This document shows positions 1 through 64,000 of a stretch of 64,000 bases of DNA, one piece after another. A program made the position numbers and the translations under genes. The notes beneath the pieces were generated by a model. It was given only the letters and a program-made list of their open reading frames with translations, had not been told where the DNA came from and made no database searches. Source of the DNA: Streptomyces sp. NBC_00286 (GTDB taxonomy: Bacteria; Actinomycetota; Actinomycetes; Streptomycetales; Streptomycetaceae); assembly GCF_036173125.1 (NCBI RefSeq), contig NZ_CP108054.1:7903001-7967000 (forward strand), read 5' to 3'. Position 1 is the first letter of the stretch. Each line of letters opens with the position of its first letter.

Positions 1-1121
1 ACGGCGGCGGCTCCGGCATGACCTGGAACTACGACAAGGCCTTCGACCCCAGGGCCGACAGCACGACCAAGCTGTCCGCCGTGATGGCGACCGCCGCCGA
101 CGACATCTGGGCGGCGGGCCAGTCCACCCCCAACATCAGCACAGCAGGAGACGAGTCGGCCGACGACGGCTTCCTCATGCACTACGACGGCACCGACTGG
201 CAGCGCCGCCCCATGCCGGCGTCGTTCGGCACCAGCGTCTACGACGCGCGCTTCGACGCCGTGGACTCCGGCGGACTGCTGCTGACAGGGAGCCTGCGCC
301 TGAACTCGCTGCGGATGGCCCACTGGGACGGCACTCGCTGGACGCCGCTGCCCAAGCTCCCCGGAGACCCCCGGGCGTCCGACATCAAGGCCCTCGCCCC
401 GGACGACATCTGGGTCCTCGGCTGGGTCCTCGGCGGCGAGAACGGCGAGGACGTCGAGACCAGGGCGTACCACTGGGACGGCACCCGTTGGACCGCCATG
501 GACCTGCCCACCACCGTCACCGCACTCGACGGCGTCGCGTCCGACGACCTGTGGGCGGTCGGCAGCCGCTACGGGAAGGGGGACGCAGGACCGGGGCTGC
601 CGGGCGGCCAGCCCGCCGCCGTGCACTGGGACGGCCGTGCCTGGAAGCTCGTACCGACGCCGGAGTACCGCTACAAGGTCCAGGCCCCCGAGCAGACGGC
701 GCTCCTCACCGAGGTCGTCGTGCAGGACGGCGACGTACACGCCTACGGCGAACTCACCTCCGTCAGCGAGGACGACGAACCCGACCCACCGACGGAGAAC
801 ATCCACCTCCGCTGGAACGGCACCCGCTGGACCAAGCAGCCGACCCCCGAGGGAGCCTGCGCCGACCGCGGCCACGCGGTCCGCGACGGCGAGCGCGGAA
901 CGGTCCTCAGCGCCCGCAAATACCTCACCGCGGACGGCAGTTGCGAACAAATCGCGACTCCAGAACCACCGAGCAGCTACGGCATCAAGGGAAAGGCACG
1001 GTTCACCCTGGACGCCATCACAGCAGTCCCGGGCACCGACAAGATCCTCGGAGTCGGCTCCGTGGCCTCGGTGGGCAGCGATCCGGCGTACAAGGTCGTC
1101 ATCGTCAGCCTGAAGCGGTGA
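1..1121 (+). CDS. propeller-like repeat protein, 5' end missing
   Basis: Function unknown. The frame is open back to the window edge (a Gly/Ser-rich stretch precedes the first ATG at 18), so the true start lies outside. Two short motifs alternate through the protein: an 'A-DD-I/L-W' motif (DDIWAAG, DDIWVLG, DDLWAVG) and a 'H/R-W/Y-DG/NG-x-x-W' motif (HYDGTDW, HWDGTRW twice, HWDGRAW, RWNGTRW). Regular W/D-G repeats like these are typical of beta-propeller blades in secreted actinobacterial proteins. A signal peptide would be in the missing part and cannot be checked. No catalytic motif is seen. It is followed by about 250 bp without a gene. Confidence 0.7.
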   Translation, partial: GGGSGMTWNYDKAFDPRADSTTKLSAVMATAADDIWAAGQSTPNISTAGDESADDGFLMHYDGTDWQRRPMPASFGTSVYDARFDAVDSGGLLLTGSLRLNSLRMAHWDGTRWTPLPKLPGDPRASDIKALAPDDIWVLGWVLGGENGEDVETRAYHWDGTRWTAMDLPTTVTALDGVASDDLWAVGSRYGKGDAGPGLPGGQPAAVHWDGRAWKLVPTPEYRYKVQAPEQTALLTEVVVQDGDVHAYGELTSVSEDDEPDPPTENIHLRWNGTRWTKQPTPEGACADRGHAVRDGERGTVLSARKYLTADGSCEQIATPEPPSSYGIKGKARFTLDAITAVPGTDKILGVGSVASVGSDPAYKVVIVSLKR

Positions 1122-1199
1122 GGACCGCCAACTGTCCTGGCGCTGCCGTGCGGAGGCAGCATGCCCAATGACTCAGGGCGGCTGGTTACTAAGGCGTGC

Positions 1200-1216
1200 A
1201 TCGGGTCGTGATCAAT
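1200..1216. repeat. 17-bp repeat, copy 1 (second copy at 3244-3260)
   Basis: The sequence ATCGGGTCGTGATCAAT occurs here and, identically and in the same orientation, at 3244-3260. The second copy lies about 50 bp upstream of a transposase fragment. The pair brackets the tetR / DUF1772 / DUF4267 genes. A reasonable inference is that both are remnant ends of an insertion sequence. No target-site duplication could be recognised. Confidence 0.5.
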
Positions 1217-1371
1217 GAGCATCGCAGCCTCCGGGGCGGGTGCCTCGTCTGGGGCGCGGGGCCCGGCGATCTGTGGCTGCGCCGTGTGGACGCGGGTGAC
1301 CGGAAGCGTTGCCGCAGGCGGGCAGCGGCGGGGCCCGAGGGCCCCGGCTGCGTGCCGGCCGGGGCGGTGCG

Positions 1372-1950
1372 TCAGACCATGGGGAGCCGGTTCACCAGCA
1401 GCTCCACCCTCGGCTCGGCGTCCTCGGGCGGCAGGCGGCCCGCTCGGGTCAGGGTGGCCAGGCCGTGCAGGGCCGCCCAGAACGTCTCGGTGAACAGCCC
1501 CGGGTGGACGCCGTCGCCGGCGACCTCGGCGAGCGTCTCCAGCAGGGCGGCGAAGGCGTCCTTCAGCGGCTCGGGGGTGTCCTCCTGTGCGTACGCCAGG
1601 CCGCCGTCGAGCTGGAACAAGGCGTCGTAGACCGCCGGGTTGCGTGCGGCGAAGTCGAGGTAGGCGCGGGCCAGGGCGGCGACCCGGGCGCGCGGGCCGT
1701 CCGAGGCGGAGGTCGCGGCCCGCACCGCCGTGGCCAGTTCGGCGGCCCCCTGAAGGGCGACGGCGCCGATGATCTCGCGCTTGCCGCGGAAGTGGCTGTA
1801 GAGGACGGGCTGGCTGTATTCGATGCGCTCGGCGAGCCGGCGGGTGGTGACAGCGTCCCAGCCCTGCTGCTCGGCGAGTTCGCGGGCTGTCGCCACGATG
1901 AGGCGCTCGCGCTCCGCCCGTTCGCGCTGCTTGCGTTCCTGTACCGACAT
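1372..1950 (-). CDS. TetR-family transcriptional regulator
   Basis: Predicted DNA-binding repressor of 192 residues, normal for the family. The N-terminal TetR helix-turn-helix is at about residues 15-60, with the recognition region around TTRRLAERIEYSQPVLYSHF (35-54). The rest is an all-helical ligand-binding domain of the WHG-like type (AALARAYLDFAARNPAVYDALF). It is transcribed divergently from the DUF1772 membrane-protein gene at 2041, with 90 bp between the two starts. That gap carries three copies of a palindromic motif, so the protein probably represses both itself and the membrane gene. The ligand is unknown. Confidence 0.9.
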   Translation of the reverse strand: MSVQERKQRERAERERLIVATARELAEQQGWDAVTTRRLAERIEYSQPVLYSHFRGKREIIGAVALQGAAELATAVRAATSASDGPRARVAALARAYLDFAARNPAVYDALFQLDGGLAYAQEDTPEPLKDAFAALLETLAEVAGDGVHPGLFTETFWAALHGLATLTRAGRLPPEDAEPRVELLVNRLPMV

Positions 1951-1959
1951 GAATCGATC

Positions 1960-2023
1960 CTAGCATCGCTAGACAATCGAGCGGCAGCAGTACTAGCGTT
2001 GCCTCATCGGCTAGCAACGCTAG
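1960..2023. promoter_or_regulatory. three-copy palindromic operator between tetR and DUF1772 gene
   Basis: CTAGCATCGCTAG at 1960-1972 and CTAGCAACGCTAG at 2011-2023 are near-perfect palindromes (CTAGC-N3-GCTAG). A third, degenerate copy in the opposite sense starts at 1993 (CTAGCGTTGC). Copies 2 and 3 together form a perfect 10-bp inverted repeat (1993-2002 with 2014-2023). The first site begins 10 bp from the tetR start, and the last ends 17 bp from the DUF1772 start, next to its GGAGG. This placement fits repression in both directions by the TetR protein. Confidence 0.75.
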
Positions 2024-2040
2024 TTCACGGAGGGATCGTC

Positions 2041-2487
2041 ATGCTCAACGCACTCGAAGTCGTCACCACCGTCGTCGTCGGCCTGATGGTGGGCGTGGAG
2101 TTCTCCGTCGCCTTCATCATGAACCGGATCCTGGACGCGCTTCCCGAGGACAGCGGCCAGCTCGGCCACGCTCACGGCGGCCGGATGCTCGGCGCCCTGA
2201 TGCCGTTCTGGTACGTCGGCTCGCTCGTCCTCGTCGTGATCTGGGTCGTCGCCGGATGGCACCACGACGGCGCCGGACTCGTCGCCACCGCAGGCGCGCT
2301 GCTGATCGTCAGCGTGATCATGTCGATACTGCTGCTCGTCCCGATCAACAACCGAAACAAGACCTGGACACCCGACAACCGGCCCGCCGACTGGAAGCAG
2401 CAGCTGCACCGCTGGGGCCGCTACCACTACGTCCGCGTCGCCGTCATCATCGCCGCGTTCACCCTGCTGGTCGCCGCCCTCGCCTGA
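2041..2487 (+). CDS. DUF1772 (anthrone-oxygenase-like) membrane protein
   Basis: Small integral membrane protein of 148 residues with about four hydrophobic segments (roughly 5-27, 55-78, 80-103 and 128-148). The family is annotated DUF1772 or 'anthrone oxygenase-like'; activity in this type of protein is largely unproven. The conserved N-x-x-N-K/R-T-W and W-x-R-x-H-x-x-R-V signatures are visible (PINNRNKTW, RWGRYHYVRV). The ATG at 2041 is chosen because GGAGG lies just upstream (2029-2033) and it follows the operator. It is probably the main target of the divergent TetR. A second DUF1772 protein lies at 16975. Confidence 0.8.
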   Translation: MLNALEVVTTVVVGLMVGVEFSVAFIMNRILDALPEDSGQLGHAHGGRMLGALMPFWYVGSLVLVVIWVVAGWHHDGAGLVATAGALLIVSVIMSILLLVPINNRNKTWTPDNRPADWKQQLHRWGRYHYVRVAVIIAAFTLLVAALA

Positions 2488-2812
2488 AACCACCGCTGCC
2501 CCGACATGCGCTGGTTAGCCCTGCATATCGACGGCTCTTGCCCCGTCGGGGTGAGCCCGAGAGGGCATCGGATTTCTGACCCTGCGGGCCGACGCCGCGC
2601 CGGTGGCCGCACAATCCCCACTCCCCGGGCGGCGGCTGCCCACCGAAATCCCGGCATCCGGGAATGCAGCTGCCGCTCAGATCCCATAACTGCGATCCCG
2701 GCAAGCTACGCCCCTCGATCAGCCGCGTCCGCGCGGCCTGCCCAGGCCCCATACGACACGGCAAGCTCCACGAAGCTCACCAAGCCGACGAAGTCTCGCA
2801 AGGAGAAGAGCA
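2488..2812. other. 325-bp intergenic region, no gene seen
   Basis: No convincing coding frame on either strand. A short GC-rich inverted element (CCCCGTCGGGG) lies near 2542 and may act as a weak terminator for the DUF1772 gene. The promoter of the following DUF4267 gene must lie here but no clear -10/-35 pair can be named. Confidence 0.5.
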
Positions 2813-3238
2813 GTGTCGCTTAAGAAGATCAATACCGTACTGGCCGCCGCCTTCATCCTCTTCATCCTCTGGTTCGGGACGGACTTCATCCTGAGCCCGG
2901 AGACGACGGCGCCGGGCTTCGGCCTGCCGAGCCGGCCGTCCGGCGACGGCGACGGCTTCCTGATCATCAAGGGAATCCGCGACGTCGTCCTGGCCCTGGT
3001 CCTGGGCATCCTGCTGGTGACGGGCCACCGCCGGGCGCTGGGCTGGGTGCTGCTGGTGGAGGCCCTCGCCGCGTACGGCGACATGACTACGGTGCTGGCC
3101 CACCACGGCTCCGTGGCCACCGCGCTCGGCGTCCACGGCCTGACCGCGACACTGATGGTGGTCAACGGCCTGCTGATCATGCGCGAGACCCGCAACGTCG
3201 CGGCCGCTCCGGAAACGCCCGCCCCGCAGCCCGCTTAG
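2813..3238 (+). CDS. DUF4267-type small membrane protein
   Basis: Predicted four-helix membrane protein of 141 residues (hydrophobic stretches near 8-27, 55-72, 75-93 and 106-127). Sequence features such as the 'GFG...DGDGFLIIKGIRDVVLALVLGIL' region match the DUF4267 family, whose function is unknown. GTG at 2813 is preceded by AGGAG (2801-2805). The gene sits alone between the TetR-controlled DUF1772 gene and an insertion-sequence scar. Its C-terminus is Ala/Pro-rich and probably disordered. Confidence 0.75.
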   Translation: MSLKKINTVLAAAFILFILWFGTDFILSPETTAPGFGLPSRPSGDGDGFLIIKGIRDVVLALVLGILLVTGHRRALGWVLLVEALAAYGDMTTVLAHHGSVATALGVHGLTATLMVVNGLLIMRETRNVAAAPETPAPQPA

Positions 3239-3243
3239 CGCGG

Positions 3244-3260
3244 ATCGGGTCGTGATCAAT
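3244..3260. repeat. 17-bp repeat, copy 2 (see 1200-1216)
   Basis: Identical to 1200-1216 in sequence and orientation. It lies 6 bp after the DUF4267 stop codon and about 50 bp before the transposase fragment, so it is a plausible remnant insertion-sequence end. Confidence 0.5.
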
Positions 3261-3313
3261 CCGTGGGTTTCGCCCGTCCCAGGCCCAGGCCCAGGCCCGG
3301 TAGACCGTCGTGG

Positions 3314-3382
3314 GTGACGCGCGCGCAACTGACGGACGAAGAGTGGCAGTTCCTCGAGCCGTACCTGTCTGAGAGGGCGTTC
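3314..3382 (+). pseudogene. IS5-type transposase, N-terminal fragment
   Basis: GTG at 3314 opens a stretch reading VTRAQLTDEEWQFLEPYLS. This is the standard amino terminus of IS5-type (DUF4096-headed) transposases common in Streptomyces. Homology stops after about 20 residues. The frame then runs on without transposase motifs, and no DDE catalytic residues are present, so the element is a scar and cannot transpose. Its insertion or decay may have removed the start of the hydrolase fragment that follows on the other strand. Confidence 0.7.
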
Positions 3383-3523
3383 TGTGACTGTTCAAATGAG
3401 CTGCGGGGAGAGAAGCAGTTGCGCGGAAGTGTGACACTTGGCCCCCTCACTGTCACATTTCTGCGCAACAGCCCCCCTCCTCCCATGGTCGCATCGGCTG
3501 CCTGGCCCAGCCCCCGCATCGCT

Positions 3524-3886
3524 TCAGCGGGGCGTGGCGAGCACTTTGTGCAGGAACTCTGTGAGCGAGTGCGTCGCCGTGTTGTGTGCCGTGGCGGCGA
3601 ACAGTGGGTCCAGGTGGTTCATGCCGTTGTCCGATTCGTAGATTCCGTACGGCACGCGGGAGTTGGCTGCGAGCTTGCGGGCCGCCTCCAGGACCGTGCC
3701 CTTCGCGTAGCTGGTGCCGAAGGCGTAGAGCGGTACATCGATGTCGGTGGCGTGGTGCAGGCGCAGGTCCAGGGAACGGGCGAGGTCGGTGTCGGCGTAG
3801 ACGTCGGCGATGTCGAGGTCCACGGACAGCCGGGCGGGCCAGTACCACTCCCAGACATTACGGGATTCCGCGCATCGGAGGGTTCG
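3524..3886 (-). pseudogene. alpha/beta hydrolase, C-terminal remnant
   Basis: On the minus strand the frame is open from just inside a TGA at 3887-3889 down to a stop at 3524. It reads 'RNVWEWYWPARLSVDLDIADVYAD...VPLYAFGTSYAKGTVLEAA...MNHLDPLFAA...HNTATHSLTEFLHKVL'. This resembles the end of an actinobacterial alpha/beta hydrolase, with the 'EWY-PARL-LD' segment and the terminal HLDPL carrying the expected catalytic His. The nucleophile elbow (G-x-S-x-G) and the whole N-terminal half are absent, and no good start with a ribosome binding site is seen. It is a decayed gene next to the transposase scar. Confidence 0.6.
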
Positions 3887-4061
3887 TCATTTTCGGTCGT
3901 CACCTTGGAAGTTGGGGAGGGAGACGCCACTGGTCTCCACCCTCTCGCGAGCGCCGGGCGGGCCTCGCGCCGGGGTGCCGGGCAGCTCCACCGGGATGAC
4001 CAGGCCCACGGGTCGAATAACCCTTCGAGAAAGCCCACTTGCCGCTGCTACCGTCACCGAC

Positions 4062-4793
4062 GTGGCGAAACTCAATCAGATCATCGCAGTCGAGAAGGGC
4101 GTCAAGGCCAAGTCTCATCAGGACCTGACGGCGGCTCACCATGGGCTGCAGAAGCCTGCCCTGCTGGCCGGTATCTCGCGTACATATCAGCCGAAGGACG
4201 AGGAGGGTGAGCAGTTGCCGCCCGAGTCGACCCGGGTGCAGGTGAAGGCCGAGGATGTGCTGCGGGACACCGCGGCCACCCTGACGCGGCTGTTCGATGT
4301 GACTGCCACCAAGGACTGGGCCAACACCTCGGCCAGGGCGGACATCACCGTCGACGGGCGGGTGCTCGTCGCCGATGTGCCAGTGTCCTATCTGCTGTTC
4401 CTCGAGAAGCAGCTCACCGATCTCAACACCTTTGTACGGAAGCTGCCGGTGCTCGACGCCTCCGAGTCGTGGATGCAGGACCCGTCCACCGACGCCTGGA
4501 AGACCGAGCCGGTCCGGACGCTTCGTACGAAGAAGGTGCCTCGCAACCATGTGAAGGCCGAGGCGACCGACAAGCATCCGGCGCAGGTCGAGGTGTACTA
4601 CGAGGACATACCGGTCGGCTACTGGACGACCGTCAAGTTCTCGGGTGCCCTTCCCGCCCGGCGTGTGAACGAACTGCTCGACCGGGTCGAGAAGTTGCAG
4701 CAGGCCGTCAAGTTCGCCCGGGAAGAGGCGAACGGTGTCGAGGTCGTCGACCAGCGGGTCGGTGACGCCGTGTTCGGCTACCTGTTCGGGTAG
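4062..4793 (+). CDS. conserved hypothetical soluble protein (phage-associated family?)
   Basis: 243 residues, function unknown. GTG at 4062 gives the protein 'MAKLNQIIAVEKGVKAKSHQDL...', which looks like the natural family start; no strong ribosome binding site precedes it. The protein is charged and soluble, with no signal peptide or membrane segment. Blocks such as QKPALLAGISRTYQPKDEEG, VPVSYLLFLEKQLTDL and SGALPARRVNELLDRVEKLQ look strongly conserved. From memory, close relatives occur both in Streptomyces chromosomes and in actinobacteriophages; I could not verify this here. The position between an IS scar and the permuted tRNA-like gene suggests the remains of an integrated element. Confidence 0.75.
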   Translation: MAKLNQIIAVEKGVKAKSHQDLTAAHHGLQKPALLAGISRTYQPKDEEGEQLPPESTRVQVKAEDVLRDTAATLTRLFDVTATKDWANTSARADITVDGRVLVADVPVSYLLFLEKQLTDLNTFVRKLPVLDASESWMQDPSTDAWKTEPVRTLRTKKVPRNHVKAEATDKHPAQVEVYYEDIPVGYWTTVKFSGALPARRVNELLDRVEKLQQAVKFAREEANGVEVVDQRVGDAVFGYLFG

Positions 4794-4971
4794 CCTCAGA
4801 AACTCCCCGGCCATCAGAGCCACCTCGGCCGGGGTGCGCGAGGAGCGCAAAGCTGAAGCTGAGCCTTGTCGTGACTGCGCGGTCCCGGATCGGGAACCGC
4901 GATCAATCTCAGACTATTGCTCCAGACTCAGCATTCGCCGCCGATCGCCGGATCGACCGGGCCCGGGCCCC

Positions 4972-5047
4972 GGACGTCGAAATGCCGGTTCAAGTCCGGC
5001 CCGCACAGCTCGATGTGCGGTGGTCCAAAGGCAGGACGCGGCGACTT
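4972..5047 (+). tRNA. candidate circularly permuted tRNA (3' half upstream of 5' half)
   Basis: A canonical T-arm (GCCGG-TTCAAGT-CCGGC, 4984-5000) is followed by a 7-nt acceptor strand CCGCACA (5001-5007) and G73 (5008). After a 5-nt linker comes TGTGCGG (5014-5020), perfectly complementary to that acceptor strand. Then follow T8-G9, D-stem GTCC/GGAC (5023-5026 and 5034-5037), A14, G18-G19, A21 and base 26. The A-box and B-box consensus are both satisfied, but in reversed order. CGGCG (5039-5043) can pair with CGTCG (4975-4979, one G-U) as the anticodon stem, leaving variable loop AAAT; A15 and U48 can form the Levitt pair. The D-arm resembles tRNA-Gln. The anticodon is not fixed: joining after T5047 and before G4972 would give UUG, but with C instead of U at position 33. 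No encoded CCA. Confidence 0.7.
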
Positions 5048-5105
5048 CAGACTGACCTGGGTCCTCAAGCGTGCCGGCGTGCGACATGGGCGGCAGATCA
5101 GGGCT

Positions 5106-5142
5106 CGGGGGCCGGCTACGCCCCCGGGTCCGCTCCTTTTTT
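5106..5142 (+). terminator. hairpin and T-run downstream of the permuted tRNA
   Basis: CGGGGGC (5106-5112) pairs with GCCCCCG (5120-5126) across a 7-nt loop. A run of six T occurs at 5137-5142, ten bases after the stem. The gap before the T-run is long for a textbook terminator, but it is the only such structure in this region, and it would end a short transcript containing the permuted tRNA. Confidence 0.5.
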
Positions 5143-5160
5143 GATCCTTCTTACGCACGT

Positions 5161-5283
5161 CGCCTGGCGTCCGGTTCGCGCGCACAGCGCCTGCCCTCCG
5201 GTCGCGCGCACCGCCTGCACTCGGTTTCGCGCTCAGCACATGCCCTCCGGTTCGCGTGCATCGCCCGCGCTCCGGAGGCCCGC
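5161..5283. repeat. degenerate tandem repeat, about 25-bp unit
   Basis: Four to five diverged copies of a unit resembling CGCCTGCCCTCCGGTTCGCG run between the permuted tRNA and the FUSC gene. Copies differ by small indels, so the array is old or under weak constraint. No coding frame uses it. The remaining bases to 5465 include the region that should hold the promoter of the next gene. Confidence 0.55.
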
Positions 5284-5465
5284 CCCAACAGCCGTAACCC
5301 CGGATTGCGTTCATAAAGAACGCGGTCCCCCGGCCGCCCGTCACCTCGCTGAAATGCGAGAGTTGCATTTGCTCCAGGTTCGCGACCTACCGTGGGCACC
5401 ACACAACACCGCCCGGCCGACGTCGCCCGAAGGCACACCCCCGCCCTCGTACTGACAGGAGCCCC

Positions 5466-7391
5466 GTGCCCCGCCCCGCCCTTGCCCTGCCTCCCTGGCT
5501 CGCCCATGCGCTGCGCGCCCAGCGGGGACCCGTGCCGTGGAGCGCGGTCGTACGAGGGGCGCTGGCCGCCGGGCCGTTGCTGCTCGTGGCCGTGCTCGTC
5601 GACCGGCCCTCCATCGGAGTCGTGGCCGCCCTCGGCGCCATGCTCGCCGGGACGAACGACCGGCCGGGGAGCAGGCGGGCCTCCATCAAACGGCTCGGGG
5701 TGCCCGCGCTCGCCGGGGCCGGAGGCCTGTTCCTGGGGGCGTACCTCGGGGAGCAGGCCGGAGCGGTGCTGCTGACCCTGGCGCTGACCGGACTCGGTCT
5801 CGTCGGCGGGGCTGTCAGTGCCGTGGGGCCGGTGGCTTCCGGAGCGGGAACGCAGTTGCTGGTCGCGGCTGCCGTGGGCGCCGGGATGCCGTTGCCCGAA
5901 CCAGGCTGGCAGCGCGCCCTGTTCTTCTTCGGCGGCGCGGTCTGGCTGATCGTGCTGCGGCTTGTGCTGCCGACACCCGGGGCCCTGGTCAACGACCTCC
6001 GCGACTTCCGCTTCGACGGGGAGCGGGCAGCCGTGGCCTCCGTGTACGAGGCCGTCGCCGCGCTGCTCGCCGCCGTGGGCGGTGACGACGCCATGGCCCG
6101 GCGTGCCGCGCTGACCGCCGCGCTCGATCACGCGCAGGACGCGCTCGCGGGACCGCGGCTGCGGCGGTACGCCAGTTCCGCGGCCGAACGGCGACTGCGC
6201 GCGCAGTACGCCGCCGCACTGCCCCTCGCCGAGGCCGCGACCGCGCTCGCCTGGTCCGGGGACGCCCTGCCCGCGCGGGCTGCGGACGGGCCGCGACGGC
6301 TCGCCGTGGCCGTACGGACGGGGGAGGCCTGTGGGCCGCTGCCCGCGCCCTCCCGTTCCGTACCGGGTTTGCGGGCCCTCGACGACGCGCTGCTGCACGC
6401 GGCTGAAGCCTTCGACCGGGGCGGCAAGAAGCCCAGCCCCAAGGGTTCCAGCGGGCCCATCGACCTCGGCGCTCAGCTGACCGCCCGCCATGGTCTGCAT
6501 CTACGTCCCGTCCGCGCCAAGGCCCTCCTGCGTACGGTCACCGGCGCCGGAGGCCGCGAGTACGGGCTCCGGGTGGCGCTGAGCTTCGGCGCGAGCGCCG
6601 CCGTCGCACAGGCGCTGCACCATGTGCACTGGTACTGGCTCCCGGCCACCGCCGTCTTCCTCGTCAAGCCCGACCTCGGGCCACTCGTCTCGCGCGTACT
6701 GTGCCGGGCCGCGGGAACCGTCCTCGGCGCGGTCGTGTTCGCCGGGTTCGCCGCGGTACTGCCCGCGCCGGAAGGGCTCGTGGCGCTCGTGGCCGTCAGC
6801 GGGGCCCTGATCCCGGTCGCCCTACGGCACTTCGCCGCCCAGACCGCCGTCATCACCGTGCTGGTGCTCTCGCTCGTCATGGTCGGCGGCGAACCGCAGG
6901 CCTCCTGGAGCCGCATCGGCGAGACGCTGCTGGCCTGCGCGATCGTGCTGCTCGTCGGACATCTGCCGGCACCGGGACAGCGCGGCGGGAACGTACGGGC
7001 CCGCCTGGGGCGTGCGACCGAGGCGGCGCACGCGTACCTGGCGCAGGTGCTCAGCGGCGCCGACGACCGCGCGGCACGCTGGGCCCTGCGCCGCGAGGCC
7101 TACCGGACGCTGGCCGAGGCCCGCGCCGCGATCGACCGCGCCTCCGCCGAACTCCCCACCCTGGCACGGCACACGGAAGGCACCGACGAGGTGGCGGACA
7201 CCCTCGAACGCCTCGTGGACACGACCACCGCATGCGCCGTCCACCTCGACGACACGGGACGGCTCACCCCGCAGCACACCGAACGCATCGCAACTCTGCT
7301 GGACGAACTCGTCGAGCGGCGGGAGCGGGCGGGGCTCACATCGGAGTACGACCGGTTGGGTCCGGGCTCGAGCCTGAACTTGAGTGCCTGA
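5466..7391 (+). CDS. FUSC-family (fusaric acid resistance-like) membrane protein
   Basis: Predicted inner-membrane protein of 641 residues, related to the FUSC/YccS/aromatic-acid exporter family. It has two multi-helix membrane blocks: residues about 25-165 (RGALAAGPLLLVAVLVDRPS...) and about 360-510 (ALSFGASAAVAQALHHVHWYWLPATAVFLV, the FUSC_2-like block). Soluble, mostly helical regions lie between them and at the C-terminus. This two-block layout and length are normal for the family, in which some members export toxic aromatic acids; the substrate here is unknown. GTG at 5466 follows an AGGAG. The gene stands alone, so no partner membrane-fusion or outer component is implied. Confidence 0.8.
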   Translation: MPRPALALPPWLAHALRAQRGPVPWSAVVRGALAAGPLLLVAVLVDRPSIGVVAALGAMLAGTNDRPGSRRASIKRLGVPALAGAGGLFLGAYLGEQAGAVLLTLALTGLGLVGGAVSAVGPVASGAGTQLLVAAAVGAGMPLPEPGWQRALFFFGGAVWLIVLRLVLPTPGALVNDLRDFRFDGERAAVASVYEAVAALLAAVGGDDAMARRAALTAALDHAQDALAGPRLRRYASSAAERRLRAQYAAALPLAEAATALAWSGDALPARAADGPRRLAVAVRTGEACGPLPAPSRSVPGLRALDDALLHAAEAFDRGGKKPSPKGSSGPIDLGAQLTARHGLHLRPVRAKALLRTVTGAGGREYGLRVALSFGASAAVAQALHHVHWYWLPATAVFLVKPDLGPLVSRVLCRAAGTVLGAVVFAGFAAVLPAPEGLVALVAVSGALIPVALRHFAAQTAVITVLVLSLVMVGGEPQASWSRIGETLLACAIVLLVGHLPAPGQRGGNVRARLGRATEAAHAYLAQVLSGADDRAARWALRREAYRTLAEARAAIDRASAELPTLARHTEGTDEVADTLERLVDTTTACAVHLDDTGRLTPQHTERIATLLDELVERRERAGLTSEYDRLGPGSSLNLSA

Positions 7392-7470
7392 TCAGCTCGT
7401 ACGGGTCTGTCTCAGCCTGTACGGACTTGGCTCAGCCTGTACGGACCTGGCTCAGCCTGTACGAACGTGA
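7391..7470. repeat. 20-bp tandem repeat, four units
   Basis: Three close copies of CTCAGCCTGTACGGACYTGG occur at 7411-7430, 7431-7450 and 7451-7470, the last slightly diverged. A more degenerate copy at 7391-7410 begins at the last base of the FUSC stop codon. Directly after, at about 7495-7518, a 10-bp unit (AGGACACGCA) is also repeated. No spacers separate the units, so this is simple tandem duplication, not CRISPR. Confidence 0.8.
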
Positions 7471-7523
7471 CTCAAGGAAGGGCAAGGGAGCGCGAGGACA
7501 CGCAAGGACACGCAAGGAAGCCC

Positions 7524-8477
7524 TCACACCCGTATTCGCGCCCACACCGGAGCATGATCCGAGCCCGCCTCGTCCCGGCGCGCACTCGGATCGTCGCCCA
7601 CCGACGGCAGCGTGGTGACCTCCTGGGCCGGAGCGCCGGTCCCCGCGCCGGTCACATGGTCGAGGAGGAGGCGGCTGACCAGTATGTGGTCGATCAGTTC
7701 GGGGCGGCCGGCGTGCACCCGGGAGAATCGTTGCTTCTCGTCGATGAGCGGGGCGATGTTCCACAGGCGGGACGCGTCGCCCTTGTCGGGGCGCTCGAAG
7801 CCGGGGGTCTTGATCTCGGAACCCGGCGGACCCTGGAGGATCTGGGTCGTGGCGGCGGCGATCTCGTCGTTGAGGTCGCCGAGGACGGCCACGTTCCGCT
7901 CCCGGCCCTTGCCGTCGAGGAACTCGTCGGCGAGCGCGCGCAACGTCGTGGCCTCGGCGGCCCGCCGATAGAGGGCATACGCGCCGTACCGCGCCCGCTC
8001 GCCCTCGTCCCGCGGCTGGAACCGCCCGCCCGGATAGGTCAGCAGCTTCGACTTCAGGTGGCACACCGCCACCGTCAGGGTCATCGCCCCCATGGCGATC
8101 TCCACCGCCAGGAAACCGCGGCCCGTGCGATCCACCGGCTCACCGTCGTCGTCGCCCTGCACGGGCCGCAGTGGTGTGGGGAAGGCGTTCGTGTCGGCCC
8201 GTACCCGTAGTGCGGGGCGGCTGAGGAAGCCGACCCTGATGCCGCGGGGGTCCGGGTGCTCCGAGAGCGCGATGTGCCAGTCGCCGTCCAGCATGTCGGC
8301 CAGATCGCGCAGCGCCGCCGGGTCGCCGACCTCCTGGACACCGAGCAGTGTGGGGTCGAGGTCCGTGATCATCGAGGCCAGGGCGGTGAGCTTCGCCTTG
8401 TACGCGTCCTCGTTCCTCGGTCCGAACCGGCCGCCGGGCCGGTACAGGTTCTCCAGATTCCAGGTGCCGAGAAGCAT
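7524..8477 (-). CDS. endonuclease/exonuclease/phosphatase (EEP) family protein
   Basis: Metal-dependent phosphoesterase fold of 317 residues. Family signatures are in order: WNLENLY near the start (the metal-binding Asn), GVQEVGD at about 45-51 (catalytic Glu), a CHLKSK strand, LGDLND mid-protein (Asp/Asn pair), and SDHAPVWARI at the end (Asp/His pair). All expected active-site residues are present. Substrate could be a nucleic acid or a phospho-metabolite. The start at 8477 is chosen over upstream in-frame codons because AGGAG sits just before it. No signal peptide, so probably cytoplasmic. It is convergent with the FUSC gene and divergent from the amidohydrolase. Confidence 0.85.
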   Translation of the reverse strand: MLLGTWNLENLYRPGGRFGPRNEDAYKAKLTALASMITDLDPTLLGVQEVGDPAALRDLADMLDGDWHIALSEHPDPRGIRVGFLSRPALRVRADTNAFPTPLRPVQGDDDGEPVDRTGRGFLAVEIAMGAMTLTVAVCHLKSKLLTYPGGRFQPRDEGERARYGAYALYRRAAEATTLRALADEFLDGKGRERNVAVLGDLNDEIAAATTQILQGPPGSEIKTPGFERPDKGDASRLWNIAPLIDEKQRFSRVHAGRPELIDHILVSRLLLDHVTGAGTGAPAQEVTTLPSVGDDPSARRDEAGSDHAPVWARIRV

Positions 8478-8611
8478 GCCGGGCTCCTTCCGGGGAGCGC
8501 TGCCGGTCGGGACGGCCGGGTTCCTTGACGGGGCTTCGGTGAAGCCAGAGTGCGCGCCGAACCCTTGCGGCGACAGGGCGAGGACCGGATGCACGGTTCA
8601 CATCACCAGGC

Positions 8612-8630
8612 GGTACGACCCCGTCGTACC
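8612..8630. promoter_or_regulatory. perfect 8-bp inverted repeat just before the amidohydrolase start
   Basis: GGTACGAC (8612-8619) and GTCGTACC (8623-8630) are separated by CCC. The repeat ends 5 bp before the GTG at 8636 and fills the place where a ribosome binding site would sit. This suggests an operator on a leaderless, or nearly leaderless, promoter. No regulator gene is adjacent. Confidence 0.5.
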
Positions 8631-8635
8631 GTGGC

Positions 8636-10009
8636 GTGATGACATCGCCCGACGCGAAGAACGCCGCCGATCTCATCATCACCGGATGCACCGCCCTCGT
8701 GCACGACGATCATGAACAGATCGACCTCGTCGAGGACGCCACCATCGTCGTACGGGACGGGCTCATCGAGTCCGTGACGACCGATGACCCGGACGACCTG
8801 GAGTACACCCCCGCGATCGAACGCATCGACGCGCGCGGCCAGCTCGCGATGCCCGGCCTGGTCAACTGCCATACGCACGCACCGATGGTCGCCCTGCGCG
8901 GTGTCGCCGAGGACCTGCCCCTCGAGGAATGGTTCAACGACGTCATCTGGCCCATCGAGTCCAACCTCAAGGACAAGGATGTGGAGTTGGGGGCGCGGCT
9001 CGCCTGCGCCGAGATGATCCGGGGCGGTGTCACCTGCTTCGCGGACCACTACTTCTCCATGGACACCGTCGCCGCCGTGGTGGCCGACTGCGGAATGCGC
9101 GCCAATCTAGGCGAGGCCTACTTCTCCTCGCAGGGAGCCGAAGGGCGCGAGCGGTCACTGGACTTCGCACTACGACAGCGAGGGGCGGCCGACGGCCGCA
9201 TCACCACCTCGCTCGCCCCGCACGCCCCGTACACCGTCGACGACGCCGATCTCGCGGCCACCGCTCAACTCGCCGGTGAGCACGGCCTGTTGGTGCACAT
9301 CCATGCCGCCGAGAACCGCGACCAGACCGACACCAGCCTGACCCGGCACGGCCGCACGCCGATCGAGATCCTTGAGGGCGCCGGGCTCCTCGATGTCGAT
9401 CTGCTCATCGCGCACGGCACGGGGATCGTGGAGCGTGACCTGCCCGTCCTCGCCGGCGCCACGGGGCGCGTCGCGGTGGCCAGTGCGCCGCGCGGCTACC
9501 TCAAGTTCGCCTGGCCGACGACCACTCCGGTACGCGCCCTGCGGGAGCTCGGCATCCCTGTCGGGCTCGGCACGGACGGGGCCGCGTCGAACGGTTCGCT
9601 GGACGTGTGGGATGCCATGGCCCTCACCGCGCTGATGCAGAAGTTCACGGAGCGTGACGCGCGGTGGCTGACCTCGCGGCAGGCTCTGCATCACGCGACG
9701 TTGCAGAGTGCGCGGGCGGTCGGGCTCGGGGAGTCGATCGGCAGCCTTGCACCGGGGCGAAAGGCCGACATCATCCTCGTCGACCTCTCCGGGCCGCACA
9801 CTCAGCCTGTGCACGACGTCGCCGCCGCCCTGGTGCACAGCGCTCGCTCCAGTGACGTACGCACGACGATCGTCGACGGGCGGGTCCTCATGCGTGAGCG
9901 TGAGCTGCTGACGCTCGATGTGGCGGGGATCGTGGGGGAGCTGGGGGAGCGGATGCCGTCGCTGCTCGATCGGAGCCATGGCAGGAAGATTCAGGAGTAC
10001 GACGCCTGA
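8636..10009 (+). CDS. amidohydrolase, ATZ/TRZ-type deaminase family
   Basis: 457-residue metal-dependent hydrolase of the family that includes SAH/MTA deaminases and chlorohydrolases. Visible elements are the metal site HTHAPM at about 78-83 within PGLVNCHTHAPM, ALRG..EDLPLEEWF (SAH-deaminase-like), the HIHAAE strand at about 221, the AHGTG strand at about 259, GTDGAASN at about 311 (catalytic Asp), and the C-terminal PGRKADIILVD cap. The acting metal and substrate are inferred; an adenosine-type or other N-heterocycle deaminase is most likely. The usual H-N in the 'NP-SN' loop is replaced by APRGYLKF, which may shift specificity. Start GTG 8636 or ATG 8639; neither has a ribosome binding site. 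Single gene. Confidence 0.8.
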   Translation: MMTSPDAKNAADLIITGCTALVHDDHEQIDLVEDATIVVRDGLIESVTTDDPDDLEYTPAIERIDARGQLAMPGLVNCHTHAPMVALRGVAEDLPLEEWFNDVIWPIESNLKDKDVELGARLACAEMIRGGVTCFADHYFSMDTVAAVVADCGMRANLGEAYFSSQGAEGRERSLDFALRQRGAADGRITTSLAPHAPYTVDDADLAATAQLAGEHGLLVHIHAAENRDQTDTSLTRHGRTPIEILEGAGLLDVDLLIAHGTGIVERDLPVLAGATGRVAVASAPRGYLKFAWPTTTPVRALRELGIPVGLGTDGAASNGSLDVWDAMALTALMQKFTERDARWLTSRQALHHATLQSARAVGLGESIGSLAPGRKADIILVDLSGPHTQPVHDVAAALVHSARSSDVRTTIVDGRVLMRERELLTLDVAGIVGELGERMPSLLDRSHGRKIQEYDA

Positions 10010-10145
10010 GTGTGGCGGAGGGGGTGGACTTGAGGTGGGGAGCACGGGGCGGGTGTGAAGAAGGGCCCGATATCACTACGAGTGCGAGGAGTGACACGAA
10101 ACGTCACGAAAGCTGAGAGATCACTCACACCGAGGCAGTAACCGA

Positions 10146-10427
10146 GTGTCAGCTACGTCTCAGTACGGTCACTCAGCGATCCGTTTCCCCCATGGTTGGC
10201 GTTTATTAACTCTAGGAGAACAGCGCTTCTACGGGAGCAGCGCTACATGGAGGTGCAAGGTGAACGGGCGAACGGTGCTTGGGCGCTTTCCAGCTGGGGG
10301 GCCGCGGGGGTCTTGGCCTGCGGAGGAGTTTGCGCAGGCTTGCCGCCTCGAGGGGCAGCAGGCTGAGGTTGTTATGGACCTGACGTCCGATGCGTTTCTG
10401 GTGGTCGTTAGTGACCGTGGCGAGTGA
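10146..10427 (+). CDS. small hypothetical protein
   Basis: 93-residue frame starting at GTG 10146, not recognised. The middle reads GRTVLGRFPAGGPRGSWPAEEFAQA and the end is hydrophobic (VVMDLTSDAFLVVVSD). No signal peptide or membrane helix is obvious. The ribosome binding site is weak. Codon use is less GC-biased than neighbouring genes, which argues either for a recent arrival or against coding. The Streptomyces repeat and a hairpin follow immediately. Confidence 0.4.
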   Translation: MSATSQYGHSAIRFPHGWRLLTLGEQRFYGSSATWRCKVNGRTVLGRFPAGGPRGSWPAEEFAQACRLEGQQAEVVMDLTSDAFLVVVSDRGE

Positions 10428-10464
10428 GGGGGTTCTTTTTCCCCAGCCCCGCCCCTTCCCGGAA

Positions 10465-10483
10465 CTGGGGGCTGCGCCCCCAG
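10465..10483. terminator. strong short hairpin
   Basis: CTGGGGGC (10465-10472) and GCCCCCAG (10476-10483) form an 8-bp stem with a 3-nt loop. It lies between convergent genes ending at 10427 and 10557. A T-run (10434-10440) lies on the upstream side, that is, correctly placed for transcripts arriving on the minus strand after complementing to A only; polarity is therefore unclear. Confidence 0.45.
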
Positions 10484-10515
10484 GCCCCCCATGGTCGTAC
10501 CTCGGGTGCGGGCCC

Positions 10516-10556
10516 GTTGTGGCTTGTCGCGCAGTTCCCCGCGCCCCTTACGGGGC
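10516..10556. repeat. dispersed Streptomyces intergenic repeat, copy 1
   Basis: The core GTTGTGGCTTGTCGCGCAGT plus CCCCGCGCCCCTTACGGGG is the widespread intergenic element of Streptomyces genomes. Related copies in this window are at 38773-38820 (with an inverted copy at 38924-38956) and at 54202 onward. All three lie at the 3' ends of convergent genes, which fits a transcription-termination role. Confidence 0.75.
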
Positions 10557-11018
10557 TCAGGCTCGGACTACCCTCGACCACACCGGCGTCGTCCCCGTAA
10601 CCCGGCACAGTGCCAAGTACAGCGGTATCGGTGGTGTGTACGGGAGTGTGGTGTCCGGCTTGTGGATCAGGTCCGGGGGTGGGAGTGCTGGTGTGCCCGG
10701 GATTATTGCGCCCGTTGCGTAGTGGGTGGGGGCGGGCCATTCCAGGGAGACGTCGGAGTCTGAGGGGACCAGCCACCACCATTGGGAAGCGTCGGCGTAT
10801 ACGCAGCCGACGCGCGGGAGCCGGGGCATCAGCAGGGGGCCGAAGCGGGCGGGCATTGCCACCGCGTCGCAGCCCAATGGCGCGTCCATACCCTCCGGGA
10901 CGGTGAGGCGTCGCAACGCTCCCGCCCCGGAGGGGGCCCGCAGCGAATGACGTAGACAAACCAGTGTGTCCAGGTGAAGCACCCGGGGCACCCCGGCCGA
11001 CGTAGCCCTCACACCCAT
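10557..11018 (-). CDS. conserved actinobacterial hypothetical protein (QWWWLVPSDSD family)
   Basis: 153 residues, function unknown. A conserved-looking core contains GCDAVAMPARFGPLLM, YADASQWWWLVPSDSD and the C-terminal PYTPPIPLYLALCRVTG. From memory, this protein recurs in Streptomyces beside the ATPase / DUF5753 regulator / DUF397 triad, as here. ATG at 11018 gives the longest form. An internal ATG (MDAPLGCD) is an alternative start. The low-complexity Pro/Thr stretch before the end may be a flexible linker. It reads in the same direction as the ATP-binding gene upstream, 49 bp away. Confidence 0.7.
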   Translation of the reverse strand: MGVRATSAGVPRVLHLDTLVCLRHSLRAPSGAGALRRLTVPEGMDAPLGCDAVAMPARFGPLLMPRLPRVGCVYADASQWWWLVPSDSDVSLEWPAPTHYATGAIIPGTPALPPPDLIHKPDTTLPYTPPIPLYLALCRVTGTTPVWSRVVRA

Positions 11019-11067
11019 GCAGCCCCGTCCGTTCTCAAGTTTTCGAACGTCTTCGAACGATTCAGAA

Positions 11068-11655
11068 TCAGTGCCCTGTCGCGGGCCCGTCCGCCCCGGT
11101 CAAGGCGGTGCCGGTTCGCGAGGAGCCGGCTGGGGCCGGCCGGCTCCTCGCACTCCAGCCCAGGTCCGACCGCGGCTCGGCGCCGTTGTTCGCCGAGCGC
11201 GGCAGGTCCGCCCAGACCAGCAGTCCGGGTCCGGAATCCTGGGCGCCCCAGGCCGTGCACACCGCAGCGACGAGAAGCAATCCCCTCCCGTGCTCCTCCT
11301 CGGGGCGCTGTGGCGAAGGGTGGGGCTCACCCGTCGCACACCCCTCGTCGCGTACGGCTATTCGCACCCGGTCGTCGCCGTCGTGCAGTTCGCACATCAC
11401 CTGGCGGCTCGCCGTGTGCACGACCGCGTTGGTGACCAGCTCGGAGACGACCAGCTCCGCCATGTCGCAGATGTCTTCACAGACGGCCCACCCCGAAAGC
11501 CGGGCGCGGGTAAGGCGCCTGGCCTGTGCGGCGGAACCCGGATGCGCTGCCAGTTCGAAACGAAACCGGCGCTCGGCAGCCGCATCGGTGGCGCCGAGAC
11601 CAAACCGGCTCCCGGCGTCTGCGGCGTCTGCTCTTAACGGCGAAGGCGGAGTCAC
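11068..11655 (-). CDS. ATP-binding (HATPase_c, RsbW/SpoIIAB-like) regulatory protein
   Basis: Single-domain GHKL ATPase of the anti-sigma-factor kinase type. The N-box is seen in ELVVSELVTNAVVHT, followed by a D-x-G-type box in VRIAVRDEG and the glycine-rich lid in EEHGRGLLLVAAV. No sensor or membrane part is present. In Streptomyces such genes pair with a DUF5753 regulator and a DUF397 protein and modulate development. The start is uncertain: TTG at 11691, GTG at 11664 and GTG at 11655 are all in frame. GGGGAG at about 11668-11673 gives 3- or 12-nt spacing to the two GTGs. The C-terminal 30 residues are Ser/Arg/Ala-rich and probably disordered. Confidence 0.85.
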   Translation of the reverse strand: MTPPSPLRADAADAGSRFGLGATDAAAERRFRFELAAHPGSAAQARRLTRARLSGWAVCEDICDMAELVVSELVTNAVVHTASRQVMCELHDGDDRVRIAVRDEGCATGEPHPSPQRPEEEHGRGLLLVAAVCTAWGAQDSGPGLLVWADLPRSANNGAEPRSDLGWSARSRPAPAGSSRTGTALTGADGPATGH

Positions 11656-11695
11656 GCTTGCCACTATCTCCCCGCCGTGAACACTTGGCAAGAGT

Positions 11696-11716
11696 CACTC
11701 TGAAAATTGCAGAGTG
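11696..11716. promoter_or_regulatory. inverted repeat upstream of the DUF5753 regulator
   Basis: CACTCTG (11696-11702) and CAGAGTG (11710-11716) form a perfect 7-bp dyad around an AT-rich centre. It lies in the 188-bp divergent gap between the ATPase and XRE genes. It is a likely operator for the HTH protein at 11844. Confidence 0.5.
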
Positions 11717-11843
11717 CAGTGTTCCGTGCGGAGGGGGCCATGGCACACTGCATCGCAACAGCACGTAACGCGGCGTCTGTTGGGTACTCGCCGGGTATCC
11801 ACCGGGCGCCGCCCGGGCTGTTCAGGACTATGTGGAGGTGGAC

Positions 11844-12704
11844 GTGAGTGAGCCACGGTCCGCGCCGACGGTCGGTCAGGTCGTCCTCGGACGGCGCCTG
11901 CTGGACCTGCGGGAGCGCGCGGGGCTCAAGCGCGAGGAGGCGGCGCGCATACTGCGCGTCACGGCCGCCACCGTCCGCCGCATGGAGATGGCCGAGGTCG
12001 CCCTCAAGATCCCGTATCTCCAGCTCCTGTTGAAGGCGTACGGCGTCTCCGAGGAAGAGGCCGACGCGTTCGTCACCCTCGCCGAGGAGGCCAACAAGCC
12101 AGGCTGGTGGCAGCGGTTCCACGACATCCTGCCGGGCTGGTTCTCCATGTACGTCAGCCTGGAGGGCGCGGCCGGCCTCATCCGCAGCTACGAACCCCAC
12201 TTCGTGCCCGGACTGATGCAGACCGAGGAGTACGCCTATGGCGTCATGGAATCCGGCGCCATCGGCCAGACGAAACCGGAGGACATAGAGCGTCATGTGG
12301 CGCTGCGCATGCAGCGCCAGGAGCTGCTCAGGCGTGAGGACGCGCCACGGCTCTGGGTCATCATGGACGAGACGGCCGTGCGCCGGCCCGTCGGCGGCCC
12401 CGCCGTGATGCGCGCCCAGATCGACAAGCTGCTCGAGGTCACGAAACTGCCGAACGTGACGCTGCAGATCGCCCCGTTCTCCTCGGGGCCGCACGCGGGC
12501 ACGTACGGGCCCTTCGTGCTCTTCCGATTTGCCGTGCCCGAACTGCCGGACATGGTCTACAGCGAGTACCTGACCGGCGCCGTCTACCTGGACGCGCGTT
12601 CCGAAGTGGCAACCCACCTCGAGGTCATGGACCGCATGGCGGCGCAGGCCGCCACAGCACATCGCACGAACGAGATCCTCCTGGATCTCCGCAAGGAGCT
12701 GTGA
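11844..12704 (+). CDS. helix-turn-helix (XRE) / DUF5753 regulator, WhiJ-type
   Basis: Transcription factor of 286 residues. The N-terminal XRE helix-turn-helix is at about 10-65 (LGRRLLDLRERAGLKREEAARIL...). The C-terminal DUF5753 domain runs from about 85 to the end, with family landmarks SYEPHFVPGLMQTEEYA, RMQRQELL, LPNVTLQIAPFSSG and YSEYLTGAVYLD. GTG at 11844 is chosen because GGAGG (11834-11838) lies 5 nt upstream; the in-frame GTG at 11832 lacks this. It overlaps or abuts the DUF397 gene (TGAATG). WhiJ-like systems control sporulation and antibiotic genes, usually with the small partner releasing the repressor. Confidence 0.9.
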   Translation: MSEPRSAPTVGQVVLGRRLLDLRERAGLKREEAARILRVTAATVRRMEMAEVALKIPYLQLLLKAYGVSEEEADAFVTLAEEANKPGWWQRFHDILPGWFSMYVSLEGAAGLIRSYEPHFVPGLMQTEEYAYGVMESGAIGQTKPEDIERHVALRMQRQELLRREDAPRLWVIMDETAVRRPVGGPAVMRAQIDKLLEVTKLPNVTLQIAPFSSGPHAGTYGPFVLFRFAVPELPDMVYSEYLTGAVYLDARSEVATHLEVMDRMAAQAATAHRTNEILLDLRKEL

Positions 12705-12968
12705 ATGAATCGCATCAAGGCCCGGGTCCACAACGGGCGGATCTACAACGGCATGCCCGCACGCGAGCTGGGCAGCGAAGGCTGGCACAAGCCCTGGAGC
12801 GGCGGCAACGGCGGCAACTGCCTGGAAGCGATGAAGCTCGCCGACGGCCGCATCGCGGTCCGCCAGTCCGCGGACCCGGACGGCCCCGCTCTCATCTACA
12901 CCCCCGGCGAGATGACGGCGTTCATCCAGGGCGCGAAGGCGGGGGAGGCGGACTTCCTGCTGTCCTGA
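12705..12968 (+). CDS. DUF397 protein, partner of the DUF5753 regulator
   Basis: 87-residue DUF397 protein. The family core is visible: WHKPWSGGNGGNCLEAMKLADGRIAVRQSADPDGPALIYTPGEMTAFIQGAKAGEADFL corresponds to the usual 'WxKSSxSGxxGNCVEVA...VRDSKDPxGPxLxFxxxEWxAFxxGVKxGEFD' pattern, split here across positions 26-84. It follows the regulator with a TGAATG junction, so translation is coupled. Family members counteract, and may act as an antitoxin-like partner of, the DUF5753 repressor. Confidence 0.9.
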   Translation: MNRIKARVHNGRIYNGMPARELGSEGWHKPWSGGNGGNCLEAMKLADGRIAVRQSADPDGPALIYTPGEMTAFIQGAKAGEADFLLS

Positions 12969-13152
12969 GACTGTTGTTCACGAACCCCGTTGTCAGTTGT
13001 CTCTTATTAGTTGCCCTTTCTGCCCTCTGTCCTTTCTCAAGAGCTCTGCTCGATCGGCGGCGGCCCGTCCGCGAGATGCGGCGGGCCGCCGCTGAGCGAT
13101 GGGCCGGGTGGTGGCCGCCGCGATCCTTCGGCTACGTGGTTCGTGTGGCCAA

Positions 13153-14589
13153 CTACCCGGGCGGCAACGCCGCGCACAGTGCGTCGAGTGCGGCCCCGTA
13201 CGCGTGCTCCGGAGGCGTTGCATAGCCGACGACAAGCCCATCTGGTCCCTCCGGCGCGGAGATCGGCGCCTCCGGGTGCCGGAATTCAGCGAGCCCATCC
13301 AAGGCCAGCCCCTGCCAATGGGCGGCCCTGACGGCGGCCTGCTCGCTTCCGGGCGGCAGCCGTAGCACCGCATGCAGCCCGGCCGCGATCCCGGTGACCG
13401 TGATGTGTGGCGCGTGCGCGGCCAGCGCGACGACGAGACGGTCCCGTCGCGTCCGGTACCGCTGCCGCATGCGCCGCACATGACGGTCGTACGATCCGGA
13501 GACGATGAAGTCCGCGAGCGCCAGCTGGTCGAGAACGCTCGCCCATGCCTCACGCTCGCCCTTCGCCTCCAGTACGGCATCGACGTACCGCTCCGGAAGG
13601 ACCATCCAGCCCAGCCGCAGCGCGGGCGACAGGCTCTTGCTGACCGAGCCGATGTGGATGACCCGCTCCGGGTCCAGACCCTGAACGGCGCCCACAGGCT
13701 TGCGGTCGTAGCGGAACTCTCCGTCGTAGTCGTCCTCCAGAATCACCCCTCCACGCGCGCGTGCCCAGTCGATCACGGCTGCGCGGCGCGCGGGATGCAG
13801 CGGACCGCCCGTCGGGAACTGGTGCGCCGGTGTGAGCAGCACGGCCCGCTCCTTGCCCAACTCCTTGACCTGGGCGCCGTCTTCGTCGAGGGGCAGCGGG
13901 AGTGTCCGTACACCTGCCGCTGCCAGCAATTCGCGGTGGAAGGGCAGCCCGTACGCCTCTACGGCCAGCGGGCCCTGGAGCACCCCGCCTCCGGAGCCAC
14001 TGAAGAGGAGCCGTAGCGCGTGGGCGAAGCCGGAGCAGATCACGATCCGGCCCGGCTCGGTGCGTACGCCCCGCGCGCGTGCCAGGTACTCCGTGAGCGC
14101 TTCCCTTAGCTCGCGACGGCCGGCAGGGTCTCCGGGCCCGAACGCCTCGCTGGGCGCCTGTTGCAGGGCGCGCCGGTACGAGGTGAGCCAGGCCGTACGC
14201 GGGAACGCCGACACGTCCGGGGTGCCCTGCCGCAGGTCGTGTCGCGGTCCGCGCGCGCGTGGGAGTGCCTTTTTGGGGACGCGCGTGGCGTGTCGCAAGG
14301 GTTCGGCCCGGTCGGCGACCCGCGTGCCCGAGCCCTGGCGCGCGGTCAGCCAGCCCTCGGCGACGAGTTCGGCGTACGCGTCGGCGACCGTGTTGCGGGC
14401 GACGCCGAGATCGGCGGCCAACGAGCGGTACGGGGGGAGGCGGGTGCCGGGAGCGAGACGGCCGCTCCGTACAGCCTCCCGCAAGGCGCGGATGAGGATG
14501 GCGCGACGGCCGCCCGTACCCGACAGCTCCAGTTCCAGATGCAGGTCGGCGCCGATGCGCTCCGCCGAATTGACCCACGAATCTGCCAT
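13153..14589 (-). CDS. MocR/PdxR-type regulator (GntR HTH fused to aminotransferase fold)
   Basis: 478 residues. An N-terminal GntR winged helix is at about 15-90 (RALREAVRSGRLAPGTRLPPYRSLAADLGVARNTV...). It is fused to a fold-type I aminotransferase domain (about 110-470). The PLP-binding lysine is in HIGSVSKSLSPALRLGW, with the upstream Asp in ILEDDYDGEFRYD. MocR proteins use PLP as effector or cofactor to control a neighbouring gene and often themselves. It diverges from the CMD/AhpD-like gene across only 41 bp containing an inverted motif, so that gene is the probable target. Well-studied members control vitamin B6 or GABA metabolism, but nothing here supports either. Confidence 0.9.
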   Translation of the reverse strand: MADSWVNSAERIGADLHLELELSGTGGRRAILIRALREAVRSGRLAPGTRLPPYRSLAADLGVARNTVADAYAELVAEGWLTARQGSGTRVADRAEPLRHATRVPKKALPRARGPRHDLRQGTPDVSAFPRTAWLTSYRRALQQAPSEAFGPGDPAGRRELREALTEYLARARGVRTEPGRIVICSGFAHALRLLFSGSGGGVLQGPLAVEAYGLPFHRELLAAAGVRTLPLPLDEDGAQVKELGKERAVLLTPAHQFPTGGPLHPARRAAVIDWARARGGVILEDDYDGEFRYDRKPVGAVQGLDPERVIHIGSVSKSLSPALRLGWMVLPERYVDAVLEAKGEREAWASVLDQLALADFIVSGSYDRHVRRMRQRYRTRRDRLVVALAAHAPHITVTGIAAGLHAVLRLPPGSEQAAVRAAHWQGLALDGLAEFRHPEAPISAPEGPDGLVVGYATPPEHAYGAALDALCAALPPG

Positions 14590-14600
14590 GGAAATGAACC

Positions 14601-14626
14601 CTACAGACGGTCTTTCCGATCCGTAG
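14601..14626. promoter_or_regulatory. imperfect inverted repeat, candidate MocR operator
   Basis: CTACAGACGG (14601-14610) and CGATCCGTAG (14617-14626) are related as an imperfect inverted repeat in the 41-bp gap between the MocR gene and the divergent CMD-family gene. It ends 4 bp before the first ATG at 14631, so the promoter and operator must overlap. Confidence 0.55.
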
Positions 14627-14630
14627 ATTC

Positions 14631-15185
14631 ATGGTCATGACGACGAACACGACAGCCACGAAGACCGCGACGGACCTGGTGAACGCGGCGAACACGGTGA
14701 GCGCAACGAAGGCGGTGAGCCAGGCCGCGGTAGCCGAAAACGTTCGCCTCGACTTCGCGAAGTCCGCCCGAAAGGCTTTCCGAGCCCTCATCGGCTTCGA
14801 CGCCGCCGCCCGTGAAGGGCTCGACCCGGCCCTCGTCGAGCTGATCCAGATCCGCGCCTCGCACCTCAACCACTGCGCATACTGCCTCCACATGCACACC
14901 AACGACGCGCGCAAGGCGGGCGAGAGCGAGGACCGGCTGCACATGGTCGCGGTGTGGCGTGAGGCCCGCCACTTCTTCACGGAGCGGGAACAGGCGGCGC
15001 TCGCGCTGACCGAGGCGGTGACGCTGGTGGCCGACCGCGGCGTCCCGGACGACGTTTACGCGCGGGCCGCCGACCAGTTCGAGGAGCACGAACTGGCGCA
15101 GGTCCTGGCGTTGATCTTCGCGATCAACACCTGGAACCGGATCGCGCTGGCGACGGGGAAAGTGGCGGGCACGGACGAGCGCTGA
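14631..15185 (+). CDS. carboxymuconolactone decarboxylase / AhpD-like protein
   Basis: 184 residues in the CMD family. The redox-active pair is in ASHLNHCAYCLHMHTNDAR (C-x-x-C followed by H), as in AhpD-type alkylhydroperoxidases. ALTEAVTLVA and LIFAINTWNRIAL are the other conserved helices. The CxxC makes an antioxidant peroxidase-like role more likely than lactone decarboxylation. The start may be ATG 14631 or ATG 14637, both without a clear ribosome binding site. The first 30 residues are Thr/Ala-rich and atypical. It is probably regulated by the divergent MocR protein. Confidence 0.85.
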   Translation: MVMTTNTTATKTATDLVNAANTVSATKAVSQAAVAENVRLDFAKSARKAFRALIGFDAAAREGLDPALVELIQIRASHLNHCAYCLHMHTNDARKAGESEDRLHMVAVWREARHFFTEREQAALALTEAVTLVADRGVPDDVYARAADQFEEHELAQVLALIFAINTWNRIALATGKVAGTDER

Positions 15186-15213
15186 TCCTGGTGTTCCTGG
15201 CGGCCCTGCTGCC

Positions 15214-16701
15214 TCACACCGTCATCGGGCGGTCGTACGGGCCTATCGGCGCCGGAAGTCGTGAGCTTCCCGTCAGTTGGCGGTCGACCGCTGCCGCTAC
15301 CGCTCGGCCCTCCGCGATGGCCCACACGATCAGGGACTGGCCGCGTGCGGCGTCGCCGGCGGCGTACACGCCGGGGACGTTGGTTGCGAAGTCTGCGTCG
15401 CGGGTGATGGTGCCGCGGGGGTCGAGGTCGAGGCCGAGCTGGTCTACGAGGCCGTCGGAGCGGTCGGGGCCCGAGAAGCCGAGGGCGAGCAGGACGAGGT
15501 CGGCGGGGAGCCGGCGTCCAGTGCCGGGAACGGGCCGGCGCTCGGCGTCGACCTCGACCAGGTGCAGCGCGCGTACATGCCCGTTCGCATCGCCGGTGAA
15601 GCGGAGCGTGGACGCCGCGAAGAGCCGGGCGTCGGCGTCCGCCGAGGGCGCCGTCCGCAGCTCGCGGGCCTCCTCATGCGCGGCCGACAGCCGGTAGATC
15701 TTCGGGTACGTCGGCCAGGGCTCGACGTCCTCGTCGCGTTCCGTGCCCGGCTGCGTATAGATGTCGAGCTGGGTCACGGACGCGGCGCCCTCGCGTATCG
15801 CCGTGCCCAGGCAGTCGGCCCCCGTGTCACCGCCGCCGACGATCACGACATGCTTGCCGGCCGCGGACAGCGGGGAGACCTCCATGTCCCCCTCGCGCAC
15901 CCGGTTGGCCAACGGCAGATACTCCATCGCCTGGTGTATGCCGTCCAACTCGCGCCCCGGCACGGGCAGTTCACGCCAGGCCGTGGCACCCACGGCGAGC
16001 ACGACGGCGTCGTAACGGGACCGTAGCCCGGCGGCATCGATGTCCCGGCCGACGGCCGTCGACGTACGGAACTTCGTTCCCTCCGCCCGCATCTGCTCGA
16101 GCCGCCGCTCCAGTTGCCGCTTCTCCATCTTGAACTCGGGTATCCCGTACCGCATCAGCCCGCCGAGCCGGTCGTCCCGCTCATACACGGCGACGGTGTG
16201 CCCGGCCCGCGTCAACTGCTGTGCCGCGGCAAGGCCGGCAGGACCCGAGCCGATCACCGCGACCGTACGTCCCGAAAGCCGGTCCGGCGGTCGCGGCGGC
16301 GCGAAGCCCTCCTCCCAGGCCCGGTCGGCGATCGCGACCTCGACGTTCTTGATGGTGACCGCGGGCTGGTTGATCGCCAGCACGCAGCCCGCCTCACAGG
16401 GCGCTGGGCACAACCGGCCGGTGAACTCGGGGAAGTTGTTCGTGGCATGCAGGCGATCGCTCGCCGCTCGCCAGTCGTCGCGCGACACCAGGTCGTTCCA
16501 GTCGGGGATCAGATTGCCCAGCGGACAGGCCTCGTGACAGAAGGGGATGCCGCAGTCCATACAGCGGTCCGCCTGCGTGCGGATGATGGGCAGCAGCGCG
16601 CCCGGGACGTACACCTCGTCCCAGTCACGGACCCGCTCCTCGACGGGGCGGCGCGGCCAGTCCTCGCGGGAGGCGTTGAGGAAACCCTTGGGATCGGCCA
16701 T
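15214..16701 (-). CDS. gltD: glutamate synthase small-subunit (GltD) family oxidoreductase
   Basis: 495-residue flavoprotein. The N-terminal 4Fe-4S region contains CMDCGIPFCHEACPLGN (about 48-64) and CPAPCEAGC (about 98-106). The FAD-binding motif is VAVIGSGPAGLAAA (about 148-161), the NADPH-binding motif VVIVGGGDTGADC (about 289-301), and the closing FAD motif GVYAAGDAARG. In GOGAT this subunit passes electrons from NADPH to the large subunit, GltB. No gltB is adjacent (neighbours are a CMD protein and a DUF1772 protein), so this is either a second, orphan copy or a stand-alone NADPH oxidoreductase with another partner. Confidence 0.88.
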   Translation of the reverse strand: MADPKGFLNASREDWPRRPVEERVRDWDEVYVPGALLPIIRTQADRCMDCGIPFCHEACPLGNLIPDWNDLVSRDDWRAASDRLHATNNFPEFTGRLCPAPCEAGCVLAINQPAVTIKNVEVAIADRAWEEGFAPPRPPDRLSGRTVAVIGSGPAGLAAAQQLTRAGHTVAVYERDDRLGGLMRYGIPEFKMEKRQLERRLEQMRAEGTKFRTSTAVGRDIDAAGLRSRYDAVVLAVGATAWRELPVPGRELDGIHQAMEYLPLANRVREGDMEVSPLSAAGKHVVIVGGGDTGADCLGTAIREGAASVTQLDIYTQPGTERDEDVEPWPTYPKIYRLSAAHEEARELRTAPSADADARLFAASTLRFTGDANGHVRALHLVEVDAERRPVPGTGRRLPADLVLLALGFSGPDRSDGLVDQLGLDLDPRGTITRDADFATNVPGVYAAGDAARGQSLIVWAIAEGRAVAAAVDRQLTGSSRLPAPIGPYDRPMTV

Positions 16702-16930
16702 GGCCGTCTTCCCTCACGTACGCGAACGGGGCCCGTACGGCATCCCGCCTCCGGGCTGGCGCGGCGGGGCCGGGGCCGGAGGGCGGGGTGCGCAGGGCCA
16801 TGCGGCAGACTCTTCCTGCCACGATACGTCGCCCACGGCGCGTAAGCCCCAGTGCGTGCGCCGGGGCATGCGCCTCTGCCTCGGGTGAGCGTCAGGACGT
16901 AGTCCGGCTCAGGTCCGGCTCAGGCGGGTG

Positions 16931-16985
16931 CCGGGACGCACTCGGCTCAGGCGAGCGCCGGGACGTACTCGGGCTCAGGCGAGCG
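16931..16985. repeat. 28-bp near-tandem duplication
   Basis: CCGGGACGCACTCGGCTCAG... (16931-16957) is repeated as CCGGGACGTACTCGGGCTCA... (16958-16985), with related fragments on both sides (about 16890-16995). The last unit overlaps the 3' end of the DUF1772 gene at 16975. The 273-bp gap 16702-16974 otherwise shows no gene. Confidence 0.6.
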
Positions 16986-17454
16986 CCAGTACGTACGAGA
17001 TCGCCGCGCCGGCAGACGCGATCATGCGGACGTGGTTCCACGTCGTCCACTCGCTCACGTACGAGCGCCAGTACGCGGCGGCCTCCCGCGTGCCGGGGTC
17101 CATCGTGGCCAGCTTCTCGTTGCGCGGGACGTTCGCGACCATCGTGACGCCGAAGCTGCCGAACAGATACAGCGCGCTGCCGAGCAGCAACTCCACCGTG
17201 CCCTCGTCGGGCCACAGCACGAACGTGACCACCGCGAGCACCGCGCACAGCACCGCCGACCCGGCGAACACCGCCATGAAGGCCGGCGTCAACGCCGTCA
17301 CATTGATCGACTTCATCGCCGCCACGCCCTGCGCCGGCGGCAGCGCGGCAAGCCCTCTCATCACGAACGTCGAGAACGCGCAGAAGACCCCGGCCACCAG
17401 CCCCGTACCGAGCACACCCAGCACCGTCAGCACGAAGTACGGTCCATCGATCAT
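16975..17454 (-). CDS. DUF1772 (anthrone-oxygenase-like) membrane protein
   Basis: 159 residues with four predicted membrane helices (about 5-27, 53-75, 80-100 and 138-159). The family signatures ALPPAQGVAAMKSIN, NVPRNEKLATMDP and W-x-x-WNHVRM are clear. A catalytic role is not demonstrated for this type. The start at 17454 (MIDGPYF) has GGGAG six bases upstream and is preferred to the longer in-frame start at 17490. It is the second DUF1772 gene of the window. Here there is no adjacent regulator. Confidence 0.82.
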   Translation of the reverse strand: MIDGPYFVLTVLGVLGTGLVAGVFCAFSTFVMRGLAALPPAQGVAAMKSINVTALTPAFMAVFAGSAVLCAVLAVVTFVLWPDEGTVELLLGSALYLFGSFGVTMVANVPRNEKLATMDPGTREAAAYWRSYVSEWTTWNHVRMIASAGAAISYVLALA

Positions 17455-17641
17455 GAAAACTCCCGCATATTGAAGGATCCTGCCCGGCACTCCCGGTCAC
17501 CACAAGTGAAGTCCGGCATGGCCAGGGTCACCATCGCCGAGGGGCTCGGGGGCATAAGCGAAGCGCTCGGGCTCGGGGCCCCGCCCCCCGCCCCCCGCCC
17601 CTCCCCACCTGCCCGCCCCGCCCGCGCGGCATCATGGCCCT

Positions 17642-18274
17642 GTGCGACTCGAAGCGATCACTTGGGAGCGCGTCGGTGACCTCCTCGCCGAGCGGTTGCT
17701 CGATCTGAAGCCGGACGACGGCAGTCCCTGGCCACGCATCGCCCTCGACGGAGCACCGGCCGCCCACCCCGGTGATCTCGCCGAACGCGTGGCCGAAGCC
17801 CTGCGCCTGCGCGGCCGGTCCGCGTTCGTCGTCGGCGCGCAGGGCTTCCTACGCCCCGCCTCGCTCCGGTTCGAGCACGGGCACCGGGACGTGGAGGCGT
17901 ACTACGACGGCTGGTTCGACACGGGAGCCCTGTGGCGCGAGGTCTTCGGCCCGCTGGACCCCGGCGGTGACGGTCGTGTCCTGCCCGACCTCTGGGACCC
18001 GGTCGCCGACCGCGCCACTCGCAGCCCCTACGTCCAACTCCCGCCCGGCGCCCTGCTGTTGCTGCACGGCCCGCTGCTACTGCGCCATTGGTTCCCGTTC
18101 GACTTCACCGTCCACGTACGCCTCTCTCCGGGCGCCCTGCGCCGACGCACCCCCGAGAGCGAGCACTGGATGCTTCCCGCCTTCGAGCGCTACGAGAACG
18201 AGGTCACCCCGGGCGACACCACCGACGTCCTGGTACGCGCGGACGACCCACGGCACCCGGCATGGAACGGTTGA
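17642..18274 (+). CDS. uridine kinase-like protein lacking the P-loop
   Basis: 210 residues, similar in layout to actinobacterial 'uridine kinase' proteins. The region that should be the Walker A motif reads IALDGAPAAHPGDLAERVAEAL, with no G-K-S/T, so ATP binding in the usual way is doubtful. Later features are kept: FLRPASLRFEHGHRDVEAYYDGWFDTGAL, LWDPVADRATR, LPPGALLLLHGPLLLRHWFPFDFTVHV and RYENEVTP. It may be a non-catalytic or altered nucleoside-binding protein. GTG start at 17642. Single gene. Confidence 0.7.
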   Translation: MRLEAITWERVGDLLAERLLDLKPDDGSPWPRIALDGAPAAHPGDLAERVAEALRLRGRSAFVVGAQGFLRPASLRFEHGHRDVEAYYDGWFDTGALWREVFGPLDPGGDGRVLPDLWDPVADRATRSPYVQLPPGALLLLHGPLLLRHWFPFDFTVHVRLSPGALRRRTPESEHWMLPAFERYENEVTPGDTTDVLVRADDPRHPAWNG

Positions 18275-18445
18275 CCGCGACGGCGCGTGACTCTGGACCA
18301 CTTCACCGGCTCTCTCCCGGCAGGGCCGCCGAAATCCGGGCACCCTGCGGGTGCGTATCGCTTCCCGCCCGGCGAGAATGTAGGGCGCCGGGACTAGCGG
18401 TGCGTCCCCGCGCCGCGCCGGCCCGCCGGCATCGGGAGGTACTTC

Positions 18446-18874
18446 ATGACCACCGCCGGAGACATCATGCACCGTGGTGCCCAGTGGATCCCCGCCCACG
18501 AGACCCTGGACCGCGCCGCCCAGCTGATGCGCGAGCTCAACGTGGGCGCGCTGCCCATCAGTGACGAGAACGAACGGCTCTGCGGCATCCTCACGGACCG
18601 TGACATCGTGGTCGGCTGCGTGGCCATGGGCCACGACCCGGCACGCGTCACCGCGGGCGAGATGGCCCAGGGCACACCGCGCTGGATCGACGCGAACGCC
18701 GATGTCAGCGAAGTGCTCGGCGAAATGCAGGGGCACCAGATCCGCCGCCTTCCTGTGATCGAGAACAAGCGTCTGGTCGGAATGATCAGCGAGGCCGATC
18801 TGGCCGCGCATCTGACGGACGAACAGCTCGCGCACTGGGCCGAGAGCGTCTACGCGAGGACCGCCACCGGCTGA
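18446..18874 (+). CDS. CBS-domain pair protein
   Basis: 142 residues made of two CBS domains (about 8-60 and 72-128), which together form one Bateman module. Typical motifs are MRELNVGALPISDENERLCGILTDRDIV and MQGHQIRRLPVIENKRLVGMISEADL. Such modules bind adenosine ligands (AMP, ATP, SAM) and report energy state. With no fused effector, the target protein is unknown. GGGAGG precedes the ATG at 18446. It is convergent with corA, sharing a terminator. Confidence 0.9.
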   Translation: MTTAGDIMHRGAQWIPAHETLDRAAQLMRELNVGALPISDENERLCGILTDRDIVVGCVAMGHDPARVTAGEMAQGTPRWIDANADVSEVLGEMQGHQIRRLPVIENKRLVGMISEADLAAHLTDEQLAHWAESVYARTATG

Positions 18875-18905
18875 CGCCGGGATCCCGCCGCCACTGGGAA
18901 GCCGC

Positions 18906-18934
18906 CCTCGTCCGGCCGGCCGTGCCGGACGAGG
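18906..18934. terminator. bidirectional terminator between CBS gene and corA
   Basis: CCTCGTCCGG (18906-18915) and CCGGACGAGG (18925-18934) form a perfect 10-bp stem with a 9-nt loop. It is midway between the stops of two convergent genes. There is no T-run, as is common for Streptomyces terminators. Confidence 0.75.
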
Positions 18935-18950
18935 AGCGTCACGGCCGGTG

Positions 18951-20078
18951 TCACAGCCAGCCGTTGCGCTTGAAGCCTCGGTACAGGACGAAACAGGCGG
19001 TGGCGATCACACCGAGCGTCAAGGGATAGCCCAACTTCCAGTGCAGCTCCGGCATGTGCTCGAAGTTCATGCCGTACACACCGCAGACCATCGTCGGCAC
19101 GGCGATCAGCGCCGCCCATGCCGTGATCTTCCGCATGTCCTCGTTCTGCGCGACGCTGACCTGCGCGAGGTGCGCCTGCAGAATCGAGTTGAGCAGTTCG
19201 TCGAACGCGGCTATCTGCTCGGTCGCCCGCAGCAGATGGTCGGAGACGTCCCGGAAGTACGCCTGTATCTCCGGATCGACCACCCGTATCGGCCGGGTGG
19301 CGAGGTCCAGGAGCGGGCGGCTCAGGGGCGCCACCGCCCGCTTCAGTTCAAGGAGTTCACGCTTGAGCTGGTAGATACGCCCGGGGTCGGCCCGCGCGCC
19401 GCTCTCCTGGAACACATCCGTCTCGACCTGGTCGATGTCCGCCTGTACCGAGTCGGTGACGTTCAGATAGTCGTCGACCACATGATCCGCGATCGCGTGC
19501 AGAACCGCGGCCGGTCCCTTGGCGAGCTGCTGGGGATCGGCCTCCAGCTCCTCGCGCAGCGGGCCCAGCGAACCGTGTCGGCCATGCCGCACCGTGATCA
19601 CGAAGTGGTGGCCGACGAACACCATGATCTCGCCGGTGTTCACCACCTCGCTGGTCGCGGTGAGTTCGGTGTGATCGACGTAGCAGACCGTCTTGAACAC
19701 CGCGAACAGCGTCTCGCCGTACCGCTCCAGCTTCGGGCGCTGATGGGCGTCCACCGCGTCCTCGACCGCCAGCGGGTGCAGGTCGAAGAGCTCGGCGATG
19801 CCCGCGAATTCCAGCTCCGTCGGCTCGTGCAGCCCGAGCCAGACGAAACCGTCGCCGGCCTTGCTGACCTGCTCGACCGTCTCTACGAGATCGCGGCCGC
19901 CGGGCACTCTCGTCCCGTGCTCGTACGCCACGCAGTTCACCACCGCGGAGCCCAGCGGGGACCGGGCCGGATGACTCAGGTCCACACGGGGGCGCCGCCG
20001 TGTCAGCCGCGCCACCTTGCGAAGGCCGCTGACCCTGCCCAGGCCCGTGACCTTCCGCAGATTCCCTGCCATCGACAT
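18951..20078 (-). CDS. corA: CorA-type magnesium/cobalt transport protein
   Basis: 375-residue divalent-cation channel subunit. The large N-terminal cytoplasmic domain ends in a long helix. The two C-terminal membrane helices are separated by the signature YGMNF at about 335-339, and the protein ends with a basic tail (GFKRNGWL). Length and motif are standard for CorA, which forms pentamers in the cytoplasmic membrane. Start ATG 20078 has GGAG seven bases upstream; the frame stays open far beyond but without support. The first 40 residues are unusually basic (RKVTGLGRVSGLRKVARLTRRRPR). Confidence 0.92.
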   Translation of the reverse strand: MSMAGNLRKVTGLGRVSGLRKVARLTRRRPRVDLSHPARSPLGSAVVNCVAYEHGTRVPGGRDLVETVEQVSKAGDGFVWLGLHEPTELEFAGIAELFDLHPLAVEDAVDAHQRPKLERYGETLFAVFKTVCYVDHTELTATSEVVNTGEIMVFVGHHFVITVRHGRHGSLGPLREELEADPQQLAKGPAAVLHAIADHVVDDYLNVTDSVQADIDQVETDVFQESGARADPGRIYQLKRELLELKRAVAPLSRPLLDLATRPIRVVDPEIQAYFRDVSDHLLRATEQIAAFDELLNSILQAHLAQVSVAQNEDMRKITAWAALIAVPTMVCGVYGMNFEHMPELHWKLGYPLTLGVIATACFVLYRGFKRNGWL

Positions 20079-20259
20079 CTGGAATCTCCTCGTGGATCTC
20101 CTCGCGCCGCACTCTGCGCCCGCCGCGGCCAGTCTGCCAGGCTGCTTCGACGGCGGAGAAAGCCTGTGGGAACGGAACATTCCGCTCCGATAGTCCTGAC
20201 GTGCGTCACCGGGAGCGTCACCCATCACGGATAAGCGGGACAACTGGGATGATTCCCGC

Positions 20260-21054
20260 ATGACGCGAACCGACGGGTATCTCCTCGACAACCGGCAGAC
20301 CGAGGCGGGGCAGCGCTTCGAGGCCCTCGCCACCCTCTTCGACCCCACGACGTTCCGCCACATCGAGCAGCTCGGCATCGGATCCGGCTGGCGCTGCTGG
20401 GAGGTCGGCGCGGGCGGCACATCCGTGGTGTCCTGGCTGGCCAAGAAGGTCGGCCCCACCGGACGGGTCGTCGCGACCGACATCGACACCTCGTGGGCGG
20501 CCTCGGCCACCCGGGCACCGGTCGAGGTGCGTGTGCACGACGTGGGCGTGGATGAGCCGCCGGGCGACGGCTTCGACCTCGTGCACGCCCGGCTCGTACT
20601 GTCCCATGTGCCGCACAGGGAAAGGGCGTTGCGGTCGATGCTCCGAGCCCTGCGGTCCGGCGGACGGCTCCTGGTGGAGGACGCCGACCCATCCCTGCAA
20701 CCGCTGCTCTGGCCCGACGAGCGCGGCACCGAGCAGCAACTGGCCAACCGGCTGCGCCACGCCTTCCGCCAACTGCTCGCCGAACGCGGCGCCGATCTCG
20801 CGTACGGCCGTCGGCTACCGCGGCTGCTCCGCGAAGCCGGACTACGACACGTGGAGGCCGACGCGTACTTCCCGATCACCTCGCCCGCCTGCGCCGCCCT
20901 GGAAACCGCGACGGTCCGCCAAGTCCGCGACCAACTCGTCGCGGCGGGCCACGTCACCGCCCAGGACATCGACCGGCACCTGGCCAACGTAGCGGCAGGC
21001 GCCATGGATCTGGCCACGGCACCGCTGATCTCGGCGTGGGGGCGCAAGCCGTAA
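20260..21054 (+). CDS. SAM-dependent methyltransferase (class I)
   Basis: 264 residues with a Rossmann-type methyltransferase core. Motif I WEVGAGGTSVVSWLA is at about 47-61, motif II acidic residue in VVATDIDTSW, and the motif IV/post region is FDLVHARLVLSHVPHRERAL. Substrate unknown; the sequence around the motifs is of the small-molecule or 'UbiE/ToxA'-like type. ATG at 20260 has no ribosome binding site, so the mRNA may be leaderless. It diverges from corA over 181 bp. Confidence 0.85.
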   Translation: MTRTDGYLLDNRQTEAGQRFEALATLFDPTTFRHIEQLGIGSGWRCWEVGAGGTSVVSWLAKKVGPTGRVVATDIDTSWAASATRAPVEVRVHDVGVDEPPGDGFDLVHARLVLSHVPHRERALRSMLRALRSGGRLLVEDADPSLQPLLWPDERGTEQQLANRLRHAFRQLLAERGADLAYGRRLPRLLREAGLRHVEADAYFPITSPACAALETATVRQVRDQLVAAGHVTAQDIDRHLANVAAGAMDLATAPLISAWGRKP

Positions 21055-21177
21055 CTCCGGAGCGGCGGCTGGAAAGAGCGGCCGTCACGTGTCTGTCCGA
21101 GGCCTCCCGCCCACCTGGCGGGCGGCCTGTCCGGCCAAACCCTTGCGGCGGCCGGAAGGGGGCCCCAGCCTGGGAGC

Positions 21178-21606
21178 ATGACGGACAACTCGATACGTCT
21201 CGACCACGTCGTCCTCTGGGTGCGCGACCCCGTCGCCTCGGCCGACTTCTACGAGAAGACGCTCGGCATGGAGCCCCTCAGGGTCACCGAATTCGCCGCA
21301 GGGTTGGTGTCGTTCCCCTCTGTACGCCTCAATGACGAAACCATCTTCGACCTTGCACCCCTGCCGCTGGCCCCACGCATGGACGCCGTCCCCGGGGCGG
21401 CGGAAAGCGCCGGTCACCCGGTCAACCACGTATGCCTGTCCCTCCCCGGTGAGGACTTCGACGCGCTCCGCGCTCGTCTCGAGGAGCGGGCCGTCCCCGT
21501 CTCGGACTTCTCGTACGACGCGTTCGGCGCCCGCGGAATGGCCAAGCGCAGCTTCTACTTCCGTGACCCGGACGGAAACATCTTCGAGGCGCGGCACTAC
21601 GAGTAG
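21178..21606 (+). CDS. VOC-family (glyoxalase-like) protein
   Basis: 142 residues forming one vicinal-oxygen-chelate unit pair. The first half starts LDHVVLWVRDPVASADFYEKTLGMEPL (His at the metal position). The second half contains VNHVCLSLPGEDFDALRARLEE and ends FYFRDPDGNIFEARHYE (Glu at the metal position). Family members include glyoxalases, dioxygenases and resistance proteins; substrate cannot be deduced. ATG at 21178 is preceded by GGGAG. It is convergent with the MFS transporter gene. Confidence 0.88.
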   Translation: MTDNSIRLDHVVLWVRDPVASADFYEKTLGMEPLRVTEFAAGLVSFPSVRLNDETIFDLAPLPLAPRMDAVPGAAESAGHPVNHVCLSLPGEDFDALRARLEERAVPVSDFSYDAFGARGMAKRSFYFRDPDGNIFEARHYE

Positions 21607-21617
21607 TCGGATATCGC

Positions 21618-22919
21618 CTAGCCGGATATCGCTTCGTCGGATATCGCCGTGCCTGCCTTGCGCTTGCCGCGGGTGAACAGTGCCAGCGCGCCGAGCGGCA
21701 GCAGCAGACAGGCGGCGATGAGGTTGAGCCAGCCGTAGCCCGCCTGCGCGACGATGAGGCCCGCCGCCGCGCCGCCGACGCCGGCCGAGGTGTTCATGGT
21801 CAGGTCGGACAGCCCCTGTGCGGCGGCGCGCGCTGGCTGGGGCACGGAGTCCGTGAGGAGTGCGGAACCCGAGACGAGTCCGGCCGACCAGCCGAGGCCC
21901 AGCAGGAAGAGCCCGGCGGCGCTCTGCCAGTGACTGCCGCCCGCGGTGCCCGCGAGTAGCGCCGCGCAGGCCAGCAGCCCCACGGCGAGGCCTATCACCG
22001 AGTAGCGACCGAACCGGTCCGACAACCGCCCCATGATCGGCGAGAACGCGTACATGCCCGCGATATGGACGCTGATGACCAGTCCGATCAGATCGATGCT
22101 CGCGCCATGGTGATCCAGGTCGACCGGCGTCATCGACATGACAGACACCATCGCCGTATGCGAAACAGCGACCGTCACCAGGGCGAGACGGGCGCGCGAA
22201 GAGGCCCGTACCGCGGCCAGTCCGGCCCGTATGGAGCGCGCCTCGGCGGACTGCTCGGCCACTGGTGCGAGCGCGCGGGCGGTGAGGAGTGGGTCGGGGC
22301 GCAGCAGCACGGCGACCACGAGCGCCGAGAGGAGGAAGACTCCGGACGCCCACAGGAAGGGGCCCGCTGTCTCTGGTATGCCGAGCCCGGAGACGCTGCG
22401 CCCCGCGGGCGCGGCGATGTTGGGGCCGAGGACCGCACCGATGGTGGTGGCCCATACGACGTTCGAGATGGCCCGGGCCCGTCGCTGGGGCTCGGCCAGA
22501 TCGGCGGCCGCGAAGCGTGCCTGCAGATTCGCCGACGAGGCCGCGCCGAACGCCGCCATACCGAGCAGCAGCAGCGGGAAGTTGCCGACGGCCGCGGCGA
22601 TCACGCAGAGGCCCGCGCCCAAGGCACCGATGAGATAGGCCAGTACGAGCCCCGGGCGACGACCGCGCGCGGTCATCAGCGCGGCCAGCGGCATGGAGAG
22701 CACCGCCGTCCCCGTGACGGTCGCGGTGGGCGCGAGTCCCGCCAGCGACTCCGTGCCGCTGATGTCCTCGGCCAGTACGACGGCGAGCGCGATGCCGGTG
22801 GCGACGCCGAGCCCGCCCAGGATCTGACTGGCGATGAGCACAGCGGACGTACGGCGCTGCAGTGCCGACAGCGCTACCGCGTCGCCAGACACGGTGGTCT
22901 GCCGCTCGACGGCGCTCAT
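21618..22919 (-). CDS. MFS transporter
   Basis: 433-residue major facilitator protein with about twelve hydrophobic segments. MFS signatures are visible: the loop 2-3 motif MTARGRRPGLVLAYLIGALGAGL, the family-typical loop SPIMGRLSDRFGRYSVIGLAVGL between the two halves, and DLTMNTSAGVGGAAAGLIVAQAG in the second half. The pattern fits a drug-proton antiporter-like exporter; the substrate is not evident. The N-terminus is cytoplasmic, with no signal peptide. ATG 22919. No regulator is adjacent. Confidence 0.9.
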   Translation of the reverse strand: MSAVERQTTVSGDAVALSALQRRTSAVLIASQILGGLGVATGIALAVVLAEDISGTESLAGLAPTATVTGTAVLSMPLAALMTARGRRPGLVLAYLIGALGAGLCVIAAAVGNFPLLLLGMAAFGAASSANLQARFAAADLAEPQRRARAISNVVWATTIGAVLGPNIAAPAGRSVSGLGIPETAGPFLWASGVFLLSALVVAVLLRPDPLLTARALAPVAEQSAEARSIRAGLAAVRASSRARLALVTVAVSHTAMVSVMSMTPVDLDHHGASIDLIGLVISVHIAGMYAFSPIMGRLSDRFGRYSVIGLAVGLLACAALLAGTAGGSHWQSAAGLFLLGLGWSAGLVSGSALLTDSVPQPARAAAQGLSDLTMNTSAGVGGAAAGLIVAQAGYGWLNLIAACLLLPLGALALFTRGKRKAGTAISDEAISG

Positions 22920-23021
22920 GGTGAACTCGCCGTGCCGGACGCGTGCGCACGTGTGAAGAATGTGGTCACCGGCGCAGTCTCCCCCCTTTTCCCAACTCGG
23001 TCTTCCGAATTCGGGACGCCC

Positions 23022-23576
23022 TCAGAACAGCGGCTCCGGCAGCACCCCTTCCAGCGCCAGCAGCTTCCTCTTCGTCTCCAGCCCGCCCCCGAAGCCGCCG
23101 ATGCCGCCGTCGCTCTCGACGACCCGGTGGCACGGCACGACGACCGGCAGCGGATTGGCGCCCATGGCCATCCCCACGGCCTGCGCAGCGCCCGGCTGAC
23201 CCACACGGTCGGCCAGGTCGCCGTACCCCACGACCTTCCCGTACGGAACGCCGGACGCCAGCTCGTGCAGCACTTGGCGGTTGAACCCGGAGATCAGCGA
23301 CCAGTCCAGCGGCAGCTCGAAGTCGTGCCGGTCACCCGCGAAGTACGCCTGAAGCTGGCGTATCGCCTCGGCCATCAGCGGGGAGTCGGGCGCCTCGACG
23401 GGCTCGGTGCCGAGCCGGGACTGCAGTCGGTCGAGCGCCTTGTCGCGCACCGCGTCCGTGGCGTGGAAGACGACGTTGACCAGGCCCTCGCCGGTCGCGG
23501 CCAGCAGCAGCGGACCGATGTCGCTGCTGACGACGGCCCACACCACCCGCTGCTCGTTCTGCCCTTGGCTGTTCAT
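23022..23576 (-). CDS. ogt: methylated-DNA--protein-cysteine methyltransferase
   Basis: 184-residue suicide repair protein that removes alkyl groups from O6-guanine. The acceptor cysteine is in the PCHRV motif (C149), preceded by GQPGAAQAVGMAMGANPLPVVV and followed by GIGGFGGGLETKRKLLALEG, all diagnostic. The DNA-binding helix region (VPYGKVVGYGDLADRVG) is intact. The start at 23576 (MNSQGQNEQ) has GGAG just upstream; an in-frame longer start at 23642 lies inside a strong hairpin and is rejected. It acts alone in the cytoplasm. Confidence 0.92.
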   Translation of the reverse strand: MNSQGQNEQRVVWAVVSSDIGPLLLAATGEGLVNVVFHATDAVRDKALDRLQSRLGTEPVEAPDSPLMAEAIRQLQAYFAGDRHDFELPLDWSLISGFNRQVLHELASGVPYGKVVGYGDLADRVGQPGAAQAVGMAMGANPLPVVVPCHRVVESDGGIGGFGGGLETKRKLLALEGVLPEPLF

Positions 23577-23608
23577 GCGCTCCACCGTACGGCGCACCAC
23601 TGACAACG

Positions 23609-23645
23609 CCGGTGGCGCGGACGCGAGCCGCGTCCGCGCCACCGG
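23609..23645 (-). terminator. strong hairpin ending the GDPD gene
   Basis: A 16-bp perfect stem (23609-23624 with 23630-23645) with a 5-nt loop lies 21 bp after the GDPD stop codon, in the direction of its transcription, and upstream of ogt. There is no T-run. It should insulate ogt from read-through. Confidence 0.8.
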
Positions 23646-23666
23646 TGAGCGCTTCGGTCGAGAGCC

Positions 23667-24542
23667 TCAGAGCTCGTTCAGCGCCGCCCGGACCACGTCC
23701 GGCTTGTTCGTGATGATGCCGTCCACACCGAAGTCCGCGACGCGTCGCGCACCGTCCGCGGTGTCGACGGTCCATGTGAAGATCTCGAGCGGCCTGCCGT
23801 GCGGTCCCCGGAGCGCGTGGATCGAGGAGACGTAGTCGGCCGAGATGGATGTGTGCGCCGCGTTGATCTGGTCGGCGAACTTCGCGTACGCGGGCAGATC
23901 CGCGACCGCCGGCGTGCCCAGGAAGCCCGTCTTGATGTCGGGCCGCAGCTCATGCACGGTCCGTACGGTTTCCGCGCTGAAACTCTGGATGACCAGCTTG
24001 CTCCGTACGTGGTGCGGACCCAGCCAGCCCTCGTTGCTGAGGACCTTGAGGGTCTCCTTCTCGATGCCCGGGTAGAGCTCGGGCTTCTTGATCTCCAGCA
24101 CGAGCTTCTGGTGGTTGCGGGAAACCCGGTTCATGTACTGCTTCAGCGTCGGCACGCGCGCGCCCGCGTACTCAGGGCTGAACCAACTGCCCGCGTCCAG
24201 GCGCGCGATCTCCGCCGCGGTGAAGTCCGCGACCTTCCACGGAGCCCTGCCGGGGAAGACCTCCTCGACATTGGTCGTGCGCGCCAGGTTGTCGTCGTGG
24301 ATCACCACGAGCTCGCCGTCCTTGGTGCGCTGGACGTCGTTCTCGACCCAGCGGAAGCCCAGCTCCGCCGCCTTGTCGACGGCGGCCAGGGTGTTCTCCG
24401 GGGCGTAGGCGGAAGCACCGCGGTGGGCGACGACCAGCGGCTGATCGTCGCCCACCGCGGCGTGAGCGGGGGAGAGGGGCAGAACAAGGGCGGCGGCTCC
24501 CAGGAGTGCTGTGGTGGTGCCGGCGGCAGCGCGCGCATGCAT
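23667..24542 (-). CDS. secreted glycerophosphodiester phosphodiesterase
   Basis: 291 residues. Residues 1-28 form a clear signal peptide (hydrophobic core TTALLGAAALVLPL, cleavage near AHA-AVG). The GDPD active site is complete: H40-R41 in VVAHRGASAYAPENT, E49, E67 and D69 in ENDVQ, and H82 in IHDDNLARTT. It hydrolyses glycerophosphodiesters to glycerol-3-phosphate and an alcohol, here outside the cell, probably to scavenge phosphate or carbon. A phosphate-dependent promoter would be expected but no convincing PHO box was identified. Confidence 0.92.
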   Translation of the reverse strand: MHARAAAGTTTALLGAAALVLPLSPAHAAVGDDQPLVVAHRGASAYAPENTLAAVDKAAELGFRWVENDVQRTKDGELVVIHDDNLARTTNVEEVFPGRAPWKVADFTAAEIARLDAGSWFSPEYAGARVPTLKQYMNRVSRNHQKLVLEIKKPELYPGIEKETLKVLSNEGWLGPHHVRSKLVIQSFSAETVRTVHELRPDIKTGFLGTPAVADLPAYAKFADQINAAHTSISADYVSSIHALRGPHGRPLEIFTWTVDTADGARRVADFGVDGIITNKPDVVRAALNEL

Positions 24543-24819
24543 GCGTACTCCTTGCGTCTGTGGTCACGGACCGCTCCAGCGTGACAGCGGAGTGTCAACA
24601 GGAGGGAGGTACAGGATGGCCACAGATTGAACGGAGTTGCCCGACGGCGATCACCGGTGCCGCACAACTGAGGCAAGGCCGTGTTTCTTTGCCGGAAAAT
24701 CGTTCGAGGGCTCCGGTGGGGGTCATACTCTCTGCGTCAACCCTGGTCGCCATGGCGGTCCTGGGACGGGGGCATTGCACGAAATTCCGGGACGCAACAG
24801 GGCGGAAGGGCAGCCGCGC

Positions 24820-25683
24820 ATGCAGGGCACGGTCGACGGATTCAGCTACGGACTCGTCACACCGCTGGTGGCGTACCTCATGGCCTGCCTCGGTGGTGCG
24901 CTCGGCCTGCGCTGCACCACCAGATCGATGCTGGTCTCCCACTCCTGGCGGCCCGGCTGGCTCGCGCTGGGCTCCGCGGCGATCGGCTCCGGCATCTGGA
25001 CCATGCACTTCATAGCGATGATGGGTTTCTCCGTCCAGGAGACCCCCATCCACTACGACAAGCCGATCACGTTCGCGAGCCTCGGCGTCGCCATCCTCAT
25101 GGTCGGCATCGGGATCTTCATCGTCGGCTACAAGGGGGCTTCCGGAACTGCCCTGTTCACCGGAGGCACCATCACCGGCCTGGGCATCGCCTCGATGCAC
25201 TACCTGGGCATGGCCGGAATGCGACTCAACGGAAAGCTCGAGTACAACACCTTCACCGTCGCCGCCTCAGTCGTCATAGCCGTCGCGGCCGCGACGGCGG
25301 CGCTCTGGGCGGCGGGTCAGATCCGCGGTTTCCTGTGGAGTGTGGGCGCGAGCCTCGTCATGGGCCTCGCGGTCAGCGGCATGCACTACACGGGCATGGC
25401 CGCGCTCAGCGTCCATCTGCACGGCACCACCAACGTCCCCGCCGGTGACTCGCCCGCGGCCCTGCTGGCCCCCATGCTGATCGGCCCTCTCACGTTCCTG
25501 TTGCTGGCCGGCGCCGTCGTGATGTTCGACCCGCTGATGGTCATGGGCAAGCCCGAGTGGAGCCCCGCCCAGAAGAAGCCCGGAATCCCGGCCCACATGG
25601 TCCGCCACACCGGCCGCCGGCCCACAACCCGCCCGCGTCGCCGCCCCGACCGCCCCGGCTCCAGGACCCCGCAGCGCTGGTAA
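24820..25683 (+). CDS. MHYT-domain integral membrane protein
   Basis: 287 residues with about seven membrane helices. Three MHYT-type motifs occur at helix ends: MHFIAMMGF (about 62), MHYLGMAGM (about 126) and MHYTGMAAL (about 188). The family is proposed to bind copper through these Met/His residues and to sense O2, CO or NO. Elsewhere the domain is fused to GGDEF/EAL output domains. None is present here; the C-terminus is a short basic Arg/Pro-rich tail. ATG 24820 follows GGAAGGG at some distance; the longer frame from 24637 looks unlike protein. Stands alone upstream of uvrB. Confidence 0.85.
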
Positions 25684-25723
25684 GCCGACCCCGTTGTCAG
25701 TGCGGAGTCGTACGGTGGATTCC

Positions 25724-27862
25724 ATGCGGCCCGTATCCAAGATCGAACGCACGGTGGCGCCCTTCGAGGTCGTCAGCCCCTACTCGCCCAGCGGCGACCA
25801 GCCCGCTGCCATCGCCGAGCTCGAACGGCGCATTCGCGCAGGTGAGAAGGATGTCGTCCTCCTCGGCGCGACCGGCACCGGTAAGTCCGCGACCACCGCG
25901 TGGATGATCGAGAAGCTCCAGCGCCCCACCCTCGTGATGGCGCCGAACAAAACCCTGGCCGCCCAGCTGGCCAACGAGTTCCGAGAGCTCCTGCCGAACA
26001 ACGCGGTCGAATACTTCGTCTCGTACTACGACTACTACCAGCCCGAGGCATACGTCCCGCAGTCGGACACCTACATCGAGAAGGACTCCTCGATCAACGA
26101 GGAGGTCGAGCGCCTGCGCCACTCCGCGACCAACTCACTGCTCACCCGCCGTGACGTCGTCGTGGTCGCCTCGGTCTCCTGCATCTACGGCCTCGGCACA
26201 CCGCAGGAGTACGTCGACCGCATGGTCGCCCTCAAGATCGGCGACGAGATCGACCGCGATCAGCTGCTGCGTCGCTTCGTCGACATCCAGTACACGCGCA
26301 ACGACATGGCGTTCGCCCGGGGCACCTTCCGGGTCCGCGGCGACACCATCGAGATCTTCCCGGTCTACGAGGAACTGGCCGTCCGCATCGAGATGTTCGG
26401 CGACGAGATCGAGGCCCTCTCCACGCTGCATCCGCTCACCGGCGAGGTCATCAGCGACGACGAGCAGCTGTACGTCTTCCCGGCATCCCACTACGTGGCA
26501 GGCCCGCAGCGCATGGAGAAGGCCGTCAACGGCATCGAGAAGGAACTCGAGGAGCGCCTCGCCGAGCTGGAGAAGCAGGGCAAGCTCCTGGAGGCCCAGC
26601 GGCTGCGCATGCGCACCACGTACGACCTCGAGATGCTTCGCCAGATCGGCTCCTGCTCCGGCGTCGAGAACTACTCGATGCACTTCGACGACCGCGAGCC
26701 CGGCTCCCCGCCCAACACCCTCCTCGACTACTTCCCGGACGACTTCATGCTGGTCATCGACGAGTCGCACGTCACCGTGCCGCAGATCGGTGCCATGTAC
26801 GAAGGCGACGCCTCCCGTAAGCGCACGCTCGTCGACCACGGCTTCCGGCTGCCCTCCGCCCTGGACAACCGCCCCCTGAAGTGGGAGGAGTTCCAGGAGC
26901 GCATCGGACAGACCGTCTATCTGTCGGCAACCCCGGGACAGTACGAACTCTCCCGCTCCGACGGCCATGTCGAGCAGATCATCCGCCCCACCGGCCTCGT
27001 CGACCCGGAGGTCGTGGTCAAGCCCACCGAGGGCCAGATCGACGATCTGGTGCACGAGATCCGCAAGCGCACCGAGAAGGACGAGCGCGTCCTGGTCACC
27101 ACGCTCACCAAGAAGATGGCCGAGGACCTCACCGACTACTTCCTCGAACTGGGCATCCAGGTGCGCTACTTGCACAGCGACGTCGACACGCTGCGCCGAG
27201 TCGAACTCCTGCGGGAACTGCGTGCCGGAGAGTTCGACGTCCTGGTCGGCATCAACCTCCTGAGGGAGGGCCTCGACCTGCCAGAGGTCTCCCTGGTGGC
27301 GATCCTCGACGCCGACAAGGAGGGCTTCCTGCGCTCCGGCACCTCACTGATCCAGACCATCGGCCGCGCGGCGCGCAACGTCTCCGGTCAGGTCCACATG
27401 TACGCCGACAGGATCACCCCGGCGATGGAGAAGGCCATCGAGGAGACCAACCGCCGCCGGGAGAAGCAGGTCGCGTACAACAAGGAGAAGGGCATCGACC
27501 CGCAGCCCCTCCGAAAGAAGATCAACGACATCGTTGCGCAGATCGCCCGCGAGGACGTCGACACGGAGCAGCTGCTCGGCACGGGCTATCGCAACCTGAA
27601 GGACGGCAAGGCCGCCAAGGCCCCGGTGCCCGCGCTCGGTTCGCAGGCCGCCAAGGGAGCCAAGCCCGCCAAGGGCAAGGCCAAAGAGACCGTGCCCACC
27701 GACCGCCCCGCCGCCGAACTCGCCGCACAGATCGAGGAGATGACGGAGCGGATGCGCGCGGCGGCCGCGGACTTGCAGTTCGAGATCGCCGCCCGGCTGC
27801 GCGACGAGGTCTCGGAGATGAAGAAGGAACTACGCCAGATGAAGGAGGCGGGCATCGCCTGA
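25724..27862 (+). CDS. uvrB: excinuclease ABC subunit B
   Basis: 712-residue DNA-damage recognition helicase-like subunit of nucleotide excision repair. Walker A GATGTGKS is at 48-55, and the damage-probing beta-hairpin at about 100-109 ([10 protein letters not shown]). The DEAD-like box DESH occurs at about 344-347, with helicase motifs V/VI near [15 protein letters not shown] and QTIGRAARN. The UVR motif for UvrC contact is at the C-terminus ([21 protein letters not shown]). The start [10 protein letters not shown] at 25724 is the family start. Residues about 630-665 are a Lys/Ala/Pro-rich linker. uvrA and uvrC lie 8 and 14 kb downstream. Confidence 0.97.
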
Positions 27863-28002
27863 CCACCGCGGATGGCGCGCTGTGTTGCAAGACCGACACA
27901 AAGTGTGGGGCAGGCTTCGGCACTGTCAGTGCCCCTGCGTAGGGTTGCTGGTCAACCGCAGGTTTCTGCGGCAACAGGGGACGTTCGAGAGGGGAACAGC
28001 GC

Positions 28003-28581
28003 GTGACGGTCAACATGACCAAGGGTCAGGCCATCAGTCTGCAGAAGAACGACGGAGGCACCCTGACCGCGGTGCGCATGGGGCTCGGCTGGCAGGCGGC
28101 CCCGCGTCGCGGCCTGTTCGGCTCGCGCACCCGGGAGATCGACCTCGACGCCTCGGCCGTGCTCTTCGCGGACAAGCAGCCGGTCGACGTGGTGTTCTTC
28201 CGTCACCTCGTCAGCGACGACGGCTCCGTGCGCCACACCGGGGACAACCTCGTCGGCGGTGTCGGCCAGGGCGGCGACGACGAGGCGATCCTCGTCGACC
28301 TCGCGCGCATCCCGGTCCACATCGACCAGATCGTCTTCACCGTGAACTCCTTCACGGGGCAGACGTTCCAGGAGGTACAGGACGCGTTCTGCCGGCTGGT
28401 CGACGAGACCAACGGCCAGGAGCTCGCCCGCTACACACTCGCGGGCGGCGGCCAGTACACGGCGCAGATCATGGCGAAGGTGCACCGCGCGGGCACCGGA
28501 TGGCAGATGACCGCACTGGGTACGCCGGCCAACGGCCGTACGTTCCAGGACCTGATGCCCGCGATCCTGCCGCACCTGTAG
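28003..28581 (+). CDS. terD: TerD-family protein
   Basis: 192 residues, one TerD domain. The Ca2+-binding family pattern appears as EIDLDASAVLF near 46-56 and SVRHTGDNLVGGVGQGGDDEAILVDLARIP near 80-105. TerD proteins bind calcium and belong to the tellurite/stress-resistance (Ter) systems. In Streptomyces they affect morphology. GTG start at 28003. It is followed 36 bp later by the TerD-fusion gene and then by terC, so a Ter stress module is probable. Confidence 0.93.
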   Translation: MTVNMTKGQAISLQKNDGGTLTAVRMGLGWQAAPRRGLFGSRTREIDLDASAVLFADKQPVDVVFFRHLVSDDGSVRHTGDNLVGGVGQGGDDEAILVDLARIPVHIDQIVFTVNSFTGQTFQEVQDAFCRLVDETNGQELARYTLAGGGQYTAQIMAKVHRAGTGWQMTALGTPANGRTFQDLMPAILPHL

Positions 28582-28617
28582 ACAGCCCGGCGCAGACGAA
28601 ACGAGGGGGAGAAGGCG

Positions 28618-30597
28618 ATGACGGCCGAGCTGGTGCGGGGACAGAACCATCCGCTGCCCCAAGCCCGACTCGAGGTCCGGGTGTCCGCCGGGAAGCCGAT
28701 CGTGGCGGGGGCCACGCTCAGCGACGAGAAGGGCAAGGTGCAGGGCGTCGAGTGGGTGGCCCACCCCGGCTCGCCCACACTGCCCGGCCTGGAGGTCTCC
28801 AAGCAGGCGGCGGCCGACCACCGTCTCGCCTTCGACCTGGACGCCCTGACAGAGGCCGTGCACCGGGTCAGTGTGCTCCTCGCACTGCCGACCGGAGTCG
28901 GAGGCCCAGCCCGGTTCGGCTCCGTCGCCGCTCCCTTCGTGGCGGTCACCGGACTCGACGGGACCGAGATCGCCAGCTACACGATCACGGGCCTCGACGC
29001 CGAAACGGCCGTCGTCGCTCTTGAGCTGTACCGCAGGCAGGGTGCCTGGAAGGTGCGCGCGGTCGGCCAGGGGTACGCGGGAGGCCTCGCCGAACTCCTC
29101 ACCGACCAAGGGCTGCCCCAGGCACCCCAGCTTGCGAACGACATCAACGAAGCAGTGGCTCGGGGCCTGGCACGTTCGGTGGCCGAGCCTCCGCCGCGCA
29201 CGGCCGACGGCGCCCGCTCCCGGCACACCGCGGCATCCGCGCTGGGCCCCGACCAGGGCGGCCCCACCCCGCAGGGCGCCGCCGGACACATATCGCAGCA
29301 GGCCGGCTACTCCGGAGGACCTGCTCAGCCGGATCCGGCCGCCGCCACGCAGCCTTCCATGCCAGGAAGCGGTGGTCCGGTCGACTACAGCCACCCCGGC
29401 CGGCAGGCCGCCGCGCCTCCGTCGCCCCCGCCGACCGCGCCACCGGCCCAGCCCGGCCAGCCTGCGCAGCCCGTCGCGGGCGACGCGACCGGCTGGTCCA
29501 TGGAGGAGCGGCTCTACAACCAGGTGTGGGGCATGTTCGAGGACCTGGCCCGCACCACGGCCGCCTATCGCAGCGCCGTCGACTTCGCCGACTCACGTAT
29601 GGAACAGGAGCTCGACAAGGTCCTGTCCGACCCGCGCAGCCGCATAGGCGGACAGGCGGACGCCGCACGCGAGACGGCCCGCGCCAAACACTCCCAGCTC
29701 GTCGACCAGGCCCGGGCCGCGCTCGACCGTGACCTCGCCCAGCTCAGCGCCGAAGCCGAAGTCGTCGAGCCCGCGCTGCCCCCGGCGTTCGCGCGCTGGG
29801 ACAACCCCGTCTGGCAGGGCTACCGCGTACCGATGGAGATCCCCATGGCCCTGCGCCTCGGCGACCTTCAGCTGCCCGAGAGTTCCGGCCTGAGCATCCC
29901 GATGCTGGTGCGGCTGCCGCTGGAGCGTGGCCTGTGGATCGACAGCGGCCGCGCCGGATCCCTCGACGGCTCCCTCGCCGACTCCGATGAGCTGCGCCGC
30001 CTCGCCGTGGACACAGCCGTGGCGCTTGCCGCCCGGCTGCTCGCCGTCTACCCGGCGGGCGAGTACACGGTGCACGTCATCGACCCGGCGGGTTCCGGCG
30101 CCTCGGCGCTCGCACCGCTCGTCCAGACCGGTGTGCTCCACAGCCCGCCCGCCGTCGGCGCCGCAGGCGTCACCGACGTCCTGGCCAGGCTCACCCAGCG
30201 CGTCGACCTCGTCCAGATGGCGATCCGCGCAGGCGCGGCCGACTCGCTGCCGCCCGACCTCGACACGGCCGAGCAACTGCTGATCGTCAATGACTTCCCG
30301 CACGGTTTCGACGACCGCGCGGTGACCCAGCTGCGCTACCTCGCGGACGAGGGTCCGGCCGTCGGCGTCCACCTCATGCTGGTGGCCGACCGGGAGGACG
30401 CGGCAGCCTACGGACCGCTGCTCGACCCGCTCTGGCGCTCGCTTCTGCGTCTCACCCCCGTGCCCGACGATCACCTCGCCGACCCCTGGGTCGGGCATGC
30501 GTGGACGTACGAGCCCTCGCTCGTACCGCCCGGCAGTCAGGTGCTCCATCACGTCCTCACTCAGGTCGCGGCGGCCCGCCGCGCCTGGAACCGCTGA
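28618..30597 (+). CDS. TerD domain fused to a large FtsK/EccC-like non-catalytic region
   Basis: 659 residues in three parts. Residues 1-170 are TerD-like (SDEKGKVQGVEWVAH, VSVLLALPTGVGGPARFG, ITGLDAETAVVALELYRRQGAWKVRAVGQGY). Residues about 175-290 are a Pro/Gln/Gly/Ala linker. From about 295 comes a helical region (ERLYNQVWGMFEDLARTTAAYRSAVDF...) and then an alpha/beta region with blocks such as PMEIPMALRLGDLQLP and TAEQLLIVNDFPHGFDDRA. The last part recalls the nucleotide-binding fold of FtsK-type ATPases but has no Walker A lysine, so it is likely a scaffold. Operon with the TerD gene upstream. Confidence 0.85.
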   Translation: MTAELVRGQNHPLPQARLEVRVSAGKPIVAGATLSDEKGKVQGVEWVAHPGSPTLPGLEVSKQAAADHRLAFDLDALTEAVHRVSVLLALPTGVGGPARFGSVAAPFVAVTGLDGTEIASYTITGLDAETAVVALELYRRQGAWKVRAVGQGYAGGLAELLTDQGLPQAPQLANDINEAVARGLARSVAEPPPRTADGARSRHTAASALGPDQGGPTPQGAAGHISQQAGYSGGPAQPDPAAATQPSMPGSGGPVDYSHPGRQAAAPPSPPPTAPPAQPGQPAQPVAGDATGWSMEERLYNQVWGMFEDLARTTAAYRSAVDFADSRMEQELDKVLSDPRSRIGGQADAARETARAKHSQLVDQARAALDRDLAQLSAEAEVVEPALPPAFARWDNPVWQGYRVPMEIPMALRLGDLQLPESSGLSIPMLVRLPLERGLWIDSGRAGSLDGSLADSDELRRLAVDTAVALAARLLAVYPAGEYTVHVIDPAGSGASALAPLVQTGVLHSPPAVGAAGVTDVLARLTQRVDLVQMAIRAGAADSLPPDLDTAEQLLIVNDFPHGFDDRAVTQLRYLADEGPAVGVHLMLVADREDAAAYGPLLDPLWRSLLRLTPVPDDHLADPWVGHAWTYEPSLVPPGSQVLHHVLTQVAAARRAWNR

Positions 30598-30739
30598 CGC
30601 TCCCGGAGTCCGTCGCCTGACCGGACACGCTCAGCCCCGCGTGCCGCCCCAAGCCTTGGTCAAGCCGTCTGACCAGCATATTTGCCCTTTCCTTTACCAA
30701 TCTCTTTACCAATCCTTGGTGATTGGGGTACTGTTTTCC

Positions 30740-30826
30740 GTGCGGAGGGGGAGTACTCCCTACCTACTGCGGCGTACCCGTCAATACGGATCTGGCCAGA
30801 TCCCGGGGCGTCGGCCCGAAGGCACC
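30740..30826 (+). ncRNA. candidate yybP-ykoY-type (Mn2+) riboswitch aptamer
   Basis: The 320-bp leader before terC contains GGGGGAGTA (30747-30755), matching the conserved GGGGAGUA loop of this aptamer class. Next comes CCCGTCAATACGG (30777-30789), like the conserved GUCAUUACG arm, then a perfect hairpin GATCTGGCCAGATC (30789-30802). The closing segment is CCCGAAGGCACC (30815-30826), whose GCAC can pair with GTGC at 30740-30743. TerC/Alx-family genes are classic targets of this riboswitch. The second conserved internal loop is not an exact match, so this is a probable and not a certain call. Confidence 0.6.
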
Positions 30827-30865
30827 AGGCGCTCATTGCGCCCCAGGAGCCCCGGGTGGAAGAGA

Positions 30866-30913
30866 CCTCCGGCAGCGACGACGCTGACATTTGCCGTTAC
30901 GTACTGCCGGAGG
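30866..30913 (+). promoter_or_regulatory. hairpin sequestering the terC ribosome binding site
   Basis: CCTCCGGCAG (30866-30875) pairs perfectly with CTGCCGGAGG (30904-30913). The second arm contains the GGAGG that serves the GTG at 30918. Formation of the 10-bp stem would block translation, so it looks like the expression platform for the upstream aptamer. A small hairpin GGCGC/GCGCC (30828-30842) lies between the two. Confidence 0.75.
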
Positions 30914-30917
30914 CGCA

Positions 30918-31922
30918 GTGGATGTTTCGACGACCCTTTGGGTCCTGACCATCGTGGGCCTTGCCGCCCTCATCGCGGTCGACTTCTTCATCGGCCGCAA
31001 ACCCCACGACGTATCGATCAAGGAAGCCGGGATCTGGACGGCCGTCTGGATCGTTCTTGCCGTGCTCTTCGGACTCGGCCTGCTCGTCTTCTCGGGCGGC
31101 CAGCCCGCCGGAGAGTTCTTCGCCGGCTTCATCACCGAGAAATCGCTGAGCGTCGACAACCTCTTCGTCTTCGTCCTGATCATGGCGAAGTTCTCGGTGC
31201 CCTCGCAGTACCAGCAGCGCGTTCTCCTCGTCGGCGTGCTGATAGCCCTCGTACTCCGGGCGATCTTCATCGCAGCGGGCGCCGCGATCATCGCGAGCTT
31301 CTCGTGGGTGTTCTACATATTCGGCGCGTTTCTCATCTACACCGCCTGGAAGCTGATCCAGGAGGCCAGGGCCGAGGAGCCCGAGGAGGAGTACGAGGAG
31401 AACAGGCTGCTCAAGGCCGTCGAGAAGCGCTTCGGCGTGGCCGACCGCTACCACGGCACCAAGCTCTGGATGATCCAACAGAACGGCAAGCGGGTCATGA
31501 CGCCGATGCTGGTCGTGATGCTCGCCATCGGTATGACGGACGTGCTCTTCGCGCTCGACTCGATCCCGGCGATCTTCGGCCTGACCCAGGACCCGTACAT
31601 CGTGTTCACGGCCAACGCGTTCGCGCTGATGGGCCTCAGGCAGCTGTACTTCCTGATCGGCGGCCTGCTGAAGAAGCTGGTCCACCTGTCGTACGGCCTG
31701 TCGGTCATCCTCGGCTTCATCGGCGTCAAGCTCGTGCTGCACGCGCTGCACGAGTCCGGCGTCCACGTCCCCGAGATCTCCATACCGGTCTCGCTCGGTG
31801 TGATCTGCTCGGTCCTGATCGTCACCACGATCACCAGCCTGATGGCCTCCAAGAAGCAGGCGGCGGCCGAGGCGGCGCAGAAGGAGACCGAAGGCACTCC
31901 GAAGGACAGCATCGAGGCCTGA
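30918..31922 (+). CDS. terC: TerC-family integral membrane protein
   Basis: 334 residues, seven to nine predicted membrane helices, related to Alx/TerC. Recent work on the family shows Mn2+ export or metalation of secreted proteins. Conserved acidic membrane motifs are present: LIAVDFFIGRKPHDVSIKEA, EKSLSVDNLFVFVLI (with the D-N pair) and TDVLFALDSIPAIFGLTQDP (D and DS pair), then FALMGLRQLYFLIGGLLKKL. The GTG at 30918 (MDVSTTLW) has GGAGG four bases upstream, held in a hairpin. A cytoplasmic charged loop lies at about 150-180 (EEPEEEYEENRLLK). Likely regulated by manganese through its leader. Confidence 0.92.
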   Translation: MDVSTTLWVLTIVGLAALIAVDFFIGRKPHDVSIKEAGIWTAVWIVLAVLFGLGLLVFSGGQPAGEFFAGFITEKSLSVDNLFVFVLIMAKFSVPSQYQQRVLLVGVLIALVLRAIFIAAGAAIIASFSWVFYIFGAFLIYTAWKLIQEARAEEPEEEYEENRLLKAVEKRFGVADRYHGTKLWMIQQNGKRVMTPMLVVMLAIGMTDVLFALDSIPAIFGLTQDPYIVFTANAFALMGLRQLYFLIGGLLKKLVHLSYGLSVILGFIGVKLVLHALHESGVHVPEISIPVSLGVICSVLIVTTITSLMASKKQAAAEAAQKETEGTPKDSIEA

Positions 31923-31951
31923 GCCTGACGGCGTCGAAAGCAGCAGCAACT

Positions 31952-31991
31952 AAGCGGCCTCGGGGCGTGTTTCACTGCCCCGAGGCCGCTT
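31952..31991 (+). terminator. terminator of terC
   Basis: AAGCGGCCTCGGGGC (31952-31966) and GCCCCGAGGCCGCTT (31977-31991) form a perfect 15-bp stem with a 10-nt loop, 30 bp after the terC stop. No T-run follows. Confidence 0.85.
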
Positions 31992-32052
31992 GGCACCGGG
32001 AGCGATGTTCGGCGCCTTGCCGACGGCCGCTCCCGGTGCTCGCTTCCGTCCT

Positions 32053-32131
32053 GCGTCCGCCCGTCCCCGAGGGTGACGTGCGCTGAGGCGTCCGCCCGTC
32101 CCAGAGGGTGACGTGCGCTGAGGCGTCCGCC
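32053..32131. repeat. 35-bp direct repeat, 2.3 units
   Basis: A unit beginning GCGTCCGCCCGTCCC and ending GTGACGTGCGCTGAG occurs at 32053-32087 and 32088-32122, with a partial third copy to 32131. There is one mismatch between full units. It lies between convergent terC and the S66 peptidase gene. Recent duplication is implied by the near identity. Confidence 0.75.
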
Positions 32132-32166
32132 GCGAGCCGCCGCGCGGGCGGAGGCTCGGCCTCCGA

Positions 32167-33213
32167 TCAGTACGTGACCGTGATGCGCCGGGCCGGGCCG
32201 TCCACGCGGATCAAGCCGCCGTAGGGGACGACCAGTTGCGGATCGGTGTGACCGAAGTCCACGTCGAAGACGATCGTCATGTCGGGGGCGTACACACGCA
32301 GGGCGCGCAGGACGGCCTCACGCTGTTCGGTGGCGTAACGGGCGCCTTCCTCAGGGCTGTTGGGACGCTCAAAGGACCAGGCCTTGGCCCGGCCCATCAG
32401 GAGCGCGGAGAAGCGCTGGAGCAGCCCGCGTTCGCCCATGTTCCGCAGGGTGCGGAAGACTTCTTCGCCGCTCGGCATCTCCTCTGACGTCTCCAGGAGC
32501 AGCACCCCGCCGTCGAATTCCGAGAGATCGCGCGGGATCTCCCGGTCGGCCATCAGCAGCCAGCCGACGATCTCCAGACAGCCGCCCCAACTGCGGCCCT
32601 CCACCACCCGGTCGGGGTTCACCCAGGTCCATCCGGTGCCAGGCAGGGTCTCCGGTTCGGCGTCGAAGGTCGCAGGGTCCGCCCAGTCACGGTTGACGTC
32701 GTTCCAGCGGTCGGCGGGTTTCAACTCGTACTCGCCCGAGGTGAACAGCGCCGCCCGCAGCGACTCCGCCGTCAAGGGGTCCATGGCGACCGGGCGGCCC
32801 AGCGCGGTCATCACCGGCGCGCCGTGATAGCCGACGATGCCCGTGTTGCGCAGGAACATCAGCAGGTTCGTGTTGTCGCTCATGCCGAAGAACGGCTTCG
32901 GGTTCGCGCGGATCAACTCCCGGTCCAGCAGCGGCAGTACGGTGATCTGGTCGTCGCCGCCGATCGACGCGATGACCGCCTTGACCGTCGGATCGGCGAA
33001 CGCCGAGTGGATGTCGTCTGCCCGCGCCTGAGGTGTCGCGTCCATTGTGCGGGTCGTCGGGTACTCGACCGGTTCGAGGCCGTACTCCTTGCGCAGCCTC
33101 TCCAGGCCCAGTTCGTAGGGGAGTGGGAAGAGACCGGGGAGCCCCGCGGACGGCGAGATGACGGCGATGCGGTCGCCGGGCGACGGCTTGGGCGGATAGG
33201 TCGGTGGCGTCAT
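32167..33213 (-). CDS. S66-family (LD-carboxypeptidase / MccF-like) peptidase
   Basis: 348 residues. S66 serine peptidases either trim murein tetrapeptides (LdcA) or inactivate microcin C-type nucleotides (MccF). The nucleophile is in FFGMSDNTN (S112), preceded by SIGGDD. The catalytic Glu lies in GGCLEIVGWLL and the His in FDVDFGHTDPQLVVPYGG. The 'GMSDNTN' and 'GHTDP' forms are closer to the MccF branch, so immunity-type hydrolysis of peptidyl- or aminoacyl-nucleotides is a fair alternative. The start at 33213 (MTPPTYPPKPSPGD) is preferred over 33249. Confidence 0.85.
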   Translation of the reverse strand: MTPPTYPPKPSPGDRIAVISPSAGLPGLFPLPYELGLERLRKEYGLEPVEYPTTRTMDATPQARADDIHSAFADPTVKAVIASIGGDDQITVLPLLDRELIRANPKPFFGMSDNTNLLMFLRNTGIVGYHGAPVMTALGRPVAMDPLTAESLRAALFTSGEYELKPADRWNDVNRDWADPATFDAEPETLPGTGWTWVNPDRVVEGRSWGGCLEIVGWLLMADREIPRDLSEFDGGVLLLETSEEMPSGEEVFRTLRNMGERGLLQRFSALLMGRAKAWSFERPNSPEEGARYATEQREAVLRALRVYAPDMTIVFDVDFGHTDPQLVVPYGGLIRVDGPARRITVTY

Positions 33214-33263
33214 GACCGGAGCGTACGAGCCGTCACCGCTTCGGCGCACCGTGATAAACCGAG

Positions 33264-33315
33264 TCCGAGCAGCAGACCCGAGCAGCAGACCCGAGCAGCA
33301 GACCCGAGCAGCAGA
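33264..33315. repeat. 13-bp tandem repeat, four units
   Basis: Four consecutive copies of a 13-bp unit (CCCGAGCAGCAGA, first copy starting T) fill 33264-33315 between the divergent S66 and aroQ genes, that is, in their shared promoter region. Slippage here could change promoter spacing. No spacers, so not CRISPR. Confidence 0.85.
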
Positions 33316-33365
33316 GCTGAAAGGCTCCCTCGGGCGACCGACCAGCCGACAGAACCGGAGGAGCA

Positions 33366-33839
33366 GTGCCCCGCACCCTCGCCACCGCCCCGATCATGAT
33401 CCTCAACGGCCCCAACCTCAACCTCCTGGGGCAGCGCCAGCCGGAGATCTACGGCTCGGACACGCTCGCCGACATCGAGGTGATGTGCGCCAAGGCGGCG
33501 GCCGCGTACGGCGGCACGGTGGACTTCCGCCAGTCCAACCACGAGGGCGAGTTGGTCGACTGGATCCACGTGGCCCGCCGGAACCATGCCGGCATCGTGA
33601 TCAATCCCGGCGCCTACTCGCACACCTCCGTCGCGATCCTGGACGCCCTCAACACCTGTGACGACATGCCCGTGTTGGAGGTCCACATCTCCAACATCCA
33701 CAAGCGCGAGGAGTTCCGGCACCACTCGTACGTCTCGCTTCGTGCCGACGGGGTCATCGCGGGCTGCGGCGTGCAGGGGTACGTGTTCGGGGTCGAACGG
33801 GTCGCGGCGCTGGTGGGAGCGGGTCGGGCGGAAGCCTGA
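33366..33839 (+). CDS. aroQ: 3-dehydroquinate dehydratase, type II
   Basis: 157-residue shikimate-pathway enzyme converting 3-dehydroquinate to 3-dehydroshikimate. Type II motifs: [17 protein letters not shown] with catalytic R24 and Y29, [40 protein letters not shown] with the catalytic His, and [11 protein letters not shown]. Length is normal; type II enzymes are dodecamers. GTG 33366 has GGAGGAG upstream. No other aro gene is nearby. Confidence 0.96.
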
Positions 33840-33900
33840 CGCGCGGGCCGCCCAAGACGGGCCTGGGTCTCGTGAGCCAGGCGCAAGTGTTCCCGGGACG

Positions 33901-33946
33901 CCACGGTGGTGGCCGGCCGCCGGACGTCGGCCGGCCACCACCGTGG
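33901..33946 (+). terminator. 19-bp perfect hairpin after aroQ
   Basis: CCACGGTGGTGGCCGGCCG (33901-33919) and CGGCCGGCCACCACCGTGG (33928-33946) are perfectly complementary around an 8-nt loop. It starts 62 bp after the aroQ stop. The remaining gap to 34209 (about 260 bp) is very GC-rich and holds no gene that I can support. The hairpin probably ends aroQ and, from the other side, the MBL gene. Confidence 0.7.
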
Positions 33947-34209
33947 TGGGCCGCCGGCCCGAGGGCGGGGATCGGGTGGCCGGCGGCCCCTCCGCTCAGG
34001 AGCCGTCTTCCTGCGCGGGCTGCCTCCAGTGGACCGCGCCGCCACGTGCGCCGGGAGCGCGTGCGTGACACCGGCGTGTGCGCTCGGTTCACACGGGGCG
34101 CGCGACGGCGCGCGCCCGCGACACGCGCGTCCCCGTCGGACGAGTCACCAACGCCATGCCGCGCCCGACGAACAACCGGTTCACCAACTCACTGCCGGGG
34201 CCTAGCAGT

Positions 34210-34866
34210 TCACCAACCCCGAGCGCGCCATTCCGGCAGATGCGGGCGCTCCGCGCCCAACGTCGTGTCGTTGCCGTGCCCCGGGTAGACCCATGTCTCG
34301 TCCGGCAGCACGTCGAAGATCTTCGTCTCGACATCGTGGATCAGGCTGGCGAACGCCTTTGGATCCTTACGGGTGTTGCCCACGCCACCCGGGAAAAGAC
34401 AGTCACCCGTGAACACATGAGGATGCCCGTGCGGATCGTCGTAGACGAGCGCGATCGAGCCGGGCGTGTGCCCCACCAGATGGCGCGCGGTCAGCTCCAC
34501 GCGCCCCACGCGGATCGTGTCACCGTCGTCGACCAGGACGTCGGTCGCTACGGGGATGCCCTCCGCGTCGTCCCGACCCGCGTACGTACGCGCGCCCGTG
34601 GTCGCGACGACCTCCGCGAGCGCCTGCCAGTGGTCGCCGTGCTGATGAGTGGTGACCACGGACGCGATGCCGTCGGCGCCGATCAGCGTGAGCAGTGTCC
34701 CGGCGTCGTTGGCCGCGTCGATCAGCAGCTGCTCGTCGGTGGCCCGGCAGCGCAGCAGATAGGCGTTGTTGTCCATCGGGCCGACCGCGACCTTGGAGAT
34801 CATCAGGTCCTGCAACTCGTGCACATCCGCAGGGCCGCCGACCTTCACCGCTCCGCTGTACGTCAT
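34210..34866 (-). CDS. metallo-beta-lactamase-fold hydrolase (glyoxalase II-like)
   Basis: 218 residues. The dinuclear metal site HxHxDH is THQHGDHW (H74, H76, D78, H79). The later ligands are the His in RHLVGHTPGS, the Asp in VFTGDCLFPGG and the His in VYPGHGNDTT. The pattern fits glyoxalase II or related thioesterases; in mycothiol-using bacteria the substrate may be an S-acyl mycothiol. It is read in the same direction as the neighbouring DinB-like isomerase gene, 10 bp away, so they are probably co-transcribed for thiol-dependent detoxification. Confidence 0.88.
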   Translation of the reverse strand: MTYSGAVKVGGPADVHELQDLMISKVAVGPMDNNAYLLRCRATDEQLLIDAANDAGTLLTLIGADGIASVVTTHQHGDHWQALAEVVATTGARTYAGRDDAEGIPVATDVLVDDGDTIRVGRVELTARHLVGHTPGSIALVYDDPHGHPHVFTGDCLFPGGVGNTRKDPKAFASLIHDVETKIFDVLPDETWVYPGHGNDTTLGAERPHLPEWRARGW

Positions 34867-34876
34867 GTTGTTCAGC

Positions 34877-35605
34877 CTATAGCGGGGGGAGTGCGGGGAG
34901 CGGTCCGCCTTCGGTGGTCAGTACGGATCCGTCGCGGCGGCCGCAGAGCCAGCCGAGGAGGTCGGCCTGACGGCCGCTGACCGTGAGCCCGGGAAGGGGC
35001 GGCTCGTAGCCGCTCTCGATCTGCTCCTGGGAGACGGACTCGACGGCTCCGGTGGGAATCATGCGGCCGTCGTCCTGCTTGATCAACAGGGCCGGTACGT
35101 CGGGGTGGCCCCGGAAGCGCTCGGCGAGGAAGTTGATCTCCCGCTGAGTGAACTCCTCGGAAAGGTCCTCCAGCTCGTACCCGATCCCCAGATCCACGTG
35201 ATGCAGCTCCACCTCGACCCACCGCCGGAACGGCACCCGGGACGCGGAGTCCTTGACCCCGTTCCGTAGTTCCACCGTGCGGGACCAGTCCGCCGAGACG
35301 GAGGCCGCGTCCTGGAAGCGGTCCGCGCTCTCGCGCAGGTCCGCGAGCTGGATGCCGAGCGCGCGCGGGGCGTCCCGCTCGATCTCGGCGTCACGGGTGG
35401 CGGGGCTCGCGTACATGGGCCGCCCAGCGAGGACGTTCACGAGCGCGTCCGCGTTCCGGGCGAGGTGGGCGAGAATGTGCCCGCGGGTCCAGCCGGGCAG
35501 CCGTGACGGCTCGGCCGCGGCGGCGCTGTCCAGTTTGGCGACTGCGGCGAGTAGCCGGTCGGTCGCGTCACACACAGAGGCCAGGTCGTGCGCGTGATCA
35601 ATCAT
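34877..35605 (-). CDS. mycothiol-dependent maleylpyruvate isomerase-family (DinB-like) protein
   Basis: 242 residues. The N-terminal four-helix DinB-like domain reads LPGWTRGHILAHLARNADALVNVLAG (first metal His pair), with a further His in WVEVELHHVDLGIGY. The C-terminal SCP2-like part ends SGRQADLLGWLCGRRDGSVLTTEGGPLPALPPL. The family includes mycothiol-dependent maleylpyruvate isomerase and many uncharacterised relatives. The start at 35605 (MIDHAHDL) is chosen because the region upstream is not protein-like. Forms a probable two-gene unit with the MBL-fold hydrolase. Confidence 0.88.
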   Translation of the reverse strand: MIDHAHDLASVCDATDRLLAAVAKLDSAAAAEPSRLPGWTRGHILAHLARNADALVNVLAGRPMYASPATRDAEIERDAPRALGIQLADLRESADRFQDAASVSADWSRTVELRNGVKDSASRVPFRRWVEVELHHVDLGIGYELEDLSEEFTQREINFLAERFRGHPDVPALLIKQDDGRMIPTGAVESVSQEQIESGYEPPLPGLTVSGRQADLLGWLCGRRDGSVLTTEGGPLPALPPL

Positions 35606-35828
35606 GGGCCCGACCCTAGCCTCGCAACACGTTCGGGTGAAGGTGGCGGACCGCCCCTGCAAATCGAATGCGCGTGCTATAGGCTCAGGCGCGGCGTCGG
35701 GCATGCTGGATGGCCCGGGATTGTTACCAACCAGGGAAACCAACCGGCGCTGTCAGTGGCTCCCCCTAGTCTGAAAAAAGACGGGGGCCTCGCCCCTGTC
35801 ACTTCTCTCAAGAAAGGTGCGGACCGGC

Positions 35829-38756
<2,928 letters not shown>

Positions 38757-38772
38757 GCGGTTCGAAAGCAGC

Positions 38773-38956
38773 GGGTTCGTTGTGGCTGGTCGCGCAGTTC
38801 CCCGCGCCCCTAACGGGGCGCTCCCCGAACCGCCGGCCACAAAGCTCACCAGCCACAACGAACCCCGCAGCTTCCCGCCGGGGGAGGGGACGTGGGCCGG
38901 TGCGTCGCACCCCAACAAACCCAGGGGCGCGGGGAACTGCGCGAGCAACCACAACG
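38773..38956. repeat. dispersed Streptomyces repeat, inverted pair between convergent genes
   Basis: The element GGGTTCGTTGTGGCTGGT (38773-38790) continues as CGCGCAGTTCCCCGCGCCCC to 38820. Its first 18 bp reappear inverted and perfect at 38848-38865, and its second part appears inverted at 38924-38956. The whole 180-bp stretch lies between the stops of uvrA and the PfkB kinase and can fold into large hairpins, acting as a two-way terminator. Confidence 0.8.
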
Positions 38957-38985
38957 CCCCCGCAGACAAAAACGAACCCAACCGC

Positions 38986-39897
38986 TCAACCGTCGGAGAC
39001 CTCACGCGCGTACGGCGGTTCCGCGCCCGCTCGTGAGCAGGTGATCGCCGCCGCACGCGCCGCATACCGCAGCAGCTCGCTCCAGCCGTCGGCGCCCAGG
39101 TCCGCCAGCGCTGCCGCGGACAGGGCGTCGCGGCGGGCGAGGCCGTGCAGCAGCGCCGCGTTCACCGTGTCGCCGGCGCCGATCGTGTCCACCACGTCGA
39201 CTCGTTCGCCCGGCACGGAGTGCTCCGCGCCGTCGCGGGTGAAGACGGTCAGGCCGTCGCCGCCGTGCGTGACCACGACGGCCGCCGGACCCGACGCCAG
39301 CCATTCGCGCGGGGTGCCGCCGAGCCAGTCCGCGTCCTCCTCGGACAGCTTGAGCAGCGACACCGAGGGCAGCCAGCTCTTGAACCGAGCTCGGTAGGCG
39401 TCCGCGTCGGCGATCAACACGGAGCGGATGTTCGGGTCGAGCGCGGTGAACACGCCCTGCGCGGACGCGACCCGCATCAGCTCCTCGTACGCGCTCGCGC
39501 CCGGCTCCAGGATCAGCGAACAGGTGCCGAAGGACACCGCCCTTGTCCCGGGCGGGAGTTGGTCCGGCGCCGAGAACAGACGGTCCGCCGTGCCCTCGAC
39601 GTAGAACGTGTAACGGGCCGAGCCGTCCGAGCCGATCGACGCTACAGCGAGCGTCGTCGGCTCCGCGCCCCGCTGCACGGACGACACGTCGACGTTCGCC
39701 TCGCGCAGCCCGTCGAGCAGGGCCTCGCCGAAGGCGTCGGACGACACCCGGGAGCAGAAGGCGGCCGGCGAGCCGAGACGGCCCAGCGCCACCGCCGTGT
39801 TGTACGGGCCGCCACCGCGGCGCGGATCCAGTCCCGCGAGCGCGCCCGCCTCCTGCGGCACCAGGTCGATCAGGGCCTCACCGGCGACGACGATCAC
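38986..39897 (-). CDS. PfkB-family carbohydrate kinase
   Basis: 303 residues of the ribokinase/fructokinase family. N-terminal VVAGEALIDLVP, the sugar-site GGGPYNTAVALGRLG, and the catalytic DTIGAGDTVNAALLHGL (Asp of GAGD) are all intact. Fructokinase or a related hexokinase activity is most likely. GTG at 39897 overlaps the LacI stop codon as GTGA, so translation is coupled to the regulator. No sugar transporter is adjacent, so the sugar enters by another system or is made inside. Confidence 0.9.
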   Translation of the reverse strand: MIVVAGEALIDLVPQEAGALAGLDPRRGGGPYNTAVALGRLGSPAAFCSRVSSDAFGEALLDGLREANVDVSSVQRGAEPTTLAVASIGSDGSARYTFYVEGTADRLFSAPDQLPPGTRAVSFGTCSLILEPGASAYEELMRVASAQGVFTALDPNIRSVLIADADAYRARFKSWLPSVSLLKLSEEDADWLGGTPREWLASGPAAVVVTHGGDGLTVFTRDGAEHSVPGERVDVVDTIGAGDTVNAALLHGLARRDALSAAALADLGADGWSELLRYAARAAAITCSRAGAEPPYAREVSDG

Positions 39898-40925
39898 GAG
39901 TCGGGTCCTTTCTCGGGGCAGCCGCACGAGGTGCGGTGAACGAAGGAGGAGGGCAGCCGGAGCGTACGGCCCGGACGGTCGGGGGAGGCCAGCCGCTCCA
40001 GGAGCAGCCGTACGGCCTGGGCCCCGATCTCCTTGCTGGGCTGGGAGATCGCGGTGAGCCGGGGCGAGAAGAGGTCCGCCCAGGAGAAGTCGTCGAAACA
40101 GCACAGGGCCACGTCGTCGGGCACGGACAGACCCCCCTCACGCAGGGCTCGCAGTGCGCCGATGGTCATGGTGTTGTTCGCGGTGACGAGTGCCGTCGGC
40201 GGCGCCGGGAGGGACAGTAGGTCCCCGGTCGCGCGTTCGGCGCCCTCTGCTTCCGAGCTGCCACAGACCACGAGACGCTCGTCGTACGGGAGCCCCGCGT
40301 ACGCGAGCCCGTGCCGGTACCCCGAGATCCGCTCGCTCGTGGTGCTGAGCCCCGGCAGGCCGCCGACCAGACCGATCCTCTTGTGGCCCAGCTCGGCGAG
40401 GTGGGTGACCAGCTGCCTGACGGGCTCGGTGTTCTCCGCGCAGACCTGGTCGAACGTGAAGCCGGGCGTCGCAGCCTCGTCGACCAGCCGGTCCAGGAAC
40501 ACCGTCGGTACGTCATGCCGCCCGAGGTAGCCGATGAGCTCGTCCGGCTGCACCGACGGCGCCACGATCATGCCGTCCACCCGCCGCTCGTGCAGCAGTT
40601 GGACCACCTTGCGCTCGTGCGCCGGATCGTCGTGCGGGTCCGCGATCAGCAGGCTGTACCCCTGCTCCAGCGCCCCGGCCTCGACGCCCTGAAGGATCTC
40701 CGTGAAGTACGGATTGCTGATCGCCGACACCGCGAGCCCGATGGACCGGGTGCGCGCCGTGACCAGGGATCTCGCCAGCGAGTTGGGCGTGTAGCCGAGC
40801 TCGTCGATGGCGTCGAGCACTGCTTGGCGGGTGGCCGGCCGCACGGTGCGGGTGTTGTTGAGGACGTGCGAGACCGTCGCGACGGATACGCCCGCGCTGC
40901 GGGCCACGTCGACCATGGTCGCCAT
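39894..40925 (-). CDS. LacI-family transcriptional regulator
   Basis: 343 residues. The N-terminal LacI helix-turn-helix (MVDVARSAGVSVATVSHVLNNTRTVRPATRQAVLDAIDELGY at about 4-45, quoted in two halves of the same motif) is followed by a periplasmic-binding-protein-like sugar sensor (NPYFTEILQGVEAGALEQGY, GLVGGLPGLSTTSERISGY, VALCCFDDFSWADL). Confidence 0.9.
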   Translation of the reverse strand: MATMVDVARSAGVSVATVSHVLNNTRTVRPATRQAVLDAIDELGYTPNSLARSLVTARTRSIGLAVSAISNPYFTEILQGVEAGALEQGYSLLIADPHDDPAHERKVVQLLHERRVDGMIVAPSVQPDELIGYLGRHDVPTVFLDRLVDEAATPGFTFDQVCAENTEPVRQLVTHLAELGHKRIGLVGGLPGLSTTSERISGYRHGLAYAGLPYDERLVVCGSSEAEGAERATGDLLSLPAPPTALVTANNTMTIGALRALREGGLSVPDDVALCCFDDFSWADLFSPRLTAISQPSKEIGAQAVRLLLERLASPDRPGRTLRLPSSFVHRTSCGCPEKGPDS

Positions 40926-41005
40926 GGGGTTCCTCCTCCCACCCGCTACCCCGGCCGACCGGCCGGGCGCGCTCTGGACGGGACCGTACCCCATGGGAAG
41001 GGCAG

Positions 41006-41045
41006 ACGTAAACGCTTGCGCAAGCGATTACGTAAGCGTTTACGT
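41006..41045. promoter_or_regulatory. LacI-type operator array
   Basis: ACGTAAACGCTT (41006-41017) and AAGCGTTTACGT (41034-41045) form a perfect 12-bp inverted repeat. Inside it is the 14-bp palindrome CGCTTGCGCAAGCG (41013-41026). These are typical of LacI-family operators with a central CG. The array lies 81-120 bp upstream of the LacI start, so it is the probable autoregulatory site of the regulator-kinase operon. Confidence 0.8.
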
Positions 41046-41076
41046 CCCGCCCGCGGCCCAGCCCCGCCTCAGCCGC

Positions 41077-42024
41077 TCACTCCCAGTCCCACCCGATCCC
41101 CACGATTCCCGACCGCACCCGCGGTTCGACTATGTGAACCGACCGATGGCGCTCGCTGAGCGCCAGTTCTTGACGGCCGCTACGCGGCGCCGCCGCCGAG
41201 TGCTGGGTGAACCGGTGGCAGCGCACGGGCAGTGCGTCCTCGGTGAACCGCACCTCCAGGGCGTACTGCCCGCCCGCGGAGCCGAAGTCGCGCACGTACT
41301 CGCTGGACGCGTCGGCCGTGCCGTCCTCGACGCCGTAGCGGAACAGGCAGGTGTCGCCGATCCGCAGCCGGGTGTCGAAGAGCAGCTCCGCCACGAGCAC
41401 CCCGGTGTCATGGTGCCAACGCACGCGCCCTGTACGGCAGTTCTCCAGGGCTTGCACCACCATGCGCTCCGGTGCGCACCCCGGGTCGCCGAGGTGGACT
41501 GCCACATAGCGGTCGATGCCGTCCTTGTGGGCGCGCACGATGTGCTGCGAGTCCCGCCCCGACAGCTCCCGGCGCGAACCGATCCGTACCCGCTCGTGCT
41601 GGCCGAGCATGTGCAGTCCACTGTCGAGCGACGCTCCCAGCTCGGCGAGCAGCTTCTCCAGGGCGCCGGAGGCCTCCACCAAGGCGCGGTACGAACGGGC
41701 CGCGGGGCGTGCCTGACCGGGTCGCTCCTCGGCCTGGGCGAGCAGTCGTACGAGCGACTCGTCGGGCAGCTGGAGTATCTCCTCCAGGGCGCGTACGGCC
41801 CGCAGAGACTCCGGGCGCTGTGGGCGGCGGGCGCCCTGCTGCCAGTAGCTCAGGCTCGTCACGCCGACCTTGACCCCGTATCGCGACAGATGGTGCTGGA
41901 CGCGCTGCAGCGGCAGTCCGCGGGCGGTGATCGCGGCGCGCAGGGCGACGTGAAAGGGGCCGCCCTGCAGGGCTGTCTCCAGTTCGGCCGTGGCGACGTC
42001 CGCGTGCTCTGTGCTGTGCCGCAT
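41077..42024 (-). CDS. actinobacterial regulatory protein with helix-turn-helix-like N-terminus
   Basis: 315 residues, function unproven. The N-terminal 70 residues (FHVALRAAITARGLPLQRVQHHLSRYGVKVGVTSLSYWQQGARRPQRPESLRAVRALEE, positions about 18-80) look like an unusual Cro/XRE-type helix-turn-helix. The rest is a unique alpha/beta region (DGIDRYVAVHLGDPGCAPERM, RWHHDTGVLVAELLFDTRLRIGDTCLFRYGVED). ATG 42024 is taken as start; the longer frame to 42189 is unsupported. A perfect inverted repeat lies 42 bp upstream and may be its operator. Confidence 0.75.
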   Translation of the reverse strand: MRHSTEHADVATAELETALQGGPFHVALRAAITARGLPLQRVQHHLSRYGVKVGVTSLSYWQQGARRPQRPESLRAVRALEEILQLPDESLVRLLAQAEERPGQARPAARSYRALVEASGALEKLLAELGASLDSGLHMLGQHERVRIGSRRELSGRDSQHIVRAHKDGIDRYVAVHLGDPGCAPERMVVQALENCRTGRVRWHHDTGVLVAELLFDTRLRIGDTCLFRYGVEDGTADASSEYVRDFGSAGGQYALEVRFTEDALPVRCHRFTQHSAAAPRSGRQELALSERHRSVHIVEPRVRSGIVGIGWDWE

Positions 42025-42065
42025 GCAGGAGCCCTTCTGTGAATGCCGAGGGTTGTGGCCCCAAG

Positions 42066-42089
42066 TCAACCCGCATTGAAGCGGGTTGA
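42066..42089. promoter_or_regulatory. 9-bp perfect inverted repeat between regulator gene and uvrC
   Basis: TCAACCCGC (42066-42074) and GCGGGTTGA (42081-42089) with a 6-nt centre lie in the 230-bp divergent gap. Proximity to the regulator start (42024) suggests autoregulation. uvrC, starting at 42255, could also be affected. Confidence 0.55.
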
Positions 42090-42254
42090 TCACGGCTCGA
42101 CAACTGGTTCGAAGCTGCGGGCCGCCTGCGACTGGTCGCTCCCCCACTCTCGGTACCCCCCGGATCAAGCCCCCAGCGGCACTGTCCACAGGGGCGCTGA
42201 GGCTTCATCCACAGGCCCGTCGCGGTGTCACACCTCGCCAGTAGGGTGTGAGAC

Positions 42255-44300
42255 ATGGCCGACCCCTCCAGCTACCGCCCCAAGCCGGGGCAGATCCCCG
42301 ACTCGCCGGGGGTCTACCGATTTCGCGACGAGCACCGCCGGGTGATCTACGTCGGGAAGGCAAAGAGCCTGCGCCAGCGGCTGGCGAACTACTTCCAGGA
42401 CCTGGCGGGCCTCCATCCGCGTACGCGCACCATGGTGACGACGGCCGCGTCGGTGGAGTGGACGGTGGTGTCCACGGAGGTCGAGGCGCTGCAGCTGGAG
42501 TACTCCTGGATCAAGGAGTACGACCCCCGGTTCAACGTCAAGTACCGCGACGACAAGAGCTACCCGTACCTCGCGGTGACGATGAACGAGCGGTTCCCGC
42601 GCGTGCAGGTGATGAGGGGCCAGAAGCGCAAGGGCGTGCGCTACTTCGGCCCGTACGGGCACGCGTGGGCGATCCGCGACACCGTGGATCTCCTGCTGCG
42701 GGTCTTCCCCGTCCGTACCTGCTCCGCCGGCGTCTTCAAGAACGCCGAGCGCACCGGCCGTCCCTGTCTGCTCGGCTATATCGGCAAGTGCTCGGCCCCT
42801 TGTGTGGAGCGGATCTCTGCCGAGGACCATCGTGAACTCGCGGAGGAGTTCTGCGACTTCATGGCCGGCCGCACCGGGACGTACATCCGTCGTCTGGAGC
42901 GGCAGATGACGGACGCGGCCGAGGAGATGGAGTACGAGCGGGCGGCCCGCCTCCGCGACGACATCGACGCCCTCAAGAAGGCCATGGAGAAGAACGCGGT
43001 CGTGCTCGCCGACGCGACGGACGCCGATCTGATGGCGGTCGCCGAGGACGAGCTGGAAGCCGCCGTGCAGATCTTCCACGTGCGGGGCGGACGGGTGCGT
43101 GGCCAGCGGGGCTGGGTGACGGACAAGGTAGAGGCCGTCACCACCGGGGATCTCGTCGAGCACGCACTCCAGCAGTTGTACGGCGAGGAGACCGGTGACT
43201 CCGTGCCCAAGGAGGTGCTCGTCCCGGCACTGCCCGATCCCGTCGAGCCCGTCCAGGAGTGGCTCACCACGCGCCGGGGTTCCAATGTCTCGCTGCGCAT
43301 CCCGCAGCGCGGCGACAAGAAGGCCCTCATGGAGACCGTGCAGCGCAACGCGCTCCAGGCGCTCGGGCTGCACAAGACCAAGCGCGCCTCCGACCTCACG
43401 ACCCGATCGCGCGCCCTGGAGGAGATCGCCGAAGCCCTCGACCTGGACAGCGCGCCCCTGCGGATCGAGTGCTACGACATCTCGCACCTCCAGGGGGACG
43501 ACGTGGTGGCCTCCATGGTGGTCTTCGAGGACGGCCTTCAGCGCAAGAGCGAGTATCGCCGTTTCCAGATCAAGGGCTTCGCGGGGCAGGACGACGTCCG
43601 CTCCATGCACGAGGTGATCACCCGCCGCTTCAAGCGCTACCTCGCCGAGAAAGAGAAGACCGGCGAATGGGCGGACGGGGAGAACACGCTCACCGAGGAG
43701 GACGGGCGGCCCAAGAGGTTCGCGTACCCGCCGCAGCTGGTCGTCGTCGACGGCGGACAGCCTCAGGTCGCTGCCGCCCAGAAGGCCTTGGACGAGCTCG
43801 GTATCGACGACATCGCCGTCTGCGGCCTCGCCAAGCGCCTCGAAGAGGTCTGGCTGCCCGGCGACGACGACCCGGTGGTGCTGCCACGCACTAGCGAAGG
43901 GCTCTATCTTCTTCAGCGTGTACGCGACGAAGCGCACCGCTTCGCGATCAACTACCAGCGCACCAAGCGGGCCAAGCGCTTCAGGGCGAGCCCACTGGAC
44001 GACGTGCCGGGCCTCGGCGAGACGCGTAAACAGGCGCTGATCAAGCACTTCGGTTCGGTGAAGAAGCTGCGATCCGCGACCATCGAGCAGATCTGCGAGG
44101 TCCCCGGCATAGGCCGCAAGACGGCCGAGGTGATCGCCGTGGCCCTCGCCGAGGCGACCCCGGCCGCACCCGCCGTGAACACGGCGACTGGAGAGATCAT
44201 GGAAGACGAGGAAGAAGCGGCACCCGAAACGACGGCGGGTTCCGCTCAGGAGCCCGTGTCCGCGGGATCCTCGAACGAGCGACGGGGGCAGGAACCATGA
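42255..44300 (+). CDS. uvrC: excinuclease ABC subunit C
   Basis: 681-residue dual-incision nuclease of excision repair. The GIY-YIG domain starts at about 15 (PGVYRF...[17 protein letters not shown]) and makes the 3' cut. A UVR motif lies near 205-245 ([18 protein letters not shown]). The RNase H-like 5'-nuclease domain includes [14 protein letters not shown] at about 402-415 and VVDGGQPQ. The C-terminal helix-hairpin-helix repeats are at [19 protein letters not shown] and [15 protein letters not shown]. An acidic 50-residue tail follows. The stop overlaps rapZ as ATGA, so the genes are translationally coupled. Confidence 0.97.
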
Positions 44301-45379
44301 ACGATCAGGACGAGCAGCACACCGAGCGCACAGCCGCACAGGAAGCCGGGCGCACGGCGGAACACGAGAAACCGCCGAAGACGGCGAGCGAAGATCACTC
44401 GCCGTCCGAAGCGAGCGAGCAAGCGGGCAAGCAATCGGGCGAGCAAGCGCCCGAAGCGGGCCGGCAAGACGGAGCACAAGTGAGTACGGGCATCGAAACA
44501 GCCGGGGTCCCCGAAGCGGCCATCCCCGAGCTGGTGATCATCTCCGGTATGTCCGGCGCGGGCCGGTCGACCGCCGCCAAGTGTCTGGAGGACCTCGGCT
44601 GGTTCGTCGTCGACAACCTGCCGCCCGCGCTGATCCCCACCATGGTGGAGCTCGGCGCCCGCTCCCAGGGCAACGTCGCCAGGATCGCGGTCGTCGTCGA
44701 CGTACGAGGCCGCCGCTTCTTCGACAACCTGCGCGAGTCCCTCGCCGACCTGGAGTCCAAGAGCGTCACCCGGCGGATCGTCTTCCTGGAGTCCTCCGAC
44801 GACGCCCTGGTGCGCCGCTTCGAGTCCGTGCGCCGCCCGCACCCCCTCCAGGGCGACGGCCGCATCGTCGACGGCATCGCCGCCGAACGCGAGCTGCTGC
44901 GCGAACTGCGCGGCGACGCCGACCTGGTGATCGACACCTCCAGCCTGAACGTGCACGAGCTGCGCGCCAAGATGGACGCCCAGTTCGCCGGCGAGGAGGA
45001 ACCCGAGCTGCGGGCCACGGTCATGTCCTTCGGCTTCAAGTACGGCCTGCCGGTCGACGCCGACCTGGTCGTGGACATGCGGTTCCTGCCCAATCCGCAC
45101 TGGGTCCCGGAGCTGCGCCAGTACACCGGGCTCAACGAAGAGGTCGCGGCGTACGTCTTCAACCAGCCCGGCGCCAAGGAGTTCCTCGACCGGTACGCCG
45201 AGCTACTGCGCCTCGTCCAGGCCGGCTACCGCCGCGAGGGCAAGCGCTATGTGACCATCGCCGTCGGCTGCACCGGAGGCAAGCACCGCTCCGTCGCGAT
45301 GTCGGAGAAGCTCGCCGCCCGTCTGGTGTCCGAGGGAGTGGAGACGGTCGTCGTCCACCGGGACATGGGCCGCGAATGA
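44297..45379 (+). CDS. rapZ: RapZ / YvcJ-type nucleotide-binding protein
   Basis: 360 residues. RapZ proteins bind nucleotides and, in E. coli, guide decay of a small RNA controlling glmS; the Streptomyces role is not settled. Walker [10 protein letters not shown] at about 85-93, VDVRGRRFF, the conserved GFKYGLP, LPNPHW and the C-terminal GCTGGKHRS are present. The first 60 residues are an unusual Glu/Gln/Ala-rich, disordered extension. An internal GTG at 44481 would give the compact family length. It overlaps uvrC upstream and yvcK downstream (ATGA both times). Confidence 0.95.
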
Positions 45380-46443
45380 CGGGTCGTTCTCTGCGACTGC
45401 GCAGGCTGCGCCGGGTCGGCACCGAAGGGCAGGGCGGTAAGCCCGCCGAGGCGCGAGGCGGCAAGCCGCGCCGCCGCGGCACGCAGCCCAAGGTCGTCGC
45501 GCTCGGCGGCGGCATGGGCCTGTCCGCCTCGCTCGCCGCCCTGCGCCGCATCACCGGCGACCTCACCGCGGTCGTCACGGTCGCCGACGACGGGGGCTCG
45601 AGCGGCCGCCTCCGGGACGAGCTGGGCGTACTCCCGCCCGGCGACCTGCGCAAGGCCCTCGCCGCGCTGTGCGGCGACGACGACTGGGGCCAGACCTGGG
45701 CCCGCGTCATCCAGCACCGCTTCCAGTCCCAGGGGGAACTGCACGAGCACGCGGTCGGCAATCTGCTGATCGTCGCCCTCTGGGAGCAGCTCGGCGACCA
45801 TGTCCAGGCCCTCGACCTGGTCGGCAAGCTCCTGGGGGCGCAGGGGCGCGTGCTGCCCATGTCCGCCGTACCCCTGGAGCTCCAGGCGCTCGTCAAGGGC
45901 CACGATCCGGAGCGGCCCGAGGGCATCGAGACGGTACGCGGCCAGGCCAACGTCGCCCTGACGACCGGCGAAGTGCAGTCCGTGCACCTGGTGCCGCACG
46001 ACCCGCCCGCCGTCCCGGAGGCCGTTGCTGCGGTCCTCGACGCGGACTGGGTGGTCCTCGGCCCCGGCTCCTGGTTCTCCTCGGTGATCCCGCATCTCCT
46101 TGTGCCCGATCTGCTCGACGCACTTACGGAGACGAAGGCACGCCGGGTGCTCTCCCTGAACCTCGCCCCGCAGCCGGGAGAAACCGAGGGCTTCTCCCCG
46201 CAGCGTCATTTGGAGGTTTTGGGACGACACGCCCCTAAACTCGCCCTGGACGTGGTACTGGCCGACGAGGCCGCCGTGCCCGACCGCGATTTACTCACCG
46301 AAGCCGCCCAGCGGTTCGGGGCCGCGGTCGAGCTGGCGCCGGTGGCCCGGCCCGACGGAACTCCGAGGCACGATCCGGAGCTGTTGGCCGCCGCGTACGA
46401 CCGTATTTTTCGGATGCATGGAAGGATCGGCCCATGGCGATGA
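45376..46443 (+). CDS. yvcK: gluconeogenesis factor family (YvcK / CofD-like) protein
   Basis: 355 residues. Fold of the 2-phospho-L-lactate transferase (CofD) family, with [47 protein letters not shown] and [20 protein letters not shown]. In other bacteria YvcK binds UDP-sugars and links cell-wall synthesis to carbon source. The 40-residue basic N-terminus ([10 protein letters not shown]...GKPRRRG) is typical of Streptomyces versions. It starts inside the rapZ stop and ends inside whiA, so this is a three-gene overlapping run. Confidence 0.95.
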
Positions 46444-47423
46444 CGGCAGCGGTGAAGGATGAGATCTCCCGGCTCCCCGTCACCCGGACCTGCTGCAGAA
46501 AGGCGGAGGTCTCCTCCCTTCTGCGGTTCGCCGGCGGCCTCCACCTGGTGAGCGGCCGCATCGTGATCGAGGCGGAGCTGGACACCGCGATGGCGGCGCG
46601 CCGACTGAAGCGCGATGTCCTGGAGATCTTCGGCCACAGCTCCGAGCTGATCGTGATGGCTCCTGGGGGCCTGCGCCGTGGCTCCCGCTATGTCGTCCGT
46701 GTGGTGGCCGGCGGCGACCAGCTGGCCCGTCAGACCGGGCTCGTCGACGGCCGGGGCCGACCGATCCGCGGGCTGCCCCCGCAAGTGGTCTCGGGCGCCA
46801 CCTGTGACGCCGAGGCGGCCTGGCGAGGGGCGTTCCTGGCGCACGGCTCGCTGACCGAGCCGGGCCGCTCGTCCTCTCTGGAGGTGACCTGCCCGGGCCC
46901 CGAGGCGGCGCTCGCGCTGGTCGGCGCGGCCCGCCGGCTCCAGATCGCCAGCAAGGCCCGTGAGGCGCGCGGCGTTGACAAGGTGGTCGTCCGTGACGGT
47001 GACGCGATCAGCGCCCTGCTGACGCGACTCGGCGCCCACGAGGCCGTACTGGCCTGGGAGGAACGCCGGATGCGCCGCGAGGTGCGCGCCACCGCGAACC
47101 GTCTCGCCAACTTCGACGACGCCAACCTGCGCCGCTCCGCCCGCGCCGCCGTCGCCGCCGGAGCCCGTGTGCAGCGCGCCCTGGAGATCCTCGGCGACGA
47201 GGTCCCCGAGCACCTCGCCGCCGCCGGACGGCTGCGCATGGAGCACAAGCAGGCTTCCCTGGAGGAGCTGGGCGCGCTCGCCGACCCGCCACTGACCAAG
47301 GACGCCGTCGCGGGCCGTATCCGCAGACTGCTCGCCATGGCCGACAAGCGGGCCCAGGACCTGGGCATTCCGGGGACGGAGTCCAGCATCTCCGAGGAAC
47401 TGGCCGATAATCTCGTGGGCTGA
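46434..47423 (+). CDS. whiA: sporulation transcription factor WhiA
   Basis: 329 residues. WhiA partners with WhiB to control septation and sporulation genes in Streptomyces. The N-terminal half is a degenerate LAGLIDADG homing-endonuclease fold ([37 protein letters not shown]). The C-terminal part has the helix-turn-helix ([34 protein letters not shown], positions about 270-305). Nuclease residues are absent, as expected. It overlaps yvcK by 10 bp. Confidence 0.97.
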
Positions 47424-47567
47424 CAGCGCGGCCCAGACGCAACTCCCTACGCCTCTATGGGCGTCGAAGCCCGGGCGGTCCGTACCCCTACTGGTGGGTA
47501 CTGACCGCGGTGCCGTGTATGGGCACTCGGATGTCACTCTGGGGGCCTCAGGGAGGTAGGGTCGTAG

Positions 47568-48641
<1,074 letters not shown>

Positions 48642-48676
48642 GTCCCAGAGCACGGCACCTCGATGTGAGCACAGGG

Positions 48677-48717
48677 CCCGGGCAGCACAAGAAAGTGCTG
48701 CCCGGGTCCCCCTTTTG
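48677..48717 (+). terminator. intrinsic terminator of gap
   Basis: CCCGGGCAGCAC (48677-48688) and GTGCTGCCCGGG (48695-48706) form a perfect 12-bp stem with a 6-nt loop. TCCCCCTTTTG follows. This is the most canonical terminator in the window and separates gap from pgk-tpiA. Confidence 0.9.
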
Positions 48718-48829
48718 CGGCTAAATCGCCGCCGCTCTCGCGGACCTGGTTGCTCGCCGTCGTGGTGCCTCAATTGATGGCTGATCTATTCGCGGGCAAT
48801 ACATCAGAGCCCCACCCAGGAGTCACTCA

Positions 48830-50050
48830 ATGAAGACGATCGACGAACTTCTCGTCGAAGGGGTCGACGGCAAGCGTGTCTTCGTACGCGCCGACCTGAA
48901 CGTGCCGCTGGCCGAAGGCCGTATCACCGACGACGGGCGCATCCGCGCCGTCCTGCCCACCGTCAAGGCCCTCGCGGAGGCGGGTGCCAAGGTGGTCGTC
49001 GCCTCGCATCTGGGCCGTCCCAAGGGAGCCCCGGACCCGGCCTTCTCGCTGCAGCCCGCCGCCGAGCGGCTCGGTGAACTCCTCGGCGCGCCCGTCGCGT
49101 TCGCGCAGGACACCGTCGGCCCCGCCGCCCACGACGCCGTGAACGGCCTGCAGCCCGGCCAGGTCGCGGTCATCGAGAACCTGCGCTTCAACGCCGGTGA
49201 GACGTCGAAGGACAACACCGAGCGCGGCGAGTTCGCGGACCAGCTCGCGGCCCTGGCCGATGTCTACGTAGGCGACGGTTTCGGCGCGGTGCACCGTAAG
49301 CACGCCTCCGTGTACGACCTCCCGGCGCGCCTGCCGCACTACGCCGGCCACCTCATCGCCACCGAAGTCGGTGTCCTGAAGAAGCTCACCGAGGACGTCA
49401 AGCGCCCCTATGTCGTCGCGCTCGGCGGTGCCAAGGTCTCCGACAAGCTCGCCGTCATCGACCAGCTCCTCGGCAAGGCCGACCGGCTGCTGATCGGCGG
49501 CGGCATGGCGTACACCTTCCTCAAGGCCAAGGGGTACGAGATCGGCGCCTCCCTCCTTCAGGAGGACCAGATCCCGGCCGTCAAGGAGTACATCGAGCGC
49601 GCGGAGAAGACCGGCGTCGAGCTGGTCCTCCCCGTCGACGTGCTGGTCTCCACGGAGTTCCCGGACCTGAAGACCAACGCCCCCGCCAACCCCACCACCG
49701 TCGCCGCGGACGCCATCCCGGCCGACCAGATGGGCCTGGACATCGGTCCGGAGTCCCGCAAGCTGTACGCCTCGAAGCTCGCCGACGCCGCCACCGTCTT
49801 CTGGAACGGTCCCATGGGCGTCTTCGAGCACCCCGACTACGCCGAGGGCACCAAGTCGGTCGCCCAAGCCCTTCTCGACTCCCCGGCCTTCACGGTCGTC
49901 GGCGGTGGCGACTCCGCCGCGGCGGTTCGCATCCTGGGCTTCGACGAGACGGCCTTCGGCCACATTTCGACCGGTGGCGGCGCCTCCCTCGAATACCTCG
50001 AGGGCAAGACGCTCCCCGGCCTCGCCGCACTGGAGGACGACCCCGCATGA
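48830..50050 (+). CDS. pgk: phosphoglycerate kinase
   Basis: 406-residue enzyme transferring phosphate from 1,3-bisphosphoglycerate to ADP. Motifs: [13 protein letters not shown] at the N-terminus, [41 protein letters not shown] and the nucleotide-binding GGGDSAAAV. Its stop overlaps the tpiA start (ATGA), so both enzymes are made in a fixed ratio. The gap terminator 110 bp upstream implies its own promoter. Confidence 0.98.
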
Positions 50051-50823
50051 CCACTCGTACGCCGCTGATGGCCGGCAACTGGAAGATGAACCTCAACCAC
50101 CTCGAGGCCATCGCCCACGTCCAGAAGCTCGCCTTCGCCCTGGCCGACAAGGACTACGAGGCCGTCGAGGTCGCCGTCCTCGCGCCCTTCACCGACCTGC
50201 GCTCCGTACAGACCCTGGTCGACGGCGACAAGCTCAAGATCAAATACGGCGCCCAGGACGTCTCGGCGCACGACTCCGGCGCCTACACCGGCGAGATCTC
50301 CGCCCCGATGCTGGCCAAGCTCAAGTGCACCTACGTGGCCGTGGGCCACTCCGAGCGCCGGCAGTACCACAAGGAGAGCGACGAGCTCTGCAACGCCAAG
50401 GTCAAGGCCGCCTTCAAGCACGGCCTCACGCCGATCCTGTGCGTCGGTGAGGAACTGGAGGTCCGCGAGGCGGGCAACCACGTCACGCACACGCTCGCGC
50501 AGGTCGAGGGTGGCCTCAAGGACGTACCGGCCGAGCAGGTCGAATCCATCGTGATCGCGTACGAGCCTGTCTGGGCCATCGGCACCGGCAAGGTCTGCGG
50601 CGCCGACGACGCCCAGGAGGTCTGCGCGGCGATCCGCGGCAAGCTCGCCGAGCTGTACTCGCAGGAGCTGGCCGACCAGGTCCGTATCCAGTACGGCGGC
50701 TCAGTGAAGGCAGGGAACGTCGCCGAGATCATGGCGAAGCCCGACATCGACGGCGCCCTGGTCGGCGGCGCCTCGCTGGACGCCGACGAGTTCGTCAAGA
50801 TCGTCCGGTTCCGCGACCAGTAA
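50047..50823 (+). CDS. tpiA: triosephosphate isomerase
   Basis: 258 residues. Interconverts dihydroxyacetone phosphate and glyceraldehyde-3-phosphate. AGNWKMN (N11, K13), GHSERRQ with the catalytic His at about 100, [11 protein letters not shown] with the catalytic Glu at about 174 and the mobile loop, and the phosphate-binding [11 protein letters not shown] and GALVGGASL are all present. Translationally coupled to pgk. Confidence 0.98.
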
Positions 50824-50877
50824 GCACCGGTCCGGTGACCGGTAAGTAGGCGTCGGCGGCGATACGTCGTACCCTTG

Positions 50878-50917
50878 CGGGGGCCGGGTGGCTTCTCTCA
50901 CGGAGCTCCGGCCCCCG
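50878..50917 (+). terminator. inverted repeat in the tpiA-secG gap
   Basis: CGGGGGCCGG (50878-50887) and CCGGCCCCCG (50908-50917) form a 10-bp perfect stem with a 20-nt loop, ending 34 bp before secG. It may terminate tpiA or attenuate read-through into secG. Confidence 0.55.
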
Positions 50918-50951
50918 TCGTCCGTACAAGTCCGAGGAAGTTGGTCCAGCC

Positions 50952-51188
50952 GTGGTTATGGGGTTCTCGATCGCCCTGATCGTCTTCAGCCTGTTGCTGA
51001 TGCTGCTGGTGCTGATGCACAAGGGGAAGGGCGGCGGCCTCTCCGACATGTTCGGTGGCGGCATGCAGTCGTCTGTCGGCGGCTCCTCGGTCGCCGAGCG
51101 CAACCTCGACCGCATCACCGTCGTGGTCGGTCTGCTGTGGGCCGCCTGCATCGTCGTGCTCGGCATCCTGATGAAGGTCACCAACTGA
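50952..51188 (+). CDS. secG: preprotein translocase subunit SecG
   Basis: 78-residue membrane component of the SecYEG channel. Two transmembrane helices (about 3-21 and 56-75) are joined by a Gly-rich loop (KGKGGGLSDMFGGGMQSSVGGSSVAERNLDR, positions 24-54) containing the classic GGGLSDMFG motif. GTG 50952 or ATG 50958 are both possible starts. Position directly after tpiA is usual in actinobacteria. Confidence 0.95.
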   Translation: MVMGFSIALIVFSLLLMLLVLMHKGKGGGLSDMFGGGMQSSVGGSSVAERNLDRITVVVGLLWAACIVVLGILMKVTN

Positions 51189-51228
51189 TCAGCAGCTGAC
51201 GTCGGTACGGCAGCGCATCTTTCGCATA

Positions 51229-51277
51229 AAGCCCCATGTCCGGTACGTGCTCGCGAGCGCGGCCTATCATGGGGCTT
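51229..51277 (+). terminator. hairpin after secG
   Basis: AAGCCCCAT (51229-51237) and ATGGGGCTT (51269-51277) are complementary, with an inner GCTCGCGAGC palindrome in the loop. It lies 40 bp after the secG stop and before the RbpA-family gene. Confidence 0.65.
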
Positions 51278-51403
51278 GCGTCTTGGGGGTGGGGTGTAAC
51301 TCCCGTCACTAGACGCGCGTTGGGCCTTACGTAGACTGAGGCGCTCGCAGCGAAGCGGCACGCCGACTCGCTTCGCGGCACCATTACGCAGGGAGTTACG
51401 ACC

Positions 51404-51739
51404 GTGGCAAGTGGCAACGCGATCCGAGGAAGCCGGGTCGGGGCGGGGCCGATGGGCGAGGCCGAGCGCGGCGAGTCCGCGCCGCGCCTGAGTGTCTCCT
51501 TCTGGTGCTCCAACGGGCACGAGACGCAGCCGAGCTTTGCCAGCGACGCGCAGGTTCCCGAAACCTGGGACTGCCCGCGCTGCGGCTTTCCGGCTGGACA
51601 GGACCGGGACAACCCGCCGGACCCGCCGCGCACCGAACCGTACAAAACGCACCTGGCGTATGTACGGGAGCGGCGCAGCGACGCGGACGGCGAGGCGATT
51701 CTCGCCGAGGCGCTCGCCAAACTGCGGGGCGAAATCTAG
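51404..51739 (+). CDS. RbpA-family RNA polymerase-binding protein
   Basis: 111 residues. RbpA proteins bind the principal sigma factor and RNA polymerase and stabilise open complexes. The N-terminal IRGSRVG matches the RbpA tail. The core has a C-x-x-x-H...C-x-x-C zinc-binding pattern (FWCSNGHE, WDCPRCGFP). The C-terminal sigma-interaction helix region is PPRTEPYKTHLAYVRERRSDADGEAILAEALAKL. The classical RbpA of S. coelicolor has a different sequence, so this is probably a paralogue; whether it has the same partner is untested. GTG 51404 follows GGGAG. Between secG and pgi. Confidence 0.82.
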   Translation: MASGNAIRGSRVGAGPMGEAERGESAPRLSVSFWCSNGHETQPSFASDAQVPETWDCPRCGFPAGQDRDNPPDPPRTEPYKTHLAYVRERRSDADGEAILAEALAKLRGEI

Positions 51740-51881
51740 GACTTGAGAGAACCGGCCGGGCACCCACGGGTGCGCGGCCGGAGCTGTTGCGTGGCATAAA
51801 GCCCTGCTCCGTTAGGTTGGGACCGGCAGCGGGGCAACGTACGCAGCAGGACAGCTACGAAAGAAGAGGCTGAAGTCCGAG

Positions 51882-53585
51882 ATGAATGCAGAAGAGGGGT
51901 ACGCGCGAAGCGCTCCGTATAAGGGTGGTGGTGGGAGACGGGTGGGACGTACCCGGCTCAACCAGAAGCCCGAGTGGACCGCTCTGGCCAAGCACCGTGA
52001 GGAACTCGGCGAGGTGCGGCTGCGTGAGCTGTTCGCCGCGGATCCGGGGCGCGGCGCCGGATACACACTCCAGGTCGGCGATCTGCACGTCGACTGCTCC
52101 AAGCATCTGGTCACCGACGAGACACTGCGACTGCTGCGTGAACTGGCCGCAGCGGCCGATGTATTCGGGCTTCGGGACGCCATGTTCCGCGGCGAGAAGA
52201 TCAACACGACCGAGAACCGCGCCGTGCTGCACACCGCGCTGCGCGCGTCACGCGACGCGGTCATCGAGGTCGACGGCGAGAACGTCGTACCGGGTGTGCA
52301 CGCGGTGCTCGACAAGATGGCCGACTTCGCCGGCCGCGTCCGCTCGGGCGAGTGGAGGGGGCACACCGGCAAGCGCATCCGCAATATCGTCAACGTCGGC
52401 ATCGGCGGCTCGGATCTGGGTCCGGCGATGGCGTACGAAGCGCTGCGGGCCTTCACCGACCGGGAGCTGACCGTCCGCTTTGTGTCGAACGTGGACGGGG
52501 CCGATCTGCACGAGGCGGTACGGGACCTCGACCCGGCCGAGACGCTTTTCATCATCGCCTCGAAGACCTTCACCACCATCGAGACGATCACCAACGCGAC
52601 CTCGGCGCGCAACTGGCTGCTGACCGAACTGAGGGCGGACCAGGACGCCGTCGCCAAGCACTTTGTGGCTTTGTCGACGAATGCCGAGAAGGTGGCGGAC
52701 TTCGGCATCGACACGGCCAACATGTTCGAGTTCTGGGACTGGGTCGGCGGCCGGTACTCGTACGACTCGGCGATCGGGCTTTCGCTGATGATCGCGATCG
52801 GTCCTGACCGGTTCCGCGAGATGCTGGACGGTTTCCGGCTGGTCGACGAGCACTTCCGTACGGCGCCCGCCGAGTCCAACGTCCCGTTGCTGCTTGGTCT
52901 GTTGGGGGTCTGGTACGGCAACTTCCATGACGCGCAGTCGCACGCGGTGCTGCCGTACTCCCACTACCTGTCCAAGTTCACGGCGTACCTGCAGCAGCTG
53001 GACATGGAGTCCAACGGCAAGTCCGTCGGGCGGGACGGCGAGCCCGTGGAGTGGCAGACCGGGCCCGTCGTATGGGGCACGCCGGGGACCAACGGGCAGC
53101 ACGCGTACTACCAACTCATCCACCAGGGCACGAAGTTGATCCCGGCCGACTTCATCGGGTTCGCCGAGCCGGTCGCGGATCTGCTGCCGGGGCTTGTCGG
53201 CCAGCATGATCTGCTGATGGCCAACTTCTTCGCGCAGACGCAGGCACTGGCCTTCGGGAAGACGCCGGACGAGGTGCGTGCGGAGGGGGTGCCCGAGGAA
53301 CTGGTGCCGCACAAGACGTTCCAGGGGAACCATCCGACGACCACGATCCTCGCGCGCGAGCTTACGCCCTCGGTGCTCGGCCAGTTGATCGCGCTGTACG
53401 AGCACAAGGTGTTCGTGCAGGGCGCCGTCTGGGATATCGATTCCTTCGACCAGTGGGGCGTCGAGCTGGGCAAGGTGCTTGCCAAGCGCGTTGAACCGGC
53501 GCTGACCGAGGGGGCGGATGTGCCGGGCCTTGATGAGTCGACGAAGGCGCTGGTTGCCAAGTACCGGGAGATGCGCGGGCGTTGA
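51882..53585 (+). CDS. pgi: glucose-6-phosphate isomerase
   Basis: 567 residues. Interconverts glucose-6-phosphate and fructose-6-phosphate. Signatures: [19 protein letters not shown], the SIS-fold segment [31 protein letters not shown], and [11 protein letters not shown] with [20 protein letters not shown] carrying active-site residues. KLTPS-type end is [24 protein letters not shown] 51882 gives an extra 25-residue basic leader ([13 protein letters not shown]) that is not normal for the family; a later start is possible but no ATG/GTG with a good site was found. Confidence 0.97.
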
Positions 53586-53647
53586 GCCGGGGTGGCTCGG
53601 GCCGAGGGCTTGCGCGGCTCCGTTAATCGGATGCGCCGCCCGCTCCC

Positions 53648-53681
53648 GGCGGGTGACACTGCTTCGGCGCTGTCACCCGCC
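53648..53681. promoter_or_regulatory. perfect hairpin directly before the DUF2087 ribosome binding site
   Basis: GGCGGGTGACA (53648-53658) and TGTCACCCGCC (53671-53681) form an 11-bp stem with a 12-nt loop. It is followed at once by AGGAGG and the ATG at 53693. It may terminate pgi, serve as an operator, or stabilise the 5' end of the DUF2087 mRNA. Confidence 0.6.
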
Positions 53682-53692
53682 AGGAGGACCTC

Positions 53693-54181
53693 ATGGACCA
53701 GTTGCTTGCCGCACTCGCGGATCCCGAACGCCAGCGGCTGTATGCCCGCATCGTGCTGGACCAGCTGCCGCCGGGCGATCAGGACTCCGCCGTGGTGCGC
53801 AAGCACCTGGGGCGGCTGATCGCCGCGGGGCTTGTTGAGCGGATGGCTGACGGCTCCTTGCGGGCCGATCCTGCCGTGTTCTGGCGCGCCCGGCCCGTGG
53901 AGGAGGCGCATCCCGGGGTTCCGCGTCGGCTCGTGGGGTTCTTCGCGCAGGGCCGGCTGACCGCGATTCCGGTGCGGCCGGCTGTACGGCGTGAGCTGCT
54001 TGCGCATCTGACGGGCACGCTCTTCGAGAGTGAGCGTGGCTACTCCGAGGCCGAGGTCAACGCGGCGTTTCGTACTGTGCATGACGATACGTCGGCGTTG
54101 CGGCGGTATTGCGTGGAGAACGGGTTGCTTGTGCGTGAGCGGGACGGCAGCAACTATCGGCGCGTTAGCGCTCCGCTTTGA
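53693..54181 (+). CDS. DUF2087 protein with winged-helix-like N-terminus
   Basis: 162 residues. The C-terminal half matches DUF2087 (RRLVGFFAQGRLTAIPVRPAVRRELLAHLTGTLFESERGYSEAEVNAAFRTVHDDTSALRRYCVENGLLVRERDGSNYRR, about 80-160). This is a presumed DNA-binding domain also found with MarR/ArsR regulators. The N-terminal part (LADPERQRLYARIVLDQL...VVRKHLGRLIAAGLVERMADG) resembles a short ArsR-type winged helix. Probably a transcription factor with no known target. ATG 53693 with strong AGGAGG. Confidence 0.82.
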   Translation: MDQLLAALADPERQRLYARIVLDQLPPGDQDSAVVRKHLGRLIAAGLVERMADGSLRADPAVFWRARPVEEAHPGVPRRLVGFFAQGRLTAIPVRPAVRRELLAHLTGTLFESERGYSEAEVNAAFRTVHDDTSALRRYCVENGLLVRERDGSNYRRVSAPL

Positions 54182-54201
54182 GGGCCGGTTTGAACGTGCG
54201 G

Positions 54202-54301
54202 GTTCGTTGTGGCTGGTCGCGCCCACGCGGCGGAGCCGCAAATCGACACAGCCCCGCGCCCCTAGAAGGTAGGCCTGCGGCCTCCTTCTAGGGGCGCGGG
54301 G
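54202..54301. terminator. Streptomyces repeat with two-way terminator hairpin
   Basis: The dispersed-repeat start GTTCGTTGTGGCTGGTCGCG occurs at 54202-54221, then diverges. An 18-bp perfect stem follows (54252-54269 with 54284-54301), with an inner AGGCC/GGCCT stem in the loop. It sits between the convergent DUF2087 gene and pgl and should stop transcription in both directions. Confidence 0.85.
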
Positions 54302-54337
54302 ACCGAACCGGTTAGGGTCGCGGACCGCACCGACTGC

Positions 54338-55123
54338 TCAGGGCGACGCCGGTGGATACAGCGACCGCGGCAGTTGGGACGCTGCCGGCGCGTCCAGTAG
54401 CCACAACGTGCGCGAGCGGCCGTACGCGCCCGCCGCCGGCGCCTGGATCTCGCCCGCTCCCGAGAGCGCGATGGCCGCTGCCCTTGCCTTGTCCTCGCCC
54501 GCGGCCAGGAGCCATACCTCGCGAGCCGCCCGGATCGCGGGCAGGGTCAGCGTGATACGGGTCGGCGGGGGCTTGGGCGCGCCGTGTACGCCGACCACCA
54601 TGCGGTCGGTTTCGCGTACGGCGGGGAGCTCCGGGAAGAGCGATGCCACGTGAGTGTCCGGGCCGACGCCCAGCATCAGGACGTCGAAGGTGGGGACGGT
54701 GCCATGGTTCTCGGGGCCCGAGGCCTTGGCCAGTTCGGCGGAGTACGCCTCCGCCGCCGCGTCGGCGTCCTTGCCGTACGGGCCGTCCGACGCGGGCATG
54801 GCGTGCACGCGGTGCGGATCCAGGGGTACCGAGTCGAGGAGCGCCTCGCGGGCCTGGGTGACATTGCGCTCCGGGTCGCCCTCGGGCAGGAACCGCTCGT
54901 CACCCCACCACAGGTCCAGGCGGCCCCAGTCGATGGCATCCCGCGCGGGTGCCGAACTCAGCGCCGCGAGGAGGCCGTTGCCGTTGCGCCCGCCCGTGAG
55001 CACCACCGAGGCGTAGCCCCGGGAGGCCTGTGCGTCCACGATCTTCGTGATGAGCCGGGCCGCGGCGGCCTGGGCCATCAGTTCCTTGTCGCGATGGACG
55101 ACGAGCTGTGGCGCGGTGCTCAC
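54338..55123 (-). CDS. pgl: 6-phosphogluconolactonase
   Basis: 261 residues of the NagB/SugarP_isomerase fold. Hydrolyses 6-phosphogluconolactone after Zwf. SVVLTGGRNGNGLLAAL, WWGDERFLPEGDPERN, and FDVLMLGVGPDTHVASLFPELPA are the standard motifs (the usual GxDGHTASLFP appears here as GPDTHVASLFP, keeping the His). GTG 55123 overlaps the opcA stop as GTGA. Last gene of the tkt-tal-zwf-opcA-pgl operon, closed by the terminator at 54252-54301. Confidence 0.95.
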   Translation of the reverse strand: MSTAPQLVVHRDKELMAQAAAARLITKIVDAQASRGYASVVLTGGRNGNGLLAALSSAPARDAIDWGRLDLWWGDERFLPEGDPERNVTQAREALLDSVPLDPHRVHAMPASDGPYGKDADAAAEAYSAELAKASGPENHGTVPTFDVLMLGVGPDTHVASLFPELPAVRETDRMVVGVHGAPKPPPTRITLTLPAIRAAREVWLLAAGEDKARAAAIALSGAGEIQAPAAGAYGRSRTLWLLDAPAASQLPRSLYPPASP

Positions 55124-56454
55124 TTGGACGCCACCCTCTTGGCCAGGTCGGCAGGCGTGGCCGGAGCCGCCTTGTCCGCCTCCTTCGCCGGCTCCTGGGC
55201 GGACGCCTCGGCCGGTGCCTCCGTAGCGGAAGCCCCGGCGTCGGAGTCTCCAGATCCGGAAGCCCCGGTCTCGGAGGCTCCCGTTCCGGAGGGCCCGGCT
55301 TCGAGGGCCCTGGCCGCAGAACCCGAGGTCACGGAAGTCCCAGCCTCGGAAGCCCCCGCCGCAGAATCCGCCGAACTCGCAGACTCAGCGGCTCCAGAGA
55401 CCCCGGCCCGGAAGGCCGCCGCCCGGGACCCCACTGCCGGAGCAGCCGAGCCCCCGGAGGCACCGCCCTCGGAGCCCTCAGCCCACCCGCCCGCGGAACC
55501 CCCCACGAGCGAACCGGACTTGAAGCCCCCGCTACCCAGCCGCTCCACGCCGAACCGCAGCGCCGACGCATACGTGTCGTCCGGGTCCAGCCGTCGCAGT
55601 TCCTCCGCTATCAGCTCGGCCGTGTCGCGGCGGTTCAGCGCCACCGCCCGGTCGGGCTGGCCCTGGATGGACAGCGTGGCCAGGGAACCGTCGGCGCGGT
55701 CCAGGACGATCGGTCCGGAGCTGGTGGCCATCCGGACGGAGGTGAGACCGGGCCCGGAGGACAGCGAGCGCTTGACGGGGACGTCGAGCCGGTCCGCGAG
55801 CCACATCGCGAGCAGCTCGCAGCTCGGGTTGAACTCCTCGCCCTCCACCTCGACCGCGGTGACCTCGCAGGTGACCTGGTCCAGGGCCGCGGCCAGCATC
55901 GAACGCCAGGGCGTGATGCGGGTCCACGACAGGTCCGTGTCGCCGGGGGTGTAGGCGTCGGCGCGGGCACCGAGTTCCCGTACGGGCTGCTCGGCGGCGT
56001 AGGTGTCGGTGACGCGGCGCTGCGCCAGGGCGCCCAGCGGGTCCTTCGCCGGGTCGAGCGGCGCGTTCACCGGCCACCAGGCGACGACCGGCGCGTCCGG
56101 CAGCAGCAGGGGGAGGACCACCGACTGCGCGTGGTCGACCACCTCGCCGTACAGCCGCAGCACCACCGTCTCGCCGGTGCCCGCGTCCGCGCCGACCCGT
56201 ACCTCGGCGTCGAGCCGCGAGGTGGTGCGGTCGCGGGGCGAGCGGGAGACGCGCTTGATGACGACGAGGGTGCGCGAGGGGTGCTCGCGGGACGCGTCGG
56301 AGGCGGCCTTCAGCGCGTCGTAGGCGTTCTCCTCGTCGGTGACGATGACGAGGGTGAGCACCATGCCGACGGCGGGGGTGCCGATGGCCCGGCGGCCCTG
56401 GACCAGCGCCTTGTTGATCTTGCTGGCCGTGGTGTCCGTAAGGTCGATTTTCAT
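55120..56454 (-). CDS. opcA: OpcA, glucose-6-phosphate dehydrogenase assembly protein, with long repetitive tail
   Basis: 444 residues. Residues 1-310 are a normal OpcA (MKIDLTDTTASKINKALVQG, VLTLVIVTDEENAYDALKAA, VVLPLLLPDAPVVAWWPV, LAMWLADRLDVPV, NRRDTAELIAEELRRLDPDD). OpcA activates or assembles Zwf in actinobacteria and cyanobacteria. From about 311 the protein becomes a 130-residue Gly/Ser/Ala/Glu-rich tail with repeated units such as GTGASETGASGSGDSDAGAS. This looks disordered and unusual for the family. It starts inside the zwf stop (ATGA) and ends inside the pgl start (GTGA). Confidence 0.95.
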   Translation of the reverse strand: MKIDLTDTTASKINKALVQGRRAIGTPAVGMVLTLVIVTDEENAYDALKAASDASREHPSRTLVVIKRVSRSPRDRTTSRLDAEVRVGADAGTGETVVLRLYGEVVDHAQSVVLPLLLPDAPVVAWWPVNAPLDPAKDPLGALAQRRVTDTYAAEQPVRELGARADAYTPGDTDLSWTRITPWRSMLAAALDQVTCEVTAVEVEGEEFNPSCELLAMWLADRLDVPVKRSLSSGPGLTSVRMATSSGPIVLDRADGSLATLSIQGQPDRAVALNRRDTAELIAEELRRLDPDDTYASALRFGVERLGSGGFKSGSLVGGSAGGWAEGSEGGASGGSAAPAVGSRAAAFRAGVSGAAESASSADSAAGASEAGTSVTSGSAARALEAGPSGTGASETGASGSGDSDAGASATEAPAEASAQEPAKEADKAAPATPADLAKRVASK

Positions 56455-57989
56455 GGCCGGCGCCAGCTCCGTCCATCTCGTTCGAGCATGTCGTCCGCCT
56501 CGGCCGGGCCCCAGGTACCCGACGGGTACTGCGCGGGCTTGCCGTGCTTCTCCCAGTACTCCTCGATCGGGTCGAGGATCTCCCAGGACAGCTCGACCTC
56601 CTCGGTGCGCGGGAAGAGGTTCGCGTCGCCGAGCAGGACGTCGAGGATCAGCCGCTCGTACGCCTCCGGGCTGGACTCCGTGAAGGACTCGCCGTACGCG
56701 AAGTCCATCGACACGTCCCGGACCTCCATGGAGGTGCCGGGCACCTTGGAGCCGAAGCGGACCGTGACGCCCTCGTCCGGCTGGACGCGGATGACCAGCG
56801 CGTTCTGGCCCAGTTCCTCCGTCGCCGTGTGGTCGAAGGGGGAGTGCGGGGCGCGCTGGAAGACGACCGCGATCTCGGTGACGCGACGGCCGAGGCGCTT
56901 GCCGGTGCGCAGATAGAAGGGGACGCCCGCCCAACGGCGGTTGTCCACCTCCAGCTTGACGGCCGCGTACGTGTCGGTCTTCGACTTGGGGTCGATGCCG
57001 TCCTCTTCGAGGTAGCCGATGACCTTCTCGCCGCCCTGCCAGCCCGCCGCGTACTGCGCGAACACCGTGTTGCGGCCGAGGTCCTTGGGCAGTTTCACCG
57101 CGCCGAGCACCTTGGTCTTCTCGGCTGCGAGCGCGTCCGCGTCGAAGGAGGCGGGCTCCTCCATCGCGGTCAGCGCGAGCAGCTGGAGCAGGTGGTTCTG
57201 GATGACGTCGCGGGCGGCGCCGATTCCGTCGTAGTAGCCGGCGCGGCCGCCGATGCCGATGTCCTCGGCCATCGTGATCTGTACGTGGTCGACGTACGAC
57301 CGGTTCCAGAGCGGCTCGAACATCTGATTGGCGAAGCGCAGCGCCAGGATGTTCTGGACGGTCTCCTTGCCCAGATAGTGGTCGATACGGAAGACCTGGT
57401 CCGGGGAGAAGACCTCGTGCACGATCCGGTTGAGCTCCTCGGCCGACTTGAGGTCGTGGCCGAACGGCTTCTCGATGACCGCGCGCCGCCAGGAGCCGTC
57501 CTTCTGGTCGGCCAAGCCGTGCCTCTTCAGTTGCTGCACGACCTTGGGGAAGAACTTCGGCGGTACGGACAGGTAGAAGGCGAAGTTGCCGCCCGTGCCC
57601 TGCGCCTTGTCGAGGTCCTCAATGGTCGCCTTCAGGTTCTCGAAGGCATCGTCGTCGTCGAAGGTGCCCTGGACGAACCGCATGCCCTGGATGAGCTGCT
57701 GCCAGACCTCCTCACGGAAGGGGGTACGGGCGTGCTCCTTGACCGCGTCGTGGACCTCCTGCGCGAAGTCCTCGTCCGCCCACTCGCGGCGGGCGAAGCC
57801 GACGAGCGAGAAACCCGGCGGGAGCAGGCCGCGGTTGGCGAGGTCGTAGACAGCGGGCATCAGCTTCTTACGGGACAAATCGCCCGTGACGCCGAAGATG
57901 ACAAGGCCCGACGGCCCCGCGATACGCGGGAGCCGTCGGTCTGCGGCGTCACGAAGCGGATTCGCTCCGGTGCCGGGAGAAGGAGTCAA
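56451..57989 (-). CDS. zwf: glucose-6-phosphate 1-dehydrogenase
   Basis: 512 residues. First oxidative step of the pentose phosphate pathway, giving NADPH. Motifs: VIFGVTGDLSRKKLMPAVYDL (coenzyme binding), VIEKPFGHD, and the active-site RIDHYLGKETVQN. TTG at 57989 is the only sensible start. GGAGG lies nine bases upstream, inside the 3' end of tal, and only four bases separate the tal stop from this TTG. Neighbouring opcA is translationally coupled. Confidence 0.97.
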   Translation of the reverse strand: MTPSPGTGANPLRDAADRRLPRIAGPSGLVIFGVTGDLSRKKLMPAVYDLANRGLLPPGFSLVGFARREWADEDFAQEVHDAVKEHARTPFREEVWQQLIQGMRFVQGTFDDDDAFENLKATIEDLDKAQGTGGNFAFYLSVPPKFFPKVVQQLKRHGLADQKDGSWRRAVIEKPFGHDLKSAEELNRIVHEVFSPDQVFRIDHYLGKETVQNILALRFANQMFEPLWNRSYVDHVQITMAEDIGIGGRAGYYDGIGAARDVIQNHLLQLLALTAMEEPASFDADALAAEKTKVLGAVKLPKDLGRNTVFAQYAAGWQGGEKVIGYLEEDGIDPKSKTDTYAAVKLEVDNRRWAGVPFYLRTGKRLGRRVTEIAVVFQRAPHSPFDHTATEELGQNALVIRVQPDEGVTVRFGSKVPGTSMEVRDVSMDFAYGESFTESSPEAYERLILDVLLGDANLFPRTEEVELSWEILDPIEEYWEKHGKPAQYPSGTWGPAEADDMLERDGRSWRRP

Positions 57990-57993
57990 GGTC

Positions 57994-59112
57994 TCAGCCC
58001 TCCGAGGGGGCGAGGCGCTTGAGCTCCGCCTCGGTCGACTTGAGCAGGTCGTTCCAGGACGCCTCGAACTTCTCGACGCCCTCGTCCTCCAGCAGCTGGA
58101 CGACCTCGTCGTACGAGATGCCGATCTTCTCGAGCGCGTCGAGGTCGGCGCGGGCCTGCTCGTACGTACCGGCGATGGTGTTGCCGGTGATCTCGCCCTG
58201 CTCCTCGGTGGCGAAGAGCGTGGCCTCCGGCATGGTGTTCACCGTGTTCGGCGCGACCAGCTCGTCGACGTACAGGGTGGCCTTGTACGCCTTGTCCTTG
58301 ACGCCGGTCGAGGCCCACAGCGGACGCTGCTTGTTGGCCTGCGCCTTGTCGAGGGTGGCCCAGCGGTCGGAGGAGAAGACCTCCTCGTACGCCTGGTAGG
58401 CGAGCCGCGCGTTGGCGACGCCCGCCTTGCCGCGGGTGGCCTTGGCCTCGTCGGTGCCCATGGCGTCGATCCGCTTGTCGATCTCGGTGTCCACGCGGGA
58501 CACGAAGAAGGACGCCACCGAGTGAATCTTGGACAGGTCCAGGCCCTTGGCCTTGGCCTTCTCCAGTCCGCTCACGTACGCGTCCATGACCTCGCGGTAG
58601 CGGTCCAGCGAGAAGATCAGCGTGACGTTCACGCTGATGCCGTTGCCGATCGTCTCGGTGATCGCCGGGAGGCCCGCCCGGGTGGCCGGGATCTTGATCA
58701 GCGTGTTCGGGCGGTCCACCAGCCAGGCGAGCTGCTTGGCCTCGGCGACCGTCGCCCGCGTGTTGTGCGCGAGGCGCGGGTCAACCTCGATCGAGACCCG
58801 GCCGTCCTGGCCGCCGGTGGCGTCGAAGACCGGGCGCAGGATGTCGGCGGCGTCGCGGACGTCCGCCGTCGTGATCATGCGGACGGCCTCTTCGACGGTG
58901 ACCTCACGGGCGGCGAGATCGGCGACCTGCTGCTCGTAGCCGTCACCGCCCGAGATCGCCTTCTGGAAGATCGACGGATTGGTCGTGACGCCCACGACGT
59001 GCTGCTGGTCGATCAGTTCGGCGAGGTTGCCGGACGTGATCCGCTTGCGCGACAGGTCGTCCAGCCAGATCGCGACGCCTTCTTCGGAGAGGCGCTTCAG
59101 TGCGTCTGTCAT
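57994..59112 (-). CDS. tal: transaldolase
   Basis: 372 residues, the long actinobacterial type. Moves dihydroxyacetone units between sugar phosphates. The Schiff-base lysine is K140 in [20 protein letters not shown] and [16 protein letters not shown] are the other conserved strands. The start at 59112 has GGAG upstream. It follows tkt by 34 bp and precedes zwf by 4 bp, in one operon. Confidence 0.97.
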
Positions 59113-59146
59113 GGAAAATGCATCTCCTACGTGTCGTATGTCAGCG

Positions 59147-61234
59147 TCAGCGCTGGGCTGCGGCGATCGATTCCCGGGCGGCGGAGGCGATGTTCTCGGC
59201 AGTGAAGCCGAACTCGCGGAAGAGGACCTTGCCGTCGGCCGAAGCACCGAAGTGCTCCAGGGAAACGATGCGTCCGGCGTCCCCCACGTACTTGTGCCAG
59301 GTCAGACCGACCCCGGCCTCGACCGCGACACGCGCCTTGACGGACGGCGGCAGAACGCTGTCCCGGTACCCCTGGTCCTGCTCCTCGAACCACTCCACGG
59401 ACGGCATGGACACCACCCGCGTCGGCACCCCGGCGGCCTGCAGCTGCTCGCGCGCCTCGACGGCGACGTGCACCTCGGAACCGGTCGCGATGAGCACGAC
59501 CTGCGGCTCGCCACCCTCTGCGTCGAAGAGCACGTAACCGCCCTTCGCCGCACCCTCGTTGGGCTCGTACGTCGGCACGCCCTGACGGGTCAGCGCGAGA
59601 CCGTGCGGGGCACCCTTGCCGAACTCCTTGGTGTAGCGCTTGAGGATCTCGCGCCAGGCGATGGCGGTCTCGTTGGCGTCGGCCGGGCGGACGATGTTCA
59701 GGCCCGGGATCGCGCGCAGCGAGGCGAGGTGCTCGATCGGCTGGTGCGTGGGGCCGTCCTCGCCGAGACCGATGGAGTCGTGCGTCCATACGTACGTCAC
59801 CGGCAGGTGCATCAGGGCCGACAGGCGCACCGCGTTGCGCATGTAGTCGGAGAACACCAGGAACGTACCGCCGTAGATACGGGTGTTGCCGTGCAGCGCG
59901 ATGCCGTTCATCTCCGCGGCCATGGCGTGCTCGCGGATGCCGAAGTGGATCGTGCGGCCGTACGGGTCGGCCTCCGGCAGCGGGTTGCCCTGCGGCAGGA
60001 ACGAACTCGTCTTGTCGATCGTGGTGTTGTTGGAGCCCGCCAAGTCGGCGGAGCCGCCCCACAGTTCGGGGATGACCGCGCCGAGCGCCTGGAGCACCTT
60101 GCCGGAGGCGGCACGCGTGGCGACGCCCTTGCCCGGCTCGAAGACGGGGAGGTGCGACTCCCAGCCCTCGGGCAGCTCGCCCGCGTTGACGCGGTCGAAC
60201 TCGGCGGCCCGCTGCGGGTTGGCGGTACGCCAGGCGGCGAGTGACTTCTCCCACTCGGCGCGGGCCTCACGGCCGCGGTCGCCCAGCGCGCGCGTGTGCG
60301 TGATGACCTCGTCGGCCACCTCGAAGGACTGCTCCGGGTCGAAGCCGAGGACGCGCTTGGTGGCCGCGACCTCGTCGTCGCCGAGCGCCGAGCCGTGCGC
60401 GGCCTCGGTGTTCTGCGCGTTCGGGGCAGGCCAGGCGATGATCGAGCGCATCGCGATGAACGACGGCTTGTCGGTGACCGCCTTGGCCTTCTCGATCGCC
60501 TCGTACAGTGCGGCCGGGTCGAGGTCGCCGTTCTCCTTCGGCTCGACGCGCTGCACATGCCAGCCGTACGCCTCGTACCGCTTGGCGGTGTCCTCGGAGA
60601 CGGCCGCCTCGGTGTCGCCCTCGATCGAGATGTGGTTGTCGTCCCACAGCAGGACCAGGTTGCCCAGCTTCTGGTGGCCGGCCATCGACGACGCCTCGGC
60701 GGAGATGCCCTCCTGGAGGCAGCCGTCACCGGCGATCGCGTAGATGTAGTGGTCGAAGGGGGAGGCGCCGGGAGCGGCCTCCGGGTCGAACAGGCCGCGC
60801 TCGTAGCGGGCGGCCATCGCCATGCCCACCGCGTTGGCGACACCCTGGCCGAGCGGCCCGGTCGTCGTCTCCACGCCCGCCGTGTGCCCGTACTCGGGGT
60901 GACCTGGGGTCTTCGACCCCCATGTGCGGAACGCCTTCAGGTCGTCCAGCTCCAGGCCGAATCCGGCGAGGTACAGCTGGGTGTAGAGGGTCAGGGAGGA
61001 ATGGCCGGCGGAAAGGACGAAACGGTCCCGTCCCGTCCACTCCGGGTCCGCCGGGTCATGCCGCATCACCTTCTGGAAGAGGGTGTACGCGGCGGGTGCC
61101 AGGCTCATCGCCGTACCCGGATGGCCGTTGCCGACCTTCTGTACGGCATCGGCGGCCAGGATGCGGGCCGTGTCGACGGCTCGCTGGTCCAATTCGGTCC
61201 ACTCGAGGTCTGTGGTGGTCGGCTTGGTGCTCAC
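59147..61234 (-). CDS. tkt: transketolase
   Basis: 695-residue thiamine-diphosphate enzyme of the pentose phosphate pathway. Visible: [16 protein letters not shown] (catalytic His), AGHSSLTLY, the ThDP/Mg motif [32 protein letters not shown] (about 160-190), the central-domain [13 protein letters not shown] (catalytic Glu), and the C-terminal ligand domain. GTG 61234. First gene of the tkt-tal-zwf-opcA-pgl operon, reading away from ctaB. Confidence 0.98.
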
Positions 61235-61616
61235 CCTGAGTCAGGGCTCCTCTCCACATGTTCCACATGTCGAATGCCGGTGCACATGCGCGCCCACCGG
61301 CCGTTGTCGAGCCTACCCCCGTAGGAACACGCATTTTTTCGAGTCATTCCACAGTGCCGGGTGTGTTCCGGCACCGCCTCCCTGACCGGCGCGTTCCGCG
61401 GTCGGGCAGGGAATGAACGTGAATACGCAGCCGGTGATCCGACTGCTCAATCAAGCCGAATCAAGGACTGCCGAGCCCTTCGCGGGGTCCCTTTCAACAC
61501 GACCCGACCCCCGCGAAGAGCGGGGTCTGGGCAACGTCTACAGTGGCGTGGTACGCGCGGGCCTTTACCCGGAGTTCACACTCGGGGCTCGCTGGGATGT
61601 CTCTGTAGGGGTGTAC
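61235..61616. other. divergent tkt/ctaB regulatory region with alternative hairpins
   Basis: This 382-bp gap has no gene. It holds a direct repeat CCACATGTTCCACATGT near tkt (about 61254-61270). A dyad GTGCCGG/CCGGCAC occurs at 61354-61374. In the ctaB leader, CTTCGCGGGGTC (61478-61489) and GACCCCCGCGAAG (61506-61518) pair with one bulge. The second arm can instead pair with GCGGGGTC (61520-61527). The two structures exclude each other. A -10-like TACAGT lies at about 61539. Confidence 0.5.
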
Positions 61617-62564
61617 GTGACGGCCGTTGAATCCCGTCCTGCGGGTGTGCTCGAGACGAGTCAGAGCACGAGGCACCGGCCGTTCGGGGCCCGCATCAAG
61701 GCGTTCATCGCGCTCACCAAGCCGCGGATCATCGAGCTGCTGCTGATCACCACCGTGCCGGTGATGTTCCTCGCCGAGCAGGGCGTGCCCGACCTTCAGC
61801 TCGTCCTCCTCACCTGCGTCGGCGGCTACCTCTCCGCGGGCGGCGCCAACGCGCTCAACATGTACATCGACCGCGACATCGACGCCCTTATGGCGCGCAC
61901 TTCGCAGCGCCCCCTGGTCACCGGAATGGTCAGCCCCCGCGAGTGCCTGGTCTTCGGCATCTCGCTCGCCGTCATCTCGACTCTCCTGTTCGGCCTGACC
62001 GTCAACTGGCTGTCCGCCTGGCTCTCGCTGGGAGCCCTCCTCTTCTACGTCATCGTCTACACGATGATCCTCAAGAGGCGTACGTCGCAGAACATCGTCT
62101 GGGGCGGCATCGCCGGCTGTCTGCCCGTCCTCATCGGCTGGTCCTCGGTCACCAACTCCATGTCCTGGGCCCCGGTCATCCTCTTCCTCGTGATGTTCTT
62201 CTGGACGCCGCCGCACTACTGGCCGCTGTCCATGAGGGTGCGGGACGACTACGCGCGCGTGGGCGTGCCGATGCTTCCGGTCATCGCCTCCAACAAGGTC
62301 GTCGCCCGGCAGATCGTCCTCTACAGCTGGGCGATGGTCGCCGTCTCCCTCCTGCTGACGCCGCTCGGCTACACCGGCTGGTTCTACACGTCCGTCGCCC
62401 TGGTGACCGGCGGCTTCTGGCTCTGGGAGGCGCACGGGCTGCAGGCCCGCGCCAAGGACGGGGCCGTGGGCGCGAAGCTCAAGGAGATGCGCCTCTTCCA
62501 CTGGTCGATCACGTACGTGTCGCTGCTGTTCGTGGCGGTGGCGGTGGATCCCTTCCTCCGGTAG
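61617..62564 (+). CDS. ctaB: protoheme IX farnesyltransferase (heme O synthase)
   Basis: 315-residue membrane enzyme of the UbiA prenyltransferase family. It farnesylates heme B to heme O for cytochrome oxidase. First Asp-rich motif NMYIDRDID at 81-89, followed by [11 protein letters not shown]; second region [27 protein letters not shown]. About nine membrane helices. The start is set at GTG 61617 (MTAVESRP); GTG 61611 and an open frame from 61413 exist, but the upstream part is not protein-like and has the leader hairpins. Confidence 0.96.
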
Positions 62565-62586
62565 CTCGTTTTCGTACGACTCGTAC

Positions 62587-62633
62587 GGCGACGGGTGGGG
62601 GCGTGGTCAAGGCCACGTACCCCGCCCGTCGCC
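62587..62633 (+). terminator. terminator after ctaB
   Basis: GGCGACGGG...CGTGG (62587-62606) folds back on CCACG...CCCGTCGCC (62613-62633) with few interruptions, followed by GTTT. It begins 23 bp after the ctaB stop. Confidence 0.75.
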
Positions 62634-62664
62634 GTTTGATCTACCCGTCGGTAGCATCCTGACC

Positions 62665-63039
62665 ATGGCAGACACGGCAGATACGGCAGACACCCAGCAG
62701 GCCGACGAGGCCGCGGACGGCAAGAAGGCCACCGGGGCGGAGCGTCGTGTGGCGCGCCTCACCAAGCAGATCTCGTCCTTCGCCAAGGCCCATGGCGGTG
62801 CCGAGGGCCAGATCGCGTATCTGGGACAGCGGGGCGCCCGCATCGTCCTCGTCGGCGAGGACGGCGAATGGGGCGACCTGGTGGCCCCGACCTACGCGAT
62901 GGCCGAGCAGGCGGCACAGAAGTCCGGCATCACCGTCCACGAGTCCTTCGACGGCGAGTTCGCCGCGAAGGTGAAGACGGGCCCGTACGAGTGGACGCGG
63001 ATGGCGGGGATCCAGCTGGGCGGCCCGAGCAATACCTGA
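62665..63039 (+). CDS. conserved hypothetical protein
   Basis: 124 residues, function unknown. The first 25 residues are Asp/Ala/Thr-rich with an ADTADTADT repeat. The body (ERRVARLTKQISSFAKAHGGAEGQIAYLGQRGARIVLVGEDGEWGDLVAP, about 26-75) looks like a small conserved alpha/beta domain. No signal peptide or membrane helix. From memory it occurs in the same place, after ctaB, in other streptomycetes. ATG 62665; ribosome binding site weak. Confidence 0.75.
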   Translation: MADTADTADTQQADEAADGKKATGAERRVARLTKQISSFAKAHGGAEGQIAYLGQRGARIVLVGEDGEWGDLVAPTYAMAEQAAQKSGITVHESFDGEFAAKVKTGPYEWTRMAGIQLGGPSNT

Positions 63040-63147
63040 CGCTTCCCGGCGGGGGCGCAGTGAACTGTGCTTCCGCAGAGCAACACCCGACCACCGGCTC
63101 ACCCGTTAGGACCTGCAAGAGCAGGGCCCAACCGCGGGGGAGTCCCG

Positions 63148-64000
63148 ATGATCGAAACGCCGTCGCTGGTGGACCAGTACTGCCATGGCGTGTTGCGCAC
63201 TGAGCTGGGCCTTGGCACCTTCGAGGCGCACCTCGCCGGGGGAGAGGGCAGACCCGCGGCGGGCACGACCTTCTTCGACACGCAGACCGGGTTCGCCGTA
63301 CGCCGCTGGTGCCCGCCCCTGCTCGGTCTGGAGCCGCACTGTTCGCCCGCCCACTATCTCGCGCGGCGCCGTGAGCTGGGCGTGCTGGAGTCGGGGCGCA
63401 GGCTGTTGCGGGGCAGCGGGATCACGACCTATCTGGTCGACACCGGGCTGCCGGGCGATCTGACCGGGCCCGGCGAGATGGCCTCGGCCGGAGGCGCCGA
63501 CGCCCACGAGATCGTCCGCCTGGAACTGCTCGCCGAGCAGGTCGCCGACACCTCCGGAACCGTCGAGTCGTTTCTCGCCAACCTCGCTGAGTCGGTGCAC
63601 GCAGCGGCGGCCAACGCGGTGGCGTTCACGTCGGTGGCGGGCGTACGGCACGGTCTGGCGCTGGCGCCCGAACCGCCGGACCCCGGTGAGGTGCGGGGCG
63701 CGGCGGGCCGCTGGCTCACCGGACGCCGCGTCGGCGGCACCCTGTCCGACCCGGTACTGCTGCGGCACCTCCTGTGGATCGCCGTCGCCTCGGGCCGCCC
63801 GCTCCAACTGCATGCGGGACTCGGCGAAGGGGACCTGCGCATCGACCGCACCGACCCCGTCCTGCTCACCGACTTCGCCCGCGCCACGGCCGGCCTCGGC
63901 ACCGACCTGGTCCTGCTGCACGGCTACCCGTACCACCGGCACGCCGCGCATCTCTCCGAGGTCTTCCCGCATGTGTACGCCGACTTGGGCGCCGCCCTCG
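63148..64000 (+). CDS. amidohydrolase-family protein, 3' end outside window
   Basis: The frame is open from ATG 63148 to the window edge (284 codons seen). The protein begins METPSLVDQYCHGVLRTELGL when read from Ile-2 onward (M-I-E-T-P...). This has an early 'DQYCHG' in place of the usual 'D-x-H-x-H' metal motif. Later it contains LQLHAGLGEGDLRIDRTDP (with the metal-type His), LVLLHGYPYHRHAAHL and VYADLGAAL. These fit the Amidohydro_2 family, like the N-terminal part of FluG-type proteins. A weak ribosome binding site (GGGGGAG) precedes the ATG. Substrate unknown. Confidence 0.75.
   Translation, partial: MIETPSLVDQYCHGVLRTELGLGTFEAHLAGGEGRPAAGTTFFDTQTGFAVRRWCPPLLGLEPHCSPAHYLARRRELGVLESGRRLLRGSGITTYLVDTGLPGDLTGPGEMASAGGADAHEIVRLELLAEQVADTSGTVESFLANLAESVHAAAANAVAFTSVAGVRHGLALAPEPPDPGEVRGAAGRWLTGRRVGGTLSDPVLLRHLLWIAVASGRPLQLHAGLGEGDLRIDRTDPVLLTDFARATAGLGTDLVLLHGYPYHRHAAHLSEVFPHVYADLGAAL

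Follow-up and report, generated by a model that had tools for sequence, protein, structure and literature searches.

What is a tRNA-like element with its halves in reversed order doing in an unannotated gap of a Streptomyces chromosome? The stretch of DNA analysed here, hereafter the window, covers 64 kb of Streptomyces sp. NBC_00286 (genome G000 among the relatives compared), and at 4972-5047 a first-pass annotation described a circularly permuted tRNA gene, whose T arm and 3' acceptor strand precede a short linker, the 5' acceptor strand and the D arm. This circularly permuted tRNA-like element is real, as confirmed below, and it belongs to a conserved RNA that seems to act as a tRNA mimic instead of decoding. 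The best explanation of the site is that it is part of a structured RNA, with an estimated length of about 270-300 nt, which lies directly 3' of a gene encoding a protein of the DUF7873 family (Table 1). An unannotated gap and a protein family with no assigned function are thereby turned into a defined protein-RNA pair, which Streptomyces shares with phages whose hosts are actinobacteria, proteobacteria and cyanobacteria.

Table 1. Features of the DUF7873 gene and of the RNA downstream of it (positions in the window)
Feature	Position	Strand	Basis
Gene for the DUF7873 (PF25283) protein; TAG stop at 4791-4793, start codon inferred	4053..4793	+	Pfam
GC-rich hairpin CTCCCCGGCC ... GGCCGGGG, between DUF7873 stop and RNA	4803..4834	+	sequence; by eye in relatives
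Module 1: rod 1 with plain-hairpin cap	4851..4932	+	window fold, landmarks, comparison with relatives
Outer strands of rod 1	about 4851-4878 and 4905-4932	+	
Plain hairpin capping rod 1; permuted head here in many relatives	about 4877-4905	+	
Motif TATTGCTCCA in rod 1	4915-4924	+	
Rod 2, 5' strand	4937..4970	+	consensus structure, 29 sequences
Module 2 head: permuted tRNA domain	4975..5043	+	finder; covariation, 32 sequences
Anticodon-position stem, 3' strand CGTCG	4975-4979	+	read from sequence
Head T arm	4984-5000	+	read from sequence
Head 3' acceptor strand	5001-5007	+	read from sequence
Loop GCTCGA closing the acceptor: G73 plus the 5-nt linker of the first-pass annotation	5008-5013	+	
Head 5' acceptor strand	5014-5020	+	read from sequence
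T8	5021	+	read from sequence
Head D arm	5023-5037	+	read from sequence
Anticodon-position stem, 5' strand CGGCG	5039-5043	+	read from sequence
Rod 2, 3' strand	5055..5094	+	consensus structure, 29 sequences
CTCAAGCG, corresponding to motif CTTAAACG in other copies; rod 2, 3' strand	5064-5071	+	landmarks; viral motif counts
Intrinsic-terminator-like hairpin (5101-5131) and T tail	5101..5141	+	

A permuted head conserved by covariation

The stems of the head can be read in the permuted order that the first-pass annotation reported, with all seven of its acceptor pairs and with matches to both the A-box and the B-box consensus. When its two halves are rotated and joined, ARAGORN draws a full cloverleaf, whose anticodon is a product of the join and has no meaning. 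A head finder that requires a T stem and loop, an acceptor stem, T8, a D stem whose loop contains GG, and 5 bp of outer stem matches this site alone on the two strands of the window; 20 dinucleotide shuffles of its + strand yield no match. Together with the pairing kept in homologues, this bears out the earlier opinion that chance could hardly bring so many elements together. ARAGORN calls no ordinary tRNA anywhere in the window, nor does any Rfam model reach its gathering threshold there; with a relaxed threshold, Rfam returns seven unrelated matches on the stretch, the best at E 0.67. Since the folding energy of 4825-5100 is ordinary (z -0.76, with 39 of 200 shuffles folding at least as well), it is conservation and covariation that make the case for the head.

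When 4900-5140 served as a DNA query, 31 of 61 relatives matched, the window's own genome counted, among which G001 and G006 have fragmentary matches only, without DUF7873, while each of the remaining 29 carries at least one head according to the finder. Loss of acceptor or anticodon-position pairing in homologues was what the first-pass annotation had named as evidence against itself. In an alignment of 32 second heads (29 distinct rows, 21 pairs) the permuted order is kept, and pairing is standard in 598 of 598 pair cells, 127 of which are altered on both sides; none of 500 shuffles reaches either figure. Two-sided change affects 15 of the 21 pairs, a number attained by 3 of 500 shuffles, and these shuffle counts are not probabilities because the aligned sequences are related. 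Sliding the partner strand lowers pairing to 34-50%. Each of the four head stems shows compensatory change: those of the D and T arms, the acceptor stem (two-sided in six of its seven pairs) and the outer, anticodon-position stem CGGCG/CGTCG (two-sided in three of five pairs), which had been proposed from the window sequence.

Beyond the head, an RNAalifold consensus of 29 sequences extends its outer ends into a second helix, rod 2, with 22 pairs, 12 of them showing two-sided changes and some broken in up to 9 of the 29 rows. This consensus omits the 5-bp anticodon-position stem, which was counted in the separate head alignment. The outer ends of the head form no 7-nt anticodon loop, their strands running on into rod 2 instead. 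Among nine single-sequence folds, several show heads on rods, most clearly a Klebsiella phage copy (L072), and others do so only partly.

The RNA accompanies DUF7873 genes

The protein encoded immediately upstream scores 402.9 bits against the DUF7873 (PF25283) Pfam model, for a cut-off of 27. Its structure is predicted with high confidence, but no solved structure is clearly related to it, so the fold gives no proof of RNA binding. DUF7873 occurs in 32 of the 61 relatives, that is, the 29 genomes above plus G044, G047 and G010, and in all 32 the finder detects a head near the gene.

For a wider view, we took the best-scoring 80 of at least 578 cellular DUF7873 sequences (79 from records named Streptomyces, one from an 'Actinobacteria bacterium') and the best-scoring 80 of 341 viral ones, samples that are top scorers and no random draw, the Streptomyces loci being closely related to each other. 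With heads overlapping ARAGORN calls taken out, a head lies within 900 nt downstream of the gene, on the same strand, in 80/80 loci of the cellular set (best 80 of at least 578) and 63/80 of the viral one (best 80 of 341), against backgrounds of 0 finder matches in 809,556 strand-nt of the same cellular loci, 6 in 795,652 strand-nt of the same viral loci, and 0 in 795,010 nt of shuffled downstream stretches. The six viral matches (L171, L199 twice, L207 and L215 twice) were counted as background, and some of them may be further or shifted copies. No head was found in 17 of the 80 viral loci by the strict finder and in 15 by a relaxed one.

As for the distribution of the family, a sequence search gave 7275 relatives among 7998 scored candidates; those among the matches listed are mostly from Streptomyces and also include Nostoc and a Kofleriaceae bacterium. 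DUF7873 was present in 3 of 149 genomes sampled across the phylum, all Streptomyces and the window's own included, and, among 14 control genomes, in Deinobacterium chartae. Both heads are present in Nonomuraea gerenzanensis. On a plasmid of S. flavofungini (L041, a 160-kb record, 7116-8236), DUF7873 and the RNA are close to transposase genes.

Two modules, two heads

In its full form, the RNA consists of two tandem modules, each a long helix with an internal-loop motif and a permuted-tRNA cap that has a closing loop at its acceptor end. Many relatives thus carry another permuted head, on a rod of its own, upstream of the main one. A plain hairpin takes the place of this first head in the window (from its fold) and in L006, L012 and L016 (by eye), and in L007 the site is shortened (by eye). 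With ARAGORN-overlapping heads kept, the strict finder sees two heads in 50 and one in 30 of the 80 Streptomyces-side loci, and two in 26, one in 37 and none in 17 of the viral loci, for which the relaxed finder gives 41, 24 and 15, respectively. The two heads differ: in 79 of 91 two-head loci (relaxed finder) the D stem has 3 bp in the upstream head and 4 bp in the downstream one.

The rods carry short motifs, which are candidate protein sites. Beside the last head of the 63 viral loci that have one, TTAAAC occurs in 32 (1.7 expected), AATCGA in 23 (1.2) and TCGCTC in 20 (0.7). A separate observation, made by eye, is that the strands of rod 1 (4851-4932 in the window, and relatives) alternate K/R and L/V/F/I codons in many copies, phages included; no shared frame or stop was apparent across copies for this pattern.

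This architecture bears on what the first-pass annotation thought the element was for, namely a true permuted tRNA gene, whose transcript would be circularised or joined, then cut, to yield a decoding tRNA. All head stems, both boxes and the tertiary positions are indeed there, the rotated and joined halves do fold as a tRNA, and the genome encodes RtcB (a whole match at C1:7200604). Yet the absence of an anticodon loop, with ends passing into a covarying rod, tells against excision, circularisation or joining, and so do the presence of two heads on one RNA in most Streptomyces-side loci and the replacement of the first head by a plain hairpin, which would be odd for such a function. We therefore regard a decoding tRNA as very improbable. 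A further RtcB match of this genome (C1:5833745-5834850) is split into two pieces that lie in different frames.

Even less probable, to the point of being nearly negligible, is that the locus is what remains of two tRNA genes in tandem, both without their outer half. The idea draws on ARAGORN, which makes ordinary-order calls in 36 of the 80 Streptomyces-side loci (on the + strand in 34 of them), so that deleting the heads overlapping these calls costs 33 loci their second head. In the loci inspected, the calls combine the T arm of head 1 with upstream sequence, once with a mismatched acceptor stem; their anticodon varies by locus and they conflict on it (gaa, gag, none), and we judge them spurious. 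No ordinary tRNA is found by ARAGORN in the window, L001, L014 or L024. Moreover, the outer strands of the head pair with each other and covary, and the arrangement accompanies DUF7873 in Streptomyces and also in Klebsiella and cyanobacterial phages; neither observation suits a relic. A genuine tandem does mimic the pattern: two tRNA-Asn genes of the window's genome (L057, C1:7106700-7108800, at 981-1132) look like a permuted tRNA, reach 39.8 bits with RF02553 (the Rfam model for YrlA, a bacterial Y RNA) and can mislead similar searches. A third RNA, suspected at a further site in many Streptomyces from RF02553 scores of about 40 bits, was discarded because in G000, the one genome where ARAGORN was applied to it, it is this tRNA-Asn pair.

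Relation to Y RNAs and other permuted tRNAs

Whether bacteria have such elements at all was left uncertain by the first-pass annotation, and here there is a precedent: the same strand order is known from YrlA, which superposes on tRNA with a circular permutation (PMC11472068; PMC8394870). The YrlA head is modified by DusA and TruB while its stem holds the Ro60 protein Rsr (PMC8394870), and YrlA has been suggested to act as a decoy against an anticodon nuclease (PMC7790460). The window RNA resembles YrlA (RF02553; PDB 6CU1) in that its tRNA-like head is permuted in order and its D, T and acceptor arms stand on a basal stem made of the outer strands. Unlike YrlA, it sits beside DUF7873 and not beside Ro60 (rsr), and the DUF7873-linked RNA often has two different heads on one molecule. 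Permuted tRNA mimics are already known in bacteria as Y RNAs, and what seems new is the DUF7873-linked, two-headed form away from Ro60. Neither that form nor a DUF7873-linked RNA was found in the open-licence PMC literature searched (Chen 2014, Wang 2018, and Sim and Wolin 2018 lie outside this scope), where the name 'DUF7873' does not occur.

Other parallels are looser. In the permuted tRNA genes of algae and Thermofilum, the 3' half is encoded before the 5' half (PMC3978253, PMC4033280), as in the window head, which differs from them in having no anticodon loop and ends that enter a conserved rod. Phages carry an RNA-binding Ro60/TROVE protein with a tRNA-like partner RNA (PMC7824862), similarly pairing a phage protein gene with a tRNA-like RNA, except that the protein here, DUF7873, belongs to a separate Pfam family, for which structural comparison showed no clear relative.

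The likeness to YrlA raises a rival reading, that the RNA serves a TROVE protein (Ro60, Rsr) encoded elsewhere in the genome and that DUF7873 is an accessory, which we consider rather unlikely. The topology of the head is that of a Y RNA, and G000 has a TROVE gene (C1:8001279), 93 kb from the RNA. This gene is immediately preceded by two permuted heads (L056, C1:7996500-8006500, at 3544-3616 and 3796-3866) that are probably Ro60-linked Y RNAs. The rods of these RNAs look different by eye, and TROVE does not track DUF7873 closely: in 41 genomes it is found in 18/25 with DUF7873, leaving 7 without a TROVE match, vs 9/16 without DUF7873. Scores with RF02553 cut both ways. The gathering score (69 bits) is reached in none of the 41 genomes. 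Below it are matches to Ro60-linked RNAs, to the DUF7873-linked RNA of several relatives (e.g. 38.7 bits, E 1.9e-6, in G023) and to the tRNA-Asn pair of G000, and because of this last match sub-threshold scores alone are no proof. Matches at E <= 1 also occur in 11 of 14 control genomes, and those of G000 at E <= 1 with stricter filters do not include the window RNA.

Could the heads be opened and charged?

In permuted two-piece tmRNA, a 3' acceptor half, a loop and a 5' acceptor half follow one another, and a helix replaces the anticodon stem. The window head shares this order of acceptor halves and the helix at the anticodon stem; the DUF7873-linked RNA departs from it by a full D stem, two heads and no tag frame found; by eye, no frame or stop was seen to be kept across copies. 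The window has no match to the tmRNA model RF00023 at gathering, none of the seven matches in G000 lies at the RNA site, and an ordinary tmRNA is encoded elsewhere in that genome (179.2 bits).

A reading with some likeness to this is that RNase P and 3' processing cut the acceptor loop, leaving CCA-ended, two-piece tRNA-like heads that might even be aminoacylated. It rests on A73 and on the exact position of CCA in part of the copies. Among first heads, which have the 3-bp D stem, A73 is present in 46 of 50 from the Streptomyces side and in 34 of 59 from viruses. CCA is encoded exactly after position 73 in 9 of the 50 and 20 of the 59, where chance would give about 1/64; at the same chance level, 18 of 47 viral second heads carry it. 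Acceptor pairing is also complete (7/7) in nearly every head listed. On the other hand, second heads on the Streptomyces side never have CCA (CTC in 67 and CTT in 13 of 80), CCA could be mere tRNA ancestry, no conserved tag-like frame was seen by eye, and the genome has its own ordinary tmRNA. We hold opened heads to be unlikely overall, while giving them more credit than the other rivals considered here.

A proposed tRNA-mimic RNP and its phage copies

The explanation that we favour, as probable although far from assured, is that the two-module tRNA-mimic RNA and DUF7873 form an RNP spread over bacteria and phages, the heads of which tether or decoy tRNA-binding enzymes. By analogy with YrlA, where the head is modified and the stem holds Rsr, the rods would hold DUF7873 and the heads would engage such enzymes. 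The resulting particle would work like the Ro60-Y RNA particle, without Ro60. Displaying the elbow and acceptor arm of a tRNA and no anticodon, the heads could attract (i) modification enzymes, (ii) nucleases, (iii) RNase P or (iv) PNPase, either to tether them or as a decoy. We likewise lean towards viewing DUF7873 and its RNA as a new tRNA-mimic RNP, parallel to and independent of the Ro60-Y RNA system, with two different heads on one RNA that may be CCA-matured and charged, and shared by actinobacteria and phages of very different hosts. If this is true, circularly permuted tRNA mimicry reaches beyond the partners of Ro60, and DUF7873 gains a functional hypothesis that can be tested.

Phages offer a further hint. 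DUF7873 was found in 73 of 50,697 annotated phage records, and in nine of ten that were inspected a head lies downstream of the gene, with hosts ranging from Gordonia to Klebsiella, Rhizobium, Vibrio and Pseudanabaena. A Microcoleus phage (L071) has no permuted head directly downstream of DUF7873 (3730-4190); by eye, an ordinary-order tRNA-like stretch seems to stand there instead. Annotated tRNA genes fall within the displayed stretch in seven of the ten records, a setting that suggests a phage tool directed at tRNA metabolism; placed amid tRNA genes, the RNP may serve in their handling or in tRNA protection. Near such annotated tRNA genes, the DUF7873 genes of L066-L069 and L073-L075 are annotated as hypothetical, and each is followed by a gap bearing the RNA, the heads of which carry no RNA annotation.
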